From an uncultured Dokdonia sp. (GTDB lineage Bacteria; Bacteroidota; Bacteroidia; Flavobacteriales; Flavobacteriaceae), in NCBI RefSeq assembly GCF_947492535.1, contig NZ_CANLNH010000002.1, forward strand, positions 62,001 to 126,000: 64,000 nucleotides of DNA, read 5' to 3'. Positions 1 through 64,000 of this stretch are shown here, in pieces. The notes under the pieces are model-generated. The model had not been told where the DNA came from. It was given only the letters and a program-made list of their open reading frames with translations, and did no database searches. The number at the start of each line of letters is the position of its first letter. Position 1 is the first letter of the stretch. Both the position numbers and the translations under genes were made by a program.

Positions 1-90
1 AATGAAATGAATATGCTTTTACACGGCAGAAAAGTGCTTTTAAAGCAAGAAAATAGAACAGTTACGCAGTATGTACTAAAAGAAGAGTAA
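1..90 (+). CDS. C-terminal end of a truncated gene
   Basis: The first 90 bases form an open frame that enters from the left edge and stops with TAA at 88-90. The visible 29 residues end in the charged tail TQYVLKEE. This is too little to assign a family. The gene is co-directional with the acyltransferase gene that starts 39 nt downstream and could share its transcript. Confidence 0.5.
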   Translation, partial: NEMNMLLHGRKVLLKQENRTVTQYVLKEE

Positions 91-129
91 GTATTGCTAT
101 ATTTGATTATAGAGTTTAAATAATAATGT

Positions 130-1944
130 ATGAGTCTAGTTACTGCAAAAGAAGTTGCTCAAGCCATAAACGTCGATAAATTTGGCTTTTTAGGTACGTT
201 CTTAGGGTGGTCACTCATGAAAACACTCAAAATTTCGAGCTTAAATAAGATTTATGATCGAAATAAACATTTGAGTGATCTTGATTTTTTAAATGCTTTA
301 TTAGATGAATTTCAAATCAAATTTGATATTCCTGAAGAAGATCTTAAACGACTTCCTAAAAGCGGAGCCTATATTACTATATCAAATCACCCATTAGGAG
401 GTATCGATGGTATCTTATTACTTAAACTTATGCTTGAACAGCGTGAGGACTTTAAAATCATAGCAAATTTCCTATTGCATCGCATAGATCCCTTAAAGCC
501 CTATGTAATGCCTGTAAATCCTTTTGAAGATCGTAAAGATGTAAAATCAAGTATTGCTGGTTTTAAAAATGCATTACTACATCTCCAAAACGGATCCCCG
601 TTAGGCATTTTCCCAGCAGGAGAGGTATCTACGTATAAAGATGATAAACTCATTATTGATAAACCTTGGGAAGAAGCCGCTATAAAACTTATCAAAAAGG
701 CTGAAGTTCCAATTGTACCGATCTATTTTCATGCAAAAAACAGCAGACTCTTTTATCAATTATCACGTATAAGCAGCACCTTACGTACCGCTAAACTTCC
801 AAGTGAATTACTCACTCAAAAAAATAGAGTCATAAAAGTACGTATTGGACACCCTATAAAAGTTACGGCCCAAAAGGAGTATACAGATTTGCCTAGTTTT
901 ACTGAGTTTCTTCGTAAGAAAACATATATGCTCGCAAAGTCTTTTGAAACAAAAAGTCGTCTTAGTAATATACCTCAAACCCTTAAAGTCCCTAAAGAAC
1001 CTAAAGAAATTGCTGTTTCGATAAGTAGTGATTTAATTTATGAAGAGATTGATAAATTACGTTCTAATGATCGTCGTTTATTACAATCCAAAAACTACGA
1101 AGTTTTTCTTGCTCCTGCCGATGAAATGCTTAATACCCTTAGAGAAATAGGCCGCTTGCGCGAAATCACATTTAGAGCCATAGGAGAAGGTACTAACGAA
1201 GCGACTGATCTAGATAAATTTGATCGCTACTATCATCATATGTTTTTATGGGATAGTGATGCCAAAAAAATAGCAGGAGCCTATCGTATGGGATTAGGAT
1301 CAGAAATTTTTGAAAAATATGGTATTGACGGATTTTACCTTCAAGACCTTTTTCGTTTTGACACCGAATTACATACTATGATGAGTCAAAGTATCGAGAT
1401 GGGACGTGCTTTTATCATCAAAGAATATCAACAAAAGCCAATGCCCCTATTCCTATTATGGAAAGGAATTGTTCATACCACACTACGCTTCCCAAAACAC
1501 AAATATCTCATTGGAGGTGTGAGTATTTCAAATCAATTTTCAAATTTCTCAAAATCGTTGATGATTGAATTTATGAAATCTCATTATTGGGATCCCTATG
1601 TAGCCCAATACATTCGTCCTAAAAAAGAATTTAAAGTCCGTCTTAAAGACGCAGATAAGGAATTTGTTTTTGATGAAAGTGCTGCCGACCTCAATAAGTT
1701 TGATAAACTTATTGATGAAGTAGAACCAGGCTCTTTACGACTTCCTGTTCTTATCAAAAAATACATAAAACAAAATGCAAAAGTGGTCGCTTTTAATGTA
1801 GACCCCTTATTTAATAATGCCGTAGACGGTCTTATGTATATACGTATTGCAGACTTACCTGAAAGCACGGTAAAACCTGTTATGGAAGAGTTCCAAGCTG
1901 AACTTGAAAAAAAATATGGACATAGAAATCTAGAAGAGGAATAG
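130..1944 (+). CDS. olsF: Bifunctional acyltransferase for aminolipid synthesis (OlsF-like: PlsC-type domain plus GNAT/hemolysin-type domain)
   Basis: A 604-residue two-domain protein. Residues about 20-280 form a lysophospholipid-acyltransferase domain, with NHPLGGIDG near residues 86-94 (active-site His and Asp) and FPAGE near 161-165. Residues about 330-500 resemble the OlsB/hemolysin-type N-acyltransferase domain (REITFRAIGEG, LQDLFRFD, EMGRAFI). In the OlsF family the C-terminal half N-acylates ornithine or glycine and the N-terminal half adds the second fatty acid, giving phosphorus-free membrane aminolipids. The domain order fits that family. Whether the head group here is ornithine or glycine cannot be read from the sequence. 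It converges on the M28 peptidase gene, with a 24-bp palindrome between them. Confidence 0.75.
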   Translation: MSLVTAKEVAQAINVDKFGFLGTFLGWSLMKTLKISSLNKIYDRNKHLSDLDFLNALLDEFQIKFDIPEEDLKRLPKSGAYITISNHPLGGIDGILLLKLMLEQREDFKIIANFLLHRIDPLKPYVMPVNPFEDRKDVKSSIAGFKNALLHLQNGSPLGIFPAGEVSTYKDDKLIIDKPWEEAAIKLIKKAEVPIVPIYFHAKNSRLFYQLSRISSTLRTAKLPSELLTQKNRVIKVRIGHPIKVTAQKEYTDLPSFTEFLRKKTYMLAKSFETKSRLSNIPQTLKVPKEPKEIAVSISSDLIYEEIDKLRSNDRRLLQSKNYEVFLAPADEMLNTLREIGRLREITFRAIGEGTNEATDLDKFDRYYHHMFLWDSDAKKIAGAYRMGLGSEIFEKYGIDGFYLQDLFRFDTELHTMMSQSIEMGRAFIIKEYQQKPMPLFLLWKGIVHTTLRFPKHKYLIGGVSISNQFSNFSKSLMIEFMKSHYWDPYVAQYIRPKKEFKVRLKDADKEFVFDESAADLNKFDKLIDEVEPGSLRLPVLIKKYIKQNAKVVAFNVDPLFNNAVDGLMYIRIADLPESTVKPVMEEFQAELEKKYGHRNLEEE

Positions 1945-1988
1945 CCTTCGATTTCTACAGTTTTAATTTTTAACCTATCCTATTTCAT

Positions 1989-2012
1989 TATACGCTTTCG
2001 CGAAAGCGTATA
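1989..2012. repeat. TTTCGCGAAA palindrome, intergenic 24-bp form
   Basis: Perfect 24-bp palindrome centred on TTTCGCGAAA, between two convergent genes. The same 24 bp recur at 36809-36832. It could form a hairpin at the shared 3' ends, but there is no T-run of terminator type beside it. Confidence 0.9.
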
Positions 2013-2023
2013 TAACAACACCA

Positions 2024-3496
2024 CTAGTTTTTATACAATGCTTTTCCTGCCGCTTCATACTTATCGCCAGCAGTCCATGTAGGCGTTACAGGATCATTCC
2101 CTATATTTCTTCCAGCGAGTACATAGGCGCTAAAAAACTTAAACAGATAGTCATAATCTAATGTGTTTGCCTCATCTCCTGGCCTGTGGTAATATTTAGT
2201 TACATCACCATTAAACGCCGTAAACCCTAAAGAAAAAGTAGGTGCAGGAATTCCTTTTGCTGCAAAATTCACATTATCACTTCTATCAAAAAGCCCTTGT
2301 TCAGGTGCAGGATCATCTATGGCGGTTAATCCAAAAACACTTGCCGCATCTTTTATATGCTGAGATGCTGTCGTTCTTGGCAATCCAATAATAGTGGCTA
2401 GTGATGTGTCATTATATCCTCCATTATCACTATTAAAACAATACACCATTTGATTAAGCGGTAATACAGGATTTTCTACATAAAAAGAGCTTCCTAATAA
2501 TCCTTTTTCTTCTCCTGTAAATAAAATAAATAACGCCGATCGTTTTGTAGGATATTTTGCAAGATTTTCTGCCATACTCAATACAGTAGTTGTTCCGATA
2601 GCATTATCACGAGCCCCATTATAAATCGTATCTCCTGTCTCATCTGGCGTTCCTATTCCTACGTGGTCGTAGTGTGCCGAATATATAATGTATTCATTTT
2701 TTAATGTTGGATCTGTTCCTTCTACAATACCAATAACATTTTGAGATGTTATAACCTCTTCTTTAGCATCACTCATTGTAAATTGAATAGGAATTGTCGT
2801 TTTTGACGTAAGACTTTGGGACATCTTATCATCTTTGTCTAATACCCACACATAAGGCATTGTCCCTTTTTTAGTTTCCTTCTTTACAATTCCAAGAGAT
2901 GGTGCATTAAAGTTATGCTCTATAAAACCCCACATTTGTTCGCCTGCATTTAGTAGTTCAATAACACCTACAGCACCATGTTGTTTTGCCAATTCTCTTT
3001 TTTCATCTAAGAGCCCAAAAGCTGCACGTGCATCTTTTGTATCGGCGCTACCTGCTTTTATAATGACAACCTTACCATCTACAGATTTGCCTTTGTAATC
3101 TTTCTCTAATCCATATCCCATATATACAGCGCCTTTAGAAAAATCTACTGCTGCTTTATCTAATAACGCATATTGTTTTACAGTTGTTCCATTAATAGAA
3201 ATAGTAACATCTGAAGGAGGTGCTGTTTTTTGAAGATTTACAACTTGATAGTAATCACCTGTTTTAGGATTAGGCTTTACTCCATAGCTACGTAATGTAT
3301 TTGCCAGATAAGATGCTGCGATCTTATTTTCCGGAGTTCCTGTCTCTCTTCCCTTTAATAAATCATCGGCTAAGAAATAAATATGTCCTTCAATTTTTGA
3401 TTTTGTAACAGTCTCCTGAACTTTATTTTTATCATTTTGACCAAAAGAAATAGTAGTACTTACTACTGCTATAAAAAGAAATGCTAATTTTTTCAT
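2024..3496 (-). CDS. Secreted M28-family zinc aminopeptidase with PA domain
   Basis: The start at 3496 gives a clean signal peptide (MKKLAFLFIAVVSTTISFG) and a 490-residue protein; an upstream in-frame ATG at 3514 would put a polar stretch before it. A protease-associated insert (GYGLEKDYKGKSVDGKVVII) precedes the M28 core. The metal and catalytic signatures are all visible: YSAHYDHVG, GARDNAIG, GEEKGLLGS, FNSDNGGYND and, near the end, YYHRPGDE. It probably trims amino-terminal residues from peptides in the periplasm or outside the cell. It stands alone, convergent with the acyltransferase gene. Confidence 0.88.
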   Translation of the reverse strand: MKKLAFLFIAVVSTTISFGQNDKNKVQETVTKSKIEGHIYFLADDLLKGRETGTPENKIAASYLANTLRSYGVKPNPKTGDYYQVVNLQKTAPPSDVTISINGTTVKQYALLDKAAVDFSKGAVYMGYGLEKDYKGKSVDGKVVIIKAGSADTKDARAAFGLLDEKRELAKQHGAVGVIELLNAGEQMWGFIEHNFNAPSLGIVKKETKKGTMPYVWVLDKDDKMSQSLTSKTTIPIQFTMSDAKEEVITSQNVIGIVEGTDPTLKNEYIIYSAHYDHVGIGTPDETGDTIYNGARDNAIGTTTVLSMAENLAKYPTKRSALFILFTGEEKGLLGSSFYVENPVLPLNQMVYCFNSDNGGYNDTSLATIIGLPRTTASQHIKDAASVFGLTAIDDPAPEQGLFDRSDNVNFAAKGIPAPTFSLGFTAFNGDVTKYYHRPGDEANTLDYDYLFKFFSAYVLAGRNIGNDPVTPTWTAGDKYEAAGKALYKN

Positions 3497-3641
3497 GACG
3501 TCTGATTTATTCACTAAAAATAAGTATTCTATATCATTTACGTAGTAAAAGATTCACTCCAAAAAATTATAGTCTCTAAATAATTTGATCATATAACTAC
3601 TTATCTCTAACTTTAATTTTTGTAACTACCTGATTGTATAC

Positions 3642-4394
3642 ATGAAACAAGCCACAACCATAGATGAAGTTATTGCGATTTTAGGGGGTATTATAACTAC
3701 TGAAGTTGCTGCTGGTAGTAATCTCGCTTTTTTTCCGATACTTTATAAAAAAGTAACTGAACGCATCAAAGAAGGAATTGCTCAAAAAGAATTTGAAGAT
3801 AATCCCAGAATGGAGCGTCTTGATGTGATTTTTGCCAATAGATATTTAGCAGCTTATTTCGCTTATAAAGAAGGTGAAAAACCATCTTTATCTTGGGAGA
3901 ATGCTTTTGAAGCCGCAAAAAACCAACGGCTTTTAATTCTTCAACATCTACTTTTAGGGATCAATGCACATATTAATTTAGACTTAGGTATTGCTGTTTC
4001 TGAGACGGTTGGTCCACAAGGAACATTAGAAAATATTCATAATGATTTTAATAAAATCAATGCCATTTTAGCGAGTATGGTAGACGGTGTTCAACAAAAA
4101 ATAGGACGTGTCTCTCCTTTCTTTTATTTACTCGACAAAGTAGCAGATGGAAAAGAAGATCTCATTGCAACTTTTAGCATCAATATAGCACGTGATGAAG
4201 CGTGGCTATTTGCCAATGAATATCATGATGCCTCAGATAAAGAAGCTGTTCTCTCAACACGCGATGCGTCCATTGGAAAATTGGCCCTCAAACTCTCAAC
4301 TACAAAAAGCAGAATCTTGCGTTGGGCCATTCGATTTATACGTTGGTTTGAAAGTAAGAATGTAGCAAAAGTCGCCGATGTTTTAAGTAGTTAA
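3642..4394 (+). CDS. DUF5995 family protein
   Basis: A soluble, mostly helical protein of 250 residues without signal peptide. Conserved-looking segments include LQHLLLGINAHINLDLGIAV (about 106-125) and the FSINIARDEAWLFANE region (about 178-193), typical of DUF5995. The His/Asp/Glu residues in these helices could form a metal site, as in other small helical bundles, but that is inference. It is monocistronic and converges on the S9 peptidase gene. Confidence 0.7.
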   Translation: MKQATTIDEVIAILGGIITTEVAAGSNLAFFPILYKKVTERIKEGIAQKEFEDNPRMERLDVIFANRYLAAYFAYKEGEKPSLSWENAFEAAKNQRLLILQHLLLGINAHINLDLGIAVSETVGPQGTLENIHNDFNKINAILASMVDGVQQKIGRVSPFFYLLDKVADGKEDLIATFSINIARDEAWLFANEYHDASDKEAVLSTRDASIGKLALKLSTTKSRILRWAIRFIRWFESKNVAKVADVLSS

Positions 4395-4407
4395 GCCTCT
4401 TTATACA

Positions 4408-4419
4408 CTTTCGCGAAAG
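4408..4419. repeat. TTTCGCGAAA palindrome, intergenic
   Basis: CTTTCGCGAAAG just past the 3' end of the DUF5995 gene, 50 nt before a terminator hairpin. The outer bases (A and C) no longer pair, so this is the minimal 12-bp form. Confidence 0.9.
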
Positions 4420-4467
4420 CGAACTTATCAGACTCACGACCATACAGATAACAACACATTAAAGCAT

Positions 4468-4500
4468 AAAAAACCACCTAACAAAAAGCTAGATGGTTTT
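4468..4500. terminator. Bidirectional terminator between convergent genes
   Basis: AAAACCA-CCTA pairs with TAG-TGGTTTT across a loop of about nine bases, with an A-run on the left and a T-run on the right. It can serve both the DUF5995 gene and the S9 peptidase gene. Confidence 0.7.
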
Positions 4501-4519
4501 AGCTATTATAAATAGCACT

Positions 4520-6970
4520 TTAATTTTTTAACTCTTCGCCATCAGTAATGGTAGATGTTTCTTTATTCTTTACATATTTATCTAGCCATTGATCTTGTTC
4601 CCATAAAAGATGAAGTATAGACTCTTTTGCGCGGTATCCATGACTTTCTTTAGGAAGCATAACAAGTCTCGCTGTCGCTCCTAATCCTTTTAAAGCATTA
4701 AAATAACGTTCACTTTGTAAAGGGTATGTTCCTGAATTATTATCTGCTACTCCGTGTACCAAAAGTAAAGGTGTTTTCATTTTGTCTGCATGCATAAATG
4801 GAGACATATTGTAATATACATCTGGCGCTTCCCAGTAACTACGCTCCTCGCTTTGGAAACCAAAAGGGGTAAGTGTTCTATTATAAGCCCCACTACGAGC
4901 AATACCCGCAGCAAATAGATTGGAATGGGAAAGTAAATTTGCAGTCATAAATGCACCATATGAATGTCCGCCTACACCTACACGATTACGATCTATATAT
5001 CCTAATGCATCTACAGCATCTATCGCAGCCTTTCCATTAGCTACTAATTGTTTTCTAAAACTATCATTAGGTTCTTCATCACCTTCTCCTACTATTGGGA
5101 ACGACGCATCATCTAATACTACATAACCACGAGTTACCCAGTAAATCATAGAACCATAGTACAAATACGTAAACTCATTTTTATTCTTCGTAGACTGTGC
5201 TGCGCTATTTTTATCCTTAAATTCTTCTGGGTATGCCCATAAAATCATAGGCATTTTTTCTTTCTTTTCTTTATCATATCCTACAGGTAAGTACATCGTT
5301 CCAGAAAGCTCTAATCCATCATCACGTTTATAGGTAATCACTTCTTTATGGATATCTTGTAAACTTGCAAAAGGGTTTTCAAAATCTGTAATCTGAGTAA
5401 GTTTGTCTTTTTTGATGTTACGTATGTAGTAATTAGGATACTCGGTAGGTGCTTCAATACGAACTAGGATTTCGCCTTTCTTCATATCAATAGCATCTTG
5501 TAAATTTTCTAACTTATCTGTATACTGGGATTCGTACATACGTTTTGTTTTCCCAGTTTTTAGATTCATAGCATCTATAAACGGAAATTGTCCTTTCTTA
5601 CTATGGCCGTCTCCCATTAAAAAGACTTCATTGTTTTCTATGGTTAAAACATTACGACCATATTCATTTTCATGGGTTACAAAACTACCTGGATCACTAT
5701 AGACATCTTGGTAATTACGATCTGTAATAATCTTTCCGGAATTACTCGTACTAGAAGGGTTAAAAAGGTATGTTTTTGTATTACGTGTATTCCACCAATA
5801 ATCATATGCCACAGCTGTTTGATCATTCCCCCATTGAATGCCACTAAAGCGTCCTACCGTTTGTAATACTTTTTGAGGTTCTTTTGTAAAAGGTGCTTCT
5901 TGCATATATACTTGATCACGGTATGCTACATCTACATCAGGATCACCGTTATCTAACACTTCTGCCCATACTAACGTAGCTGGAGCATCTGAACGCCATT
6001 GCATTCTTCGTTTACCTTTACGAGCCGCCATAAATCCTTTTGGTAACTCTTCAATAAGAGGTACTTCGTTTATGGTCTTTACTACTGTTCCGTTGGTATT
6101 ATAAATAACAGACGTCTGCGGAAAACGACGATACGGAACGATATAAGAAAATGGCTTTTCTATGGTCGTAATCATCCAATAGTTTCCATCAGGAGACAAT
6201 GAAATACCACTATACATAGCAGCTTCCTTCCATGGTGTGATGGTCCCATTTAGATCAAGCTTCATAAGACTAGATGTCGCTAATTGCTCAAAATTAAATA
6301 CATCGTTTGGATTCTGTAATAAATCCTGATAGGTTCGGTTTTGGGCTTTTGAGCCATCACTCGTTGAAATCGTAGGTCCTGTAGGTACTGCTTCTGCGGT
6401 ATTTATAAGTTCCTTTCTAGAGTCTGGTATTGTTTTTATCAATAGACTATTTCCTTCCTTAAACCAGCGTATTGGATTTCCCATATTTGCATTGAGTGGA
6501 GGTGTCGCAAGCTTCGAAACTTTTGCAGTAGCCACATCAAGAATCCAGATTTCGACAGCATCCTCTATTGTATTTGTAAGTGCCATTTTAGATTCGTCTG
6601 GAGACCAACTAAAATTACTCAGCTTTGCATTCTCAGGAAGTCCTGTAATCTGTCTTTCCTTTTTTTCTGTAACGCTTTTGATTTTAACGTTATTAAAATA
6701 GGTAACACGACTTCCAATATTGGTTTTTGGGTTAATACGAAGACCCCCCAAACGAAGTTCTTTTTCAGAAAGTGTTGCAATATCTTTATAGCTATCACGA
6801 TACAGCAGTAACATCATATCACCATCAGAGTTCATGACAACACTAGGTGCAAGTGGTACATCTACAAGGTCTAAAATTTCTTTAGGAGGTTTCTGATAAT
6901 CAAGGTTAATTTGAGCTATTGCGCTAGAAACAACTAGCAAAAAACTGAGTGAGTATAGTACTTTTTTCAT
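4520..6970 (-). CDS. Secreted S9-family prolyl oligopeptidase-like serine peptidase
   Basis: An ATG at 6970 gives the signal peptide MKKVLYSLSFLLVVSSAIAQ; the longer frame from 7015 adds a basic stretch unlikely to be used. The protein is 816 residues. The N-terminal two thirds look like a beta-propeller (SFSWSPDESKMAL, GISLSPDGNYWMITT). The C-terminal alpha/beta hydrolase domain holds the triad: Ser in GGHSYGAF, Asp in LLVHGVADNN and His in PKESHGYR. It likely cleaves oligopeptides in the periplasm. It is monocistronic. Confidence 0.88.
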   Translation of the reverse strand: MKKVLYSLSFLLVVSSAIAQINLDYQKPPKEILDLVDVPLAPSVVMNSDGDMMLLLYRDSYKDIATLSEKELRLGGLRINPKTNIGSRVTYFNNVKIKSVTEKKERQITGLPENAKLSNFSWSPDESKMALTNTIEDAVEIWILDVATAKVSKLATPPLNANMGNPIRWFKEGNSLLIKTIPDSRKELINTAEAVPTGPTISTSDGSKAQNRTYQDLLQNPNDVFNFEQLATSSLMKLDLNGTITPWKEAAMYSGISLSPDGNYWMITTIEKPFSYIVPYRRFPQTSVIYNTNGTVVKTINEVPLIEELPKGFMAARKGKRRMQWRSDAPATLVWAEVLDNGDPDVDVAYRDQVYMQEAPFTKEPQKVLQTVGRFSGIQWGNDQTAVAYDYWWNTRNTKTYLFNPSSTSNSGKIITDRNYQDVYSDPGSFVTHENEYGRNVLTIENNEVFLMGDGHSKKGQFPFIDAMNLKTGKTKRMYESQYTDKLENLQDAIDMKKGEILVRIEAPTEYPNYYIRNIKKDKLTQITDFENPFASLQDIHKEVITYKRDDGLELSGTMYLPVGYDKEKKEKMPMILWAYPEEFKDKNSAAQSTKNKNEFTYLYYGSMIYWVTRGYVVLDDASFPIVGEGDEEPNDSFRKQLVANGKAAIDAVDALGYIDRNRVGVGGHSYGAFMTANLLSHSNLFAAGIARSGAYNRTLTPFGFQSEERSYWEAPDVYYNMSPFMHADKMKTPLLLVHGVADNNSGTYPLQSERYFNALKGLGATARLVMLPKESHGYRAKESILHLLWEQDQWLDKYVKNKETSTITDGEELKN

Positions 6971-7110
6971 CGGTAAGATTCGTTTCCTTAAAATTACAGA
7001 AAAAGCACGCGACAAACTGTTAATGTTTTGTAAGAATCCATTTTAAATCTATAAAAACAACTCAAAAACAGCAAGATATATACGTATTACAAAAAACTAA
7101 GTGCTTTATT

Positions 7111-7141
7111 AAAATCGCAAATGATTTGTTATAAAATCTTG
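7111..7141 (-). pseudogene. Detached copy of the arsC 3' end
   Basis: These 31 bp match 9896-9926, the last codons of arsC and the bases just after its stop, at 29 of 31 positions in the same orientation. On the minus strand they read QDFITNHLRF before a stop, against QDFISNHL in the intact gene; a stop two codons upstream shows this is only a remnant. Together the two copies flank the MBOAT/SGNH pair as direct repeats. Confidence 0.7.
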
Positions 7142-7223
7142 ATATTATGGTTGTATTCCTTTTAACGCTTCGCTCTTCCTATGGTCGTGAACTTTACTGC
7201 CGACAAGTAGATCTCACAAGTTC

Positions 7224-7237
7224 GCTTTCGCGAAAGC
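7224..7237. repeat. TTTCGCGAAA palindrome, intergenic
   Basis: GCTTTCGCGAAAGC, 32 nt downstream of the MBOAT stop. The related arsC 3' end also carries a copy near its end (9952-9965), so both flanks of the MBOAT/SGNH pair have the palindrome. Confidence 0.9.
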
Positions 7238-7268
7238 AAAAACAACTTAAAAAGCAGTTTAACCTGTC

Positions 7269-8684
7269 TTAAAACTGAAAGTAAATAAACTGTTCTCCGC
7301 TTCCTTGCGCCAGACAAATCAAAAAGAAGAGTACCGCCCAGCCGATACCTAATACCCAAGAAGGTGTTTTAAGTGACACTTCTTTCATAGACGTATTACG
7401 CATACACCAATGACATAAAAACAGTCCTGCGATGACAATCACCACCTTCCCTATTTCTGCAATTCCTAAAATTTTATCTCCCTCTGGATTCAAAAAAAAC
7501 ATAGACGTAATCATATCATTTGCGTTTGCAAACCCTTTTGCTCTAAAGAAGACCCATGTAATATTGACCAATGTATAGGTTAAAAAGGCTAAGAAAATAC
7601 CGTTCCAAGCATTCACTTTTATAGAAATTAGCTTTTTAAGCAGGCGTTCTCCTACCAAGTATATGCCGTGCAAAGCACCCCAGATTACAAATGTCCAAGC
7701 AGCTCCATGCCATAATCCTCCTAATAACATGGTAAGCATAAGTGCTACATACATTCTTGTAATTCCATGACGATTGCCTCCTAATGGGATGTATAAATAA
7801 TCTCGTAACCAACTAGACAAAGAAATATGCCATCTACGCCAAAGGTCAGAAAAGCCTATAGATGCATATGGATACCTAAAGTTATCCGGTAATATAATTC
7901 CTAACATCAATGCAATCCCAATCGCGCAGGTAGAATAGCCTGCAAAGTCAAAAAATATTTGTCCTGAAAAAGCAAGGGTTCCTATCCAAGCATCAACGCC
8001 GTGCAAGATTTTACCTGCATCAAAGACTTTATCTGATGTACTAGATAGCAATGCATCCGCCAATACCACTTTCTGAAACACACCTATAGTCAACAAAAAT
8101 AACCCCCATAAAAATTGATTGATAGTCGCTTTTTTGGGCTCATAAAACTGTGTGATCAAATCTTTTGCTCTTACAATTGGTCCCGCAACTAATTGTGGGA
8201 AAAATGTCACATATAATGCAAAATCTAAGAAGGTACGCGCACGTTCTCCTTTTCTATAATACATATCTATGGTATAGGACATGGTTTGGAATGTATAAAA
8301 GGAAATCCCCATTGGCAAAATGATGTCCATAGGAAGCGCTTCGTATTCTATTCCTATCTTTTGGAGGATGGCTGTAAAATTTTCTAATAAAAAATTACCA
8401 TACTTAAAGAATCCCAAAAAGCCAAGATTTACAACCATACTTAACAAGAGCCATAACTTTCGCTTCTTTTTATTTTCTAATGTTGCTAGTTTTTTTCCAG
8501 CAGTCCAATCAACGACTGTAGAGATCCAAAGTAAAATAACTAATGGAGGATTCCACATACCATAAAACACATAACTTGAAAGTAAAAGCATTCGTTTTTT
8601 ACCTGTCCAAGACAGGATTTTTGAATAATAGAGCGCCAAAACGATGACTAGGAAAACCAAAAAACTGAGTGAATTGAATAACAT
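7269..8684 (-). CDS. MBOAT family membrane O-acyltransferase (AlgI/DltB type)
   Basis: A 471-residue protein with about ten hydrophobic helices, starting MLFNSLSFLVFLVIVLALYY. Family marks are VAGPIVRAKDLITQF, SDLWRRWHISLSSWLRDYLYIPLGG and the catalytic-His segment LLGGLWHGAAWTFVIWGALHG. Such proteins move acyl groups across the inner membrane onto exported polysaccharide or teichoic-acid-like polymers. The gene follows the SGNH-like gene with a 2-nt gap, the usual partner arrangement. No polysaccharide synthesis genes are nearby, so the acceptor is unknown. Confidence 0.9.
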   Translation of the reverse strand: MLFNSLSFLVFLVIVLALYYSKILSWTGKKRMLLLSSYVFYGMWNPPLVILLWISTVVDWTAGKKLATLENKKKRKLWLLLSMVVNLGFLGFFKYGNFLLENFTAILQKIGIEYEALPMDIILPMGISFYTFQTMSYTIDMYYRKGERARTFLDFALYVTFFPQLVAGPIVRAKDLITQFYEPKKATINQFLWGLFLLTIGVFQKVVLADALLSSTSDKVFDAGKILHGVDAWIGTLAFSGQIFFDFAGYSTCAIGIALMLGIILPDNFRYPYASIGFSDLWRRWHISLSSWLRDYLYIPLGGNRHGITRMYVALMLTMLLGGLWHGAAWTFVIWGALHGIYLVGERLLKKLISIKVNAWNGIFLAFLTYTLVNITWVFFRAKGFANANDMITSMFFLNPEGDKILGIAEIGKVVIVIAGLFLCHWCMRNTSMKEVSLKTPSWVLGIGWAVLFFLICLAQGSGEQFIYFQF

Positions 8685-8686
8685 AA

Positions 8687-9718
8687 TTATCGTGTTTTAA
8701 GGTTAGGAATTTGCTCATCTTCCAAAAGGATTTTAACCAGTTCTTTAGTGAAAATACGTGCGTCTTTAGAAAAGAGATGTGACTGTTCTGGACAGGTAAA
8801 TTGATTTAACTTTGGGTAATCTTCAAAGTGATATCCTTTAAGTCCCGATTGTAAAAGTAGTTCATCCCAACAGACAGTTCTGGAGTATATTTCGTTCTCT
8901 TTTTCTCTGAGTTTTCCGTTAGAAGGACATCTTAAGAAAATAGCATTTCCTCCACGTTTTTTAAATTTTTCAATTAAAGGTTGGTAATAAAGTATTACTG
9001 AGTCTACAACGGGTGTGGGACGTCTCTCTATCCCGCCTAGCCATATTTTGACAATTCCATTTGCAAAGGCTGTATCTGTTTTGGTCTTTTCAAACATGGT
9101 CACATTTCGATCGGCATCTACGAATCCAAAATTATTGAAAGGAGGTCTTCCTTCTGGACCTCTATTGCCTATCTTGATAGTATTGACCAATGTTTTTAAA
9201 TCTATATCATCAGACCATTCTTCTTCTGAGGCATTCAAAAACGAGAAACTCCGTTCTAAAGGAACCGATAGATAATGGTTGGCACGTTGGGCATAGGTTT
9301 GTTCATAATAATGACGGAGTCTCTTGGTAGGACGATCCCACATAAATCCTTTTTCTGGTTGTGAAAAAAATAATGCCGGAGCCACACCTATGACTACAGT
9401 ACCTTTAAAATCGGTCTCTTCAACAATTTCTTTAAAAATAGGGGTGGGTGTTGTACCATCAGAAGCTAGCATAATAGGGCGAACACCCGTAGCTTCTTCC
9501 CATTCATTAAGTTGAATATCAAAATGAACTCTTGAAGAGCCTAATAGTACGACATCATCTGAAGAAAGTTTATCTACTTTGGCTCTTTGAATAGCCCAAA
9601 GTGCTTTGTTATCATCAAGTTCGGATACATATCCTAGAGAGCGGACATACAGTTCCCATACTGTAATAAAAGCAATGCCGAGTATGACAGCAATGCCTAC
9701 TGATTTTTTTAGGTTCAT
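8687..9718 (-). CDS. SGNH-hydrolase-like membrane-anchored protein, partner of MBOAT
   Basis: 343 residues with one N-terminal membrane anchor (VGIAVILGIAFITVWELYV) and a periplasmic domain. VVLLGSSRVHFDI near residue 57 resembles SGNH block I with the nucleophile Ser. CPEQSHLFSKDAR near the C-terminus could provide the late His; a classical DxxH is not evident. By analogy with AlgJ/AlgX or PatB, it would finish acyl transfer delivered by the downstream MBOAT. It was probably co-transcribed with that gene. Confidence 0.65.
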   Translation of the reverse strand: MNLKKSVGIAVILGIAFITVWELYVRSLGYVSELDDNKALWAIQRAKVDKLSSDDVVLLGSSRVHFDIQLNEWEEATGVRPIMLASDGTTPTPIFKEIVEETDFKGTVVIGVAPALFFSQPEKGFMWDRPTKRLRHYYEQTYAQRANHYLSVPLERSFSFLNASEEEWSDDIDLKTLVNTIKIGNRGPEGRPPFNNFGFVDADRNVTMFEKTKTDTAFANGIVKIWLGGIERRPTPVVDSVILYYQPLIEKFKKRGGNAIFLRCPSNGKLREKENEIYSRTVCWDELLLQSGLKGYHFEDYPKLNQFTCPEQSHLFSKDARIFTKELVKILLEDEQIPNLKTR

Positions 9719-9841
9719 CTAACTGTTATTGGTAACCCAATGACAATACGGGGGAACTTGACTATTTCAATATTGACAAGGAAATTGTCTAAAAATGGAT
9801 TGGTTAGTTAATTATAGCCCTAAATGTATAAAAATTTATAA

Positions 9842-9876
9842 TTACAAAAACAGGGGAATCCCCCTGTTTTTGTAAG
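9842..9876. terminator. Strong terminator downstream of arsC
   Basis: Near-perfect inverted repeat: TTACAAAAACAGGGG pairs with CCCCTGTTTTTGTAA around a short loop. Going leftward out of arsC it ends in a T-run, so it should close the ars operon and isolate it from the SGNH/MBOAT pair. Confidence 0.85.
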
Positions 9877-9899
9877 AAAATCCCGTTAAATCAAGAAAA

Positions 9900-10325
9900 T
9901 CACAAATGATTTGATATAAAATCTTGGCAATATGCTTTTATTTCATCTCTCGCTTTCGCGAAAGCTGCCTCTGTATCTTCTGGAGAACCTACAAACTTTG
10001 AGGGGTCATAAAAATTATGATGTAATCGCGTGGCATTAGGTGTTGCGATAAAAGGACAATTTTCATACGCATGATCACATACCGTAATAATAAAATCCCA
10101 GTTAACACCTTCATATTCATTTACATTGTTTGATGTATGCGAGGTAATATCTATACCCTCTTTCGCCATGGTCGCTGCTGCCCCTGGATTAATTCCATGC
10201 GTTTCTATTCCTGCTGAATAGATCATCGCTTTATCGCCTGCTAATAGGTTTAAATATCCATGTGCCATCTGACTACGACAGCTGTTTCCTGTACAAAGTA
10301 CGAGTATGTTTTTTTTCATTTTCAA
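9900..10325 (-). CDS. arsC: Arsenate reductase, low-molecular-weight phosphatase family
   Basis: 141 residues. The P-loop CTGNSCRS near residues 11-18 carries the CX5R signature of low-molecular-weight phosphatases and thioredoxin-coupled arsenate reductases. A second Cys pair in VCDHAYENCPF (about 82 and 89) fits the three-cysteine relay of that ArsC class, which reduces arsenate to arsenite. It is the last gene of the ars-type operon, before a strong terminator. The palindrome at 9952-9965 is translated as AFAKA near the C-terminus. Confidence 0.88.
   Translation of the reverse strand: MKMKKNILVLCTGNSCRSQMAHGYLNLLAGDKAMIYSAGIETHGINPGAAATMAKEGIDITSHTSNNVNEYEGVNWDFIITVCDHAYENCPFIATPNATRLHHNFYDPSKFVGSPEDTEAAFAKARDEIKAYCQDFISNHL
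9952..9965. repeat. TTTCGCGAAA palindrome inside arsC
   Basis: GCTTTCGCGAAAGC read as AFAKA within a surface-type helix near the ArsC C-terminus. Confidence 0.9.
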
Positions 10326-10408
10326 TGCCCGCGTAAGCGGGTGCTTATTTGGTTAAAGCCTGCGAAGGCGAATATCTAATTCTTTCCATATCCGCGAAGG
10401 CGGATATC
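10326..10408. repeat. Cluster of three GC-rich hairpin units between GNAT gene and arsC
   Basis: Three short inverted repeats follow one another: GCCCGCgtaaGCGGG at about 10327-10341, GCCTGCGAAGGCGAATATCT at 10358-10376, and ATATCCGCgaaGGCGGATAT at 10388-10407. The last two share the tail GCG-ATATCT. A relative, TCCGCaaaGGCGGgTATCT, lies at 55556-55575. They are G+C-rich in an AT-rich genome and sit inside an operon, so they could stabilise or process the mRNA between genes. Confidence 0.7.
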
Positions 10409-10448
10409 TTTTTTATATTTTTCTAAGTCTCTACTATATTTGATTAGC

Positions 10449-10946
10449 CTATTCAACAAAACGACTCCTTCTTTCCAACAACACATTATCATACCAAGTT
10501 CCATCGCGCATTCCTAGTTTTTCTCGTATCCCTACTTGCCGAAAACCACATTTTTCATGCAGTTTAATACTTGCTACGTTTTGTGGAAATATTTTGGCTT
10601 GTAATGTCCAAAATCCTGCATGCTCACTTTCTAACACTAAATGCTGTAATAATTGTTTTCCAACTCCCTTTTGCTGCGCTTCTTTTGCTATATAAATAGT
10701 CACCTCGACAACTCCTTTATAAACGGTTCTTAAAGAAAACGGACTCAACGCACACCATCCTAAAATGGTCTGATCTGCTTCGGCAACAAAGCGGCATTGT
10801 TTTAAAAATTTGGCATCCCAAGCATCCCAATCTGGCACTTTTGTTTCAAATGTAGCAATGCCTGTATCCATACCTGCTTTATAAATTTTCGCGCAAGCGG
10901 AATAATCTTCTTTTTGAAAATTACGAATATAGACTTGAGGTATCAT
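10449..10946 (-). CDS. GNAT N-acetyltransferase, ArsN/phosphinothricin-acetyltransferase type
   Basis: 165 residues. The pattern GIATFET..P.WDAWDAKF, LGWCALSPFS.RTVYKGVVEVTIYI, QKGVGKQLLQHL and LQAKIFPQNVASIKLHEKCGFR is that of the Pat/ArsN branch, in which ArsN1 acetylates and inactivates the arsenic antibiotic arsinothricin. QQKGVGKQ is the acetyl-CoA loop. Its place between DUF6428 and arsC supports an arsenic-related substrate over phosphinothricin, but the substrate is inferred. A decayed palindrome at 10885-10898 encodes ACAKI. Confidence 0.75.
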   Translation of the reverse strand: MIPQVYIRNFQKEDYSACAKIYKAGMDTGIATFETKVPDWDAWDAKFLKQCRFVAEADQTILGWCALSPFSLRTVYKGVVEVTIYIAKEAQQKGVGKQLLQHLVLESEHAGFWTLQAKIFPQNVASIKLHEKCGFRQVGIREKLGMRDGTWYDNVLLERRSRFVE

Positions 10947-11002
10947 TACATAAACTAAAGTTTCATTTCTCTACAGCCCTTCGACTAGCTCAGGAGATAG
11001 TA

Positions 11003-11494
11003 TTAACAACAACCACTGCCAGGAGCGCATCCTCCTGCTTGTGCATCGGCAGTTACAGGAGCAGCAATACCACAAGCTTCTTTTGCTTTACAATCTGTCG
11101 GTTGGCCAGCTAATTTAAGAAGCAAATTCCCACCACGTATTTCGTAATCGTTAACATATAGTTGTGCTGTGTGAAAGTTTGCATTGCTATATTCAATACG
11201 TACTTCTGCATCCATCACGTAGGGTTTCATACGACCTACTTTAGAAAGAATCGTCATTGCTTTATAAGCACTCATAAATTCTGTTTTACCTAATTCATTA
11301 GGGTCTTCCCAAAGTTGAATAATCGTTTCTTTCCAAGCGTCTACCCCAGCACCACAATCTACAGAATCAATAGTGACGTGTTTTACTTCTGTGATATGAT
11401 AATTTGCACCTACTAATAAATTGGGTGCATATTCAAACAGTAATGATTTGCCTTGATGTTCTTTTAATAGGTCTAAAAATTCTTGTGTTTTCAT
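11003..11494 (-). CDS. DUF6428 family protein of ars operons, with Cys-rich tail
   Basis: 163 residues. The body (KSLLFEYAPNLLVGANYHITEVKHV..DCGAG) matches my recollection of DUF6428, a family of unknown function typically found in Bacteroidota arsenic operons. The tail carries CKAKEACG and ends GGCAPGSGCC, giving several cysteines that could bind As(III). It lies between the PLP enzyme and the acetyltransferase, on the same strand. Confidence 0.72.
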   Translation of the reverse strand: MKTQEFLDLLKEHQGKSLLFEYAPNLLVGANYHITEVKHVTIDSVDCGAGVDAWKETIIQLWEDPNELGKTEFMSAYKAMTILSKVGRMKPYVMDAEVRIEYSNANFHTAQLYVNDYEIRGGNLLLKLAGQPTDCKAKEACGIAAPVTADAQAGGCAPGSGCC

Positions 11495-11524
11495 AGTGTC
11501 CGTATTTTATACTTACTCCTAATC

Positions 11525-11541
11525 GATGTAGTCACTACATC
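11525..11541. promoter_or_regulatory. 17-bp palindrome between PLP decarboxylase and DUF6428 genes
   Basis: GATGTAGT, one central base, ACTACATC: a perfect inverted repeat in the 63-nt gap within the operon. It may be an operator for an internal promoter in front of the DUF6428 gene or an mRNA hairpin; no T-run follows, so it is not a standard terminator. Confidence 0.45.
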
Positions 11542-11557
11542 ATCGTAAGGTGTTGGT

Positions 11558-13009
11558 TTATAAATTAATTTGTTCTTTTTTAAGTTCAATGTTGCTTGCT
11601 ATTGCTTTAATTTTTTCAAGTAATGCCTCCATATGCTCTTTGTTTGTAAATGGATTCATAAAAGTGGTGCGTAAATAGAATACTCCTTTTAATAGTGTAG
11701 AAACAATATAAAACTCACCATCTTCTAATAATTCCTGACGGATTTTTCTATTGACTTCTTCATACTGGTCAGGGCTTAGATTTCTTATATATCTAAAACA
11801 GACAATATTTGAAATAGGGTCTAGTGCTAATTCAAAATCAGGATGTTGTTTTATATACGTGGCAAATTCTCGCCCTGCATCGTATAATACGGTTACATTA
11901 TCGTCAAAAAACTGAGTTCCATACGCATTCATAATGGCAAAAAAACGTAAGCTCATCATGCTTTTTGTACACTCAAATGTACGCTTGCCTATATTATACC
12001 ATTCTGGGTCGTCATTTTTATCCCATAAGTATTGTGCTTTCTGCTCAAAAGTAGCATAGCTATCTACTTTATTTTTAAATAAGACGGCGGTTGTTATGGA
12101 AGAAGTCCCCATCATTTTATGACCATCTATAATCACGGAGTTTGCTTGATCTATTCCTTTAAGGAGATGTTTATATTTTGATGAAAATATAGCGGCTCCT
12201 CCATGAGCTCCATCTACGTGGAACCATATTTTTTTTGCTTTCGCGAAAGCGGAAACCGCTTCTAAATCATCATAAACACCCGTACTCGTAGAAGGAGCAC
12301 TTCCTACAATAGCTATTACTTGACGGCCGTCTGCTACTGCTTTTGCATAATAGGTTTCTAATAGATCTGTACGAATGGCATACTGATCATCTACTGGGAT
12401 TTTTATAATACCATCATTCCCTAAACCCATAATGCGTGCAGCTCTATCTACACAATAATGAGCTTCTTCTGAGACCATTATCGCTAATTTACTTGCATGG
12501 CCATCATTCCAGATATCATCATTGGCAATCGCTTTACGTGCAGCGAGCATTGCGGTTAAGTTTGCTAAGGTACCGCCTGAAGTTAAAAACCCATCGCCTT
12601 CGGTATACCCTATGGCATGTACAAACATATCTATCACCACTTTTTCTATGGCTGTACTGGCCTGTCCCATCTCATATACAGTCATACCGTTATTGAGTTG
12701 TGCGCTAAATAAGGTTGCTAATGCAGCAACTGGAACTGTAGATGCAATTTGATGTCCAATATATTTAGGGTGGTGTGTATGAATAGATCGCTCTAGTACT
12801 GTTGTGAAAAATTCTTTTGTACTGTGATTTTCTTTTACATATTCTTGCCAGAAATTATATTCATTAGTAGGAGAAACCCAACGAGTCACTTTAGAAGGGG
12901 TTCCCTCTTTTGTGGTTTTAAGATGGTTTGCAAGCAATGCAATAAGATCATCTCCTTCCTCTTTAAAAAGAGCTCCACTATATGCTTTATGTAGTAATTC
13001 TGTACTCAT
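11558..13009 (-). CDS. PLP-dependent group II decarboxylase-like enzyme in an ars operon
   Basis: The ATG at 13009 begins 4 nt after the arsR stop and gives 483 residues; an upstream ATG at 13042 would overlap arsR by 29 nt. Fold-type I PLP signatures are complete: TSGGTLANL, the ring-stacking His in SEEAHYCV, HVDGAHGGAA (Asp for the pyridine nitrogen) and DGHKMMGTS with the Schiff-base Lys. Relatives decarboxylate glutamate, diaminobutyrate, aromatic amino acids or cysteine-like acids. Its substrate is unknown. The position directly behind arsR suggests arsenic-linked expression. The palindrome at 12237-12250 encodes AFAKA. Confidence 0.82.
   Translation of the reverse strand: MSTELLHKAYSGALFKEEGDDLIALLANHLKTTKEGTPSKVTRWVSPTNEYNFWQEYVKENHSTKEFFTTVLERSIHTHHPKYIGHQIASTVPVAALATLFSAQLNNGMTVYEMGQASTAIEKVVIDMFVHAIGYTEGDGFLTSGGTLANLTAMLAARKAIANDDIWNDGHASKLAIMVSEEAHYCVDRAARIMGLGNDGIIKIPVDDQYAIRTDLLETYYAKAVADGRQVIAIVGSAPSTSTGVYDDLEAVSAFAKAKKIWFHVDGAHGGAAIFSSKYKHLLKGIDQANSVIIDGHKMMGTSSITTAVLFKNKVDSYATFEQKAQYLWDKNDDPEWYNIGKRTFECTKSMMSLRFFAIMNAYGTQFFDDNVTVLYDAGREFATYIKQHPDFELALDPISNIVCFRYIRNLSPDQYEEVNRKIRQELLEDGEFYIVSTLLKGVFYLRTTFMNPFTNKEHMEALLEKIKAIASNIELKKEQINL
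12237..12250. repeat. TTTCGCGAAA palindrome inside the PLP decarboxylase gene
   Basis: GCTTTCGCGAAAGC read as AFAKA, nine residues before the conserved HVDGAHGG block. Confidence 0.9.
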
Positions 13010-13013
13010 ACCA

Positions 13014-13337
13014 TTAGCAACATTTTGCTTTGGTTGCTTCAAAGAAATCTTGAAAATGCTGTTGTAATTGTTCCCACTTTCTTAAGTCAATACTATAATA
13101 TTGTGCTTTCCCTTTAAACTGACTTTTTAATAGCCCTGCTTTTCGGATTACTTGTAAATGTTGTGAGGTTGTAGGTTGTGACAATCGTATTTTTTCTGCA
13201 ATGTCTTGACATAAACAGCCATCACAATCTCCTATATATTCTAAAATAGCGACTCTAGCTGGATTAGAAAGTACCTTTGCTAGGTCTGCCATTTGGTTTG
13301 CTCTCATCGAGTGAATATGTCTTTTTGTAACGCCCAT
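13014..13337 (-). CDS. arsR: ArsR-family metalloregulatory repressor
   Basis: 107 residues with a winged helix-turn-helix (LSNPARVAILEYI, LSQPTTSQHLQVIRKAGLL). The segment CDGCLCQDI supplies the CxC-type thiols used by ArsR to bind As(III) at the DNA-binding helix, and two more cysteines end the protein. As(III) binding should release DNA and induce the operon that starts with this gene. A near-palindrome 39 nt upstream is a candidate operator. Confidence 0.9.
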   Translation of the reverse strand: MGVTKRHIHSMRANQMADLAKVLSNPARVAILEYIGDCDGCLCQDIAEKIRLSQPTTSQHLQVIRKAGLLKSQFKGKAQYYSIDLRKWEQLQQHFQDFFEATKAKCC

Positions 13338-13375
13338 ATTTTTAGTCTTTAGTTTTCCAAAATTACGAATAAAAA

Positions 13376-13393
13376 GTAATATAGCAATATTAC
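13376..13393 (-). promoter_or_regulatory. Candidate ArsR operator
   Basis: GTAATATAG/CAATATTAC, an 18-bp inverted repeat with one mismatched pair, lies 39 nt upstream of the arsR start. AT-rich imperfect palindromes in this position are usual for ArsR/SmtB operators. It also abuts the terminator of the divergent-side TM2 gene. Confidence 0.5.
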
Positions 13394-13410
13394 GATGTTA
13401 AATTTAATAA

Positions 13411-13440
13411 AAAAGCCTGAAGGATTTCTTCAGGCTTTTT
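13411..13440 (-). terminator. Terminator of the TM2 gene
   Basis: AAAAGCCTGAAG pairs with CTTCAGGCTTTT around a GATTT loop, ending in a T-run in the leftward direction. It separates the TM2 gene from the arsR promoter region. Confidence 0.88.
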
Positions 13441-13449
13441 AAATTATGT

Positions 13450-13884
13450 TTAGAACCAAGGTTTTTTTCCAGCCTGGTATGTATTGTAAAACTCTTCGTC
13501 AGATTTTGTGAGGTACATAATACCTTCTATTAACCCGACAAGACTCATTGCCCAAACAACAAAAACGCCTATTCCTATACAAGATAACACAATACCTATT
13601 ACAGTTATAACTAGCATAATGATTCCTTCCTTCTGGTATCCCAAAATAAATTTATGAATACCTAAAGATCCTAAAAATATTGCCAGCAATCCAGCAAGCA
13701 TTTTTTTATTGTCATTACTATTGGTTACTTTATTCCATTCTTCTTTTGCGCTATCAGAAAACTCTTTTGCAGATTCTTTTACATCGTCTGCAAATTCACT
13801 TGCTTTTTCGCCAGCTTCACTTGCTGCTTTTTTTGCTTTGTCTTTAAGGTCATCCCCAAGACCTTCGTTCGTTTCTTCGCTCAT
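13450..13884 (-). CDS. TM2 domain-containing membrane protein
   Basis: 144 residues. The first 60 are hydrophilic and rich in Lys, Glu and Ala (amphipathic helix, YtxH-like in composition). Residues about 63-130 form a TM2 domain: KKMLAGLLAIFLGSLGIHKFILGYQKEGI then VIGIVLSCIGIGVFVVWAMSLVGLIEGI. The G-x-HKFYLG-type turn is present as GIHKFILG. TM2 proteins are small inner-membrane proteins without a settled function. It has its own terminator. Confidence 0.85.
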   Translation of the reverse strand: MSEETNEGLGDDLKDKAKKAASEAGEKASEFADDVKESAKEFSDSAKEEWNKVTNSNDNKKMLAGLLAIFLGSLGIHKFILGYQKEGIIMLVITVIGIVLSCIGIGVFVVWAMSLVGLIEGIMYLTKSDEEFYNTYQAGKKPWF

Positions 13885-13995
13885 TGTATATTATTGATTA
13901 GTTAATTAGAATCTTAAATCTATTAAAAAAAGAGCAGAAATCGACAAAAAACACTTTTTTTTCATTAATCTAAAAATATATCTATCCCTATGAAC

Positions 13996-14379
13996 TTATA
14001 AAAATGCGCTATCTATAGGTTCCCATAATTCTATTTTATTTCCTTCTGGATCTAGAATCCACCCAAATTTTCCATAGTCATACTCTTCTACTTCACCCAC
14101 TACCGTGACACCTTCTTCTTTGAGTACTTTTAGCAACGCTATAAGATTATCTACTCTAAAATTAAACATAAATGGTTTTTCACTGGGAGAAAAATACGTG
14201 GTATCTGCACTCATAGGACTCCATTGGGTTGAGCATTTATTTCCATGTTCATCGCACCACCAGAATGTCCATCCGTATTGATCTGTAGGTAATCCTAAGT
14301 GTTTTTTGTACCATTCTTTTTGTGCGTCGGGATTTTCGCTTTTAAAAAACATCCCTCCTATTCCTGTAACTCTTTTCAT
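13996..14379 (-). CDS. VOC-superfamily (glyoxalase/bleomycin-resistance-like) protein
   Basis: 127 residues in the paired beta-alpha-beta layout of this superfamily: GIGGMFFKSENPDAQKEWYKKHLG at the start and EVEEYDYGKFGWILDPEGNKIELWEP at the end, the latter with the usual C-terminal Glu metal ligand. The reaction cannot be assigned. It follows a DUF4199 gene with a 10-nt gap and is probably co-transcribed with it. Confidence 0.8.
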   Translation of the reverse strand: MKRVTGIGGMFFKSENPDAQKEWYKKHLGLPTDQYGWTFWWCDEHGNKCSTQWSPMSADTTYFSPSEKPFMFNFRVDNLIALLKVLKEEGVTVVGEVEEYDYGKFGWILDPEGNKIELWEPIDSAFL

Positions 14380-14389
14380 AAGTATATAA

Positions 14390-14884
14390 TTATTTCTTTT
14401 GTAAAATCAATCCAGAAATTATCGTTACTATGAGTCCTATAACACTCACTAAGGCAAACATAAATCCGCCTGAAAAAAGCCCTAGTTGCGTAAGTGACAT
14501 CGCACTAAATTCCTTTAATTGTGTTTCTGCATCAGTAATTTTCACTGTATCTCCCGTTTCTTTAGCTGCGACTACAGCAGCTTCTCCATATTCTTGATAA
14601 AAATCAGGATTAATTACGGTTACATATAATCCATCTACAATAGCAATACCCAATGCTGTAAACAGCGCTATACATATCCCTACTGTAAAAGCTTTTGTAA
14701 AACTTATCTTTCCATCATTTTCGGTATCTCTAAAATATTTGATTCCAAAAAACACAAAAGATAGTGCTACAAAAATTGCGGTGTAACCTAATACTTCTGA
14801 AGCGCCTAAGAATAATGAGAAGCCAAACGCTATCATCCCTGTAATCATAGTATACGCTACATATTTAAAAACTACTTTTTTCAT
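14390..14884 (-). CDS. DUF4199 family membrane protein
   Basis: 164 residues from the ATG at 14884 (another in frame at 14890). Four hydrophobic helices are visible: YVAYTMITGMIAFGFSLFL, LGYTAIFVALSFVFFGIKYF, the FTVGICIALFTALGIAIV segment and the C-terminal MFALVSVIGLIVTIISGLIL. GKISFTKAF between helices 2 and 3 is characteristic of DUF4199. Function is unknown. The VOC gene downstream and the LuxR-type regulator upstream make a familiar flavobacterial trio. Confidence 0.8.
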   Translation of the reverse strand: MKKVVFKYVAYTMITGMIAFGFSLFLGASEVLGYTAIFVALSFVFFGIKYFRDTENDGKISFTKAFTVGICIALFTALGIAIVDGLYVTVINPDFYQEYGEAAVVAAKETGDTVKITDAETQLKEFSAMSLTQLGLFSGGFMFALVSVIGLIVTIISGLILQKK

Positions 14885-14983
14885 AATCATGCTTATTAAA
14901 ATGTTTGGTCAAAAGTATCAGAAACCTCAAAAAACAGTCTCATACTAAAGTACCAAATCTATCCTACTTTGGTCGGAATTGCC

Positions 14984-15397
14984 TTATATAGGTAAGATAT
15001 GTAGCTCTTTTGCTTTTTGGATCGCTTGGGTGCGTCGTTTTGCATCGAGTTTTAAAAGGACATTAGACACATGGGTTTTAATCGTACTTTCAGATACAAA
15101 AAGTCGTTCTGCAATTTCTTTATTACTATATCCAGAAGCCATTTCGAGTAGCACTTCATATTCTCGTTTACTCAAACCAATAGCATTGATTTGTTTTTGG
15201 TCTACTTCTTTAGAAACAATGTTTTCTTTTTTAAATTTTTTCTGAATAAATACGCCTATGATAAAAAATAAGATTGCGATTCCGCTTATGACAAACTCGA
15301 TGGTTAAATCTCCAGAAATTAAGCTGTAGCTACTCAATTGTAGTAATGCCAAAATGGCCAATGCCAACATCCCAAAAATTAAAATCGTTTTCTTCAT
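14984..15397 (-). CDS. Membrane-anchored LuxR-type HTH regulator (short)
   Basis: 137 residues: two transmembrane helices at about 4-22 and 33-53, then a LuxR-type helix-turn-helix (LSKREYEVLLEMASGYSNKEIAERLFVSESTIKTHVSNVLLKLDAKRRTQAI split over 77-130). There is no receiver or sensor domain, so any signal must come through the membrane segment or a partner protein. The adjacent DUF4199 gene is a plausible partner or target. Confidence 0.82.
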   Translation of the reverse strand: MKKTILIFGMLALAILALLQLSSYSLISGDLTIEFVISGIAILFFIIGVFIQKKFKKENIVSKEVDQKQINAIGLSKREYEVLLEMASGYSNKEIAERLFVSESTIKTHVSNVLLKLDAKRRTQAIQKAKELHILPI

Positions 15398-15411
15398 TCG
15401 TTTTAAAAATA

Positions 15412-16350
15412 CTAAAACTTGGCGAGGATTTTATCTACAATCGTTTGCGCTAGCTTACGCTTGCTTTCTATCGTCCATCCTGCGATATGTGGTGTTAGCA
15501 ATACATTTTCTGCTGTAATGAGATATTTCAGTGGGTCTGGCATCTCTTCTTTTGAGGTAAAGAGATTTTCAAAAGACAGTTTTTCATATTCTAAAACGTC
15601 TAATCCTGCGCCTTTTATTTTTCCGCTTTTTAAAGCCGTGACCAACGCAGATGTGACCACACTTTTCCCTCGTGCCGTATTTATGAGGTAGAACGCTTTC
15701 GCGAAAGCGTTTATAAATGTATCCCCAACCATTTTATCCGTTTGAGGTGTCCAGGGCGTATGTAAACTCAATACGTCTGCCTTTTTCTGTAACTCCTCAA
15801 GTGATACCTGACGGGCATTAGCATCTCCTACATGATCTAAGATATCGTAACAGAGTACTTCACAATCAAATCCTTGTAGTTTTTTTGCAAAGGCTTTCCC
15901 CATATTCCCATATCCAATAATTCCAACCGTTTTACCTTCTAGTTCCACCCCTCGATTAGGTTCTCGATTCCACTGTCCAGATTTCACCTCAGCGTCTGCT
16001 TGGTTTAGTTTATTAAAAAGAGATAGTATCATACCTAGTGCATGCTCTCCAACTGCATTGCGATTCCCTTCTGGGGCACTGATAAGATAAATACCTTTGC
16101 TTTCTGCATAAGGTATATCGATACTTTCTAAACCAGCTCCTACTCTTGCTATAAATTTTAATTGATGTGCTGCATCTATAAATTGCTTATCAATCTTAAA
16201 CCGACTTCGTATCACAATGCCATCATATTCAGCAATGATCTTTTCGGTTGCTGATTTTGAAATGGTGTAATCTTCATGATTATGATGTCCTGCTGCAGCT
16301 AATTGCTCTATAAGTAATGGATGGTTTTGATCTAAATGGAGAATGCGCAT
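15412..16350 (-). CDS. D-2-hydroxyacid dehydrogenase (SerA/phosphoglycerate dehydrogenase-like)
   Basis: 312 residues. NAD-binding GYGNMGKAFAKKL with the acidic residue of CEVLCYD, substrate Arg in LINTARGKSV, Glu in GLDVLEYE and catalytic His in LLTPHIAGWT are all present. The short form without an ACT or other C-terminal domain suits either 3-phosphoglycerate dehydrogenase, as in many Bacteroidota, or another hydroxyacid. No serC neighbour is seen. The palindrome at 15692-15711 encodes AFAKA in the segment NAFAKAFYLINTARG. Confidence 0.82.
   Translation of the reverse strand: MRILHLDQNHPLLIEQLAAAGHHNHEDYTISKSATEKIIAEYDGIVIRSRFKIDKQFIDAAHQLKFIARVGAGLESIDIPYAESKGIYLISAPEGNRNAVGEHALGMILSLFNKLNQADAEVKSGQWNREPNRGVELEGKTVGIIGYGNMGKAFAKKLQGFDCEVLCYDILDHVGDANARQVSLEELQKKADVLSLHTPWTPQTDKMVGDTFINAFAKAFYLINTARGKSVVTSALVTALKSGKIKGAGLDVLEYEKLSFENLFTSKEEMPDPLKYLITAENVLLTPHIAGWTIESKRKLAQTIVDKILAKF
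15692..15711. repeat. TTTCGCGAAA palindrome inside the hydroxyacid dehydrogenase gene
   Basis: Twenty-bp perfect form, AACGCTTTCGCGAAAGCGTT, read as AFAKA immediately before the conserved LINTARG motif, so close to the active site. Confidence 0.9.
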
Positions 16351-16571
16351 CTTTATGTGTAATTTATATCAAAGATACGCATTGGTTTTTCCAGATAATA
16401 ATTACTTAATTGATAGTCTTTTCTTTTTAGATAGTATGGCTAGATCTCTTTAAATCTAACTCTCAAGACTTTTTTAAACCTTTTTTAGTACCTTTTTCAA
16501 ACCTTTATTTTCTGTATTTGGAGATACTTACATATAGATTTGTATCATACAAATTTTTTAAAATTCTCATC

Positions 16572-17117
16572 ATGAAAAAAACGTTCGTACAGTTATTAAT
16601 TCTTATTATATGTTTTACTTCAGGTCAACAAAGTTTTGGTCAAAAAGTAAAATCTACAAAGGTTGATACCTTCTATTTTGAATCACCAGCAATCGCACTA
16701 AAGAACTCCTTTAAATTTAAAATAGATAGTGTTCCTTTAACGACTAATCGTTTTGTAATAACTGGATTTTCTCGACCTGAAGAAACTGATTTCTCATTAA
16801 ATCGAGAAATAAAGCTTTCAGACAATTCTGGATCAAAAACAATTCCTATTGAAGTGAATAAAGAAACCGCAGAACTTCTATTATCTGTTAATTGCAGTCT
16901 AAAATCTGGCGCTCTCAATGTTGAAATTTATGATCCAAAAGGAGCAAAAAGAGGCAATTTCTCTGTAAAAGGAAGTAATGACACATCTGGTTGGTCAGAA
17001 ACTGTGGGAGGGACCATCAATAAAAGATACAGTAATCCTATAAGTGGGACATGGTCTCTAAAATTTATTGCAGAAAAAGTAACTGCAGATATTTTAATAC
17101 AAACTAAAATCAAATAA
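16572..17117 (+). CDS. Secreted protein of unknown function
   Basis: The ATG at 16572 gives a signal peptide (MKKTFVQLLILIICFTSGQQSFG) and 181 residues. The rest is predicted beta-rich; the C-terminal part (VEIYDPKGAK..GTWSLKFIAEKVTADILI) resembles proprotein-convertase P-like sandwiches in pattern only. A TAGATTTG that could be a -7 element sits at 16535-16542, but the TTTG upstream is only 14 nt away. It is followed 20 nt later by a membrane LuxR-type regulator, so the two may act together. Confidence 0.7.
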   Translation: MKKTFVQLLILIICFTSGQQSFGQKVKSTKVDTFYFESPAIALKNSFKFKIDSVPLTTNRFVITGFSRPEETDFSLNREIKLSDNSGSKTIPIEVNKETAELLLSVNCSLKSGALNVEIYDPKGAKRGNFSVKGSNDTSGWSETVGGTINKRYSNPISGTWSLKFIAEKVTADILIQTKIK

Positions 17118-17137
17118 TTAGATAGCCCTCTCTCTTT

Positions 17138-18145
17138 ATGAAATCAATCTTTGTATTTTTTATATCGTTTTGTGGTTATTGTTTGTCTTTATCGGCTATT
17201 GCTCAAAACACCAAGGAAATTAATGCCATAAGAGGAACATTTGCTTTGGATTCTACACTATGGGAGTCCAAAGCATATCTTTCTCACATACGATCATTTA
17301 ATGATATGTACACCATTTCTAAAGATATGATCATTGCAGAAACTACGATTGATTCAGATGGTTATTTTGAGTTTCCTACAAACTATTTTCCAGAAGAAGA
17401 ACAGGTATATCGAATTCATTTTTCAAAAAAGAGAGCGCCCGTAGTGTCCCTCATAATTGGAGGGCCTGAGGAGAATCATTTCTTTGTGATTGCTAGTAAA
17501 ACGAAAGGAGTCTCTTTACAAGGCTACTCTCAACAATTTCCGTTTAGTAAGGTTTCTATCTCAAACTCTTCAGCTACAGGTTGGTTAAAACAAGTAGACC
17601 TTATTGCAAGTTATGTAGATAGTACTCAATATGCAGGCTCGCAATTAAAAAGAGACTTTATCGCTACAGGAGTACATGAAAAATTACGCAACATAGCTGA
17701 TACGCTATCAGAGCCTTTACCTTCTTTATATGCTTTATACAGGAGCGACTACAGAAATCATAGTATAGAACATCCAGAGTTTTACAATGCCTATTTTAAA
17801 AAATGGAAAAAGGAAAAATCGTCTTATTTTTCTATATTCCGTAAAGAGCTTTCTCTTCAAAAACAAATCTCTCCTTTCTGGATATATCTCGTACTGGGAG
17901 TACTCTTTTTTCTTCTTGGTATTTTCTTACATCGTTGGTATTCAAAAAGGAATTCTAAACCTTCTAAAAAACTTAAAGCACTCAGTGTTCAAGAACGAAA
18001 AATATTTGACCTTATAAAGGCAGGACATTCTAATAAAGAAATATCCGAACAGCATAACATAGGTGTAAGCACTGTAAAATCTCACGTAAGTAATATATAC
18101 AGTAAACTCCAAATAAAGTCTCGTAAAGACGCAATGGACTTTTAA
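17138..18145 (+). CDS. Secreted-sensor, membrane-tethered LuxR-type HTH regulator
   Basis: 335 residues: signal peptide (1-22), a periplasmic region of about 220 residues with no family I recognise, a transmembrane helix FWIYLVLGVLFFLLGIFLHRW (about 247-267) and a cytoplasmic LuxR helix-turn-helix (LSVQERKIFDLIKAGHSNKEI, STVKSHVSNIYSKLQI). This one-component layout passes a periplasmic signal to DNA without phosphorelay. The secreted protein just upstream is a candidate ligand or target. Confidence 0.82.
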   Translation: MKSIFVFFISFCGYCLSLSAIAQNTKEINAIRGTFALDSTLWESKAYLSHIRSFNDMYTISKDMIIAETTIDSDGYFEFPTNYFPEEEQVYRIHFSKKRAPVVSLIIGGPEENHFFVIASKTKGVSLQGYSQQFPFSKVSISNSSATGWLKQVDLIASYVDSTQYAGSQLKRDFIATGVHEKLRNIADTLSEPLPSLYALYRSDYRNHSIEHPEFYNAYFKKWKKEKSSYFSIFRKELSLQKQISPFWIYLVLGVLFFLLGIFLHRWYSKRNSKPSKKLKALSVQERKIFDLIKAGHSNKEISEQHNIGVSTVKSHVSNIYSKLQIKSRKDAMDF

Positions 18146-18154
18146 TTACCTAAA

Positions 18155-18541
18155 TCAAATTTTAGGGTATTCCGTTTGTGTTTTTTCATGCTGAACATCT
18201 CCTGTATGTGCTGTATTTTGTTTTTCAAAAAGCAGTAAATGTACTTCCTCACCCTCTTTTGTCGTTGGACAATGTTCTACTCCTTTAGGCACCACTATGA
18301 TTTCTCCTTCATTGACAATCTCAGACCATTCATTTTCTGTGTTTCCACTTTCGCGAAAGCGCATTTCTAACACACCCTTTTGGACATAAAACAATTCATC
18401 TTCATCCTTATGACTATGCCATACAAATTCGCCCGAAATCTTGGCTAGAATTACCTGCATATCATCTACCACAGCAATTTGGTGTGGATGCCACTGTTTA
18501 TCAAACTTGGTGTATTTTTCTTTAATATTAATAGGTTTCAT
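18155..18541 (-). CDS. Cupin domain protein
   Basis: 128 residues from the ATG at 18541. Cupin motif 1 is FVWHSHKDEDELFYVQKG, with the His-His-Glu metal set, and motif 2 is the PKGVEHCPTTKEGEEVHLLLFE segment. Such single-domain cupins are often isomerases or small-molecule sensors; no substrate is suggested by neighbours. The palindrome at 18348-18359 encodes RFRES. It converges on the LuxR-type gene with only 9 nt between the stops. Confidence 0.82.
   Translation of the reverse strand: MKPINIKEKYTKFDKQWHPHQIAVVDDMQVILAKISGEFVWHSHKDEDELFYVQKGVLEMRFRESGNTENEWSEIVNEGEIIVVPKGVEHCPTTKEGEEVHLLLFEKQNTAHTGDVQHEKTQTEYPKI
18348..18359. repeat. TTTCGCGAAA palindrome inside the cupin gene
   Basis: CTTTCGCGAAAG read in the second frame as RFRES, in a loop between cupin beta strands. 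Confidence 0.9.
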
Positions 18542-18663
18542 AACAATATATCTGTTTTTAAGCACTAAGATATTGATATTTAAAAAGAAACTATACTACT
18601 AGACATCTATTATTCGTTTTAAAATTATAAATTAGACTCTAGTATGTATTTATCTTAAATCCT

Positions 18664-20052
18664 ATGAAAACAAATATTGTATTGATAGCAGCAATATGCT
18701 TATTTAGTATAACATCTTGCGAGAAAAAAGAGGAAGAAAAAAAAGAAATTGATTATGCCATTTTACATGGTACCATTAAAAACCTTGGAGATCTAAAAGT
18801 ATTTTTATTTGATAATCCCGATGTCAATGGTCCTATCGCTGTTAATCCTGATGGTACTTTTACAGATACATTACATCTATCTCAAAGCGGTTATGTAAAA
18901 TTAAGAGCTGGTTATAGTACTATTGATATGTTTTTGTCCCAAGGAGACGAACTCACATTTACCACAGATATTGCTTCGCAAGATAGTCCCACTGTTTTTA
19001 CAGGAGAAAGCGCTACAATACAACAATATATTATGACCAAGAATGAAGAGCAAACAACCCTCATGCAGGATTATGAATTATTCTTTGGTCAAGAACCTGA
19101 AACTTTCATAAGTGATATCAATAGCTTGAAAGAACGTCAAATCAAAATACTTGAATCAAGTGCATTTCCAGAAGCATTCAAAAAAATAGAATTGAAAGCA
19201 TTAACGCTCTATAATATGAATCTAAAAATGCATTATGTCAGCAATCAAAAATACTTGGCGGGAGGAGATGACTCAATGATTCCTGATGGGTTTTTAGATG
19301 ATGTAGGAGCATTAGATAAAGATAACGATGCAAACGCAAGACAATATAATAGTATGTATTTAGAGATTGTTACAAATGATCTTATGAATACCCTAGAAAC
19401 AAAACAAGATACTGTTACCCCTTTCTTAGAAGGCATTGTCAATGAATTAGAAAATTACAAAAGCCCTACTATTAAAAATCATGTCATAAGTAGTATGTTA
19501 TTTGCTTTCAGTCCTAGTGAAGGAGATGTACATGCAATGAAAGATCGATTATTAGCATTAGTTTCAGACCAGAAACTAGAAGAATCAATAACAGCTCGTT
19601 ATGATGTAATAAAAGCACTTGTAAAAGGACAACCATCTCCTGCATTTACCTATGAGAATTACAAAGGAGGAGAAACAGCTCTAAACGACCTTGAAGGAAA
19701 GTATGTGTATATAGATGTTTGGGCTACTTGGTGCGGACCCTGTATTGGAGAAATCCCTTATCTAAAAGAATTAGAACACAAATATGAAAATAAAAACATT
19801 GAGTTTGTGAGTATCTCTGTAGATACAAAAGACGATTATACAAAATGGCGTAAAATGGTTGCTAATAAAGAATTAGGGGGCACACAACTTATAACAGAAA
19901 ACGCCTTTAATTCTGACTTTATAGAAAGTTATGCTATCAATGCTATCCCTAGGTTTATTATTATTGATCCCGAAGGAAATATTGTAAGTGCAGATGCTAC
20001 AAGACCATCTGATGCTAGTATAGAATCAAAACTTGACGATTTATTGAAATAA
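18664..20052 (+). CDS. TlpA-like thioredoxin-fold lipoprotein
   Basis: 462 residues. A lipobox (LFSITSCEKKEEE) anchors it to a membrane. The middle region is helical, in the style of DUF4369-containing thiol-disulfide proteins. The C-terminal domain (about 320-460) has WATWCGPC, a cis-Pro segment AINAIPRFIIID and the peroxiredoxin/TlpA insert ISVDTKDDY. It should reduce or exchange disulfides in the periplasm. It is monocistronic, followed by a convergent S41 peptidase gene. Confidence 0.85.
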   Translation: MKTNIVLIAAICLFSITSCEKKEEEKKEIDYAILHGTIKNLGDLKVFLFDNPDVNGPIAVNPDGTFTDTLHLSQSGYVKLRAGYSTIDMFLSQGDELTFTTDIASQDSPTVFTGESATIQQYIMTKNEEQTTLMQDYELFFGQEPETFISDINSLKERQIKILESSAFPEAFKKIELKALTLYNMNLKMHYVSNQKYLAGGDDSMIPDGFLDDVGALDKDNDANARQYNSMYLEIVTNDLMNTLETKQDTVTPFLEGIVNELENYKSPTIKNHVISSMLFAFSPSEGDVHAMKDRLLALVSDQKLEESITARYDVIKALVKGQPSPAFTYENYKGGETALNDLEGKYVYIDVWATWCGPCIGEIPYLKELEHKYENKNIEFVSISVDTKDDYTKWRKMVANKELGGTQLITENAFNSDFIESYAINAIPRFIIIDPEGNIVSADATRPSDASIESKLDDLLK

Positions 20053-20065
20053 TCTTGATTTTGTA

Positions 20066-21754
20066 TTATTTAATACCGCTTTCAATTATTTTTACAGCTT
20101 GTTCAATATACAGTTCTGAATTATAATTGACACAACTTTCTTTGATAGGGTAATCTATACGCAGTCCTTTTCTCTGTACACTTTCTCCATTCGGATAAAA
20201 AGCTCCAGCACCTGTAAAATAAAATTCTTGCTTGTCAGGTAATATTGCAGAAGTAATATTCATAACCGCTCCCATTGTTTGGTGTCCTATAGTGATACAA
20301 TTAGGTGATTGTTGTATCGCCATTCCAAACCATTCTGCCTGACTACCTGTTTTTCTATCGACAAGCAGGATTATTTTTCCTTTATAATAATTGGTATTTT
20401 TCTTTCCTATTTTAAAGGGGTTAGCAATCATTTTTAAAGGAGCTTCTGCATTGTATTCTCCCATGGAAGGGTTTCTTTTTAAAGGAAGTAATACTTTTAC
20501 AAACTCTTTTCTTTTAGGGTATAAAAATTTAGAAAAATCTTTTAATTTAATATTCCTAGGGTAATTTCTCAGATCTAATATAATTCCGTCATTTTGCATA
20601 CTTTCTTTAAAAACACTTGAGAATTCTTTTGAGGATATCTCACTCAGATTTATGTATGTGATTTTAGGTGTAATTTTTTTCCAATTAGACTTTTCTAATG
20701 GAATTAATCGTTTTGCATTCTCTAGTTTAAACGATTCATATAATTTTATTGTTTTATTTTTTAACTCTCCCTCATTTGTAAGAATTTTAATTTTTAGAGA
20801 ATCTGTATTATTTCTTAATATGAATGTATTTAATCGTTGTTTTAAATAGCTTTTATTAGACACCGAAATTAAATTCAGAAACGTATTATTAATGTATTCT
20901 GGTACGCTTAAATCATTTATTCCAACAATGATGTCCCCCAAATGAATACCTGCTTTTTCTGCAAGTTTTTTATTGTATGTAGTTGTGACTAACAAAGAAT
21001 CATTAATAATCTTGACTCCAAAAGGAGGCAAACGATTAAATAGGGATTTGTACATAAATTCAGATATACTATATGAGTGCGAATCATTTAGCTTAGAAAA
21101 CATCTCTAGTTTTGCTATTTCATATGCTGCGATCGTTTCTGCATTTAAAAAATTATCTATCAGTTCTTCTAATACATTAATCCAGGGAGTATCCGTTAAG
21201 TATTTGTTTACATTCCAATATTGAATAATATTCCAAAAACTATGTAACTCTAATAATCTATGACTTTTTAATAAAGGATCGAAATCAAGAATTCCTTGCT
21301 CATTTTTAAACTCTAACATTTTAGAAAGAGTATTAGAAGAAGCATAATAATCTCCAATATTATTGTTGTTTTTTAAACGGATTAATTCTTCTCTTAACAC
21401 TGGCCCAAATGCTATTTTATCAATCCAATCATAATTAAAATTATTTTTGAAAACTTTATCCTGATCTATTTTAATCGGGTCTGTGTTAAATTTAGTTGAG
21501 GGTTTTGTATACTTTCTAATGTAATTAATTAACTCATTATTTAATTTTTCTTGCTCTTCTATCTCCTCTATATCATTTATGAGATGTATTAATTCTAAAT
21601 CCCAAGTATACATTCCTTTACTTATATCAGGATGATGGTATTTTAAGATTCCCCAAACTAAACCAATTTGTGTATATTTTTCTACTTGTGTGATTTTAGT
21701 TTGCGAATTGGCAGAAAAAGCTACTAATAGTAACAGGAATAGGGGTTTATTCAT
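20066..21754 (-). CDS. Secreted S41-family peptidase with PDZ domain
   Basis: 562 residues with signal peptide MNKPLFLLLLVAFSANSQ. A PDZ-like domain lies about 240-290 (GVKIINDSLLVTTTYNKKLAEKAGIHLGDIIVGIN split by positions). The S41 core includes DGIILDLRNYPRN and ILLVDRKTGSQAEWFGMAI with the candidate nucleophile Ser in GSQAE, then the GQT-like TIGHQTMGA. It may degrade misfolded or signal peptides in the periplasm. It is more AT-rich than its neighbours and stands alone. Confidence 0.8.
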   Translation of the reverse strand: MNKPLFLLLLVAFSANSQTKITQVEKYTQIGLVWGILKYHHPDISKGMYTWDLELIHLINDIEEIEEQEKLNNELINYIRKYTKPSTKFNTDPIKIDQDKVFKNNFNYDWIDKIAFGPVLREELIRLKNNNNIGDYYASSNTLSKMLEFKNEQGILDFDPLLKSHRLLELHSFWNIIQYWNVNKYLTDTPWINVLEELIDNFLNAETIAAYEIAKLEMFSKLNDSHSYSISEFMYKSLFNRLPPFGVKIINDSLLVTTTYNKKLAEKAGIHLGDIIVGINDLSVPEYINNTFLNLISVSNKSYLKQRLNTFILRNNTDSLKIKILTNEGELKNKTIKLYESFKLENAKRLIPLEKSNWKKITPKITYINLSEISSKEFSSVFKESMQNDGIILDLRNYPRNIKLKDFSKFLYPKRKEFVKVLLPLKRNPSMGEYNAEAPLKMIANPFKIGKKNTNYYKGKIILLVDRKTGSQAEWFGMAIQQSPNCITIGHQTMGAVMNITSAILPDKQEFYFTGAGAFYPNGESVQRKGLRIDYPIKESCVNYNSELYIEQAVKIIESGIK

Positions 21755-21934
21755 AACATACTAGGTTTTAATTTAGATCAAAATTAATTTTTATAATACC
21801 GTATTCTATCCTTTCCCAAGTTAATCTTGAGTTAACATTATTATTAATTAATATCAATGATCACTTAAAGTTTACCAAATAATAACTGTCATGATTCCAG
21901 TTTACAAGATCTAGGAATGAGATGTGTAGAAGAA

Positions 21935-22384
21935 TTAAAATAAGATGCGTATCTCTTCAGGGATACGCATGGGTTTTCCTTCTGGCATTTTAAGTAAACA
22001 CCAATTGGTGACTGCAGTTACTAATAGCTTTTGGTCTTTTTTTCGTGTGATTGTTGTATGACGTTCTGAACGTACACCCGCCATTTTTTCTACAAATGTG
22101 GATATGACCAACTCATCTCCTTCTAAAGCTTCTGCTTTATAACTAATATGATGATCTAATACCACCCAAGCCATCTTTTTGATTCCTACACGTTCTTCGT
22201 TAGGATCTTCACCTTTAAAATACGTAGCCGTTGCATGATTCCAATGTTTAGAAGCTGCTGTTTGCACCCAATCTAAATACACCACATTATTGACATGTCC
22301 CATCACATCTATAGCAGACGCAGGAACAACAAGCGTGTATTCAAGTGAAGTAGAGGTCAAAATAAAATAAGTTTGGCGATCCAA
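21935..22384 (-). CDS. Acyl-CoA thioesterase, 4HBT hotdog family
   Basis: 149 residues. VVPASAIDVMGHVNNVVYLDWVQTA carries the catalytic Asp/His-type segment of the YbgC/4-hydroxybenzoyl-CoA thioesterase group (D..GHVNN..Y). The second half (DHHISYKAEALEGDELVISTFV) is the standard hotdog sheet. It hydrolyses an acyl-CoA of unknown chain. The start overlaps the end of mgtE by 28 nt, so translation is probably coupled. Confidence 0.85.
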   Translation of the reverse strand: MDRQTYFILTSTSLEYTLVVPASAIDVMGHVNNVVYLDWVQTAASKHWNHATATYFKGEDPNEERVGIKKMAWVVLDHHISYKAEALEGDELVISTFVEKMAGVRSERHTTITRKKDQKLLVTAVTNWCLLKMPEGKPMRIPEEIRILF

Positions 22385-23715
22385 AAATAAATTAAAATTC
22401 CAAAAATATCATTGCTCGTAGTAATAAAAGGCCCCGTTGCAATTGCAGGATCAATGCCTCTTTTATTTAAAAATAACGGAATAAAAGTACCTATAATTCC
22501 AGCCATAATAATTACTGCAAAAAGAGAAATAGAAATAGCAAGCGCCGTATGTAAACTATCGGGCTCACTCCTATACCAAAGTGCCGTAAAGGCAAAAAGG
22601 GCTAATCCTAATAACAAGCCATTAAGAGCAGCAAGCGCCATCTCTTTTAATAAACGATTACTAATACTTCCTTTCACATCATCATTAGCCAATCCTTGTA
22701 CAATAATCGCACTAGATTGTACACCCACATTTCCTGCCATTGCTGCTATAAGTGGTGTATAAAAAAAGAGCAATGCGTAGTCTTCTAGAATATCTTCAAA
22801 CCCTCCCATAATGGTAGCAGCTCCTACACCACCTATCAACCCTAAAAATAACCATGGTAATCTAGCACGCGTGAGTTCTATAATACTATCATCTGCCTCT
22901 ACTTCCTGCGTAATACCCGCTGCAAGTTGATAATCTTCTTTTGCCTCATCACGTATAAAATCTACGATATCATCTATCGTAATACGGCCTAAGAGTTTAT
23001 TTTCATCATCTACTACTGGAATCGCTTCTAAGTCATACTTCTGCATCACTTTAGCGACATCTTCCCCTTCATCATGTACGTGAACTGAATCTACCTTAGG
23101 AATATATATTTCAGAAATTTTGGTCTTTGTATCAGAGGTCAATAAATCTTTGAGGGATAGTCTTCCTATCAATTCGTTTTCTTTAGTAACCACATAAATA
23201 GAATGTACTCGGGTTACTTCTTCTGCCTGACGACGCATTTCTCGTACACAGCCAGCAACTGTCCATGTTTCCTTTACTTTAATAAGTTCTTTTGCCATAA
23301 GACCTCCAGCAGAATCTTCATCATACTGCAGCATCTCACGGATGTCTGCCTTATGCTCTTCATCTTCTATCTGCTCTATTACGGCCTCTTGGATCTCTTC
23401 ATCTAGCTCTGCAATGGCATCTACCGCATCATCGGTATCCATTTCTTCAATCTCTTCGGCAATCTCTTTAGGCGTAAGACTATCCAGTAAACGCTCACGA
23501 ACATCATCATCGAGTTCCATAAGCGCTTCAGAAGTCGTCTCACTATCTAATAAACGAACAAGGTATACAGCTTCATTCCAGTTTACTTCATCAAGAATTT
23601 CTGCAACATCGGCGTGATGTACATCTTCAAAAAGTTCAAGCAAGACTTTATCATCCTCATTGCTGATATGAACTTTTATCTCTTCTAATAATATGTCTGT
23701 AATTTCAAATGACAT
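22357..23715 (-). CDS. mgtE: Magnesium transporter MgtE
   Basis: 452 residues in the MgtE order: an acidic N domain with repeated helices (about 1-130), two CBS domains (about 135-255; GRLSLKDLL, GRITIDDIVDFI) that sense cytosolic Mg2+, and five membrane helices. The selectivity segments FFYTPLIAAMAGNVGVQSSAIIV and ITTSNDIFGI match the family. It takes up Mg2+ as a dimer. It lies downstream of rsmA with 38 nt between. Confidence 0.93.
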   Translation of the reverse strand: MSFEITDILLEEIKVHISNEDDKVLLELFEDVHHADVAEILDEVNWNEAVYLVRLLDSETTSEALMELDDDVRERLLDSLTPKEIAEEIEEMDTDDAVDAIAELDEEIQEAVIEQIEDEEHKADIREMLQYDEDSAGGLMAKELIKVKETWTVAGCVREMRRQAEEVTRVHSIYVVTKENELIGRLSLKDLLTSDTKTKISEIYIPKVDSVHVHDEGEDVAKVMQKYDLEAIPVVDDENKLLGRITIDDIVDFIRDEAKEDYQLAAGITQEVEADDSIIELTRARLPWLFLGLIGGVGAATIMGGFEDILEDYALLFFYTPLIAAMAGNVGVQSSAIIVQGLANDDVKGSISNRLLKEMALAALNGLLLGLALFAFTALWYRSEPDSLHTALAISISLFAVIIMAGIIGTFIPLFLNKRGIDPAIATGPFITTSNDIFGILIYFWIAKLILF

Positions 23716-23753
23716 ACCTTTTCAGTTTAGGCAGCCACAAATATAGGGAAACA

Positions 23754-24632
23754 CTATTCTAAATCCGATGTAATATCGCTAGTCAATGTTATAAAATCGT
23801 GAACGGACAATTGTTCCGGGCGTTTATTTAGAATTTCGCTTTCGCGAAAGCGGTCACTTAACCCCATCCCTTTTAAACTATTACGTAAGGTTTTACGTCG
23901 CTGCTGAAATGCCATTTTCACGACTTTATATAATTCCTTTTCATCGCAACCAATAGCAGTATAATTTTCTTTACGTCGTAATCTAAGTACCCCACTATCT
24001 ACTTTAGGCGGTGGAATAAAAACCGTGGGAGGTACTGTAAAAAGGTATTCTGCATCATAAAAAGCCTGTGCAAGTACTGATAAAATACCGTACGTTTTAC
24101 TACCATGAGATGCACAAATACGTTGTGCTACTTCTTTTTGAAACATCCCTGTAAATTCAGGAATTCGTTCTTTATGTTCCAACATCTTAAATACAATCTG
24201 AGTAGATATATTGTAAGGAAAATTTCCTGTAATAGCAAAAGGCGCTTTAGGAAACAACATTTCTATTGGGTGTTTTAAAAAATCGGCTTCAATGACTTGA
24301 AATTTCTCTGGACTACTTACTTTTTGCTCTAACTTAAAAGAACTATTTAAGTATGCTATAGATTCTGTATCTAAATCCATAGCTACGAGTTGCACTGGTT
24401 TATGAAGAATATATTTGGTTAATACACCTGTCCCTGGACCTATTTCTAATACATTCGAATACCCTTCTAATGTAAGCGTATCTCCTATTCTTTCTGCCAC
24501 TTCTTCATCTCCCAAAAAATGCTGTCCCAGATGTTTTTTTGCTTTGACACCTTGATCGCGATTATTGGATTTTGAATGTGGTTTTTCGAATTTTCTCTTT
24601 GACGTCGAGTTTGATTTTTTTCTACCCATCAA
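23754..24632 (-). CDS. rsmA: 16S rRNA adenine dimethyltransferase RsmA (KsgA)
   Basis: 292 residues. The family core begins [12 protein letters not shown] at about residue 29, after a basic extension. SAM-binding [13 protein letters not shown], the acidic EADFL and the catalytic NFPYNIS (NxPY) motif are present. It methylates two adjacent adenines in helix 45 of 16S rRNA late in 30S assembly. Its start overlaps the DUF4286 stop by 4 nt. The palindrome at 23838-23851 encodes RFRES near the C-terminus. Confidence 0.95.
23838..23851. repeat. TTTCGCGAAA palindrome inside rsmA
   Basis: GCTTTCGCGAAAGC read as RFRES in the C-terminal helical domain of RsmA (SDRFRESEI). Confidence 0.9.
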
Positions 24633-24937
24633 TGTTGACTTATCACTTCCAATTCTGTTCTAAAAGCTACAAATTTACCAGCAAACTTATTACTTTCTGC
24701 TCTTAAACGCTCAGCATCTTGATCATAATAAGATTGTAAATGTTCTTTACTAGGACAACCATATTGTACCGAATACGTAACTCCTCCCATTTCTTCCTCT
24801 ATAAGGACTTTAGTCATCAATGCCTTTACAAATTTACCCGTTGCTAGCATCTCAGGAATATGTTCTTGTTGCATCCAAGCAAGCCAATCTTGCTCTATAG
24901 ACGTTTCTATATTTATAGTGACATTATATATAATCAT
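24629..24937 (-). CDS. DUF4286 family protein
   Basis: 102 residues starting [11 protein letters not shown] with a ferredoxin-like alternation and the pattern [23 protein letters not shown], typical of DUF4286. It is cytoplasmic. It overlaps rsmA by 4 nt and the preceding secreted-protein gene by 4 nt, so it is translationally coupled to both. Association with rsmA is common in Bacteroidota; its function is unknown. Confidence 0.82.
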
Positions 24938-25314
24938 TCTGTTGTTTTAATTTTCTTATAACGAACATCTTGCCATTCACCACGGAAAACAAAATAGTCG
25001 TCATTTAATAATTGTATGGAATACATACGTGATGACAAACGTTTAATAAATTTTATCCAGAATATTTGACGTTCATCCTTTAAGATTTCTACTATCGTAT
25101 GATCATCTATTATCATATCTGTTTTAACATCTTTATATTCTATACCTCCTGATTTTTCTGAAAACCAGAAGTGAATATGTTCATTAGAATCGTCACCATC
25201 TAAAACCCATTCTCCTTCTAGACTTTTTTTAATTTCTTCTACGGAATTTGGATATTTAGGGTTTTGACCTATTAGGGCATTAGAAATTATAAAAACGATT
25301 ATGAAAATTTTCAT
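24934..25314 (-). CDS. Small secreted protein of unknown function
   Basis: 126 residues with a short signal peptide (MKIFIIVFIISNALIG) and a mature part beginning SLEGEWVLDGDDSNEHIHFWF, a lipocalin-like or calycin-like opening often seen in small Bacteroidota envelope proteins. No family assigned. It overlaps the DUF4286 gene by 4 nt and follows the TPR gene by 8 nt, so it belongs to this operon. Confidence 0.65.
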   Translation of the reverse strand: MKIFIIVFIISNALIGQNPKYPNSVEEIKKSLEGEWVLDGDDSNEHIHFWFSEKSGGIEYKDVKTDMIIDDHTIVEILKDERQIFWIKFIKRLSSRMYSIQLLNDDYFVFRGEWQDVRYKKIKTTE

Positions 25315-25322
25315 AAAAAAGG

Positions 25323-27113
25323 CTAATTAATTGCATCTCCACGCAGTGCTCTAAATCGCTTCTGAGCTTCTACGTAATAAATACTATCTGCAAAATCAAA
25401 GATGAGACGCTCATAGTTGTTCTTCGCTTTTTCTGGTTGCTGTAACGGGCCTTCATAGAGTTTTGCCAATCGGTAATAAGCATCGTCTGCGATAACACCA
25501 TCTTTATAAAACTCAATAATGGTGATGTAATTTTTTTCTGCTTTCGCGAAAGCGGATTTCGCCTCATATAACGCTGCCTGAGCGAGTAATGCTTCGTCTT
25601 CTATACTCTCACCCTTATGCTGTTCTAAAATCTCATCATACTTCTTTATGGCAAATTCAGGTTTATTCTGATAGCCTAATAAATCAGCTCGCGCATACTT
25701 TTTAAGTGCCGTCTGTAGTGTATCTTCCAGAGAGTTATCACGAATCACTAATAACAGCTCTAAAGCATCGTTTGCAATAAGTTGTGTTGCACTAGACTTT
25801 AATACATCTAGCTGTGTTTCTGCCCATTCAAAATCGGTTTTATAATAACTCGTTCTTGCTACTTTAAAACGTGCTTCTTGAGAGATCACACTATTTTTAA
25901 TTTTATTCTGAATTTGCGAATAATAGATCAATGCTTGATTAAATTTTTCTTGTAACACTAAAATATCGGCAAGTTCCATTTTTAATCTAGCTTCATCAAA
26001 GCGGTTCATGTCCTTCTTCACACTTTGTTTTAAAAAGGTAGCTCCTTCTCCTGGTGTTTTCATCTCAAAAGCTAGAAAATGCGCATAATCAATTTGAATC
26101 GGAACGGTATAACTATTAACTCCGTATTGATCTAAAAGCGCTTCATATCGATCTCGAATTTCTTCATGTTCAGAGGTAGTTGTTGCTTTTTTAATTTCGA
26201 TTTTCAGTAATTGTTGCTCTGCATCTAGTTTTGTCTCATCATCTACCGCAACTTCTTTTATATATTCAAGAATATCTTTTGCTTCATCTAGTGCATTTGC
26301 CTCTATCGTAATGCCTGCAAGATCAACGACGCCTGTAATATTTCCATCGGTGCGTTTAAAAATGGCTTTTTCTTGTACAAATGCTTTTTTATACTGTCGT
26401 TGCTGAATAAACAGCCAACTCAATAGCTCATTATAAATGATGTTTTGTTCGGTTTGAAGGCGTTTAAGTAATGTTTTCCTAAATATAATATTGGCCTCAT
26501 TGGTAGGGTCTTCTGTAATAAACATAGCAAAATTACGTTGCGCAGATGCTACGTATGCTTGATTTTCATTAGCTAAATTTAAGTAGCTCTCAAACATTTT
26601 ATCTAATTGCCCAAGCTCTCCATAAATACGCGCCAATTGTCTATTAAAATTGCTATTAGGATTAGCTACCATTCCTGCCTCATAGGCTCTAACAGCCTCT
26701 TCTAAAAGATTGTGGTCTTGGAGTGTCTTCCCTACGCGATACGCACTCGTCATACGATCTTGCACCAATTGTATCGACGTATTATAGGCTACTTTTGCTA
26801 ATGAATCTTGTCCTTGTAGCTGATAATTATAGCCTAATTCAACATGCAGCTGCCCTTTATAACGAGAGTTGTCAATTTGTTTTCCTATGAGTGTTTCAAC
26901 AGCAGCATAGTCTTCCAATTGTTGATATGTCTTAATAAGACCAAGAAGTACGGTATTATTAGTAGGTTGTTTTTTTAATGCTTTTTGATAGGAAATGAGT
27001 GCTTTTTCAAACTGCCCTTGATCAAAGTAATTACGTGCGCGTTGTTCTGTTTGCGCTTTCGCGAAAGCGAATACAAAAACAAGCACCATTACAAAAATAA
27101 ATCTCTTCTTCAT
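25323..27113 (-). CDS. Secreted tetratricopeptide-repeat protein
   Basis: 596 residues. The signal peptide MKKRFIFVMVLVFVFAFAKA ends at or beside the AFAKA encoded by the palindrome at 27054-27069. TPR units fill the rest; clear ones start ARNYFDQGQFEKALISYQKALKKQP and end ADDAYYRLAKLYEGPLQQPEKAKNNYERLI. A second palindrome, 25540-25553, also encodes AFAKA between TPR helices. It likely scaffolds an envelope complex. It sits between serS and the small secreted gene. Confidence 0.85.
   Translation of the reverse strand: MKKRFIFVMVLVFVFAFAKAQTEQRARNYFDQGQFEKALISYQKALKKQPTNNTVLLGLIKTYQQLEDYAAVETLIGKQIDNSRYKGQLHVELGYNYQLQGQDSLAKVAYNTSIQLVQDRMTSAYRVGKTLQDHNLLEEAVRAYEAGMVANPNSNFNRQLARIYGELGQLDKMFESYLNLANENQAYVASAQRNFAMFITEDPTNEANIIFRKTLLKRLQTEQNIIYNELLSWLFIQQRQYKKAFVQEKAIFKRTDGNITGVVDLAGITIEANALDEAKDILEYIKEVAVDDETKLDAEQQLLKIEIKKATTTSEHEEIRDRYEALLDQYGVNSYTVPIQIDYAHFLAFEMKTPGEGATFLKQSVKKDMNRFDEARLKMELADILVLQEKFNQALIYYSQIQNKIKNSVISQEARFKVARTSYYKTDFEWAETQLDVLKSSATQLIANDALELLLVIRDNSLEDTLQTALKKYARADLLGYQNKPEFAIKKYDEILEQHKGESIEDEALLAQAALYEAKSAFAKAEKNYITIIEFYKDGVIADDAYYRLAKLYEGPLQQPEKAKNNYERLIFDFADSIYYVEAQKRFRALRGDAIN
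25540..25553. repeat. TTTCGCGAAA palindrome inside the TPR gene, distal copy
   Basis: GCTTTCGCGAAAGC read as AFAKA in the TPR helix EAKSAFAKAEKNY, where it agrees with the TPR consensus (Ala at small positions). Confidence 0.9.
27054..27069. repeat. TTTCGCGAAA palindrome inside the TPR gene, signal-peptide copy
   Basis: CGCTTTCGCGAAAGCG read as AFAKA at the end of the signal peptide, where the Ala-Lys-Ala is the probable signal peptidase I site. Confidence 0.9.
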
Positions 27114-27148
27114 ACGCTAAAGATAACCAAAAGCCTTTAACCATAAAT

Positions 27149-27171
27149 CCCTTCTCTTAAAAGGAGAAGGG
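27149..27171. repeat. GC-rich inverted repeat between serS and the TPR gene
   Basis: CCCTTCTC pairs with GAGAAGGG around a seven-base loop. A related CCTTCTCC/GGAGAAGG hairpin lies at 57801-57820, upstream of the DUF58 gene. It may end serS transcripts or be a dispersed hairpin unit; it lacks a clear T-run. Confidence 0.55.
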
Positions 27172-27197
27172 ACTTTTAACATTATTTTCTGTGTTTT

Positions 27198-28469
27198 TTA
27201 ATCTATCATCTCAAATCCACAGTATGGGACTAAGGCTTTAGGGATTTTAATTCCTTCTGGAGTCTGACAATTTTCAAGAATTCCTGCGAGTACACGAGGT
27301 AATGCTAATGCACTTCCATTAAGGGTGTGCGCCAGCATTTTTTTACCGTCTTTATCCTTAATACGTAGTTTTAAACGATTTGCTTGAAACGTTTGAAAAT
27401 TTGATACAGAACTAATCTCTAACCAACGATCTTGTGCGGTAGAAAACACCTCAAAATCATAGGTGAGATGTGCTGTAAAACCTAGATCACCTCCACAAAG
27501 GCGTAAGATACGATAGGGTAATTCCAATTCTTCTAAGATTGTTTTTACATGATCTACCATCCCATCTAATGCTGCAGCAGAATTGTCTGGATGTTCTATA
27601 CGTACAATCTCTACTTTGTCAAATTGGTGTAATCTGTTTAATCCACGTACGTGTGCTCCATAAGATCCTGCTTCACGACGGAAACATGGCGTATATCCTG
27701 TACACGTAATAGGCAAGTCACTCGCAGCGATCATATCACCTCTAAACATATTAGTAACAGGCACCTCAGCTGTAGGTATTAGATATAAATCATCTTCAGT
27801 AACGTGATACATCTGCCCTTCTTTATCTGGCAATTGCCCAGTTCCATATCCTGATGCCTCATTCACTAAATGTGGCACTTGATATTCGGTATATCCAGCG
27901 GCTGTATTTTTATCTAAAAAATAACTAATTAATGCACGTTGTAAACGAGCTCCTTTTCCTTTATATACAGGAAATCCTGCGCCTGTAATTTTAGTTCCTA
28001 GCTCAAAATCTATGATGTCATATTTTTTTGCTAGTTCCCAATGTGGTTGTGCCGCATCATGTAATACAGGAATATCTCCTTTACGGAATACTTCTTCATT
28101 ATCTTCATCTGTATTTCCTTCAGGAACACTATCATGAGGAATATTTGGAATCGTGAATAATAAATTTTTAAGCGTTTCGCTCGCTTCATTTAATTGTTCT
28201 TGTAATCCTTTAGATTGTTCTTTTAATCCAGCTGTTTTTTCTTTAAGAAGATTTGCTTTCTGAGCTTCTCCATTTTTAAAGAGTATTCCTATCTCTTTGG
28301 AGAACTTATTACTATCTGCTAATACTTGATCTAATTGTGATTGTGATGCACGACGTGTTTCATCTGCAGCAATGACTTGATCTAATAGTGCGGTTGCATC
28401 TATGTTTCTTTTTTGAAGTGCTTTTACAAAAGCATCTTTGTGTTCTCTAATTTGAGCTACTTCCAGCAT
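27198..28469 (-). CDS. serS: Seryl-tRNA synthetase
   Basis: 423 residues, normal for the family. An N-terminal coiled coil (about 25-110) binds the long variable arm of tRNA-Ser. Class II motifs are visible: motif 2 TPCFRREAGSYG and motif 3 NGSALALPRVLAGILENCQ; LEISSVSNFQTFQANR is the serine/adenylate region. It charges tRNA-Ser. A 104-bp dispersed repeat fills the space just upstream. Confidence 0.96.
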   Translation of the reverse strand: MLEVAQIREHKDAFVKALQKRNIDATALLDQVIAADETRRASQSQLDQVLADSNKFSKEIGILFKNGEAQKANLLKEKTAGLKEQSKGLQEQLNEASETLKNLLFTIPNIPHDSVPEGNTDEDNEEVFRKGDIPVLHDAAQPHWELAKKYDIIDFELGTKITGAGFPVYKGKGARLQRALISYFLDKNTAAGYTEYQVPHLVNEASGYGTGQLPDKEGQMYHVTEDDLYLIPTAEVPVTNMFRGDMIAASDLPITCTGYTPCFRREAGSYGAHVRGLNRLHQFDKVEIVRIEHPDNSAAALDGMVDHVKTILEELELPYRILRLCGGDLGFTAHLTYDFEVFSTAQDRWLEISSVSNFQTFQANRLKLRIKDKDGKKMLAHTLNGSALALPRVLAGILENCQTPEGIKIPKALVPYCGFEMID

Positions 28470-28480
28470 GATCGTATCTT

Positions 28481-28584
28481 CTTTTTATTGGCTCCGCCAA
28501 AGGGTTTACTACTTCGAGGCAAGCCTCGAAATTAAAATTTAGTTTCGTATAACTACCTCGTAGGCTTGCCCTGAGGTCGTTTAC
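28481..28584 (-). repeat. Dispersed ~105-bp repeat, copy 1
   Basis: The reverse complement of this segment matches 50643-50747 at about 86% (roughly 15 differences, one an indel). It contains a perfect hairpin (TTCGAGGC, TT, GCCTCGAA) and a second, looser one (ACCTC..GAGGT). It occupies most of the gap between serS and the HTTM gene, and lies just upstream of serS, so it may be carried in the serS 5' region. Confidence 0.85.
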
Positions 28585-28624
28585 ATAAGATGGCAAATTT
28601 AAGGAAATAGTAAAACAAGAGGGC

Positions 28625-29968
28625 CTATTCTTTCTCCAAATAATCTTTACTATCTAATATCCATGTTGCATGCTTCCATGGATCCCACGCAACAGCGGTT
28701 AAATCTACTGTTGGATCTATAAATCGAGCTGATTTCCTGCCGTTTATTCGGATACGGCAATTTACAAATACAGAAATATCTTGTCCTTTAGCAGCATATT
28801 CTGCCTTAAGACGTTGTGCAAACTGCCAAATAGCATCTGGTTTGGTTCTAATAGTGCGTAGCTGTTTTTTAGACAAATAATCCTTAAGCTTAATACTTGT
28901 TTTTTTCTTAGTCACTTTATCTTGTACGGTAAAATGACTGGTTCCTGATTTTGTACGTAACATCATACGCCAACTTAATCTATGTCCTTCCTCAGACCAT
29001 AATACATTCTGGTCTATAAACCAATGCCTAGAAGGCAGTGCGATCTGTATAATAAGGTAGAGTCCTATAGCTACGATTCCAAAACTACGAAGTTTCGGAA
29101 CTCGTATTTCTTGTGTTGCTTCATAAAATGGTTTCCACTTCTTTAAAAATATGCGATGTATTACATCTGTAGGGAAGAAAAATAGTGTAAATGCTAAAGA
29201 CATATACGGGAAGATGCCTATTTGAAATACTACAGAATTAAAGAGATGAAAGAATATAGAGATTCCGAAGGCCCATTTTCGAGTTTTTTTCCAAAGCAAT
29301 GCTGGTATAATAAAACCATCAAAAAGAATGCCTACATACGCCACCACCCAAGGAACCCAAGACCATTGTAACATATCTCCTATAAGCCAAGTACCTCTTC
29401 TTCCTGACATCAGTAAGCGAGTGGCTGTTCCATCAAGCCAATCTGGATATAACTTTGCTATAGATGCATAGGTATACACAATCCATAATTGTGCTATAAT
29501 AAGGACAGGTACCCATCTTGGCATACTTTCATCCCGTATATTAGGGTTTCTTTTAGCATCTAGCGAGAAAGACGTATGTGCAGGAAATAAAGCCATAATC
29601 CACAGCAATAACATCAATAAATAATAGTGATTGTTATAAGCAGATTTTTGCATAAGATATACAGCACTCCACATGATCGCGTATCCTAGTATCGCAAGTC
29701 TATATCGATACCCCAACATGACCATTAAACCGAAGATACCCATCACAATAAAGTAGACATACATCTGTGGTCCTGTGCCGGGAAAGGTTTGTAAAAAATC
29801 AAATCCTATAAAATTAAATGTAAAGGCAGGGTCTACAAAAATACGTTTCACCCATCCTGTAGCAATGGCTCCCCAAGCTTCTAACATAATTAGCAACCCA
29901 AAAAATACCCTAAAAGCAACTAAAGGGCTATTATCTACACGTGAAAAGAGAAATTGATTCACCTTCAT
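28625..29968 (-). CDS. HTTM-domain membrane protein (vitamin K-dependent carboxylase-like)
   Basis: 447 residues with about eight hydrophobic helices, starting FSRVDNSPLVAFRVFFGLLIMLEAWGA, the HTTM opening. Other marks are NHYYLLMLLLWIMALFPAH, WIVYTYASIAKLYPDWLDG and HLFNSVVFQIGIFPYMSL. The HTTM domain is shared with gamma-glutamyl carboxylase; bacterial relatives have no settled reaction. It lies between ribF (10-nt gap) and serS on the same strand. Confidence 0.85.
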   Translation of the reverse strand: MKVNQFLFSRVDNSPLVAFRVFFGLLIMLEAWGAIATGWVKRIFVDPAFTFNFIGFDFLQTFPGTGPQMYVYFIVMGIFGLMVMLGYRYRLAILGYAIMWSAVYLMQKSAYNNHYYLLMLLLWIMALFPAHTSFSLDAKRNPNIRDESMPRWVPVLIIAQLWIVYTYASIAKLYPDWLDGTATRLLMSGRRGTWLIGDMLQWSWVPWVVAYVGILFDGFIIPALLWKKTRKWAFGISIFFHLFNSVVFQIGIFPYMSLAFTLFFFPTDVIHRIFLKKWKPFYEATQEIRVPKLRSFGIVAIGLYLIIQIALPSRHWFIDQNVLWSEEGHRLSWRMMLRTKSGTSHFTVQDKVTKKKTSIKLKDYLSKKQLRTIRTKPDAIWQFAQRLKAEYAAKGQDISVFVNCRIRINGRKSARFIDPTVDLTAVAWDPWKHATWILDSKDYLEKE

Positions 29969-29978
29969 GGATTAGCAT

Positions 29979-30914
29979 TTATTCTTGTATTGATTGAATA
30001 TACGTTCGCGAAAACACCTCATCCTCCTTCATCGCTGCTATAAGAACATCGACAGATTCAAAATGTTGTTCTCCTCGAATTTTACATAAAATTTCTATAG
30101 ATAGTCGCTTGTCATACAAATCACTATCAAAATCAAAGAAATAGGTTTCTATCGTTTGTTCAACACCTCCCACTGTTGGGTTGGTGCCTATATTCATCAT
30201 TCCATATACGAGTATACCTTCTATAAAAGAACGTACGACATATACTCCTTGTGCAGGAATAAGCTTATAGTCTTCCTCAATATGAAGGTTTGCTGTTGGG
30301 TATCCTAATGTTTTTCCAAGGCTTTTTCCGTGTATGACGATACCTTCTAACATGATAGGATATCCTAAATAGGCATTTGCCTTATCAATATCTCCATCAC
30401 GTAAGGCCGTTCTAATCTTTGTTGAACTCACCGCTACATCTTCTAATTCTTGTTTAGAAATCTCTTCTACTTCAAACCCAAACTGCGCTCCAAATGCTTT
30501 TAAATCTTCAATATTTGCGGTACGATTACGTCCAAAACGATGATCATATCCTATAATGACTTTCTTTGCTTGTAAGGCATTTACAAGAATTTCTTCTACA
30601 AATTCTTCAGCATGCATTCTTGAAAAATCAATCGTAAATGGATGTACAACAAGATGATCTAATTCTAACTTTTCCAATAGATCGCCTCGTTCTGTAATGG
30701 TATTAATGAGTTTTATATCTGCATCTTTTTGCAATAACATACGTGGATGCGGAAAAAAAGTAAGCACTACAGATTCCCAATCATTTGCTTGCGCACTTTC
30801 AATGAGTCGGGTTATAATCTTTTTATGACCTATATGAACACCGTCAAATGTACCTATAGTGACTACCGTTCCTTTTTTGCTAGTAAATGTATGTGCGCTT
30901 GAATGTGTTTTCAA
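29979..30914 (-). CDS. ribF: Bifunctional riboflavin kinase / FAD synthetase
   Basis: 311 residues. The N-terminal nucleotidyltransferase has GTFDGVHIGHKKII and the ISSTK-like AVSSTKIRTAL. The C-terminal flavokinase has GKSLGKTLGYPTANL and GVYVV..GMMNIGTNPTV. It converts riboflavin to FMN and FAD. The last residues (VFSRTYIQ) contain a weak, decayed version of the TTTCGCGAAA palindrome at 30002-30015. It starts 2 nt after pth. Confidence 0.94.
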   Translation of the reverse strand: MKTHSSAHTFTSKKGTVVTIGTFDGVHIGHKKIITRLIESAQANDWESVVLTFFPHPRMLLQKDADIKLINTITERGDLLEKLELDHLVVHPFTIDFSRMHAEEFVEEILVNALQAKKVIIGYDHRFGRNRTANIEDLKAFGAQFGFEVEEISKQELEDVAVSSTKIRTALRDGDIDKANAYLGYPIMLEGIVIHGKSLGKTLGYPTANLHIEEDYKLIPAQGVYVVRSFIEGILVYGMMNIGTNPTVGGVEQTIETYFFDFDSDLYDKRLSIEILCKIRGEQHFESVDVLIAAMKEDEVFSRTYIQSIQE

Positions 30915-30916
30915 TC

Positions 30917-31546
30917 TTATTTCCCGTTATATGCATTCATAGTATTTGAGATGCCTGCTCCTACAAAAGAAGTAATCACCTCACAGCTTTTTTCAAAACG
31001 TTCAGGAAGCGCTGCATCTTCTTCTGATTTCCATTCTCCTAGTACATAATCTACTTGGCGTCCTTTTGAGAATTGATCACTTATTCCAAACCGAAATCTA
31101 TTGTATTTTGTCGTGTTGAGTTGTGCCTGAATATCTTTTAGTCCATTATGACCTCCATCACTTCCTTTGGTTTTTACTCTAATGGTTCCGAATTCTAAAT
31201 TCAGATCATCTGTAATGACTAATAGATTTTCTATTGGAATTTTTTCTTGTTGCAACCAATAACGCACTGCTTTTCCGCTAAGATTCATATAAGTACTTGG
31301 CTTAAGAAGTACAACGGTTTTTCCTTTTACTTTGGTTTTGGCGATATCACCTAGTTTTTCTGTTTCGAAGGTGGCTTCTTTAGCTTTCGCGAAAGCGTCC
31401 AAAACTTTAAAACCAATATTATGTCGTGTGTTTGTGTATTTGGGACCTATATTACCCAAACCTACAATGAGAAATTTTTTCATAGGATCTTCAACAGGGA
31501 ATTCTCTTTCTTTTTGCTTAAAAATGCGTTTAAAAAAAGAAAACAT
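30917..31546 (-). CDS. pth: Peptidyl-tRNA hydrolase
   Basis: 209 residues. The catalytic core begins MKKFLIVGLGNIGPKYTNTR (Asn) with the active-site His in RHNIGF, then KPSTYMNLSG and DDLNLEFGTIRVK..GGHNGLKDI. About 21 residues (MFSFFKRIFKQKERE...) precede the usual start; ATG at 31483 is the alternative. It releases peptides from prematurely dropped peptidyl-tRNA. It follows rplY, as is common. The palindrome at 31383-31396 encodes AFAKA. Confidence 0.94.
   Translation of the reverse strand: MFSFFKRIFKQKEREFPVEDPMKKFLIVGLGNIGPKYTNTRHNIGFKVLDAFAKAKEATFETEKLGDIAKTKVKGKTVVLLKPSTYMNLSGKAVRYWLQQEKIPIENLLVITDDLNLEFGTIRVKTKGSDGGHNGLKDIQAQLNTTKYNRFRFGISDQFSKGRQVDYVLGEWKSEEDAALPERFEKSCEVITSFVGAGISNTMNAYNGK
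31383..31396. repeat. TTTCGCGAAA palindrome inside pth
   Basis: GCTTTCGCGAAAGC read as AFAKA directly after the conserved NIGFKVLD helix of Pth. Confidence 0.9.
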
Positions 31547-31651
31547 AGTGCGCTGTTTATTTAAAACATAAAAGTACTAAATGCATTACGCCTTAACAAA
31601 TATCATACGAACTAAAGCATTTGTATTATACTTTTTATAACATCCATTCAT

Positions 31652-31679
31652 AAAAAAAGCACCCTAAAAAGGGTGCTTT
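31652..31679 (-). terminator. Terminator after rplY
   Basis: AAAGCACCCT pairs with AGGGTGCTTT around a four-base A-rich loop; leftward transcripts end in a T-run of seven. It separates prs-rplY from pth-ribF, at least in part. Confidence 0.88.
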
Positions 31680-31702
31680 GATCTATTTTATACATATTGT
31701 AT

Positions 31703-32317
31703 TTATTCTGCAGCAGCTTCTGCTGGAGCTTCTGCTCCTTCTTCTTCATCTTCATCTTCATCTTCTACAACAGCGTTACGAGATGTTCTTACTTGACACA
31801 CCACTGTGTTATCTGGGTGCATAAATTTGTAATCATCATTCTCAAGTGCAGTAACATATAATTTATTACCGATTTTAAGCTCAGTAATATCTGCCTCGAT
31901 AAAATCAGGAAGATTATCTGGTAAAGCTTTTACTCTTAGTTTACGGTTGTTCTTACGAAGAACACCTCCATTAAGAACACCTTTAGAACTTCCTACAAAT
32001 TTTACAGGAATGACCATCATTACTTCTTTATCATCAAAAATCTGATAAAAATCAACGTGTAAAATACGATCTGTTACTGGGTGAAATTGGATATCTTGAA
32101 GAATAGCACGGTATGTTGTACCATCAAGTTCAATATCTACGGTATGCGCGTCTGGTGTATACACCAAACCTTTAAACGCTAATTCTCCTGCGCTAAAATG
32201 CATTGGTTGATCCCCTCCGTAGATTACGCAAGGTACCTGTCCAGCATTACGTAAGGCCTTAGTAGCTTTTTTGCCTACGCTTTCTCTTTTAGATCCTTTG
32301 ATCGAAATTGACTTCAT
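31703..32317 (-). CDS. rplY: 50S ribosomal protein L25/general stress protein Ctc
   Basis: 204 residues: an L25 domain (about 1-90; [31 protein letters not shown]) that binds 5S rRNA, then the longer TL5/Ctc C-terminal beta domain ([29 protein letters not shown]). It ends in a very acidic, Ala-rich tail typical of Bacteroidota. It is 25 nt downstream of prs. Confidence 0.95.
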
Positions 32318-32342
32318 TTTAAATATATTAAGTATTAATTAA

Positions 32343-33284
32343 TTACATAACAAACTTAGATGCGATACTTGTGTTACTATTAACACGGTGCATAACATCT
32401 GCAAATAGTGGTGCACAGCTCAAAACTTTTACTTTATCGCTTTTGTGCTCTTTAGGAATCGAATCTGTAACGATTAATTCTTTAAGCTGACTATTTTCTA
32501 ATTTTTCATAGGCATTACCGCTTAAAATAGCGTGTGTACATATTGCTCGTACACTTAATGCCCCTTTTTCCATCATTAAATCTGCAGCCTTGGTTAAGGT
32601 GCCTGCAGTATCTACCATATCATCTACAAGAACTACGTGTTGTCCTTCTACATTACCAATAAGTTCCATATGTGAGATGACATTTGCCTTCGCACGTTGC
32701 TTATAACAAATAACCACATCGCTTTCCATCGCTTTACTATAGGCATAGGCTCTTTTACTACCTCCCATATCTGGAGAAGCAATGGTAAGATTATCCAATC
32801 CTAAGTCTTGTAAATAAGGTAAGAATATGGTGGAAGCAAATAAATGATCTACTGGTTTTTCAAAAAATCCTTGGATTTGATCTGCGTGTAAATCCATGGT
32901 AATGATACGTGTTGCTCCTGCAGTTTCTAATAAACTTGCTTTAAGTTTTGCTGCGATAGGAACTCTAGGCTTGTCTTTACGATCTTGACGTGCCCATCCA
33001 AAATAAGGAATCACGGCAGTAATGTGTCTTGCTGATGCACGTTTTGCAGCATCTAGCATTAACAACATTTCCATTAAGTTGTCACTATTAGGCATGGTAC
33101 TTCCTATAATAAATACTCTTGACCCACGTACTGACTCTTCAAATGAAGGTTGAAATTCCCCATCGCTATACGTAGAGGTAATAACATTTCCTAGGGGTTG
33201 TCCAAAAGCTTTTGCGATTGACTCTGCAAGAACTTTGCTTTTTTGACAAGCAAATATTTTAGGTTGTGGTACTGTAGCTGCCAT
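32343..33284 (-). CDS. prs: Ribose-phosphate pyrophosphokinase
   Basis: 313 residues, the usual length. SDGEFQPSFEESVRGSRVFII, the catalytic flexible loop YFGWARQDRKDKPR, MDLHADQIQGFFE and the PRPP loop VVLVDDMVDTAGTLTKAA are all present. It makes PRPP from ribose 5-phosphate and ATP for nucleotide, His and Trp synthesis. It heads the leftward prs-rplY group. Confidence 0.96.
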   Translation of the reverse strand: MAATVPQPKIFACQKSKVLAESIAKAFGQPLGNVITSTYSDGEFQPSFEESVRGSRVFIIGSTMPNSDNLMEMLLMLDAAKRASARHITAVIPYFGWARQDRKDKPRVPIAAKLKASLLETAGATRIITMDLHADQIQGFFEKPVDHLFASTIFLPYLQDLGLDNLTIASPDMGGSKRAYAYSKAMESDVVICYKQRAKANVISHMELIGNVEGQHVVLVDDMVDTAGTLTKAADLMMEKGALSVRAICTHAILSGNAYEKLENSQLKELIVTDSIPKEHKSDKVKVLSCAPLFADVMHRVNSNTSIASKFVM

Positions 33285-33430
33285 CTTTGGTAACGGTTAA
33301 ACAGATTGATTACTAATTCCTTTTTTCAAAAGGAGGTGCAAAAATAGGAATAAAAATACGTCTAGCCTTAGAAAAAATGGGCTTTTATGTGGTTTGATCG
33401 AATTTATTCTTTAATTTTGTCGTCCATTAA

Positions 33431-33515
33431 GCCGAAATGCCTGCCTACCGAGCAAGGTAGGGCGGAATTGGTAGACCTGTCTGGCGACAGGCAGGCGCGC
33501 CGCGACTCAAACTCG
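33431..33515 (+). pseudogene. Broken tRNA-Leu copy interrupted by two hairpin insertions
   Basis: GCCGAAATG (33431-33439), GCGGAATTGGTAGAC (33462-33476) and GCGACTCAAACTCG (33502-33515) match the intact tRNA-Leu at 33792 piece by piece. Between them sit a 22-bp unit at 33440-33461 (CCTACC..GGTAGG hairpin) and about 18-20 bp from 33477 (CTGTCtggcGACAG). The 3' half is missing, so it cannot make a tRNA. The copy ends 22 nt before a GIY-YIG nuclease gene. Confidence 0.8.
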
Positions 33516-33537
33516 TAGCCATTGAAATTTTGAAGAA

Positions 33538-33783
33538 ATGATCTATGTTTATGCACTCTCTAGTATACATCATAACTATATTTATGTAGGAATGACTGAG
33601 AATCTAGAAGAACGCTTTCATAGACACAATACAGGGAGAGAACGTACTACCAAACCATATCTTCCTTATAAAATTATTTATCAAGAGGCATGTCTTGATA
33701 GATCCAGTGCTCGAAAACGAGAAAAATACTGGAAATCTGGAGTTGGAAAAGAACAGCTCAGAACTATCAGAGATACGCTCTGA
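33538..33783 (+). CDS. Small GIY-YIG endonuclease-domain protein
   Basis: 81 residues, essentially one domain. MIYVYALSSIHHNYIYVGMTENLEERFHRHN gives a GIY-YIG-type pair (VYA and IYVG), the catalytic Arg in LEERFHRHN and the C-terminal Glu in SARKREKYWKSG. This is the YhbQ/UPF0213-like branch, common in flavobacteria. The activity on DNA is inferred from the fold. It lies between a broken tRNA-Leu copy and the intact tRNA-Leu (8 nt away), all on the + strand. Confidence 0.85.
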   Translation: MIYVYALSSIHHNYIYVGMTENLEERFHRHNTGRERTTKPYLPYKIIYQEACLDRSSARKREKYWKSGVGKEQLRTIRDTL

Positions 33784-33791
33784 TAACATAA

Positions 33792-33872
33792 GCCGAAATG
33801 GCGGAATTGGTAGACGCGCGCGACTCAAACTCGCGTTCCTTTGGAGTGTGGGTTCGATTCCCACTTTCGGTA
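33792..33872 (+). tRNA. tRNA-Leu (anticodon CAA)
   Basis: The acceptor stem pairs GCCGAAA with TTTCGGT, with A as discriminator base. D arm GCGGAATTGGTAGACGC, anticodon arm CGCGA-CTCAAAC-TCGCG (anticodon CAA), a long class II variable arm (TTCCTTTGGAGT) and T arm GTGGG-TTCGATT-CCCAC are all intact. CCA is not encoded. It decodes UUG. A terminator follows at 33883. Confidence 0.96.
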
Positions 33873-33882
33873 CTTATTACGA

Positions 33883-33914
33883 GGGTCTGATCTTAAAAGA
33901 TTAGACCCTTTTTT
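33883..33914 (+). terminator. Terminator after tRNA-Leu
   Basis: GGGTCTgATCTT pairs with AGATtAGACCC around AAA, with one mismatch, followed by a run of T. It fits termination of the tRNA-Leu transcript. Confidence 0.85.
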
Positions 33915-33954
33915 AATGTAACCCGTCATCCTAAACTTTAATTCAGTTAAAAAT

Positions 33955-33997
33955 GTAGTCCAGTCTGCCGAAGCAGACAGACGCGCGCGACTCAAAC
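33955..33997 (+). pseudogene. Third tRNA-Leu fragment with hairpin unit
   Basis: ACGCGCGCGACTCAAAC at 33981-33997 is a 17-bp exact match to the anticodon side of tRNA-Leu (33814-33830). Just before it are GTAG (33955-33958), as in the D arm, and a hairpin unit GTCTGCcgaaGCAGAC (33963-33978). The hairpin therefore falls at the same D-arm position as the second insertion of the first broken copy. Confidence 0.7.
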
Positions 33998-34304
33998 CTA
34001 TATCTCAAGAAATCATACCAAAGATTCCATTATTGTAGATAATAGATTTTACGTTTTAATGCTTACGTCAAGTTCTTTGTTTGTTTTTACTATTTTTCTA
34101 ATTTTTGTTATTTTTTGATAAAACAAAATGTTAATTACCTATTAATTAAGGCTTTAAAAATATTACAAAAATAAAACACTCAAAAATCGGTTTGTAATTA
34201 GATATGATTTTTCATTGCAAATCACTGTTTTATAGCATATTACAGCATTACAAGAGTTTGTAATATTGTGTTTTGTGATAGAAATTACACTACATAAGTT
34301 CGAT
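33998..34304. other. AT-rich intergenic region, nothing recognised
   Basis: About 300 bp of very AT-rich sequence after the tRNA-Leu fragment, with no ORF of note, no RNA gene and no convincing promoter. It marks the left side of a gene-poor accessory stretch. Confidence 0.6.
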
Positions 34305-34850
34305 TTATATCCATAGTTTTTTAAAATTAAACCATAGTCTACTTAAAATACCTTTTTCTTCAGAATATATAATATTATCTGTTTCACGATCGTATTCTAT
34401 CTCTTGATTATTATTAATACATTCTATTTCTCTAAGATACCTTTTAGTTGAATTTTTATTGATAATTGCAAATCTCCTATTATCTAACAATACATATTTT
34501 GATTTATACTTATTAGAAGTAATTGTAAGTTTTGCATCTATTGTTGTGATTTTTGAAAGATCTTCCTCACCATTAAAATTAAAACTAATATCTCGTAATC
34601 TATCATTTATTAATTCAAATTGATAATCAAGTAAGGCTATATCAATTAAATCAGGGGAAATTATATACTCATAACCCTCTGCTTCTCCATATAATGAATA
34701 ATAATCTCCATATTTTACTAAAATAATAATCCCTCCTTCTTCATGAGAAGGCCCTAATAAAAGCCCTCCTTTTGAGCCATTTACTATTACATTTTCTTCT
34801 TTTAATTTATCAATTGTCTTTAAATCAAATTTCTTCATATACCAATCCAT
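34305..34850 (-). CDS. Hypothetical cytoplasmic protein
   Basis: 181 residues, very AT-rich coding, no signal peptide (alternative start at 34838). The first part (GSKGGLLLGPSHEEGGIIILVKYGDYYSLYGE) is beta-rich and Gly-rich; the end has WFNFKKLWI. I do not recognise a family. It follows another orphan gene on the same strand by 37 nt. The style (solitary, low G+C, next to a tRNA) would suit an immunity or accessory protein, but nothing shows this directly. Confidence 0.55.
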   Translation of the reverse strand: MDWYMKKFDLKTIDKLKEENVIVNGSKGGLLLGPSHEEGGIIILVKYGDYYSLYGEAEGYEYIISPDLIDIALLDYQFELINDRLRDISFNFNGEEDLSKITTIDAKLTITSNKYKSKYVLLDNRRFAIINKNSTKRYLREIECINNNQEIEYDRETDNIIYSEEKGILSRLWFNFKKLWI

Positions 34851-34887
34851 GTTCTCTCAAATCAATTATTATTATTAAAGAATATTA

Positions 34888-35190
34888 TTAGATTTTTATA
34901 ATTTCATTTATTGCTTTTCTCTTATCTGTATCTAAAAGGTAACTTTGCAATAACTCATACAAGTTATAGTCACCTATTGATCCACCAGTTAAGTTCAAAA
35001 AATCAACTATTACTTTAACTGTTAGATTTATTTCATTAATACTCAATTTTGATAAGTCAGAAGAATTAATAGATTTTGAGCGTTTTTTACACCTACCCTT
35101 TCCTTTTTCATCTCTATATAGAGATTGTTTGTTTAATAAATCAATTAAAGCATTATGTACATTTTGTTGTTCCTCAGAATAATCTCTCAT
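34888..35190 (-). CDS. Hypothetical small protein
   Basis: 100 residues, charged N-terminus, helical (EEQQNVHNALIDLLNKQSLYRDEKGKG) with a basic patch GRCKKRSKS. No family recognised. It precedes the 181-residue orphan and probably forms a two-gene unit with it. Confidence 0.5.
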   Translation of the reverse strand: MRDYSEEQQNVHNALIDLLNKQSLYRDEKGKGRCKKRSKSINSSDLSKLSINEINLTVKVIVDFLNLTGGSIGDYNLYELLQSYLLDTDKRKAINEIIKI

Positions 35191-35276
35191 TTCTAATATA
35201 TTTTATATATAAATCTAACTGATTTTTAGACACTTAAAACTTAACTCGATTAAGAGTTATCAAATCTTATACACCA

Positions 35277-35308
35277 AAAAAGCTCCTATTCCAGGAATAA
35301 GAGCTTTT
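35277..35308. terminator. Terminator-like hairpin upstream of orphan gene pair
   Basis: AAAAGCTC..TATTCC pairs with GGAATA..GAGCTTTT around a short loop. It lies just downstream (minus strand) of a short remnant frame at 35331-35420, and so may be what is left of that gene's terminator. Confidence 0.6.
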
Positions 35309-35330
35309 ATAAAAGGAATCAACGATAGAT

Positions 35331-35420
35331 CTATGCTTTTGCTTTTGCATCTGGTGTTTTATCATAATAACAATAGGGTAATAAATCTTTTAAAAATTGA
35401 TTTAAAATTCTGTAAATCAG
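35331..35420 (-). pseudogene. Possible C-terminal remnant of a lost gene
   Basis: On the minus strand a 29-codon frame between stops reads ...FLKDLLPYCYYDKTPDAKAKA and stops at 35331-35333, just before a terminator hairpin. The composition (Cys, Tyr, Pro) looks coding, but there is no start and no family I can name. Rest of the gap 35191-35496 holds nothing else I recognise. Confidence 0.3.
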
Positions 35421-35496
35421 TTATTTATTTGTTAAACCTTTATTTTCGACCTATAAATACTATCTTAAATCATTATTAATCAATAAATTACAAATA

Positions 35497-35709
35497 ATGT
35501 TGAAGAAGATTTTAAAAATTGGCACAATTCTAAATAGAGTTGAACAGAAAACAATTAGCGGAGGAGCTTTGGAAAATCGTTGTATTAAAAGAAGTGTTCC
35601 TTGCAATCCACAAAGAAACCTTGACGACTGGTTGGTAAATAGGTCTGGAGAATATGCAGGCTGTTGTGTACTTCCTACGACACCTGACGGTCCTGGACCA
35701 GGACAATAA
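35497..35709 (+). CDS. Double-glycine leader peptide (candidate bacteriocin or secreted peptide precursor)
   Basis: 70 residues. The first 23, MLKKILKIGTILNRVEQKT plus ISGG, fit the GG-type leaders of Bacteroidota peptide precursors, normally cut after Gly-Gly by a C39 peptidase/ABC exporter. The remaining 47-residue core has four Cys (29, 36, 56, 57) and a Pro/Gly tail (TTPDGPGPGQ). No exporter or modification enzyme lies nearby, so it would depend on a system elsewhere. A terminator follows at once, making it a stand-alone unit. Confidence 0.72.
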   Translation: MLKKILKIGTILNRVEQKTISGGALENRCIKRSVPCNPQRNLDDWLVNRSGEYAGCCVLPTTPDGPGPGQ

Positions 35710-35724
35710 ACTATTCATTTATAT

Positions 35725-35752
35725 AAAGCGATCTTCGGGTCGCTTTTCTTTT
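35725..35752 (+). terminator. Terminator after the GG-leader peptide gene
   Basis: AAAGCGA pairs with TCGCTTT around a TTCGG-type loop, followed by CTTTTTT. It closes the small peptide gene 16 nt after its stop. Confidence 0.85.
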
Positions 35753-35819
35753 TTACGCTATGCTATCGCTACTCAACCAATGTAATGGTTAACTTATTTT
35801 TTTCTTGATTTTTAGTCTT

Positions 35820-35996
35820 ATGTACCGGTTTTTAAAATTCCCAATATTATTTTTTATTGTATTGTTCACCTATAGTTGTTCTTCAGATAATGATAGGCTT
35901 AATTATCTTGACCTCCCAAATTCTGATTTTAATCCTATAATAATGTCTTGGCAAGAAATCCAAGTAATATTAAACATTGATTACACAGGTAATTAA
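35820..35996 (+). CDS. Small lipoprotein, possibly a truncated gene
   Basis: 58 residues from ATG 35820 (a TTG at 35805 is also in frame). MYRFLKFPILFFIVLFTYSC gives a lipoprotein signal with lipobox Cys at residue 20, then an acidic 38-residue tail ending IDYTGN. Such a short mature part suggests either a small envelope lipoprotein or the front end of a longer gene cut short. No family recognised. Confidence 0.5.
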   Translation: MYRFLKFPILFFIVLFTYSCSSDNDRLNYLDLPNSDFNPIIMSWQEIQVILNIDYTGN

Positions 35997-36153
35997 TCGC
36001 TTCAATTAATTGTTAATTTTCAATACAGTCTTCCATTTATAAATATGATTAGTTAACTTCAACTCAATTATTCACGCTCATTAGTACAGTTATGTTAGAA
36101 AAATTTAAAAAGTTCGAAATTGAGAAGTTAACCTTTAATTGAGGGAAATCCAG

Positions 36154-36675
36154 CTACAAAAGAAAATATCCTCCTAGAGCAAGAGAGACGATCATTAAGG
36201 GTAGGTAAAACCACACTACTTCTTTATAGGTATATCTGTTGGGAAGGTTCTTGTTTTTTAATTCATGATAGCTACGTTCAGATAATCTATCTTTTGAAGA
36301 TTCGAGTAATGCATCATAATTACTGTCATCATATAATCTCCCGACGGGATCTAGTATTGGGAATTTAATCGTTTCATCTGAAAGATTAAGGTATAGAGAA
36401 ATCAGACTTTGTCTTTTACTTGAGGAGATAACAGCAGCTCTATAGTACGAATCTACCTTCCAAAAAATGATTGGAAAAACGGCTGAAAAAACAATCAGAA
36501 GTCCCAACTCATGCGATGATGTTGTAGTATTTACTTTTACAATAAACCAACCTATCCAGGCTGTCCAAAGGGTAATACATACTGTTTTAGAGGTCTGAAT
36601 TTGTTTATCTAATCTAGAAATGGTTTGATCAATCAGATCTAGCTCTTTCATTACTATTTCATCGTGTAGTTTCAT
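36154..36675 (-). CDS. Hypothetical membrane protein
   Basis: 173 residues. A coiled N-terminus (about 1-30) is followed by two transmembrane helices (VCITLWTAWIGWFIV and LLIVFSAVFPIIFW), a soluble stretch and a third helix at the C-terminus (FYLPLMIVSLALGGYFLL). The paired N-terminal helices recall SLATT-like effector proteins in layout only. No family is assigned. It is divergent from the beta-propeller gene. Confidence 0.6.
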   Translation of the reverse strand: MKLHDEIVMKELDLIDQTISRLDKQIQTSKTVCITLWTAWIGWFIVKVNTTTSSHELGLLIVFSAVFPIIFWKVDSYYRAAVISSSKRQSLISLYLNLSDETIKFPILDPVGRLYDDSNYDALLESSKDRLSERSYHELKNKNLPNRYTYKEVVWFYLPLMIVSLALGGYFLL

Positions 36676-36808
36676 TATGTATCTTTTTAGAGCAAATCCA
36701 ATTGACTATCAATATTTTAAAGATAAAAAGAAAAATATAAATCGTAAGGCTCCCTGTAATCAGCTATATATTTTAACGCCGTTTTCTCTGAAAGTTGTGA
36801 ATCTCATA

Positions 36809-36832
36809 TATACGCTTTCGCGAAAGCGTATA
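36809..36832. repeat. TTTCGCGAAA palindrome, intergenic 24-bp form
   Basis: Identical 24-bp palindrome to the one at 1989-2012, here upstream of the Vgb-like gene, between divergently oriented genes. At this site it could be a protein-binding site rather than a transcript end. Confidence 0.9.
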
Positions 36833-36911
36833 AAAAAGAATCCACTTGGAAATGATGTTCTTTTAATTCCTATTTTTGAAGAAAATCACTATAACCACCT
36901 GAAATACAACT

Positions 36912-37943
36912 ATGAATCACGATCATACAACTCCAACAACGATAAAAACACTTAGAAATATTACAGAATATCCGCTTAACTGGCCTAGTGATGAGAAATG
37001 TTCTACTCATGAGCTCGTTATTGATAAAAACTTTATCTATGTCACAGGGCAAAATATGGATATGGTGGCCAAATTAGATTATGAAGGCACTATTCTTGAC
37101 TATTATAAAATGCCAGAAAAAAGTGGTCCGCATGGGTTGTTATTAGACAAAGAAGGAAATCTTTGGGTGTCCCTAGAGTTTAAAGGAACGGTCGCACAAC
37201 TAGACACAAAAGGTACTATTGTACGAGAAATCGATGTACAACTCTATGCCAAAGATGCAAAAACGCCTATCAATGTGGCACCTCATGGGATTGGGCTAGA
37301 TGCAGATGGAACACATATCTGGTTTACGGGAAAACGCACTAGTACCGTGGGCAAATTTAATATTGCAACAGAAGCTGTAGAACATTTTCAGTTAGATAAT
37401 CTTTCTTCCTTGCCTATTTTTCTGTCGGCAGGACCCAATAATACGATGTGGGGAACGGAGTTATTTAGTAGTGCGATTTTGCAAGTAACTAGTGATGGGT
37501 GTATTAAAGAACATACGATTCCCACATCCAGTAGTCGTCCTATTGGTATTATTCCAGATCCTTCTAAATCATGTATGTGGTTTACGCAAGAAGCGGGTGT
37601 CAAGATTGGAAAGATTGATATGGACGGTACGATTACAGAATATCCTGTTCCGGCACTTCAAAAGAATGATATTCTTGCCTCACTAGCTTTTGATAGTGAT
37701 CATAATTTATGGGTTCAGGTATATGTAGATCATAACAACCCTACTCCTAAAGGACGTGATTACCTCATTAAATTTGATGCTTCCATCAGAAATACGCCTA
37801 GCGATTCTATTTCGGAAGTACCGTTTAGCATTCATATCGTACCAAATACTGGAACCATGATGCATCGTATCAAAATGGATGCGAACGGTAATTTATGGTT
37901 TACAGAAATGATGACAGATACGGTTGGGGTGATACGGTTTTAA
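36912..37943 (+). CDS. Vgb-like beta-propeller protein (streptogramin lyase family)
   Basis: 343 residues, no signal peptide. Six or seven repeated blades follow the pattern HG(I/L)..D..G.LWV(T): SGPHGLLLDKEGNLWVSLE, APHGIGLDADGTHIWFTGK, SRPIGIIPDPSKSCMWFTQE, LASLAFDSDHNLWVQV and MHRIKMDANGNLWFTEM. This matches the virginiamycin B lyase fold, in which such a protein opens cyclic streptogramins by elimination. Most homologues are uncharacterised, so actual lactone or peptide substrate is open. It stands alone in the accessory stretch. Confidence 0.75.
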   Translation: MNHDHTTPTTIKTLRNITEYPLNWPSDEKCSTHELVIDKNFIYVTGQNMDMVAKLDYEGTILDYYKMPEKSGPHGLLLDKEGNLWVSLEFKGTVAQLDTKGTIVREIDVQLYAKDAKTPINVAPHGIGLDADGTHIWFTGKRTSTVGKFNIATEAVEHFQLDNLSSLPIFLSAGPNNTMWGTELFSSAILQVTSDGCIKEHTIPTSSSRPIGIIPDPSKSCMWFTQEAGVKIGKIDMDGTITEYPVPALQKNDILASLAFDSDHNLWVQVYVDHNNPTPKGRDYLIKFDASIRNTPSDSISEVPFSIHIVPNTGTMMHRIKMDANGNLWFTEMMTDTVGVIRF

Positions 37944-38060
37944 CGTTTCTGCCTGACGATAACCTAACGAAAGATCGTAGTAGAAAAGAGTATCAAACGC
38001 TTAACAAAGAGGTGATTTCTAGGTTTAATATACAAACCGTATGTTGTAACTAAAACAATA

Positions 38061-38088
38061 AAGTAAGTGATTGTATCACCTTACTTTT
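38061..38088 (+). terminator. Hairpin after the beta-propeller gene
   Basis: AAGTAAGTGAT pairs with ATCACcTTACTT, with one bulge, followed by TTTC. First of two hairpins between convergent genes. Confidence 0.6.
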
Positions 38089-38102
38089 CATAGTAATTTC
38101 TA

Positions 38103-38136
38103 AAAAAGCCTTGATGTATGATACATCAAGGCTTTT
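38103..38136. terminator. Bidirectional terminator
   Basis: AAAAGCCTTGATGTAT pairs with ATACATCAAGGCTTTT, a long nearly perfect stem with A- and T-runs on the two sides. It can serve both the beta-propeller gene and the convergent 345-residue gene. Confidence 0.9.
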
Positions 38137-38165
38137 CTTTTTGCGGGTATTAAAATATGTTACTA

Positions 38166-39203
38166 TTAGATTGTTTTCGATAAAAATATATCCATACATT
38201 GTTGATAGTATAAAATAGTTTGTCTTAATAAATGGAGTCCTTCTACTAGTGTTTTACATACAGGAATTAGTTCCTTTTCAATCACTATTTTGGATGCTTC
38301 TTTTACTTTATGGAGTATAGATTTTAGTTGTAATGGTTTTTTAACCTCAAATAAAAAGGAAGGTATATATACTTGCGCTTCTACCTCATCACCTGTATAA
38401 ACATCTATAATAGTTTCCTTAGCATTTAGCATATCGTCTGCAGCAATTGTAACTGTTTCTTTTTGTGCTTTCAACGCTTTATGAAATCCGTTATCATACT
38501 CATGATCATATAATGTGCTTATTTTTTTTAACTCTACAAGAACTTCTTTATACAATGTTATCTTGTTCTGTAAGAGAATACATTTTTCTATAAATAATTG
38601 TTGTGTCTGATCTTCTACCAACGCTTCAGAAACGCTTGTCTCTACATCTAGTAACTCTTTTGTTATGACAACGGTCGCATTTGCAATCATTGTAAACTTT
38701 TGATGTTGCTCTTCTGTAAATAGAATATCTTCGTAATGCGTATCGTTCTCTTGGCTAAAATCAATAAATTCTTTTAAAAATTCATTGCTGACTAATAAGC
38801 GTATTAGTGTTTCTTTTACCACTAATGATTGCTTTTCTACAATTTGATATATTAAATTTTCCCAAATAAAGATCTCTTGCGCTTCTGTTAATAACGTTAT
38901 GCGTTTTGCACTTCTCTTAATAGTGCTATAGGAGAATTCTCCCTTATGTTCTGATAGCCATAGTGAAAAATCGTATAAGGATGGTAATGCACTACGAATC
39001 TCTAGACTATTCTCAAAAACATTATACATCCTCACTGCTTTTCCCATAGCAGCAGCTCTTTTGTCTAGATCTTTTATACGTGTGATTTTAACAAAATGAC
39101 TTGTCTTGTTTGCTGGAGGATATATAAGATATTGATTATCATTCTTATTATTTAATGCTGGGTCAATTAAGGCCACATCTGCCTTTGAAGAATACTTCTT
39201 CAT
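38166..39203 (-). CDS. Hypothetical helical protein
   Basis: 345 residues, cytoplasmic, almost all alpha-helical with long heptad-like stretches (QQLFIEKCILLQNKITLYKEVLVELKKI; SILHKVKEASKIVIEKELIPVCKTLVEGLHLL). No catalytic motif or family recognised. It could be a structural or coiled-coil scaffold. It is alone, with about 670 bp of non-coding sequence upstream. Confidence 0.6.
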   Translation of the reverse strand: MKKYSSKADVALIDPALNNKNDNQYLIYPPANKTSHFVKITRIKDLDKRAAAMGKAVRMYNVFENSLEIRSALPSLYDFSLWLSEHKGEFSYSTIKRSAKRITLLTEAQEIFIWENLIYQIVEKQSLVVKETLIRLLVSNEFLKEFIDFSQENDTHYEDILFTEEQHQKFTMIANATVVITKELLDVETSVSEALVEDQTQQLFIEKCILLQNKITLYKEVLVELKKISTLYDHEYDNGFHKALKAQKETVTIAADDMLNAKETIIDVYTGDEVEAQVYIPSFLFEVKKPLQLKSILHKVKEASKIVIEKELIPVCKTLVEGLHLLRQTILYYQQCMDIFLSKTI

Positions 39204-39877
39204 GTGAATCTCTTTTTTAAATTAATGTTGTAATTGCTCTTAGGGAGAGCACTAATATGCTTTTTAGATGTGGTGCATAAAAAGTCATAGTATCGATATC
39301 TCTTTCCACAAGATATCATAATATCAAGCTGTATTATAGAATGGTTAACTACAATATAGCTTACGATTTATTAAAAGTTGTCATCCCCCAACGACGTCTA
39401 TTATATCATCGATTTTAGTGCTCTCAGATATAAGAGCAAGTACTTATGTATACTTTCCTTAAAGTGTGGTTTGGGAAAAGAAATGTTATTTTTCTTTTAC
39501 TATATAAAGAATGTCATTCTGCTGTTTTAAAATCATGCCTTGCATGTAAAAACATAAAAGAGTTTTAGTTGCTTTTTCAATACTTTAAAAATTAAATTAT
39601 ACTATGTTTTATTTATAAAAACAAAACGCTTTTCTAAAGTGGTGCATGAAAGCGAACCGACACCAAAAATGGTGTCTATTGTTTTTGATTTAGGGTGCAT
39701 TATTTATAACGGATAAATACGAATTATAGTATATAACAATGTGTTAGCTTTATTTTATACTACCCCCTTTTCGTACATCAAACTTAAAAAATCTTTTTAA
39801 AGATTCATAATAAATAACCGTTAAACATATAGCAAAAACTAAGCCATAAAATTAAATACTTTTAGAGAGTGTCACTC
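39204..39877. other. 670-bp intergenic region
   Basis: AT-rich. One hairpin GACACCA..TGGTGTC (39659-39676) with T-rich sequence after it looks like a terminator without a gene before it. A 25-codon frame at about 39352-39429 has no supporting features. The word GGTGCAT recurs at about 39276, 39641 and 39690. Nothing else recognised; it may hold an unannotated small RNA. Confidence 0.4.
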
Positions 39878-40234
39878 TTATTTTACTTTTCGTTGAACTA
39901 GCGCATAATACTCTCCTCCATCTAAAGGCAAATATCCTTGGTCATACACAAAATAATACACGGTTCCTACTTTAGTGGTATATATACTAGTGAAGTAATT
40001 AAAATCAAAATCTGCTGCAATAAGTTTTGCTTTTGTTGTTTTTGTTTTTTCTCCAGGATTAAGCGCTTCTAGAATACGATAATTTTTACGCAATCTATTA
40101 TTTATGTTGCGTACAAGATTTTTAGAATCTTTATTAAACTTATTATTGTAACTATTACGACAGGAATCATTACAAAACTTCTTGTCTGCACGACCTATAA
40201 TACGTGTTCCACATTCAAGACAATTTTTCTCCAT
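39878..40234 (-). CDS. Small zinc-ribbon protein
   Basis: 118 residues. The N-terminus MEKNCLECGTRIIGRADKKFCNDSC carries CxxC...CxxxC, a single zinc ribbon in the style of DUF2116-like and MYND-like fingers common in flavobacteria. A basic helix (RNINNRLRKNYRILEAL) and a beta-rich tail follow. It may bind nucleic acid, but that is inference. Monocistronic. Confidence 0.7.
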   Translation of the reverse strand: MEKNCLECGTRIIGRADKKFCNDSCRNSYNNKFNKDSKNLVRNINNRLRKNYRILEALNPGEKTKTTKAKLIAADFDFNYFTSIYTTKVGTVYYFVYDQGYLPLDGGEYYALVQRKVK

Positions 40235-40509
40235 ATATTGTATATACCTTTTTGATCTTTAAAAGTCACTAAATAAGTTAGATATCAAAACTTTTATATA
40301 TCATAGACATACCATAAGCTTCTTACCCTAAAAGTAATAAATTAATTACTAGTGCTTTTCAGAAAGCTTTCTTTTTTCTGTAAGAATTTCAATAGTTTCA
40401 GCGAGAATGTTGTAAGAATTTGTGCATTTCATCGATTAAATGCATTGTTATGCCGTTTATCTGCTTTTTTATTCTATATTAGTAATCCCAAATCATAATA
40501 CCCCAAATC

Positions 40510-41004
40510 ATGAAGTTACTTACAAACACCCTGTTTGTCATAGGATTCGTATGCCTATTCGTATCGTGCAGTACAGATGAAATAGATGATCCATCTACTA
40601 CTGTAAATTTTGAAAGCGAATTTAGTGTAGAAAACAATGACGCTATGTCTAGTGAAATACTAACAATCATCAATGATTATAGGGCAACGTTGAATCTTCC
40701 ACCTTTTTCTCCACATAATTTAGCTAAAGAAGAAGCTTTGGATCATACTGCGTACATGATTGTGAATAATAGAGTAAGTCATGACAACTTCTTTCAACGT
40801 TCAGATAAATTAAAATCAAATGGAGCTGATGCTGTCAGTGAGAATGTAGCATTTGGATATCGCACTGCGCAAGCTGTAGTAGATGGATGGTTGAATAGTC
40901 CAGATCATAAAGCAGCTATAGAAAGCGATTTCACGCATTCAGGCATTAGTGTTGCTCAAACAGATAGTGGTGTTAACTTTTTTACACACATTTTTCTTAA
41001 ATAA
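40510..41004 (+). CDS. CAP-domain (SCP/PR1) lipoprotein
   Basis: 164 residues. MKLLTNTLFVIGFVCLFVSC gives a lipoprotein signal with Cys at 20. The CAP domain follows: EILTIINDYRATLNLPPFSPHNLAKEEALDHTAYMI, SHDNFFQRSDKL, AVSENVAFGY and VDGWLNSPDHKAAIES. The two His residues of the CAP cleft are present (RVSHDNF and SPDHKAAI). Bacterial CAP proteins are envelope proteins of unclear activity. A terminator follows. Confidence 0.85.
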   Translation: MKLLTNTLFVIGFVCLFVSCSTDEIDDPSTTVNFESEFSVENNDAMSSEILTIINDYRATLNLPPFSPHNLAKEEALDHTAYMIVNNRVSHDNFFQRSDKLKSNGADAVSENVAFGYRTAQAVVDGWLNSPDHKAAIESDFTHSGISVAQTDSGVNFFTHIFLK

Positions 41005-41029
41005 GAACCCCAAACCATAATTGGTTTAC

Positions 41030-41065
41030 AGCCCCGTCGGTATTTACTGACGGGGTTGTTTTTTT
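41030..41065 (+). terminator. Terminator after the CAP gene
   Basis: CCCCGTC pairs with GACGGGG around a ten-base loop, followed by TTGTTTTTTT. Confidence 0.9.
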
Positions 41066-41138
41066 ACATATGAATTGTACTTCTAATGAAGCTATGTAAA
41101 AGAGATTATTGTATTTTTATACAAATTCTTTTAAGATC

Positions 41139-41678
41139 ATGGCTATAGCAAAACCTTTCAACCTGAACCAATGGATAGAAGAAAACAGAGATCTTCTTAA
41201 ACCGCCTGTAGGAAATAAAAATCTATATAAAGATGCTGGAGATTATATTGTCATGGTTGTAGGAGGTCCAAATGCCCGAAAAGATTATCATTATAACGAA
41301 ACGGAAGAATTATTTTACCAGCTTGAAGGACATATTGAAGTACACATTCAAGAAGATGGACAGAAAAAAACAATGAAGTTAGGTCCTGGAGATATGTATT
41401 TACATCCTGCAGGCGTACCGCACTCACCTGTGCGCCATGAAAACTCTATTGGTCTTGTTATAGAACGTAAACGAATTGATCTAAAAGGAGAAGATGGGTT
41501 ACTCTGGTTTTGTGATAATTGCAATACCAAACTATATGAAGTTCGTTTTCTTCTAGAAGACGTAGAAAAAGATTTCTTAGGTCATTTTATAGACTTTTAT
41601 GGAGATGAGGCAAAACGTACTTGCTCTAATTGTGGAGAGGTTATGCCTACAGATAAGCGTTTTGTTCCACAAGAGTAA
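41139..41678 (+). CDS. nbaC: 3-hydroxyanthranilate 3,4-dioxygenase
   Basis: The ATG at 41139 gives 179 residues, the usual length of the bacterial enzyme. The cupin core has DYHYNETEELFYQLEG (His and Glu for Fe) and GDMYLHPAGVPHSP (His). The C-terminal rubredoxin-like zinc site is seen as CDNC and CSNC. It opens 3-hydroxyanthranilate to ACMS, the precursor of quinolinate and NAD or of catabolism. pdxH begins 6 nt downstream; the ALDH gene follows that. Confidence 0.92.
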   Translation: MAIAKPFNLNQWIEENRDLLKPPVGNKNLYKDAGDYIVMVVGGPNARKDYHYNETEELFYQLEGHIEVHIQEDGQKKTMKLGPGDMYLHPAGVPHSPVRHENSIGLVIERKRIDLKGEDGLLWFCDNCNTKLYEVRFLLEDVEKDFLGHFIDFYGDEAKRTCSNCGEVMPTDKRFVPQE

Positions 41679-41684
41679 TTCATT

Positions 41685-42272
41685 ATGAATATCGCTGAAC
41701 ATTCAGATCCACTTAACTTATTTGCTATCTGGATGCACCAACAAGTAGCAGCGACCAAAAATAGCCATCCCTCGGCGTGTGTTTTATCTACTCAAGGACT
41801 AGATGGGTTTCCAAACGCCCGTAATGTCTCTCTAAAATCTATTGAAAGTCCTTACTTAATCATTACAGGATCTACGGTATCCAGAAAAGGAAAAGAAATT
41901 AATGCACATCCCAAAGTCGCGCTTACCTTTTGGTGGGAAGAGACCAAACGTCAAGTTCGCATTCAAGGCACAACTTCTATAATCTCTGAAGAAGATGCCC
42001 ATTTCTTTTTTAATGATCGGAATTATGCCTCTAAAGTTGTAAGCACTATAAGTAAACAGGGAGTTCCTACAAAAGACGTAGAATCGTTAAGAGTCCGCTT
42101 TCGCGAAAGCGTAAAAAACCAAAAACCTATTGAAAAACCAACACATTGGAGTGGTTGGAAAATCAAACCTCACCGTATTGAGTTTTTAGAGTTTAATGCT
42201 TCCCGATTCCATAATAGAGTATTATATACCCTATCTGAAGAAGGGTGGGATATCACACAATTACAACCATAA
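41685..42272 (+). CDS. pdxH: Pyridoxamine 5'-phosphate oxidase family protein
   Basis: 195 residues. FMN-binding segments NARNVSLKSI..PYLIITGSTVSRKGKEI and VRIQGTTSIISEEDAHFFFNDR follow PdxH, and the C-terminus (HWSGWKIKPHRIEFLEFNASRFHNRVLYT) carries the typical GWR-like and R-H substrate region. It oxidises pyridoxine or pyridoxamine phosphate to PLP. It shares a likely transcript with the dioxygenase gene. The palindrome at 42096-42111 encodes RFRES. Confidence 0.88.
   Translation: MNIAEHSDPLNLFAIWMHQQVAATKNSHPSACVLSTQGLDGFPNARNVSLKSIESPYLIITGSTVSRKGKEINAHPKVALTFWWEETKRQVRIQGTTSIISEEDAHFFFNDRNYASKVVSTISKQGVPTKDVESLRVRFRESVKNQKPIEKPTHWSGWKIKPHRIEFLEFNASRFHNRVLYTLSEEGWDITQLQP
42096..42111. 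repeat. TTTCGCGAAA palindrome inside pdxH
   Basis: CGCTTTCGCGAAAGCG read as RFRES (LRVRFRESVKN), in the stretch before the substrate-binding C-terminus. Confidence 0.9.
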
Positions 42273-42353
42273 TAAAGATGCTGTATTTTTTTTCAGGCAT
42301 AGTATTATCTGTATCTTCGCAAACGATTTCTTTAATATAAAAAACAAAACAAA

Positions 42354-43907
42354 ATGAGTACAGTCGCTACAGATTTTGGAATGGATCAAGCCTTAAAACA
42401 ACTAGGTTTAAAAGATATAAATGATGGAACTTCTACGGGAAACAAATGGTTTTCTAATGGAGGTATCATCGAGTCTCACTCTCCAGTTGATGGCCAACTT
42501 ATAGGAAAAGTAACCACTACTACACGTGAAGATTATGACCAAGTAATGGATGCTGCTACGGCTGCATTTAAAACCTGGAGAACAAAACCTGCTCCTTTAA
42601 GAGGAGAGATCGTTCGCCAGTTTGGACAAAAGCTACGTGAACTTAAAGAACCTCTCGGAAAATTGGTTTCTTATGAAATGGGAAAATCATATCAAGAAGG
42701 TCTTGGTGAAGTACAAGAAATGATAGATATCTGTGATTTTGCAGTAGGTCTTTCACGTCAATTACACGGTCTTACGATGCACTCAGAACGTCCAGGGCAT
42801 CGTATGTATGAGCAATATCATCCACTTGGGGTGGTAGGGATTATCTCTGCATTTAATTTTCCGGTAGCGGTTTGGGCATGGAATACAGCTTTAGCTTGGA
42901 TCTGTGGAGATGTATGTGTTTGGAAACCTTCAGAAAAAACACCTTTATGTGGTGTTGCCTGTCAAAATATTATTGCAGACGTTTTAAAAGAAAATGATCT
43001 TCCAGAAGGTATTTCTTGTCTTATTAATGGAGATTATCAAGTGGGTGAATATTTAACTACAGATACTCGTATTCCTTTAGTTTCTGCGACAGGAAGTACA
43101 CGTATGGGGAAAATTGTTTCTCGTACAGTAGGAGAGCGTCTAGGTACTTCTTTATTAGAATTAGGAGGAAATAATGCTATTATTGTCACTCCAGATGCAG
43201 ATATCAAAATGACTGTTATTGGAGGTGTATTTGGAGCTGTAGGTACTTGCGGTCAACGCTGTACATCTACAAGACGTCTTATTATTCATGAAAGTATTTA
43301 TGACAAAGTAAAAGATGCTATAGTTGCAGCTTATGGACAGTTACGTATAGGAAACCCTCTTGATGAAAATAATCACGTAGGGCCATTAATTGATACAGAT
43401 GCCGTTGCAAATTATAACAATGCGCTAGAACAAGTAGTTGCACAAGGCGGTAAAATTATCGTTGAAGGAGGTGTACTTTCTGGAGAAGGGTATGAAAGTG
43501 GATGTTATGTAAAACCAGCTATCGCTGAGGCAGATAATAGTTTCCCTATTGTACAACACGAAACATTTGCTCCCGTATTATATCTTCTTAAGTATTCTGG
43601 AAATGTAGAAGATGCTATCGAAGCTCAAAATGGGGTTGCACAAGGATTATCTAGTGCTATTATGACTAATAATCTTCGTGAGGCAGAACGTTTCTTAAGT
43701 GTTGCAGGATCTGATTGTGGGATTGCAAACGTAAATATTGGAACTTCTGGTGCCGAAATAGGAGGAGCCTTTGGAGGAGAAAAAGATACAGGTGGAGGAC
43801 GTGAGTCTGGTTCTGATGCTTGGAAAGTATATATGCGTCGTCAAACAAATACGATCAACTATACTACACAACTACCATTAGCACAAGGAATTAAATTTGA
43901 CTTATAA
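42354..43907 (+). CDS. Aldehyde dehydrogenase, ALDH7 (alpha-aminoadipic semialdehyde dehydrogenase) type
   Basis: 517 residues. ALDH7 marks are SPVDGQLIGKVTTTTREDYD, GIISAFNFPVAVWAWNTALAW, LLELGGNNAIIV and GTCGQRCTSTRRLI (catalytic Cys). Family members oxidise aminoadipic semialdehyde (lysine catabolism) or related aldehydes. The nearby 3-hydroxyanthranilate dioxygenase raises the option of 2-aminomuconic semialdehyde, but that enzyme is normally ALDH8 and the motifs here favour ALDH7. A strong terminator follows. Confidence 0.88.
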   Translation: MSTVATDFGMDQALKQLGLKDINDGTSTGNKWFSNGGIIESHSPVDGQLIGKVTTTTREDYDQVMDAATAAFKTWRTKPAPLRGEIVRQFGQKLRELKEPLGKLVSYEMGKSYQEGLGEVQEMIDICDFAVGLSRQLHGLTMHSERPGHRMYEQYHPLGVVGIISAFNFPVAVWAWNTALAWICGDVCVWKPSEKTPLCGVACQNIIADVLKENDLPEGISCLINGDYQVGEYLTTDTRIPLVSATGSTRMGKIVSRTVGERLGTSLLELGGNNAIIVTPDADIKMTVIGGVFGAVGTCGQRCTSTRRLIIHESIYDKVKDAIVAAYGQLRIGNPLDENNHVGPLIDTDAVANYNNALEQVVAQGGKIIVEGGVLSGEGYESGCYVKPAIAEADNSFPIVQHETFAPVLYLLKYSGNVEDAIEAQNGVAQGLSSAIMTNNLREAERFLSVAGSDCGIANVNIGTSGAEIGGAFGGEKDTGGGRESGSDAWKVYMRRQTNTINYTTQLPLAQGIKFDL

Positions 43908-43933
43908 GTCTATACTAACTTATTCATAAAATA

Positions 43934-43965
43934 AAACCCCCACATAAATAATGTGGGGGTTTCTT
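43934..43965 (+). terminator. Terminator after the ALDH gene
   Basis: AAACCCCCACAT pairs with ATGTGGGGGTTT around AAATA, then TTC. The following 43966-44247 is AT-rich and holds the word GTAGGATTAA twice (about 44032 and 44094) but nothing else recognised. Confidence 0.9.
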
Positions 43966-44247
43966 GTGTGTAGTTTTGTAGTTTTTAATTAAGTATTTCT
44001 TTAACTGTACTCTCTAAACAGAGATAGCATAAGTAGGATTAAGATCTGATAGTCTTGTTATGATTTCCAGTCAAAAAACTTAATTCTAATCAGTAGGATT
44101 AATACGTTTGCTTATTAAACAATATAAAGTCAATAACTCCTACCCTCTAATTTCATTTTATTTTAAAAAAATGAAATTGAAGTGTCAAAATGATAGTAAT
44201 TATCTATTTTACAGACTGATATTATCATATAAAAATTTATAGCGAAT

Positions 44248-45423
44248 TTGATTAATAATACACATATTCCTAAATGGATTTTACCCATTATTGTAATTTC
44301 TCAATTTTGTGGTACATCTCTTTGGTTTTCAAGCAATGCTATATTAGAAGATCTTATCATTCATTTTTCATTGCCTGAAAATACACTTGCACATATTACT
44401 TCTGCCGTACAATTTGGATTTATAACAGGAACACTCTTATTTGCTATTCTTACGATTGCCGATAGATTTTCTCCATCAAAAGTATTTTTGATAAGTGCAC
44501 TCATTGCTGCTATTTTCAATCTTGCGATTGTTTGGGAGTCTAATTCGCTTACGAGTATTCTTATTTTGCGATTTTTGACAGGCTTTTTCTTGGCAGGTAT
44601 CTATCCTATAGGAATGAAAATTGCTGCCGATTATTATGATAAAGGATTAGGAAAATCTCTAGGGTTTCTAGTAGGGGCACTCGTTTTAGGGACTGCCTTT
44701 CCACATATATTAAAAGGTTTTACAGCAGAACTGCCTTGGAAAACCATATTAATCATTACTTCTATAATTGCATCTTTAGGCGGACTTCTTTTGTTCTTCT
44801 TAGTTCCTGATGGTCCTTATAGAAAAAAAGGGTCTTCATTAGATTTTTCTGTAATTACGACCATTTTTAAAAACAAACCTTTTAAAGCAGCTGCTTTTGG
44901 TTATTTTGGACATATGTGGGAACTCTATGCTTTTTGGGCATTTGTTCCAGTAATCATTTCACTTTACAATACATTACACCCAGAAAGCACTTTAAATAAT
45001 GCAATCTCTTCATTTATTGTTATAGGAATAGGTGCTATTGCTTGTGTTATAAGTGGGTATTTATCGCTTAAAAAAGGAACAAAAAAAATAGCAACAATCG
45101 CACTTACAATATCTGGTATCTTTTGTTTTATTTCTCCTCTGCTCTTTATGATCTCTTCTCAATTCTTATTCATATCCTTAGTATCCATATGGGGAATGGT
45201 AGTAATAGCAGATTCTCCTTTGTTTTCTACACTCGTAGCTCAAAATGCAAACCCTGTATATAAGGGAACAGCACTTACCATTGTAAATTGTATTGGCTTT
45301 GCGATTACCATTGTGAGCATACAATTACTCCTTCTTTTACAAAATTATATAGATACTTCATATCTATTCGTACTATTAGGGATAGGACCTGTAGTTGGAT
45401 TAATTTCTATTCTAAAGAAGTAA
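44248..45423 (+). CDS. Major facilitator superfamily transporter
   Basis: 391 residues with about 12 hydrophobic helices. The start is a TTG at 44248, just before INNTHIPKWILPIIVISQF. Loop 2-3 (LTIADRFSPSKVFL) and loop 8-9 (LSLKKGTKKIATI) are the usual MFS motif-A positions, though the sequence is degenerate. The substrate cannot be inferred; relatives include cyanate/nitrate-type permeases. Monocistronic. Confidence 0.8.
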   Translation: MINNTHIPKWILPIIVISQFCGTSLWFSSNAILEDLIIHFSLPENTLAHITSAVQFGFITGTLLFAILTIADRFSPSKVFLISALIAAIFNLAIVWESNSLTSILILRFLTGFFLAGIYPIGMKIAADYYDKGLGKSLGFLVGALVLGTAFPHILKGFTAELPWKTILIITSIIASLGGLLLFFLVPDGPYRKKGSSLDFSVITTIFKNKPFKAAAFGYFGHMWELYAFWAFVPVIISLYNTLHPESTLNNAISSFIVIGIGAIACVISGYLSLKKGTKKIATIALTISGIFCFISPLLFMISSQFLFISLVSIWGMVVIADSPLFSTLVAQNANPVYKGTALTIVNCIGFAITIVSIQLLLLLQNYIDTSYLFVLLGIGPVVGLISILKK

Positions 45424-45581
45424 GCGATCTAATTTTAAATATATAAATAGTCATTTCTATTTTATCGATGATAGCAGCATCTATATCGATTATTTACAAA
45501 ATGATCGATCAAAAGCTATTAAAATGTCTCTTTAACACTTTTTTAGTAACTTTAAAACACTATTAACCAAAACTAACCAGA

Positions 45582-46532
45582 ATGAGTAAGAAAACGAGAT
45601 ACCTCTTTGGTATTTTGCTTACGATTGTTATTGGAATGATTTTAATGTGGTTTTTCTGTTGTAAAAATGCTACAGATAAAAAAGAAATCACAAATGATGA
45701 AAATCAAAACAATCCGAAAGACGTAGTTGTTAAAACAACACCTACTGCAACTACAAACATGGGCTTTTCTTTTAAAGACCCTGACGGCAACTTTGCATAT
45801 TCAAGCAATGATAATTTTAACTTTACTGTTTCAGATTTTAACCCATTAACGCCTATATCTGACAAAATAAATTTAGGCATAGGAGAACTACAAAAGTACC
45901 TTAATGGTAATGATGGAAAATATTTAGATATTACAGGCCATTATACTTCTGATGAAAAAAACACCTCTGCATTTCCTAATTTAGGTATTGCTAGAGCAAA
46001 TGCTGTAAAGAACTACTTGAGTTCAAAAGGAATCTCTTCAAAACAAATAAATATCTTTGGAAAAGAAGATAATTCATTAGTTCCAGATGGCTCTATATTT
46101 AAAGGACCTATAAGCTATTTAATACATGGGAGAGCTCCTAACACAGATGCAGCTAGTGAAAATAAAGAGCTAGAAGATCTCAAAAAACGTATTAATGATG
46201 ACCCTTTGATTCTTTATTTTGAAAATGCCCAAGCATCTATAAATCTTACAGCTGAGCAGCGTCAAAAAATAGCAGATATTAGCCGTTATTTAGACAAAAT
46301 AGAAAGCTCTTCTATAACCATAGAAGGTCATACAGATAATAGCGGAAAACGTGCTACAAATATTCCTCTTGGTAAAAAAAGAGCAGATTTTGTAAAAGGA
46401 TTTTTTCAACGTAACGGAATACCTGAAGCTAAAATCATTACAACTTCAAAAGGGCCAGATGAACCTATTGCATCTAATGCCACAGAAGAAGGTAGAGCAA
46501 AAAATAGACGTTCTATCGTTAAAATAAACTAA
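45582..46532 (+). CDS. OmpA-family peptidoglycan-binding protein, inner-membrane anchored
   Basis: 316 residues. An N-terminal transmembrane segment (YLFGILLTIVIGMILMWFF) ends in two Cys, so a lipoprotein is not excluded. Two OmpA-like regions follow: a degenerate one (YLDITGHYTSDEKNTSAFPNLGIARANAVKNYL) and a complete C-terminal one (ITIEGHTDNSGKRATNIPLGKKRADFV..KNRRSIVKI) with the peptidoglycan-binding Asp/Arg. The next gene, 17 nt on, encodes a helix-hairpin-helix membrane protein. The two are probably co-transcribed. Confidence 0.85.
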   Translation: MSKKTRYLFGILLTIVIGMILMWFFCCKNATDKKEITNDENQNNPKDVVVKTTPTATTNMGFSFKDPDGNFAYSSNDNFNFTVSDFNPLTPISDKINLGIGELQKYLNGNDGKYLDITGHYTSDEKNTSAFPNLGIARANAVKNYLSSKGISSKQINIFGKEDNSLVPDGSIFKGPISYLIHGRAPNTDAASENKELEDLKKRINDDPLILYFENAQASINLTAEQRQKIADISRYLDKIESSSITIEGHTDNSGKRATNIPLGKKRADFVKGFFQRNGIPEAKIITTSKGPDEPIASNATEEGRAKNRRSIVKIN

Positions 46533-46549
46533 CTAAAAAAATTAAGAAA

Positions 46550-47152
46550 ATGAATGTATTACTAATAGACTTATCAAATATACCATGTTGGCTCATACCA
46601 CTTCTTGTTGGTCTTATATGTGCAATTTTAGGATACTTATTAGGACGTCTCTCTGGAAAAGGTGATGACGTTAGTGATGATCTTGATTTATGGAAACGCA
46701 AAAATGCTTCCTTAAAAGCAGATTTAGATGCATGTCGCTCTCAGCTTAAAACAGCCACTGCTGCTCCTGTCGCAGCGAGTAGTAGTGCCAGTATGTCTTC
46801 ATCATTTGCTGCTGCACCTATAACAACTCCTGAACCCACAATTACATTGATTCTTTTTGATGCCGCAGCTGCAAAAGCGGCTTTTGGGAAAACCATCAAA
46901 GAAGACGATCTAACTGTTGTGGAAGGAATTGGACCTAAAATCAGAGAGTTATTTCACAATTTTGATATCAAAACATGGGCTGCTTTAGGAGATACTTCTG
47001 TAGAAAAATGTCAAGAAGTACTTAATAGTGGTGGAAAACGTTTTGAAATACATCGTCCTAAAACATGGCCTATGCAAGCAAAACTTGCGGCTCAAGGAAA
47101 ATGGGACGAACTTAAAAAATGGCAAGACGAACACGATTACGGAAAAGAGTAG
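46550..47152 (+). CDS. Membrane-anchored helix-hairpin-helix protein
   Basis: 200 residues. One transmembrane helix (WLIPLLVGLICAILGYLLG) is followed by a short coiled coil, a low-complexity Ala/Ser linker and a C-terminal helix-hairpin-helix (DDLTVVEGIGPKIRELFHNFDIKTWAALG). VEGIGPKI is the hairpin. Such domains bind DNA or proteins non-specifically; in this pair with OmpA a role linking envelope and nucleoid is possible but not shown. Confidence 0.8.
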   Translation: MNVLLIDLSNIPCWLIPLLVGLICAILGYLLGRLSGKGDDVSDDLDLWKRKNASLKADLDACRSQLKTATAAPVAASSSASMSSSFAAAPITTPEPTITLILFDAAAAKAAFGKTIKEDDLTVVEGIGPKIRELFHNFDIKTWAALGDTSVEKCQEVLNSGGKRFEIHRPKTWPMQAKLAAQGKWDELKKWQDEHDYGKE

Positions 47153-47180
47153 ATAGATGCTACCCTTTTTAATCCCATTA

Positions 47181-47209
47181 AAACCGCCTTATGATCAAGG
47201 CGGTTTTTT
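47181..47209 (+). terminator. Terminator after the OmpA/HhH pair
   Basis: AAACCGCCTT pairs with AAGGCGGTTT around ATGATC, then a run of T. Confidence 0.9.
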
Positions 47210-47222
47210 ATATCTTTAATAT

Positions 47223-47951
47223 ATGAGTAATATCCCTCTTTGGCTTACCTCTATTCCTATTGCACATCGTGGTTTGCATGATGGCAATCTTAAAACTCCT
47301 GAAAATTCTTTATCCGCTTTCGCGAAAGCAATAAAAGAAAAGTATCCGATAGAGCTTGACATACAGATTATAAAGGATGGAACCGTAATCGTTTTTCACG
47401 ACACCGATTTAAAACGTATTTGTAACAGTTCTAAAAAGACAAAATCACTAACAAAAAAAGACCTAAAAAAGCACACCCTCTTTAATACTTCCCAAACAAT
47501 TCCTACGCTTCAAGAAGTATTAGATCTTGTAAAAGGGAAAGTGCCTTTGCTTATAGAATTTAAAACACATCGTTTATCAAAAAAATTAGAACAAAACACC
47601 TTATCCTTACTTAAAAAATACAAAGGAGAAGTCGCGCTACAGTCGTTTAATAGATCATCGGTAAAGTGGCTTAGTAAACAAAACCACAACTATCCTGTAG
47701 GGCAATTAGCAGAACCCTCTCTGGCTATTAAGCCTTTAAATTATCTCTATGATTATTTACAACTTAATAGAACTATGCATCCTGATTTTGTGGCATATGA
47801 TATCGATGATGTTTCTAACAAAAGAGTTGCTTATTTTAAAGAAAAGAGAGTACCTATACTTCTTTGGACTGTACGAAATCAATCACAGGTAGATAAATAT
47901 CATACTATTTTTGATAACATTATTTTTGAAGGATTTATTCCTAAAATATAA
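47223..47951 (+). CDS. Glycerophosphodiester phosphodiesterase
   Basis: 242 residues, no signal peptide, hence cytoplasmic. GDPD signatures: IAHRGLHDGNLKTPENSLSAF (catalytic His, Glu/Asn), PIELDIQIIKDGTVIVFHDTDLKRI (Glu, Asp, second His) and PLLIEFKT. It hydrolyses glycerophosphodiesters to glycerol 3-phosphate and an alcohol. The palindrome at 47316-47329 encodes AFAKA right after PENSLS, within the conserved first block. Confidence 0.92.
   Translation: MSNIPLWLTSIPIAHRGLHDGNLKTPENSLSAFAKAIKEKYPIELDIQIIKDGTVIVFHDTDLKRICNSSKKTKSLTKKDLKKHTLFNTSQTIPTLQEVLDLVKGKVPLLIEFKTHRLSKKLEQNTLSLLKKYKGEVALQSFNRSSVKWLSKQNHNYPVGQLAEPSLAIKPLNYLYDYLQLNRTMHPDFVAYDIDDVSNKRVAYFKEKRVPILLWTVRNQSQVDKYHTIFDNIIFEGFIPKI
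47316..47329. repeat. TTTCGCGAAA palindrome inside the GDPD gene
   Basis: GCTTTCGCGAAAGC read as AFAKA. In GDPDs the motif NT..AF..A normally has Ala-Phe here, so the palindrome matches the family consensus. Confidence 0.9.
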
Positions 47952-48010
47952 AAAGGGATCTATATGTATTTACTTTCTTCTTGATCATTTATCAAATGAT
48001 AGACACAAAA

Positions 48011-49132
48011 TCAGTAAGAACCCCCTTCTGAAGCTTGTGCTACAAACACGATAATTACAATTAATAAGATGGCAAAAACAATAGCAAAAAATATCTTCCA
48101 AAAAGAATAAGGTCTACTTCCTGAAACAACACCTGTCTCTCCATTTACAAAGAAATTATATTCTTTTCCATTATACCTATAAGAGCTTACATATACAGGA
48201 AGTAATATATGTTTAAAGGTTTCTTCAGAAAGTTTCATGTCAATACTATTCACTCGTTGTGTATCTCCTCCTATATCTCTTCTACACCAACGATCTGCAA
48301 TACGACGAGCTTCTTCTTTGGATTCTAAATGTCCTTTTTGTAACGGAATTGTATATTTTTCTGTGATAAATCCTCTTAAAAAACTACTATTAAAAGGTTG
48401 TAATTTTTGTAAATTCCAACGTGCAATTTTCTTAGGAATACGGCCAGCTTTCTGTTGCGAAGCCTTTATAAGAGTATCATCTATAAAACCTGAAATCCTA
48501 CCTGATGCAGGATACCATCTTGTTTTACGAACTTGACGTGTACGCGAATTCCCTTTGCTATCCCTATAGGTTTGTGTTTCATAATAATACACACCACGTT
48601 GTCCAGTATAAGTAGCTCTTAATTGAGCATCAAATGTCCAATAGGGCAAGTACAACCCTTTTGTAAATTGAGGATCTAAAGAAGCTTTTTTAAGGTTGTT
48701 AGGTGCCCACCAAAGTCCGTTTACCCACTTTTTAAACGTTTGAAATGATTGTTTTTGATCTATTTGAAAAGGCAATACAGCACCCGGTAAAATCCAATCT
48801 TCTGTATACATGTCTTCTACAATCAAAGGCATACTACAATAGACACAGTGTAATGATTTATAATTCTCTTCTACATGTTGGTTTGCACCACAGTTTTTAC
48901 AATTCAACATAGAGATTTTCTCACTATGTGATTGTGCTCCCATCTCTTTAAGATATAATGAAAGCTCTAACTCTTCAAAACCATTTGGATCTACTGTGAT
49001 TTCTTCTTTGTGACCACAATAATCACACGTAACCGATGAGGTGCCAGGCTTATAGGTAAGCTCTGCCCCACAGTTGATACATGACTTTTTAAGTTCTGTA
49101 TGTTGTTGTACAGTAGATTCTGATGTTGCCAT
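48011..49132 (-). CDS. Multi-zinc-ribbon membrane protein (TFIIB-type ribbons)
   Basis: 373 residues. Two ribbons at the N-terminus are clear: CINCGAEL...CDYCGHKE and CKNCGANQ...CVYCSMPL. The central part (LYLPYWTFDAQLRATYTGQRG, KILLPVYVSSYRYNGKEYNFFVNGETG) is beta-rich with conserved aromatic residues, and a single transmembrane helix lies near the C-terminus (IFFAIVFAILLIVIIVFVAQ). Often misnamed as a PriA-like helicase because of the ribbons; no helicase motifs exist. It is next to the SPFH gene, an arrangement like the Bacillus YdjG/YdjI pair. Confidence 0.75.
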   Translation of the reverse strand: MATSESTVQQHTELKKSCINCGAELTYKPGTSSVTCDYCGHKEEITVDPNGFEELELSLYLKEMGAQSHSEKISMLNCKNCGANQHVEENYKSLHCVYCSMPLIVEDMYTEDWILPGAVLPFQIDQKQSFQTFKKWVNGLWWAPNNLKKASLDPQFTKGLYLPYWTFDAQLRATYTGQRGVYYYETQTYRDSKGNSRTRQVRKTRWYPASGRISGFIDDTLIKASQQKAGRIPKKIARWNLQKLQPFNSSFLRGFITEKYTIPLQKGHLESKEEARRIADRWCRRDIGGDTQRVNSIDMKLSEETFKHILLPVYVSSYRYNGKEYNFFVNGETGVVSGSRPYSFWKIFFAIVFAILLIVIIVFVAQASEGGSY

Positions 49133-49192
49133 ACATTAGGATAGTTGCGCTTTAAAAAAAGCGCAACCTATTATGAATTTAGTAATCTCTAT

Positions 49193-50326
49193 TTATTGTT
49201 GAGGTAATGGTGGTGGTGTATTTCCTCCCAAGAATGATTTTAATTCTTCAACCTCCTTAAGTGCAGTCCAATTAGCCATTCCTTGTTTCCAAACCAAACT
49301 ATCTTTATTTATAGTTCTATTTGCAAAAAGGGCTTTAAGCTGATCAAAAGATACAGGTCCTTGCTGTGCGCCATTTGCAGCATAAAAATATTGCGTTTGT
49401 AAAGGCATTGGCGGTGGTGTAGCGGGTGCTTGTTGTGGCATCATCTGTTGTCCACCCATCTGAGGAGACATCATGCCGCCCATTTGTTGCGCTAACACAA
49501 AGCCCATTCCCATCCCCATTCCAGCACCTGCAGTTCCTCCTTCATTAGCAGCAGCAGCTTCAATAGCTTTAGCCGTTTTGAATTTAGTCAACTTATCAAG
49601 ATCTAATTTATCGATACGACTATATTCAAAAATCTCTTTCTTAAGCTCTTCCGGCATCGATACGTTTTCGATGTAGAATTTCTCTAATGAAATTCCCACA
49701 GACATAAACTCAGGTTGCATTACTTCTTGACATGTCTCAGATAGCTCTGACGTATTGGCTGCATATAACTCAATAGGAAGGTTTGCCTCACCTACGGTGT
49801 CTGTAAAACGAGTCGCTATTAAACTTTTTAAATGCTCATTAATCTCAAAGTTGGTAAAATTGCTATCCGTCCCTACAATGTCTACAATAAACTTCCCCGG
49901 ATCTGACACTTTAAAAGCATAGGTCCCAAAAGCACGTATCTCTACAAGACCAAAACGCTCGTCACTTAATGTAATAGGGTTTTTAGTTCCCCATTTTTCA
50001 TCTGTAAAAAGATGCGTATTTACAAAATACACCTCTGCTTTAAAAGGAGAGTTAAATCCATACTTCCATCCTTTAAGTGTGGTAAGAATAGGTAAATTCT
50101 GCGTTGTAAGATCATAGGTTCCCGGTGTAAACACATCTGCAAGTTGTCCTTCATTTACAAAAACGGCTGCTTGTCCTTCACGTACAATTAGTTTTGCGCC
50201 ATTTTTAATTTCATTCTGATAGCGCTCAAAACGATGTGCTATCGTATCATCTGTATAATCGAGCCACTCAACAATATCAATAAATTCATTGGTAAGTTTT
50301 TCTTTTATTTTATCAAAAAGTCCCAT
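49193..50326 (-). CDS. SPFH-domain protein with C-terminal GYF_2 domain (virion-core/YdjI-like)
   Basis: The ATG at 50326 (MGLFDKIKEKLTNEF) gives 377 residues. The SPFH-like body spans about 30-270 (LIVREGQAAVFVNEGQLADVFTPGTYDLTT, VEIRAFGTYAFKVSDPGKFI). A Gly/Met/Gln/Pro-rich linker (about 275-320) follows, then a GYF_2 domain (YFYAANGAQQGPVSFDQLKALF..LVWKQGMANWTAL). This class scaffolds membrane or zinc-ribbon partners. The zinc-ribbon gene downstream is the likely partner. Confidence 0.83.
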   Translation of the reverse strand: MGLFDKIKEKLTNEFIDIVEWLDYTDDTIAHRFERYQNEIKNGAKLIVREGQAAVFVNEGQLADVFTPGTYDLTTQNLPILTTLKGWKYGFNSPFKAEVYFVNTHLFTDEKWGTKNPITLSDERFGLVEIRAFGTYAFKVSDPGKFIVDIVGTDSNFTNFEINEHLKSLIATRFTDTVGEANLPIELYAANTSELSETCQEVMQPEFMSVGISLEKFYIENVSMPEELKKEIFEYSRIDKLDLDKLTKFKTAKAIEAAAANEGGTAGAGMGMGMGFVLAQQMGGMMSPQMGGQQMMPQQAPATPPPMPLQTQYFYAANGAQQGPVSFDQLKALFANRTINKDSLVWKQGMANWTALKEVEELKSFLGGNTPPPLPQQ

Positions 50327-50433
50327 AGTTGATTGGTTTTTAATTGGAATTCTAAAGCTACAAAATACACCGCATATCCGAAAAAGAAAATCACTCAATA
50401 AAAATTAGACTAAATCTAAATAATCATATAAGT

Positions 50434-50463
50434 TTTGAAATCATAAAAAAGCCGTTAGATTTG
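50434..50463 (+). promoter_or_regulatory. Bacteroidota-type sigma promoter
   Basis: TTTG at 50434-50437 and TAGATTTG at 50456-50463, 18 nt apart, match the -33/-7 pair (TTTG, TAnnTTTG) of Bacteroidota sigma-ABfr. Transcription should start near 50470, ahead of the 23-codon frame. Confidence 0.75.
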
Positions 50464-50506
50464 CATCCTTGTAAACAAAAATAGTTTACAGATAAAAAGA
50501 AAAAAC

Positions 50507-50578
50507 ATGCAAATAGTAATTACATATCAACTAATCTCCGAAGCGCATATGCAGCTCTTGGCACGGTATTGTAGTTAA
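50507..50578 (+). CDS. Small leader ORF (23 residues)
   Basis: ATG to TAA encodes MQIVITYQLISEAHMQLLAR and then YCS. It lies between the promoter at 50434 and the terminator at 50598, so the full transcript is about 160 nt. It is not rich in one amino acid as a classical attenuator would be. Whether the peptide is made, or the RNA is the product, cannot be told. The rest of the 50399-50840 gap holds the ~105-bp repeat. Confidence 0.45.
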   Translation: MQIVITYQLISEAHMQLLARYCS

Positions 50579-50597
50579 TAAAAACATAACAATCTAT

Positions 50598-50630
50598 AAA
50601 ACCCCAGAGCTTCAAAACTCTGGGGTTTTT
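50598..50630 (+). terminator. Terminator of the leader transcript
   Basis: AAACCCCAGAG pairs with CTCTGGGGTTT around CTTCAAAA, then a T-run. Strong and right after the short frame; readthrough would continue to the PcfJ-like gene. Confidence 0.92.
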
Positions 50631-50642
50631 GTTTTAAACAAA

Positions 50643-50747
50643 GTAAACTACCTCAGGGAAAGCCCACGAGGGATTTATACGAAACTGAATTTTAATTTCG
50701 AGACAAACCTCGGAGTAATAAACCCTTTGGCGGGGTCAATTAAAAAG
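50643..50747 (+). repeat. Dispersed ~105-bp repeat, copy 2
   Basis: Matches the reverse complement of 28481-28584 at about 86%. Conserved blocks include TTATACGAAACT, AATTTTAATTTCGAG and TAAACCCTTTGGCGG. The hairpin seen in copy 1 is decayed here (CGAG..CTCG only). It lies between the leader terminator and the PcfJ-like gene. Confidence 0.85.
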
Positions 50748-50840
50748 CAATTATATGCTATCAAAAACAAACAGTAATCTATAGACTGTAAGCACTACAG
50801 TGTTTCCAGTCTTTCATCTAAAATCAAAGTTTATGAAATC

Positions 50841-52265
50841 ATGGAAACACTATACACTACACAAACACCCGAAGTAACGACTACTTCAAAAGCAGACAGC
50901 AAGTACATTGCGCTGGTAGAAAAGATCTACAATGCAGAAAACAAACCCCAAGAAAACAAGGGAACTGTAGCATCACTATTGTGGAGTTCATTTTCAAAAA
51001 TGAGCAAAACACGCAACACTTGGAAACGTGCAACTTTTAAAACGCTACTTATACACATGCATACACAAGGGTGTTATGCGGTCTTAAGAAGTCCATTATT
51101 TATCCAAGTACTTGTGAATATAAGTACGTTTGGCCTTAAAATGGTACGTCCAATCGAAAAGTGGCAACGTCCAAGTTTTGAGCCCGAAGAGCAACTAGAA
51201 GATCTAATAGATCACTGTTTTGCAAAATATCCTACGCCTGTCTTTTTGATCAGTTCTTTTTATGAATCTTCATTAAGACACCAGCTTTGGTATGTACAAC
51301 TTGGTTCTGGTAAAAGTGTTAAGTCACTTATCGGTTTACCAGATAAGTTCACTTCAAAAATGATGCATGAATTTAGAAATACACCTAAAGGATTTAGCGT
51401 ATCAGAGGCAATCGTTCACGCACAAGCATTAGGATATGGAGCATCACAACAAATAGCGATAGAACTTACAAGGTCAAAATTAGCTCAGATTGAAGGCAAT
51501 ATCCCTTTTTGGACACGTGTTATTCAGTTTTTTTCGGTTCAAAAACAAGTCACTCATTGGGAACTATATAAGGCATTAGAATACCTTGAAGTTAGAATTC
51601 AGAGAGATAGACGTTTTACTATGAAAGGAAGAACGCTTGAAGCTCTTTTAAATCAATCACATGCATGGTATATCGAAATGCAAAAAATGCGCAATGAAGC
51701 TAATTATTTATCATGGTTTCCTAGTGGTATCAAAGAGATGCATAAAGAGGTCGAAAAAGACGGAAAAAAAGTGATATACATCGCAAAAGAGCTTTTGACT
51801 TCTGAAGAGTTGTACCAAGAAGGACACGATATGAATCACTGTGTTGCAGATTATATAGATGATTGTTATGCTATGGATACGAGTATTTTCTCTCTAAGAA
51901 AACAAGAAGGAGATACGATAAAAAAGCTAGCAACAATTGAAATAAATCCAAGAACACTAGAGGTTTTACAAGCAGAGGGTAATTGTAATACGCCGCTTTC
52001 AGTTGAAGCAACTATGGCATTTAACCTTTGGACGGACCTACTAGGAATTAATGAAAAGGTCATTGTTTCTAATCAAGATCAGCCTATTCCTCAAAACCCA
52101 CCTCAACAGGTGCCTATTGAGCAAAGAGAGGTTGTAGAATATGCAAATTATAGACAAAGACCTCCTGCGCATATAAATGATTCAGACATTGATGTAAGTA
52201 CGATCATTAGGATTATTTTAATCATCATTAAAATAATCATAGTGCTAAGTCGTCTAGGTAATTAA
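50841..52265 (+). CDS. PcfJ-like domain protein
   Basis: 474 residues. The core segment (about 310-400), SEELYQEGHDMNHCVADYIDDCYAMDTSIFSLR followed by LATIEINPRTLEVLQAEGNCN, has the H-x-CV-x-Y pattern of PcfJ-like proteins, known from conjugative plasmids but also chromosomal in flavobacteria. A hydrophobic helix closes the protein (TIIRIILIIIKIIIVLSRL). No conjugation genes are nearby. Its expression could be set by the leader RNA upstream. Confidence 0.72.
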   Translation: METLYTTQTPEVTTTSKADSKYIALVEKIYNAENKPQENKGTVASLLWSSFSKMSKTRNTWKRATFKTLLIHMHTQGCYAVLRSPLFIQVLVNISTFGLKMVRPIEKWQRPSFEPEEQLEDLIDHCFAKYPTPVFLISSFYESSLRHQLWYVQLGSGKSVKSLIGLPDKFTSKMMHEFRNTPKGFSVSEAIVHAQALGYGASQQIAIELTRSKLAQIEGNIPFWTRVIQFFSVQKQVTHWELYKALEYLEVRIQRDRRFTMKGRTLEALLNQSHAWYIEMQKMRNEANYLSWFPSGIKEMHKEVEKDGKKVIYIAKELLTSEELYQEGHDMNHCVADYIDDCYAMDTSIFSLRKQEGDTIKKLATIEINPRTLEVLQAEGNCNTPLSVEATMAFNLWTDLLGINEKVIVSNQDQPIPQNPPQQVPIEQREVVEYANYRQRPPAHINDSDIDVSTIIRIILIIIKIIIVLSRLGN

Positions 52266-52344
52266 TCCAAATGTATACATTAGAGATTTCAATACGTAAT
52301 AGATTTCCTAATGTATAAAGTGGATTAATAGTATGGGCATAAAA

Positions 52345-52380
52345 AAACGTCCTCTACTCCCCCAAGTATTGGACGTTTTC
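52345..52380. terminator. Hairpin after the PcfJ-like gene
   Basis: AAAACGTCC pairs with GGACGTTTT across an 18-base loop. The loop is large, so efficiency is uncertain. Confidence 0.6.
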
Positions 52381-52605
52381 TATATTCAAAATGACTACTG
52401 TGGTGCATATAGTCATGTAAGCGTTCTCATAATATTCACGTAAAGCTATTTCCCCTTTTAAATTATATCAATACCAGCATAAAGCGAGCATTTAAATCAT
52501 TACATATAAACAATGTCTATAACTCGTGAATAGGATTATAAATAAAAGCCTACTATTTTGAATGGTTAATACGTTGCAAATATCACATAGCTATGTAAGT
52601 ATCAC

Positions 52606-52628
52606 AAGGGGCATTTGCCCCTTTTTTT
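52606..52628 (+). terminator. Terminator between convergent genes
   Basis: AAGGGGCA pairs with TGCCCCTT around TT, then a run of seven T on the + strand. The sequence between the two hairpins (52381-52605) holds nothing I recognise. Confidence 0.85.
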
Positions 52629-52640
52629 ATTTATTCTTAA

Positions 52641-53402
52641 TTATATAAGGGCTTTTGACCCTATAAATGAATGATTATTACGTCCTTTTTCTTCTGGATA
52701 TAATTCCCAAACAGGATCACTTTGCCAAAAATCTTTCGTGTCAACATCCAGAATAGAAATAGGTCCCATAAAAGCAGCACCCGTATCTATATTCCAAACA
52801 TTAGCTTTTTGTAAAGGAATTGTTGCTCCTAAACGAGTCACAGGGGTATGTCCAATATATATTTCCTTAAAAAGCTGTAACCGTTTTGGATAAAATATAT
52901 CTGAAGGAGATAAATCTTCGTTCATAGCACACACCATTTCCCATAACGTACGATCCCAATAAAACGTAGTACTATTCCATTCATGATTTGGTCCATTAAG
53001 GTTTTGAAAACCTGCATGACAATACATACGATTTTGATCATCTATATAGAAATCTTTCAATCGTTCATAAAAAGGAAGATGTGCTAATGTTTCTTCATCA
53101 GATAATGTTGCATACGCATCTTTTGTACTCTGCCCTCCATGTTGTATCCATTTAGGACTCATTTCTTTGCCCTTTAACCACTGATAGACCAAATTATCAT
53201 GATTCCCTCTAATAAGGGTGACTTCCTGTTTCATAGATAATTCTGACAGAAAATCAATAACGCCCACACTATCACTCCATCCATCTACATAATCTCCTAA
53301 GAAGATCAAATGATCGTCTTTTGTTACTTCGGCTCTTTTTAATACTTGCTTAAGCGCGAGCAACCCTCCATGAATATCTCCTACAACTAATGTTCTTTTC
53401 AT
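52641..53402 (-). CDS. Metallophosphoesterase (serine/threonine phosphatase-like, ApaH/PrpA type)
   Basis: 253 residues. All five motifs are visible: VVGDIHGGL (GDxHG), FLGDYVDGW (GDxVDRG-like), IRGNHDN (GNHD), MYCHAGF and YIGHTPV. It is a dinuclear metal enzyme, either a protein phosphatase or a diadenosine tetraphosphatase; sequence alone does not decide. Monocistronic or co-transcribed with the AlbA-like gene upstream (93-nt gap). Confidence 0.88.
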   Translation of the reverse strand: MKRTLVVGDIHGGLLALKQVLKRAEVTKDDHLIFLGDYVDGWSDSVGVIDFLSELSMKQEVTLIRGNHDNLVYQWLKGKEMSPKWIQHGGQSTKDAYATLSDEETLAHLPFYERLKDFYIDDQNRMYCHAGFQNLNGPNHEWNSTTFYWDRTLWEMVCAMNEDLSPSDIFYPKRLQLFKEIYIGHTPVTRLGATIPLQKANVWNIDTGAAFMGPISILDVDTKDFWQSDPVWELYPEEKGRNNHSFIGSKALI

Positions 53403-53495
53403 CTATTTTAAATTTCTATTTCATAAAATGAAACAACTAAATTTTCTACTTAAACCAACTGCTACACTTTCGCTTACAGGGTCTATATTCAAAAA

Positions 53496-54632
53496 CTAAT
53501 TATATCTTACTTTACGCAAAATGCGCATGGTTTCTTTATAACGACTATACATAGCTCCTTTGTATTTTTTAAGAAACGGTTTTACTTCTTCTAACTTATG
53601 AATGGCCCCTTCAAAACCATTAAGATAACAGATTAAATAGGTGTTAGGCAATTCGTATAAGTCATTATATTCCCCTTGATTCAGTTCTATTTGACGCTTC
53701 AGTTTATAAAAAATGACATTGTTATTATTATATATATGATACAAGGTGCGTTTATCTACCTTAGGAGGATCAAAAATCAATGTAGTATCAATGGTGTAGG
53801 TTCCGCTTTCGCGAAAGCGTATAACCACTTCTTCTAACGGGTAATATTTAAACTGTTCCTGAATCCCCAAATGTACATACTCTAGTATAGAAAAAGAGTC
53901 TTCATCATAATGTATAGACACCTCATCTAACGCCGAATAAAATAATCGCACATGCTCATTAATGAGTTCTATATCTACTCTTGAATAATACGTCTCTCCC
54001 TTTACGACCTTTTTATGTCCTGCCCAACAAAGTACAAATTGCTCTTTAAACACTTTATACTGACTTTCCATATCATTATGACGATGATTTATAAAATCTA
54101 TCACGCCATCTAATGTCAATTCAATACTGTTTTTTGCATGGTTTTCTATAGCTGCAACAATCTCACTATTTACATCTTCTACATCAGATTTAAAAACCTT
54201 AGGCATAGAGATACTACCATCTCTAAAAAAAACAGTCCCTCCCCAATATTTCCAAATATTCTTTCTTAAAGCAGTAAGCTTATCTTGTTCTCTAATCGTC
54301 ACAAGCCCTACTACTCTGTCTTCAGGTAAATGAGGAAAGGGAATATTTTCATAAGATATAATAGGCGGATTGTCTAAATAAGCATTTACAAGATTTTGCA
54401 ACTTGCTATCGTCAAAAAATGGAACACCTATAATCTTATTTTCACCGTCATCTACTCCAATAACAATAAAGGAATTATTCTTAGGGTTTGAATTTGAAAG
54501 TGCGCAGATATGTTTTAAAAACTTAGCTTTTCCTTCTTTACTTCCAATATCAATTTTACGCTTCTTATCATAAAAACTATTCTCATCATTATGAGCTAGT
54601 AAATTTTTAATAAGAAGTCGTTTGTTAATCAT
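53496..54632 (-). CDS. AlbA_2/Schlafen-like domain protein
   Basis: 378 residues from the ATG at 54632. The N-terminal 150 residues hold the AlbA_2 domain: SKEGKAKFLKHICALSNSNPKNNSFIVIGVDDGENKIIGV then LPEDRVVGLVTIREQ. Such domains occur in Schlafen-like nucleases and regulators. The rest (about 160-378) is not recognised. The palindrome at 53804-53819 encodes RFRES. Two tandem 15-bp palindromes upstream (54709-54741) are its candidate operators. Confidence 0.72.
   Translation of the reverse strand: MINKRLLIKNLLAHNDENSFYDKKRKIDIGSKEGKAKFLKHICALSNSNPKNNSFIVIGVDDGENKIIGVPFFDDSKLQNLVNAYLDNPPIISYENIPFPHLPEDRVVGLVTIREQDKLTALRKNIWKYWGGTVFFRDGSISMPKVFKSDVEDVNSEIVAAIENHAKNSIELTLDGVIDFINHRHNDMESQYKVFKEQFVLCWAGHKKVVKGETYYSRVDIELINEHVRLFYSALDEVSIHYDEDSFSILEYVHLGIQEQFKYYPLEEVVIRFRESGTYTIDTTLIFDPPKVDKRTLYHIYNNNNVIFYKLKRQIELNQGEYNDLYELPNTYLICYLNGFEGAIHKLEEVKPFLKKYKGAMYSRYKETMRILRKVRYN
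53804..53819. repeat. TTTCGCGAAA palindrome inside the AlbA_2-domain gene
   Basis: CGCTTTCGCGAAAGCG read as RFRES (VVIRFRESGTY) in the C-terminal, unassigned part of the protein. Confidence 0.9.
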
Positions 54633-54645
54633 ATTGATCCCTCTC

Positions 54646-54676
54646 TGCCCTTCGGGCATCTCTCCCAAAGGGAGAG
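54646..54676. repeat. Pair of GC-rich hairpins upstream of the AlbA_2-domain gene
   Basis: TGCCCttcGGGCA and CTCTCCCaaaGGGAGAG lie side by side, just before the gene start. They are in its 5' untranslated region and could affect translation. A third hairpin, CCCCCttcGGGGG, lies at 54777-54789. Confidence 0.6.
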
Positions 54677-54708
54677 AAATATTTCATTCTTTTATTAAAT
54701 TACAAAAA

Positions 54709-54741
54709 TAGAGTACTGCTCTAAAATAGAGTATTACTCTA
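54709..54741. promoter_or_regulatory. Two tandem 15-bp palindromes (candidate operators)
   Basis: TAGAGTActgCTCTA (54709-54723) and TAGAGTAttaCTCTA (54727-54741) repeat with an 18-bp period, embedded in the direct repeat AAAATAGAGTAYTRCTCT. They sit about 77 nt upstream of the AlbA_2-domain gene. The layout is that of a cooperative repressor or activator site; no regulator gene is adjacent. Confidence 0.65.
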
Positions 54742-54798
54742 TTTTTATCAAACTAGCTCAAGAACTATTTTGAATTCCCCCTTCGGGGGCTAGGGGGC

Positions 54799-55548
54799 TT
54801 ACGTCTTATTAATAATAGTAGAGCTAGCTTGCGCTGTAGACATAACCACAAGGTCTGCAATATTTACATGATAAGGCCTTGACACTACAAAATAAATAAT
54901 ATCTGCAATGTCTTCTGGTTTTAACACATCAAAGCCTTGATATACCTTATCTGCACGTTCTACATCTCCCTTAAATCGCACTTCGCTGAACTCTGTATGA
55001 ACCATTCCTGGATTAACAGCACCTACCCTAATGTTATGTTTATTAAGATCTATACGCATTCCTTGATTTATCGCATCTACTGCATGTTTACTGGCGCAAT
55101 ACACATTTCCATTGGGATATACTTCTTTTCCTGCCGTAGATCCTATATTAATAATATGACCTTGCTTACGATCTGTCATTTGCGGGATAATTGCTTTACT
55201 CACATAGAGCAATCCCTTTACATTAATATCTAACATGGCATCCCAATCATCTGTACTTCCTGTCTGAATAGGATCAAGACCATGTGCATTACCCGCATTA
55301 TTAATCAAAATATCTATTTGCTTAAATGTATCAGGCAATCCTTCTATTGCTTGTACTACTTTTTCTTTATCACGTACGTCAAAATTTAAGGTATGCACCT
55401 TAACTTGATTTTGAAAAGCCTCTTTTAATTCGTCAAGCCGCTCTTGCCTTCTTCCACAAAGAATTAAGTGAATTCCTTCTTTTGCAAAGCGCTCTGCCGT
55501 TGCTTTTCCAATACCACTGGTGGCTCCTGTTATTAATGCTGTCTTCAT
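54799..55548 (-). CDS. Short-chain dehydrogenase/reductase (YdfG-like)
   Basis: 249 residues from the ATG at 55548. TGATSGIGKATAERF binds NAD(P); ILINNAGNAHG, the Ser in INIGSTAGKEVYPNG and YCASKHAVDAI (YxxxK) complete the classical SDR set, and NPGMVHTEF follows. The family acts on 3-hydroxy acids such as serine or 3-hydroxypropionate. Upstream, a hairpin unit related to those at 10326-10408 separates it from the reductase gene. Confidence 0.88.
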   Translation of the reverse strand: MKTALITGATSGIGKATAERFAKEGIHLILCGRRQERLDELKEAFQNQVKVHTLNFDVRDKEKVVQAIEGLPDTFKQIDILINNAGNAHGLDPIQTGSTDDWDAMLDINVKGLLYVSKAIIPQMTDRKQGHIINIGSTAGKEVYPNGNVYCASKHAVDAINQGMRIDLNKHNIRVGAVNPGMVHTEFSEVRFKGDVERADKVYQGFDVLKPEDIADIIYFVVSRPYHVNIADLVVMSTAQASSTIINKT

Positions 55549-55555
55549 AATGTAT

Positions 55556-55575
55556 GTCCGCAAAGGCGGGTATCT
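55556..55575. repeat. GC-rich hairpin unit related to the 10.3-kb cluster
   Basis: TCCGCaaaGGCGGgTATCT; compare ATATCCGCgaaGGCGGATAT at 10388-10407. It is in the gap upstream of the SDR gene. Confidence 0.6.
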
Positions 55576-55627
55576 TTTTCTGATATATAGATTTATCTTA
55601 AAACAATTTCCTTTTGGGGATAGGGAC

Positions 55628-56500
55628 TTACGGTACTTTATGACCTTGGCTTTCTATCAATAATGCAAACCAATCTTGTAACTCTAGCGTAATATCTGCC
55701 GCTTTTACTGCATTTGTGATACGATCTTTAGTTGTGGTTCCTATTACAGGATGTACACCAGATGGATGTTGCAGGACCCAAGCAAGTAATAATTGATCTT
55801 GTGTCGCATTATATTTTTCTGTCAAAGTACCTAACAATGTCTTGATACGCTGTGTTTGTGGTGTATCTTCTCTAAACACGCTCCCTAGAGGACTCCAACT
55901 CATTGGCATAATGCCTTTGGTTTGCATATGATCTAAACTTCCATCATGCATTGCCGTATGTTGCGTTAAGCTAAATTCAATTTGATTTACAGTGACAGGA
56001 GACTTTGTGGCAATTAAATCTATTTGAGAAGGTGTAAAATTAGAGACCCCAAAATCTAGAATCTTTCCTTGTGCTTTTAATTGTTCAATAGCTTTTTGAA
56101 CTTCATCTGCCTGCATCAAAGGACTTGGGCGATGTAATAATAACAAGTCGAGATATTCAGTTTGCAACAACTTCAATGATCTTTCGGCGCTCCAAATAAT
56201 ATACTCGGCAGTATATTCATAATGCTTTACACGATTTTCTGGGCGTGCATTTTCTAGGTATTGAATACCACATTTTGAGATCAATTGAATAGAAGATCTA
56301 TCTATATTTGCTTTCGCGAAAGCGGACCCAAAATCCTTTTCTGTGCTATAATCACCATAAATATCTGCGTGATCAAACGTTGTGATGCCTTGTGATATGC
56401 AGTGATCCATCATATCAATCATTTGAGAGTCATTGAGTTGTTTTCCCCATGCACCCCATGTCATACACCCTTGAATTATTTTTGAAAATTTTTTATCCAT
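55628..56500 (-). CDS. Aldo/keto reductase (YdhF-like)
   Basis: 290 residues from ATG 56500 (MDKKFSKIIQGCMTWG). The tetrad is visible as Asp/Tyr in TFDHADIYGDYSTE, Lys in LISKCGIQY and His in LLLLHRPSPLM. It is an NADPH-dependent carbonyl reductase; the substrate is unknown. The palindrome at 56310-56323 encodes AFAKA, right after the active-site Tyr segment. It is divergent from the Bat operon. Confidence 0.88.
   Translation of the reverse strand: MDKKFSKIIQGCMTWGAWGKQLNDSQMIDMMDHCISQGITTFDHADIYGDYSTEKDFGSAFAKANIDRSSIQLISKCGIQYLENARPENRVKHYEYTAEYIIWSAERSLKLLQTEYLDLLLLHRPSPLMQADEVQKAIEQLKAQGKILDFGVSNFTPSQIDLIATKSPVTVNQIEFSLTQHTAMHDGSLDHMQTKGIMPMSWSPLGSVFREDTPQTQRIKTLLGTLTEKYNATQDQLLLAWVLQHPSGVHPVIGTTTKDRITNAVKAADITLELQDWFALLIESQGHKVP
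56310..56323. repeat. TTTCGCGAAA palindrome inside the aldo/keto reductase gene
   Basis: GCTTTCGCGAAAGC read as AFAKA in KDFGSAFAKANID, in a helix after the catalytic Tyr. Confidence 0.9.
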
Positions 56501-56662
56501 TTTATATTTTGCGTTCTGATTAAAAATACGACTTCCCAAGATAGAAAAATACGTGGGAAGCCCTTTATTTAATAGAATTTTTAACCAATTGTTAACAAGA
56601 AGTTTGGGAATAAAACCGCACTTTGCAATATTTTAAAATCCCACTAAATTTAATTTTAAAGT

Positions 56663-57667
56663 ATGGAAGAAAATATGACGACGATAGATATAAGCGCTAT
56701 CAATGAAAAGATAGAGAAAGAGAGTGCTTTTATAGATATCCTGACCATGGAGATGAACAAGGTGATTGTAGGTCAAAAGCATATGATAGAACGATTGCTT
56801 ATCGGTCTTTTAGGTCGCGGTCACATTCTATTAGAAGGTGTTCCTGGTCTTGCAAAAACACTTGCTATCAATACACTGGCGCAAGCAGTACACGGTTCTT
56901 TTAGTCGTATACAATTTACTCCTGATTTACTTCCTGCCGATGTAGTAGGAACCATGATATATAATATGAAAGTCAATGACTTTAGTATTAAGAAAGGACC
57001 CATATTTGCAAATTTTGTACTTGCCGATGAGATTAACCGTGCACCAGCAAAAGTACAATCTGCACTTCTTGAAGCCATGCAAGAAAAGCAAGTGACTATA
57101 GGTGATGAGACATTTATATTGGATAAACCATTTTTGGTAATGGCAACTCAAAATCCAGTAGAACAAGAAGGAACCTATCCATTACCAGAAGCACAAGTAG
57201 ACCGTTTTATGCTTAAAACTGTTATCGATTATCCTAAAATCGAAGATGAGCAAATGATTATTCGTCAAAACCTAAAAGGTGGTTTTGAAAAGGTAAATGC
57301 TGTTGTTTCTGTAGAGCAAATACTTCGTGCACAAGACGCTGTAAAGGAAGTGTACATGGATGAAAAAATTGAGAAATACATTCTTGACATCATCTTTGCA
57401 ACACGTTATCCAGAAAATTATAAACTCGCAGACTTAAAGCCACTTATTAATTTTGGAGCATCTCCTCGTGGAAGTATCAATCTTGCAACTGCTGCAAAAT
57501 GCTATGCATTTATAAAGCGTAGAGGGTATGTTATTCCTGAAGATGTAAGAGCCGTTGTACATGATATCTTACGCCATCGTATTGGTATTACATATGAAGC
57601 AGAAGCAGAAAACATCACTTCTGTAGATATCATCAACAAAATTGTAAATCAAATCGAAGTACCTTAG
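56663..57667 (+). CDS. moxR: MoxR-family AAA+ ATPase (Bat operon)
   Basis: 334 residues. Walker A GVPGLAKT, Walker B VLADEINRA, sensor ATQNPVEQEGTYPLPEAQ and the Arg-finger region DRFMLK are typical of MoxR. These chaperone-like ATPases work with von Willebrand factor A proteins, here BatA and BatB downstream, probably to assemble or load metal-dependent envelope proteins. It heads the operon; a 168-nt gap with repeats separates it from the DUF58 gene. Confidence 0.93.
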   Translation: MEENMTTIDISAINEKIEKESAFIDILTMEMNKVIVGQKHMIERLLIGLLGRGHILLEGVPGLAKTLAINTLAQAVHGSFSRIQFTPDLLPADVVGTMIYNMKVNDFSIKKGPIFANFVLADEINRAPAKVQSALLEAMQEKQVTIGDETFILDKPFLVMATQNPVEQEGTYPLPEAQVDRFMLKTVIDYPKIEDEQMIIRQNLKGGFEKVNAVVSVEQILRAQDAVKEVYMDEKIEKYILDIIFATRYPENYKLADLKPLINFGASPRGSINLATAAKCYAFIKRRGYVIPEDVRAVVHDILRHRIGITYEAEAENITSVDIINKIVNQIEVP

Positions 57668-57835
57668 TAGTCGGTAGTCTTTAGTCGATAGCTCGTCATG
57701 CTTACGCATGACTTGTAATAAATGAGAGCGTCTACGACGACTCTTTTATTCAAAAAACCAATGATATATCAATTTATTTTTAAATAACTAGCATTAAGTT
57801 CCTTCTCCTGTAGGAGAAGGTTAGGATGAGGGAAA
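57668..57835. repeat. Hairpin-rich gap inside the Bat operon
   Basis: The gap holds two inverted repeats: CATGCttacGCATG at about 57708-57720 and CCTTCTCCTgtAGGAGAAGG at 57801-57820. The second is a relative of the one at 27149-27171 and lies 16 nt before the DUF58 start. They may set differential expression of moxR against the rest of the operon. Confidence 0.6.
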
Positions 57836-58702
57836 ATGGATACAAAGGAATTACTTAAAAAAGTACGAAAGATCGAGATCAAGACACGGCGTTTGTCTGA
57901 TCATATATTTGGAGGTGAGTATCACTCTACCTTCAAAGGTCGTGGTATGACTTTTAGTGAAGTACGACAATATCAATTTGGAGACGATGTACGTAATATT
58001 GATTGGAATGTTACGGCACGTTATAACGAACCATTTGTCAAAGTTTTTGAAGAAGAACGAGAGCTTACCATGATGCTTATTGCTGATGTGAGTGGTTCAG
58101 AATTTTTTGGAACAGACAAGCAATTTAAAAATGAAATCGTTACCGAAGTAGCCGCTACACTAGCGTTTAGCGCTATGCAAAACAATGATAAAATAGGATT
58201 GATCTTATTTACAGATGAGATTGAACTATATATCCCTCCTAAAAAAGGGAAGTCACATGTATTACGTATTATACGTGAACTTCTAGAGTTTAAACCAAAA
58301 TCTAAAAAAACAGATATTGCACAAGCTATTAAGTTTTTAAGTAGTGTGATGAAGAAAAAAGCGATCACATTTATTCTTTCTGATTTTATTTCAGATGAAT
58401 ATGATCAAACATTAAAGATTGCGGGTAATAAACATGATATTACAGGTATTCGTATTTATGACCAACGTGAGGAAGCGATTCCAAGTCTAGGAATGGTACA
58501 AATGGAAGATGAAGAGACAGGAGAATTAGTACTAGTCAATACTTCTTCCAAAAAAGTGCGCAGAAACTATGAGGCTTATTATAAAGAACGTGTCGCTTAT
58601 TATGAAGAAAGCTTTAAAAGAAGTGGCTCTGGTGTCATAAACATACGTACTGATGAGAGTTATGTTAAAAAATTATTAGGTTATTTTAAACGAAGAGGAT
58701 AA
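57836..58702 (+). CDS. DUF58 domain protein (Bat operon)
   Basis: 288 residues. KGRGMTFSEVRQYQFGDDVRNIDWNVTAR near the N-terminus is the DUF58 signature (the D-x-R-x-IDW core), followed by a vWA-like fold (LIADVSGSEFF, IGLILFTDEIEL). It acts with MoxR, its usual operon neighbour. The next gene starts 11 nt downstream. Confidence 0.9.
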   Translation: MDTKELLKKVRKIEIKTRRLSDHIFGGEYHSTFKGRGMTFSEVRQYQFGDDVRNIDWNVTARYNEPFVKVFEEERELTMMLIADVSGSEFFGTDKQFKNEIVTEVAATLAFSAMQNNDKIGLILFTDEIELYIPPKKGKSHVLRIIRELLEFKPKSKKTDIAQAIKFLSSVMKKKAITFILSDFISDEYDQTLKIAGNKHDITGIRIYDQREEAIPSLGMVQMEDEETGELVLVNTSSKKVRRNYEAYYKERVAYYEESFKRSGSGVINIRTDESYVKKLLGYFKRRG

Positions 58703-58713
58703 TAGAAAAAGAG

Positions 58714-60375
58714 ATGACACATCCCCATACTAATATATCAAGAACAAAGAATACCATCTACGCATACAGCGTCGCTGTGTTTTTTATTCTTTTCTCTTTT
58801 TTATCAGTACATGCTCAAATTGAGCCTACTGTAAAAACAAAGATAGATACCACCAAAATTCGTCTTGGTGAGCAAATTAACTATACGGTTGTTGTAGAAG
58901 CAGATCAACTCGCTACGGTTATTTTTCCTGAAGGACAGACATTTTCTCCTTTAGAAATGATTGAGAGTTATAAAGTAGATACGTCTTTCGCAGAAGCGAA
59001 AATGACATTAATCAAAAAATATGGCCTCACACAATTTGATAGCGGATCTTATAAAATCCCTAAGCAGCGTATCCTTATAGGTGATCGCACGATACACACT
59101 GATTCTTTTCAAGTAGAAGTTGCTAATGTCGTTTTAGACACCGTTAATCAGGGATTGTATGATATCAAACCTGCAATAGAACTCCCTACTGATTATAGTA
59201 AGTTTTGGAAATATCTCTTATGGATCCTTCCTGTTATACTAGCCATTGCACTCTTTTTATTTTGGTTGTTACGTAGACACAAAAAACGCATAGAAGCAGA
59301 AAAATATGTGCCTCCGTTTGAGCGAGCATTGGCTTCTTTACGCCAACTTGATGAAACAGATTTTATTGTCTCTGCAAAGTATAAAGAATATTATTCTACA
59401 CTTACAGATACTGTACGTCGTTACTATGATGAAAAAGTATATGATAAGGCATTAGAAAGTACGACAGATGAACTTATAGCACGATTAGAGGCAGAAAAAG
59501 ATAGTGGTCATATTGATTTCAATCCAGAAACAATACAGCAACTCAAAGATATTTTTAAACGTGCAGATCTTGTGAAATTTGCGCGTATTAATCCCCCTTC
59601 CGGGAAAGCAGAGGCAGATAGACTTGCGATAGAGCAGATTGTAAAAGAAACCAAAGAAGCACTTCCTGAACCTACCGTTGAAGAACTCATGAAAGATCAA
59701 GATTTTCGTGAAGCAATGGAACGTAAACGTACTCGAAAATTATGGCTTACAGGAATTTCTGGCGTAGTAGGGATTTTATTGGTAGCATTAATTGCAGGTA
59801 TTGTCATTAAAGGGTATGATGAGGTAAAGGATTTTGTATTAGGAAATCAAACACGCGAACTCGCAGAGGGCAATTGGATTACAAGTGAATACGGCTTCCC
59901 AAGTATTGTCATTAGTACTCCTAAAGTATTAGAGCGACTAGAAACCCCAATTCCAGATGATCTTAAGGATAAAATGCAGGCTAATGCTTTTGGTTGGCAA
60001 ACAGACCCTCCAGCCATTACTGTTGCTGTAATTCAAATAATTCTTCCTAAGGGCACAGAACCTCCTGTAAAAGAAATTATAGACGGACAAATTGCTAAAT
60101 TAGAAGAGAAAGGATTTGTAGCAAATATTATAAAACAAGAAGAGTTTAAAACTCCTAATGGAGCTGAAGGTATTAAAACGTTTGGAACTGGAAAATTTAT
60201 GATTGATAAAGAAAAAGACATTTCTATATCTGGAGAATATGCTATGTTAAATTTTGTAGCAGAAAATATTATCCAACAAGTGATCATTACTTGGGACAAA
60301 GACGATACTTACAGTGCCGAAATAGCAGAACGTATTATAAATAGTGTTGAACTTCAAAAAGCCGAAACAAAATAA
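58714..60375 (+). CDS. Bat-operon membrane protein (BatD/DUF4381-like)
   Basis: 553 residues: signal peptide (VAVFFILFSFLSVHAQ), a periplasmic beta domain (TKIDTTKIRLGEQINYTVVVEADQLATVIFPEG) resembling a BatD repeat, a transmembrane helix (about 168-186), a cytoplasmic helical segment (PFERALASLRQLDE..YYDEKVYDKALESTTDEL), a second helix (LTGISGVVGILLVALIAGIVI) and a C-terminal domain of about 170 residues that I do not recognise. The stop overlaps the batA start (TAATG). A decayed palindrome at 58984-58997 encodes SFAEA. Confidence 0.75.
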   Translation: MTHPHTNISRTKNTIYAYSVAVFFILFSFLSVHAQIEPTVKTKIDTTKIRLGEQINYTVVVEADQLATVIFPEGQTFSPLEMIESYKVDTSFAEAKMTLIKKYGLTQFDSGSYKIPKQRILIGDRTIHTDSFQVEVANVVLDTVNQGLYDIKPAIELPTDYSKFWKYLLWILPVILAIALFLFWLLRRHKKRIEAEKYVPPFERALASLRQLDETDFIVSAKYKEYYSTLTDTVRRYYDEKVYDKALESTTDELIARLEAEKDSGHIDFNPETIQQLKDIFKRADLVKFARINPPSGKAEADRLAIEQIVKETKEALPEPTVEELMKDQDFREAMERKRTRKLWLTGISGVVGILLVALIAGIVIKGYDEVKDFVLGNQTRELAEGNWITSEYGFPSIVISTPKVLERLETPIPDDLKDKMQANAFGWQTDPPAITVAVIQIILPKGTEPPVKEIIDGQIAKLEEKGFVANIIKQEEFKTPNGAEGIKTFGTGKFMIDKEKDISISGEYAMLNFVAENIIQQVIITWDKDDTYSAEIAERIINSVELQKAETK

Positions 60376-61379
60376 TGTTAGAGAATTTTGAATTTTCAAA
60401 TCCGCAGTTTTTCTGGTTATTTTTAGCACTACCAGTAGCAATCGCATGGTATATATGGAAGCGTAAAAAACAAACACCTGCCGTAAAACTATCGAGTATT
60501 AAAGGATTTAAAGCTGGAAGTAGTTTTTTACCAAAATTACGCCCGCTACTATTTTTATTGAGACTTGTAGCTCTCGCAGCACTAATTACTGCCATGGCTC
60601 GTCCTCGCACAGTAGATGTTTCTACACGTACCAAAAGCACAAGAGGTATTGATATTATTATTGCTATAGATGTATCTGCTAGTATGCTTGCAAAAGATTT
60701 ACGACCTAACCGTCTTGAAGCTTTAAAACTTGTTGCTGCCGATTTTATAAAAGGAAGACCCAATGATCGCATTGGTCTTGTAGAATATGCAGGAGAAAGT
60801 TATACCAAAACGCCTATCACTAGTGATAAAAGTATTGTGTTAAGCTCACTTAATAGCATACGATATAATAATATTATAGAAGGAGGTACGGCTATAGGAA
60901 TGGGATTATCTACTTCTGTAAACAGATTAAAAGATAGCAAGGCTGTAAGTAAAGTCATTATTCTAATGACTGACGGAGTAAATAATGCTGGTTTTATAGA
61001 TCCAAAAATAGCAAGCGAACTCGCACTAGAATTTGGTATAAGAACTTATACTATTGGTGTCGGAACAAATGGTACAGCATTGTCTCCCGTTGCATTAAAC
61101 AATAATAACTCTTTTGTATATGATAATGTACCTGTAGAGATCGATGAAGATTTATTAAAAGAGATTGCAGAAGTTACAGGAGGAAAATATTTCCGAGCGA
61201 CAAACAACAAAAAACTAAAAGAAATTTACGACGAAATAGATAAACTAGAAAAAACAGAAGTAGAAGAGTTTAAGTATACGAATTATGAAGAAAAATACCG
61301 ACCTCTTATTCTATTAGCAGGTATATTATTGTTACTAGAATTGCTCCTTAAATTTACTTTATTTAGAAGTTTTGTTTAA
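60375..61379 (+). CDS. batA: BatA, von Willebrand factor A membrane protein
   Basis: 334 residues. Transmembrane helices at the N-terminus and C-terminus flank a periplasmic-style vWA domain with the MIDAS DVSASM (DxSxS) near residue 97, the Thr in ITSDKSI and the Asp in ILMTDGVNN. It belongs to the Bat aerotolerance system first described in Bacteroides. Its start overlaps the stop of the preceding gene, implying coupling. Confidence 0.92.
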   Translation: MLENFEFSNPQFFWLFLALPVAIAWYIWKRKKQTPAVKLSSIKGFKAGSSFLPKLRPLLFLLRLVALAALITAMARPRTVDVSTRTKSTRGIDIIIAIDVSASMLAKDLRPNRLEALKLVAADFIKGRPNDRIGLVEYAGESYTKTPITSDKSIVLSSLNSIRYNNIIEGGTAIGMGLSTSVNRLKDSKAVSKVIILMTDGVNNAGFIDPKIASELALEFGIRTYTIGVGTNGTALSPVALNNNNSFVYDNVPVEIDEDLLKEIAEVTGGKYFRATNNKKLKEIYDEIDKLEKTEVEEFKYTNYEEKYRPLILLAGILLLLELLLKFTLFRSFV

Positions 61380-61394
61380 TAAAATACTAATTAC

Positions 61395-61408
61395 GCTTTC
61401 GCGAAAGC
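61395..61408. repeat. TTTCGCGAAA palindrome, intergenic between batA and batB
   Basis: GCTTTCGCGAAAGC in the 39-nt gap between batA and batB; the only intergenic copy lying inside an operon. Confidence 0.9.
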
Positions 61409-61418
61409 ACATACAACA

Positions 61419-62453
61419 ATGTATCTATTAGAAGAAAAAATATGGTTTTGGTTATTACTGGTAATCCCAGCAGTAATAATTTTGTTTCTAGCCGTTGTTT
61501 TTTGGCAACGTACAGCACAAAAACGTTTTGCAGACAGCGCTTTACTTAAAAAACTAAGTCCAGAACGTTCACTGTTCAAACCTACACTTAAAATTCTCGT
61601 TATAAGCCTTGCTTTATTTTGTCTCGTTGTTGCACTAGTTAACCCTAAAATGGGTACAAAACTAGAAACTGTAAAGCGAGAAGGTGTTGATCTTGTTTTC
61701 GCCATCGATGTTTCAAAAAGTATGCTCGCTGAAGATATTGCTCCTAATCGTATGGAAAAATCTAAGCAGTTAGTGACACAAATCATAAACAATTTAGGAA
61801 GCGATCGTATAGGTATCATTGCCTATGCTGGGAGTGCTTATCCTCAATTACCTATTACAACAGATTATAGCAGTGCTAAACTGTTTTTAAGTCAGATGAA
61901 TACCAATATGCTTTCTAGTCAAGGAACAGCCATTAGTGAGGCCATCGAGCTTGCTAAAACGTATTATAATGACGAAGAGCAAACCAATAGAGTTCTTTTT
62001 ATTGTTTCAGATGGGGAAGATCATATAGGAGAATCATCAAATATTGCAGAACAAGCAAATCAAGAAGGGATTCGCATTTTTACAATAGGTGTAGGAGAGA
62101 CTACTGGAGGTCCTATCCCTTTAAAACGTAATGGTGTTATACAATCCTATAAAAAGAATCAAAACGGAGAAACCGTTATCACAAAACTGGACGAACAAAC
62201 ATTACAAGATATTGCCTCAGAAGCCAATGGTGAATATATTTATGGAAAGAACACATCAGATGTAACCGAGAAGGTAAAAGAAATCCTTAATGGAATGAAT
62301 AAAAAAGAATTTGAAGCAAAGCAATTTGCAGATTTTAAAGATCAATTCCAATGGTTTTTAGGTGCTGGATTACTGCTTCTCTTCTTAGATGTCTTTTTGT
62401 TAGATCGCAAAACGAGTTGGCTAAAAAAATTAAATTTATTTAATGAAAACTAA
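61419..62453 (+). CDS. batB: BatB, von Willebrand factor A membrane protein
   Basis: 344 residues, same layout as BatA: helix, vWA with MIDAS AIDVSKSMLAED, ITTDYSS and IVSDGEDHIGE, and a C-terminal helix (FLGAGLLLLFLDVFLL). BatA and BatB probably form a heteromeric metal-binding pair. It ends 9 nt before batC. Confidence 0.92.
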   Translation: MYLLEEKIWFWLLLVIPAVIILFLAVVFWQRTAQKRFADSALLKKLSPERSLFKPTLKILVISLALFCLVVALVNPKMGTKLETVKREGVDLVFAIDVSKSMLAEDIAPNRMEKSKQLVTQIINNLGSDRIGIIAYAGSAYPQLPITTDYSSAKLFLSQMNTNMLSSQGTAISEAIELAKTYYNDEEQTNRVLFIVSDGEDHIGESSNIAEQANQEGIRIFTIGVGETTGGPIPLKRNGVIQSYKKNQNGETVITKLDEQTLQDIASEANGEYIYGKNTSDVTEKVKEILNGMNKKEFEAKQFADFKDQFQWFLGAGLLLLFLDVFLLDRKTSWLKKLNLFNEN

Positions 62454-62462
62454 AAGAACGTC

Positions 62463-63332
62463 ATGAAACACTTTCTTTACATATATGTTATATGCTTTTC
62501 TCTGACAATAAGTGCTCAGAGCAAAAAACAAGCACCTATAAATCCGTATGCAGATACAGCAAGAGAGCTTGTGTTAGATGGTAATGAGCATCTCACTGAT
62601 AACGCTTTCGCGAAAGCGGAAGTAGCCTACAGAGAAGCAATATCTTTAGACCCTACAAGTGTTCCTGCAAAATACAATGCAGGAAACAACTATTATCGTA
62701 ATGAGAAGTATGAAGAAAGCATGGCTTCTTTAGTAAAAGCTTCTGAAGTTGCACAAACTAAAAAAGAAAAGCATAAAGCCTTTCATAATTTAGGAAATGC
62801 ACTCTACCAACAAGAAAATTGGGAAGGCGCCGTCGAAGCATATAAAAATGCACTGCGCAATGATCCTACTGATGAAGAGACGCGTTATAATCTCATGCTA
62901 GCCAAAAAAGAAAAAGACAAAAACGGTGGCGGCGGTGGCGGTGGCGACGATGAAAATGAAAATCAAGATAAAGATCAAAATCAAGATAAGGATAAAAACG
63001 AAAAAGATAAAGACGGCGAAGGAGACGAAAAAGAGAGTGACGAAGGCGAAAAGAAAGAGACTGATGATGAAGGTGAAGAAAAAGAAGATAAAGGAGATCA
63101 GAAAGAAGATGAAAATGGAAAACCTGAGGATAAAGAAAAAGAAGAATCTAGCGATAAAGGAGACGAAAAGAAAGAAAAACCTAAGCAGCAAGCTCCGCAA
63201 CCAGGACAATTATCTCCTCAGCAGGTACGTAGCCTCTTAGAAGCAATGCGTAATGAAGAACAAAAAACGCAAGAAAAAATAAATGCTAGAAAACAAAAAG
63301 GAGCAAAAGTAAAAACCGAGAAAGATTGGTAA
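62463..63332 (+). CDS. batC: BatC, TPR protein with charged tail
   Basis: 289 residues: signal peptide, three TPR units (about 35-140; AKYNAGNNYYRNEKYEESMASLVKA), then a poly-Gly and Lys/Glu/Asp-rich low-complexity tail (about 158-245) and a final conserved helix (SPQQVRSLLEAMRNEEQKTQEKI). The last helix probably docks on a partner. The palindrome at 62603-62618 encodes AFAKA in the first TPR. The tail produces spurious frames on the other strand. Confidence 0.88.
   Translation: MKHFLYIYVICFSLTISAQSKKQAPINPYADTARELVLDGNEHLTDNAFAKAEVAYREAISLDPTSVPAKYNAGNNYYRNEKYEESMASLVKASEVAQTKKEKHKAFHNLGNALYQQENWEGAVEAYKNALRNDPTDEETRYNLMLAKKEKDKNGGGGGGGDDENENQDKDQNQDKDKNEKDKDGEGDEKESDEGEKKETDDEGEEKEDKGDQKEDENGKPEDKEKEESSDKGDEKKEKPKQQAPQPGQLSPQQVRSLLEAMRNEEQKTQEKINARKQKGAKVKTEKDW
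62603..62618. repeat. TTTCGCGAAA palindrome inside batC
   Basis: CGCTTTCGCGAAAGCG read as AFAKA (DNAFAKAEVAYRE), fitting the Ala positions of a TPR helix. Confidence 0.9.
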
Positions 63333-63347
63333 ATTCGTAACATCATT

Positions 63348-64000
63348 ATGAAATTAAAACTGTACATATTCTCTATAATCTTGCTTTCTATAGCAACGGT
63401 ATCTGCACAGGATGTGTCCTTCAATGCCAAAGTAAATAAGAAAAAGCTAGGTGTTAATGAACGATTACGTATTGACTTTGAAGTAAATCAAGATGGAGAT
63501 AATTTTAAAAGACCTGATTTTAAAGGCTTCAAAGTATTTTCAGGACCTAATCAATCAGTAAGTAGAAGTTGGGTAAATGGAAAAGGAACGTATTCTAAAA
63601 CCTTTAGTTACATTCTTATTCCTACAAAAAGAGGAAAATTTACAATAGAACAAGCAGAAATTACCATTAAAGGTGAGGTGTATAAATCTCCTCCTTTAGA
63701 AGTAACAGTAACTGCTGCAGTAGATAAACCAAAAGATGGGAATGACGCTGCCTATATTGCGTCAGAAAAGATCCATTTAGTAGCCGAAGTTTCTAAAAGC
63801 AGTCCTTATCTAAACCAAGCATTTACTGTTGTATACAAACTATATGTATCTCCAGAAACGAGTGTGAGTAACTGGAGAGAAATTGATTCTCCAAAATTTT
63901 CTGATTTCTGGAGTCAGAATATAGATGAAAAGCAGTTTAAAATATATGAAGGAGAATATCAAGGAGAGCCTTATAGATATGTGATTTTAAGGCGTACTGT
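63348..64000 (+). CDS. batD: BatD (oxygen-tolerance) protein, 3' truncated by the window
   Basis: Starts at ATG 63348, 15 nt after batC, and stays open to the edge (217 codons). Signal peptide MKLKLYIFSIILLSIATVSAQ is followed by repeated immunoglobulin-like domains with the BatD opening VSFNAKVNKKKLGVNERLRIDFEVNQDG and FKGFKVFSGPNQSVSRSWVNGK. It is the large envelope component of the Bat system. Confidence 0.9.
   Translation, partial: MKLKLYIFSIILLSIATVSAQDVSFNAKVNKKKLGVNERLRIDFEVNQDGDNFKRPDFKGFKVFSGPNQSVSRSWVNGKGTYSKTFSYILIPTKRGKFTIEQAEITIKGEVYKSPPLEVTVTAAVDKPKDGNDAAYIASEKIHLVAEVSKSSPYLNQAFTVVYKLYVSPETSVSNWREIDSPKFSDFWSQNIDEKQFKIYEGEYQGEPYRYVILRRT

Follow-up and report, generated by a model that had tools for sequence, protein, structure and literature searches.

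The described systems that come closest to the arrangement reported here are found in phages, organelles and bacterial chromosomes. In phage T6, the free-standing GIY-YIG endonuclease SegB is described as cutting in tRNA genes and driving the formation of tandem tRNA plus segB repeats (PMC13096335), with microhomology between the 3' end of the nuclease gene and the 5' end of the tRNA (PMC13096335; PMC2988022). Mobile ORFs of fungal mitochondria, reported from Allomyces atp6 and from Glomus atp6, atp9, cox2 and nad3, are described as endonuclease ORFs that lie in a gene, carry a substitute gene end, displace the native end and are included in the transcript (PMC3630166). Allomyces also contains double-hairpin elements, which are described as short, dispersed, thought to be mobile and free of flanking duplications; the repetitive hairpin elements of sponges are likewise short, dispersed and thought to be mobile (PMC2800124). 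The REP/REPIN sequences, like the palindromes discussed below, are dispersed units of ~20 bp in bacterial chromosomes. Their known partner is the RAYT (Y1-type) transposase.

The locus considered here lies in a 64-kb stretch of Dokdonia DNA, hereafter the window. The original prediction described three pieces of a tRNA-Leu gene at this locus that share exact blocks, and indeed all three are found in the sequence, with common blocks too long to have arisen by chance. While this inventory was correct for the tRNA pieces, it overlooked a GIY-YIG ORF at 33538-33783, between the broken and the intact copies. The tRNA copies had been explained as the product of hairpin insertion, but are better understood as the footprint of the GIY-YIG element. 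We think it likely that the whole is a small mobile or once-mobile element, namely a free-standing GIY-YIG endonuclease that has made a tRNA gene its home. The features of the locus are as follows.

33393-33419, forward strand: candidate native tRNA-Leu promoter (TTTG...TAATTTTG), 5' of the broken copy, proposed from the sequence
33431-33515, forward strand: displaced 5' part of tRNA-Leu(CAA), split by two hairpins, aligned with three other Dokdonia
33440-33461, no strand: hairpin 1, a clean 22-bp insert at the boundary of acceptor strand and D stem, from the sequence and the Dokdonia alignment
33476-33495, no strand: hairpin 2, a clean 20-bp insert where the D loop ends, a conserved part of the element
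33496-33515, forward strand: remnant of the broken copy, 3' D-stem and anticodon-arm sequence
33538-33783, forward strand: GIY-YIG endonuclease ORF, 81 aa, single domain (PF01541)
33792-33873, forward strand: intact tRNA-Leu(CAA), with a 5' part that the element has restored, starting 8 bp past the ORF stop (ARAGORN, Rfam)
33883-33914, forward strand: stem and T run resembling an intrinsic terminator, 3' of the intact tRNA (by eye)
33955-33997, forward strand: third piece of tRNA-Leu, from D loop to anticodon, containing a hairpin at 33963-33978

The intact gene is the sole ARAGORN tRNA call in the window and its sole match at the Rfam gathering threshold (57.9 bits); across the window genome, tRNA-Leu(CAA) was matched once at E 0.001. 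The broken copy reads GCCGAAATG from 33431, hairpin 1, GCGGAATTGGTAGA at 33462-33475, hairpin 2, and CGCGCCGCGACTCAAACTCG to 33515. Excising both inserts yields the intact sequence, neither junction having lost or duplicated a base, and the copy has one surplus C five bases beyond the second insert junction. An insert in the D arm of this copy had been predicted and is present, but its position and sequence required amendment: it is CCTGTCTGGCGACAGGCAGG and follows GTAGA. Within the third fragment, the hairpin is GTCTGCcgaaGCAGAC and ACGCGCGCGACTCAAAC (33981-33997) matches 17 nt of the intact gene exactly. This fragment has no counterpart in the 800-bp stretches of three other Dokdonia and is possibly the fossil of another unit. 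The nuclease ORF lies outside any intron or intein, between two tRNA copies of which the second is complete; no group I intron reached the Rfam gathering threshold in the window, and the downstream tRNA is uninterrupted.

The 81-aa protein matches Pfam PF01541 with E=2.5e-15 and 56.9 bits (cut-off 22.6). Residues Y5, Y16, R26 and E62, which correspond to the conserved Tyr, Tyr, Arg and Glu of the GIY-YIG active site, are invariant in all 21 aligned related proteins. The arginine and glutamate of GIY-YIG enzymes are described as catalytic (PMC2988022). When the profile was compared with solved structures, the UPF0213 and SLX1-type GIY-YIG proteins came nearest: 1zg2 (9.4e-14) and 1ywl, then SLX1 (7cq2, 1.6e-6) and I-TevI (1mk0, 4.5e-4), a relation of sequence alone. 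The Dokdonia pacifica protein is 98% identical to that of the window, and those of relatives are mostly 60-74% identical. Carriage of the element by a phage or plasmid was considered and set aside, there being no match to a phage or plasmid record at E 1e-5.

How, then, does this locus compare with the described systems? Like SegB and the GIY-YIG genes of T-even phages, the nuclease gene occurs among tRNA genes of many isotypes, and tandem tRNA plus nuclease repeats are common to SegB and the Dokdonia-type units (PMC13096335; PMC2988022). Occupied and empty alleles among relatives, a further SegB-like trait, are also found here. SegB is a phage gene, however, whereas the elements described here are chromosomal, encode single-domain proteins of ~80 aa and lack a phage or plasmid match; a displaced half-tRNA, a restored gene and hairpins go unmentioned in the available passages on SegB (PMC13096335; PMC2988022). 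The fungal ORFs share with our locus the endonuclease ORF in a gene, the substitute end and the displaced native end, but they occupy mitochondrial protein genes, the Glomus ones are LAGLIDADG except in atp9, and the carried end is described as diverged from the native one, whereas here both tRNA parts are mostly alike; the available passages mention no hairpins in the displaced part (PMC3630166). The Allomyces and sponge hairpins resemble ours in being short and dispersed but belong to organelle DNA, and a link to tRNA restoration is unmentioned in the available passages (PMC2800124). Unlike REP/REPIN, the palindromes described here occupy tRNA pieces and are often nested in other palindromes. 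As far as SegB, the fungal ORFs and the Allomyces hairpins are described in those passages, the combination of features is absent from them. No description of the bacterial units was found in the open-licence literature of PubMed Central, judged mostly by title and abstract, and the palindrome sequence appeared in no paper there.

Close relatives provide both states of the locus. The tRNA-Leu(CAA) gene was located in 16 of 18 Dokdonia genomes, the window genome included, and occupancy was scored from ~150 bp before to 200 bp after the D arm. Four loci are occupied (those of the window genome, G001, G011 and G015), 11 are empty and one, in G012, is a relic that comprises a short 5' tRNA piece and a hairpin without an ORF. 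In keeping with the original prediction, then, the arrangement is not universal among relatives, being found at 4 of 16 Dokdonia tRNA-Leu(CAA) loci. At the 11 empty loci a promoter-like stretch stands just upstream of the intact tRNA; at the occupied loci it precedes the broken copy instead. The D-arm hairpin is present in all four occupied loci, and hairpin 1 in two of them, those of the window genome and G001, while G011 and G015 precisely lack it. Dokdonia pacifica (L033 and L081) has an intact tRNA-Leu whose acceptor stem differs from that of other Dokdonia on both strands, and its broken copy retains the acceptor strand of the others.

Comparable units are found at numerous tRNA genes, and more than one bacterial phylum has them. 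Within the window genome, a search for the GIY-YIG family gave ten matches, two of them in long open frames; four of the other eight lie at tRNA genes with a repeated tRNA part, namely at Leu(CAA), at tRNA-Arg(TCG) and, in tandem, two at tRNA-Pro(TGG). The Arg unit has a perfect palindrome, CCTGCCTGCCGGCAGGCAGG, at the D-loop end of its spare half. Three other loci of this genome (L001, L002 and L005) had no ARAGORN tRNA in the fetched stretch. At another locus, L008 (1300-2000, reverse strand), a GIY-YIG ORF lies between 3' pieces recognized by eye as tRNA-Met-like, one of which has a hairpin; an integrase-like ORF, also recognized by eye, adjoins it.

Among named genomes, 60 loci encode relatives of the window's protein, and 56 of these have an ARAGORN tRNA in the fetched stretch. 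The tRNAs are mostly Leu(CAA), with Leu(TAA), Leu(GAG), Phe, Met, Arg, His and Glu also represented; the last five types come largely from records named as candidate-phyla bacteria. In 30 of the 60 loci the broken copy has an exact block that ends at tRNA nucleotide 23-24, and in 17 Leu loci the first 24 nt are identical between the two tRNA copies, Dokdonia pacifica being the exception. Since the 5' or the 3' part of the tRNA is duplicated across the ORF, the element carries a copy of the gene part that it displaces.

A broader survey used a profile (A3) of 21 sequences, all from tRNA-associated proteins, to scan the window's family, represented by 149 genomes from as many genera; 134 had a match at E 0.001, long proteins included. 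Thirty returned loci and 80 further listed stretches were then sampled, picked by score and not by tRNA, with places adjoining loci already taken being skipped, the sample being drawn from the matches listed. After removal of duplicates, loci L081-L250 (L194 had no model hit) comprise 164 GIY-YIG clusters. In this high-scoring set, 126 of the 164 lie within 450 bp of a tRNA gene, where ~1% would be expected to lie so near, and 105 lie within 60 bp; tRNA and ORF share a strand in all 126, which represent 12 amino-acid types, two odd ARAGORN labels apart. High scorers favor the tRNA-associated class because the profile was built from tRNA-associated proteins, and the tRNA-near share declines with weaker scores.

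The remaining 38 clusters have no tRNA within 450 bp. An Rfam scan of 20 loci without a tRNA call found a tRNA in L097, L160 and L170 (below threshold in L170) and a tmRNA in L220, where two GIY-YIG ORFs stand 3' of the tmRNA gene. When seven loci were read by eye, tRNA pieces and hairpins were seen in L125, L160, L170 and L250, while L186 (1050-1600) and L180 (1100-1600) appear to be similar units at protein genes instead; there GIY-YIG ORFs are flanked by a duplicated rfbB-like gene start (LITGGAGFIGSH) or stand next to a four-helix gene that is presumably S23-like. Relatives of a Peregrinibacteria genome, sampled separately at 30 loci, yielded 31 clusters, of which 20 are near a tRNA, all on the same strand.

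The units exist in two mirror forms. In the 5' form, a leftover 5' part is followed by the ORF and then the intact tRNA (most Leu, most Arg, Ala and most Pro); in the 3' form the intact tRNA is followed by the ORF and a leftover 3' part (Val, most Asn, Phe and some Leu). Some units stand in tandem: a pair at Pro in the window genome, and arrays of three at Val in G016 and at Arg in G160 (L153). A longer array, at L250 (G180:C34:5800-10900), has eight tandem GIY-YIG units, of which the two or three inspected each have a tRNA 3' piece and a hairpin. Near ~1960-2350 of L038 (G012:C1), a tRNA-Pro(GGG) is accompanied by five 5' half-tRNA units of an 81-bp type, in which a hairpin replaces the anticodon arm and no ORF lies between units. 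On a quick tree of 117 GIY-YIG proteins, the amino acid of the tRNA changes 25 times, against a mean of 65 and a minimum of 59 in 200 shufflings, and without Leu it changes 23 times against 45 (minimum 40); nuclease lineages therefore keep to tRNA types. Such fidelity is as expected of target-specific nucleases, and descent at a fixed locus would yield the same pattern.

Of 38 Leu loci, 31 have a TANNTTTG box, which we take to be the Bacteroidetes -7 box, in the 50 bp preceding the leftover copy, and 5 have one in the 50 bp preceding the intact tRNA; for random stretches inside the ORF the figure is 2%. The ORF extends beyond the first base of the tRNA in 35 of 88 5'-form loci and ends 0-60 bp before it in 49. 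Together, the placement of the box and the closeness of ORF and tRNA suggest that the tRNA is probably transcribed through the ORF, with the native promoter as the start.

Hairpins are concentrated on the leftover side. With a stem of at least 6 bp, at least 4 G/C, a loop of 3-8 and a position within 150 bp as the criterion, a hairpin is found there in 66 of 87 5'-form and 28 of 35 3'-form loci, against 3/87 and 2/32 for control windows 500 bp off. By the same criterion 28 of 122 leftover sides lack a hairpin, although at least two counted among these misses (L146 and L148, the same loci as L037 and L036) contain one with a longer loop. In the Peregrinibacteria-relative sample, 9 of 20 leftover sides have a hairpin and 11 do not (control 1/20). 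All told, 105 clean insertions that cost no tRNA base (duplicate loci included) fall at 30 isoacceptor/position sites, some of them neighboring positions; loops or junctions account for 25 of the 30, where 64% would be expected (p=0.016), a modest preference, and strict targeting of loops in tRNA arms was accordingly rejected. In Val and Pro units an arm seems, by eye, to have been replaced by a hairpin of similar length, and L092, L108 and L114 each have three hairpins in one half-tRNA. Of the targeted hairpin insertion proposed originally, what holds is the clean entry into tRNA sequence, the recurrence of positions and the retention of the intact gene; the interpretation as a whole is partly supported.

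The D-arm hairpin is no fresh local insertion but a sequence-conserved part of the element, at the same position in Leu loci of many genera. An insert of 18-22 bp between GGTAGA and CGCGC is present in 34 of 44 unique 5'-form Leu loci, and the exact sequence CCTGTCTGCCGACAGGCAGG in 28 of the 44. Over 32 loci the insert has a mean ungapped pairwise identity of 0.93, compared with 0.36 in the 15 nt that follow, 0.29 in the 20 nt upstream and 0.75 in the 23 nt ending in GGTAGA, the last value being lowered in places because hairpin 1 intervenes; identity of GGTAGA and CGCGC themselves is uninformative because the search expression imposes it. Conservation of the insert across proteins that are mostly 60-74% identical argues that this hairpin is under constraint and an old part of the element. 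Its usual variant is CCTGTC..., whereas the commonest dispersed form is CCTGCC....

The expectation that the hairpins would be found elsewhere in the genome was borne out for one of the two types searched. The CCTGCC-type palindrome has 66 forward and 68 reverse matches in the window genome with up to 3 mismatches (control 0), most sites being counted on both strands because the pattern is near-palindromic; the hairpin of the third fragment is not repeated, having besides itself two 2-mismatch matches in the genome, as many as the control. Of 58 palindrome sites examined, 55 lie outside tRNA elements; when their flanks are re-joined, 19 form a perfect stem of 6 bp or more that spans the insertion and 36 do not, compared with a stem at 8.5% of 5000 random window positions (p=6e-8). 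Many sites lie, by eye, within repeats of the type TACGCTTTCGCGAAAGCGTA. A second palindrome, CTTTCGCGAAAG, has 18 copies in the 64-kb window and hosts many CCTGCC palindromes elsewhere in the window genome.

Seven Dokdonia genomes have forward counts of 55, 38, 23, 22, 17, 4 and 3 for the CCTGCC-type palindrome, and the remaining 11 have none. The palindrome is matched in 61 of the 149 family genomes (control: one match in one genome), in 10 of 12 genomes of selected loci outside or far from Dokdonia, and in 16 of 40 relatives of a Peregrinibacteria genome. To relate it to the nuclease, the 51 family genomes with a strong GIY-YIG match (best E<=1e-20) were compared with the other 98. At least three copies are found in 20/51 against 10/98 (p=6e-5), at least five in 13/51 against 8/98 (p=0.006) and at least ten in 10/51 against 2/98 (p=4e-4), in statistics that ignore phylogeny and count some copies lying within elements. 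The same comparison in the 40 Peregrinibacteria-genome relatives gave 6/16 against 4/24 (Fisher p=0.16) and, when rounded E-values were compared by rank, p=0.018. The association is thus significant in the family and equivocal in the Peregrinibacteria-relative set.

From this anatomy we infer a course of events in which the nuclease would cut an unoccupied tRNA gene and repair would copy the element into the cut, as in homing. The host would survive by means of the tRNA part that the element carries, and the tRNA would be transcribed from the native promoter through the ORF and released by RNase P. The hairpins may break up the redundant tRNA piece so that it is no longer a cleavage site for the resident nuclease, and may also deny it as a homologous partner in recombination that would delete the element; such disabling of the leftover piece, as nuclease target and as recombination partner, seems the likeliest role for them. 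A different function, in which hairpins would disarm a decoy by blocking the pairing of the spare half with the real 3' half, found no support, the real insert pairing more poorly than shuffled ones at just 12 of 29 loci. Against the homing view we count the fact that the intact tRNA retains the full tRNA sequence, which the resident nuclease would have to spare. Moreover, vertical inheritance of old elements would account for much of the distribution and for the tree pattern with no need of present mobility.

The hairpins lend themselves to other readings. REP-like palindromes that settle opportunistically in hairpin-forming DNA might have colonized the spare half-tRNA made by the GIY-YIG element, where they would be harmless. 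The dispersal of the family in the window genome, the flank stems at 19/55 sites against 8.5% at random, the presence or precise absence of hairpin 1 in close relatives and the three hairpins per half-tRNA in L092, L108 and L114 all fit this explanation, but neutral passengers would not keep a D-arm hairpin at one position in 34 of 44 loci and identical in 28, nor is its CCTGTC... variant that of the commonest dispersed CCTGCC... form; we regard it as possible, with the balance somewhat against it. A bolder reading, which we think unlikely, makes the GIY-YIG nuclease itself the mover of the palindromes, which would be non-autonomous mobile hairpins joined in without target duplication; the enzyme would open hairpin loops or junctions in DNA, whether tRNA arms or other palindromes. 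If so, GIY-YIG nuclease and palindrome would form a new class of autonomous/non-autonomous mobile pair based in tRNA genes.

Could the half-tRNA and its hairpin instead be a domesticated, tRNA-like leader that controls synthesis of the nuclease or processing of the transcript? The D stem can still pair around the hairpin, changes that look compensating by eye are seen among Dokdonia in the broken copy's anticodon arm, and the D-arm insert is conserved where the spacer is not. Yet hairpin sequence and position vary between tRNA types, and a common leader role misfits the 3'-form units because their hairpin stands 3' of the ORF, all of which makes this account rather improbable. Remnants of integrative elements are common at tRNA genes, and a partial tRNA might be the attachment-site scar of an element with a tyrosine integrase, as the integrase-like ORF next to the tRNA-Met-like pieces of L008 (by eye) might suggest. 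No integrase-like ORF was seen by eye among those of at least 80 aa at 28000-40000, however, the GIY-YIG gene was the sole ORF seen between copies in the Leu, Arg, Pro and Val units inspected, and in many units it is the 5' portion of the tRNA that is duplicated, so that such an origin is very improbable indeed.

The probable reading, a free-standing nuclease at home in a tRNA gene, would supply a reason for the many short GIY-YIG genes that stand beside tRNAs, and would offer a natural experiment in how a homing element with a tRNA gene as its target avoids killing the host. The loci also reveal a palindrome family whose members enter tRNA pieces, and often other hairpins, cleanly and with no duplication of the target, and such clean insertions make hairpin movement directly testable. 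If the reading is true, many bacteria, in more than one phylum, would produce some of their tRNAs by way of a parasitic nuclease gene, and the element itself would supply part of the host tRNA.
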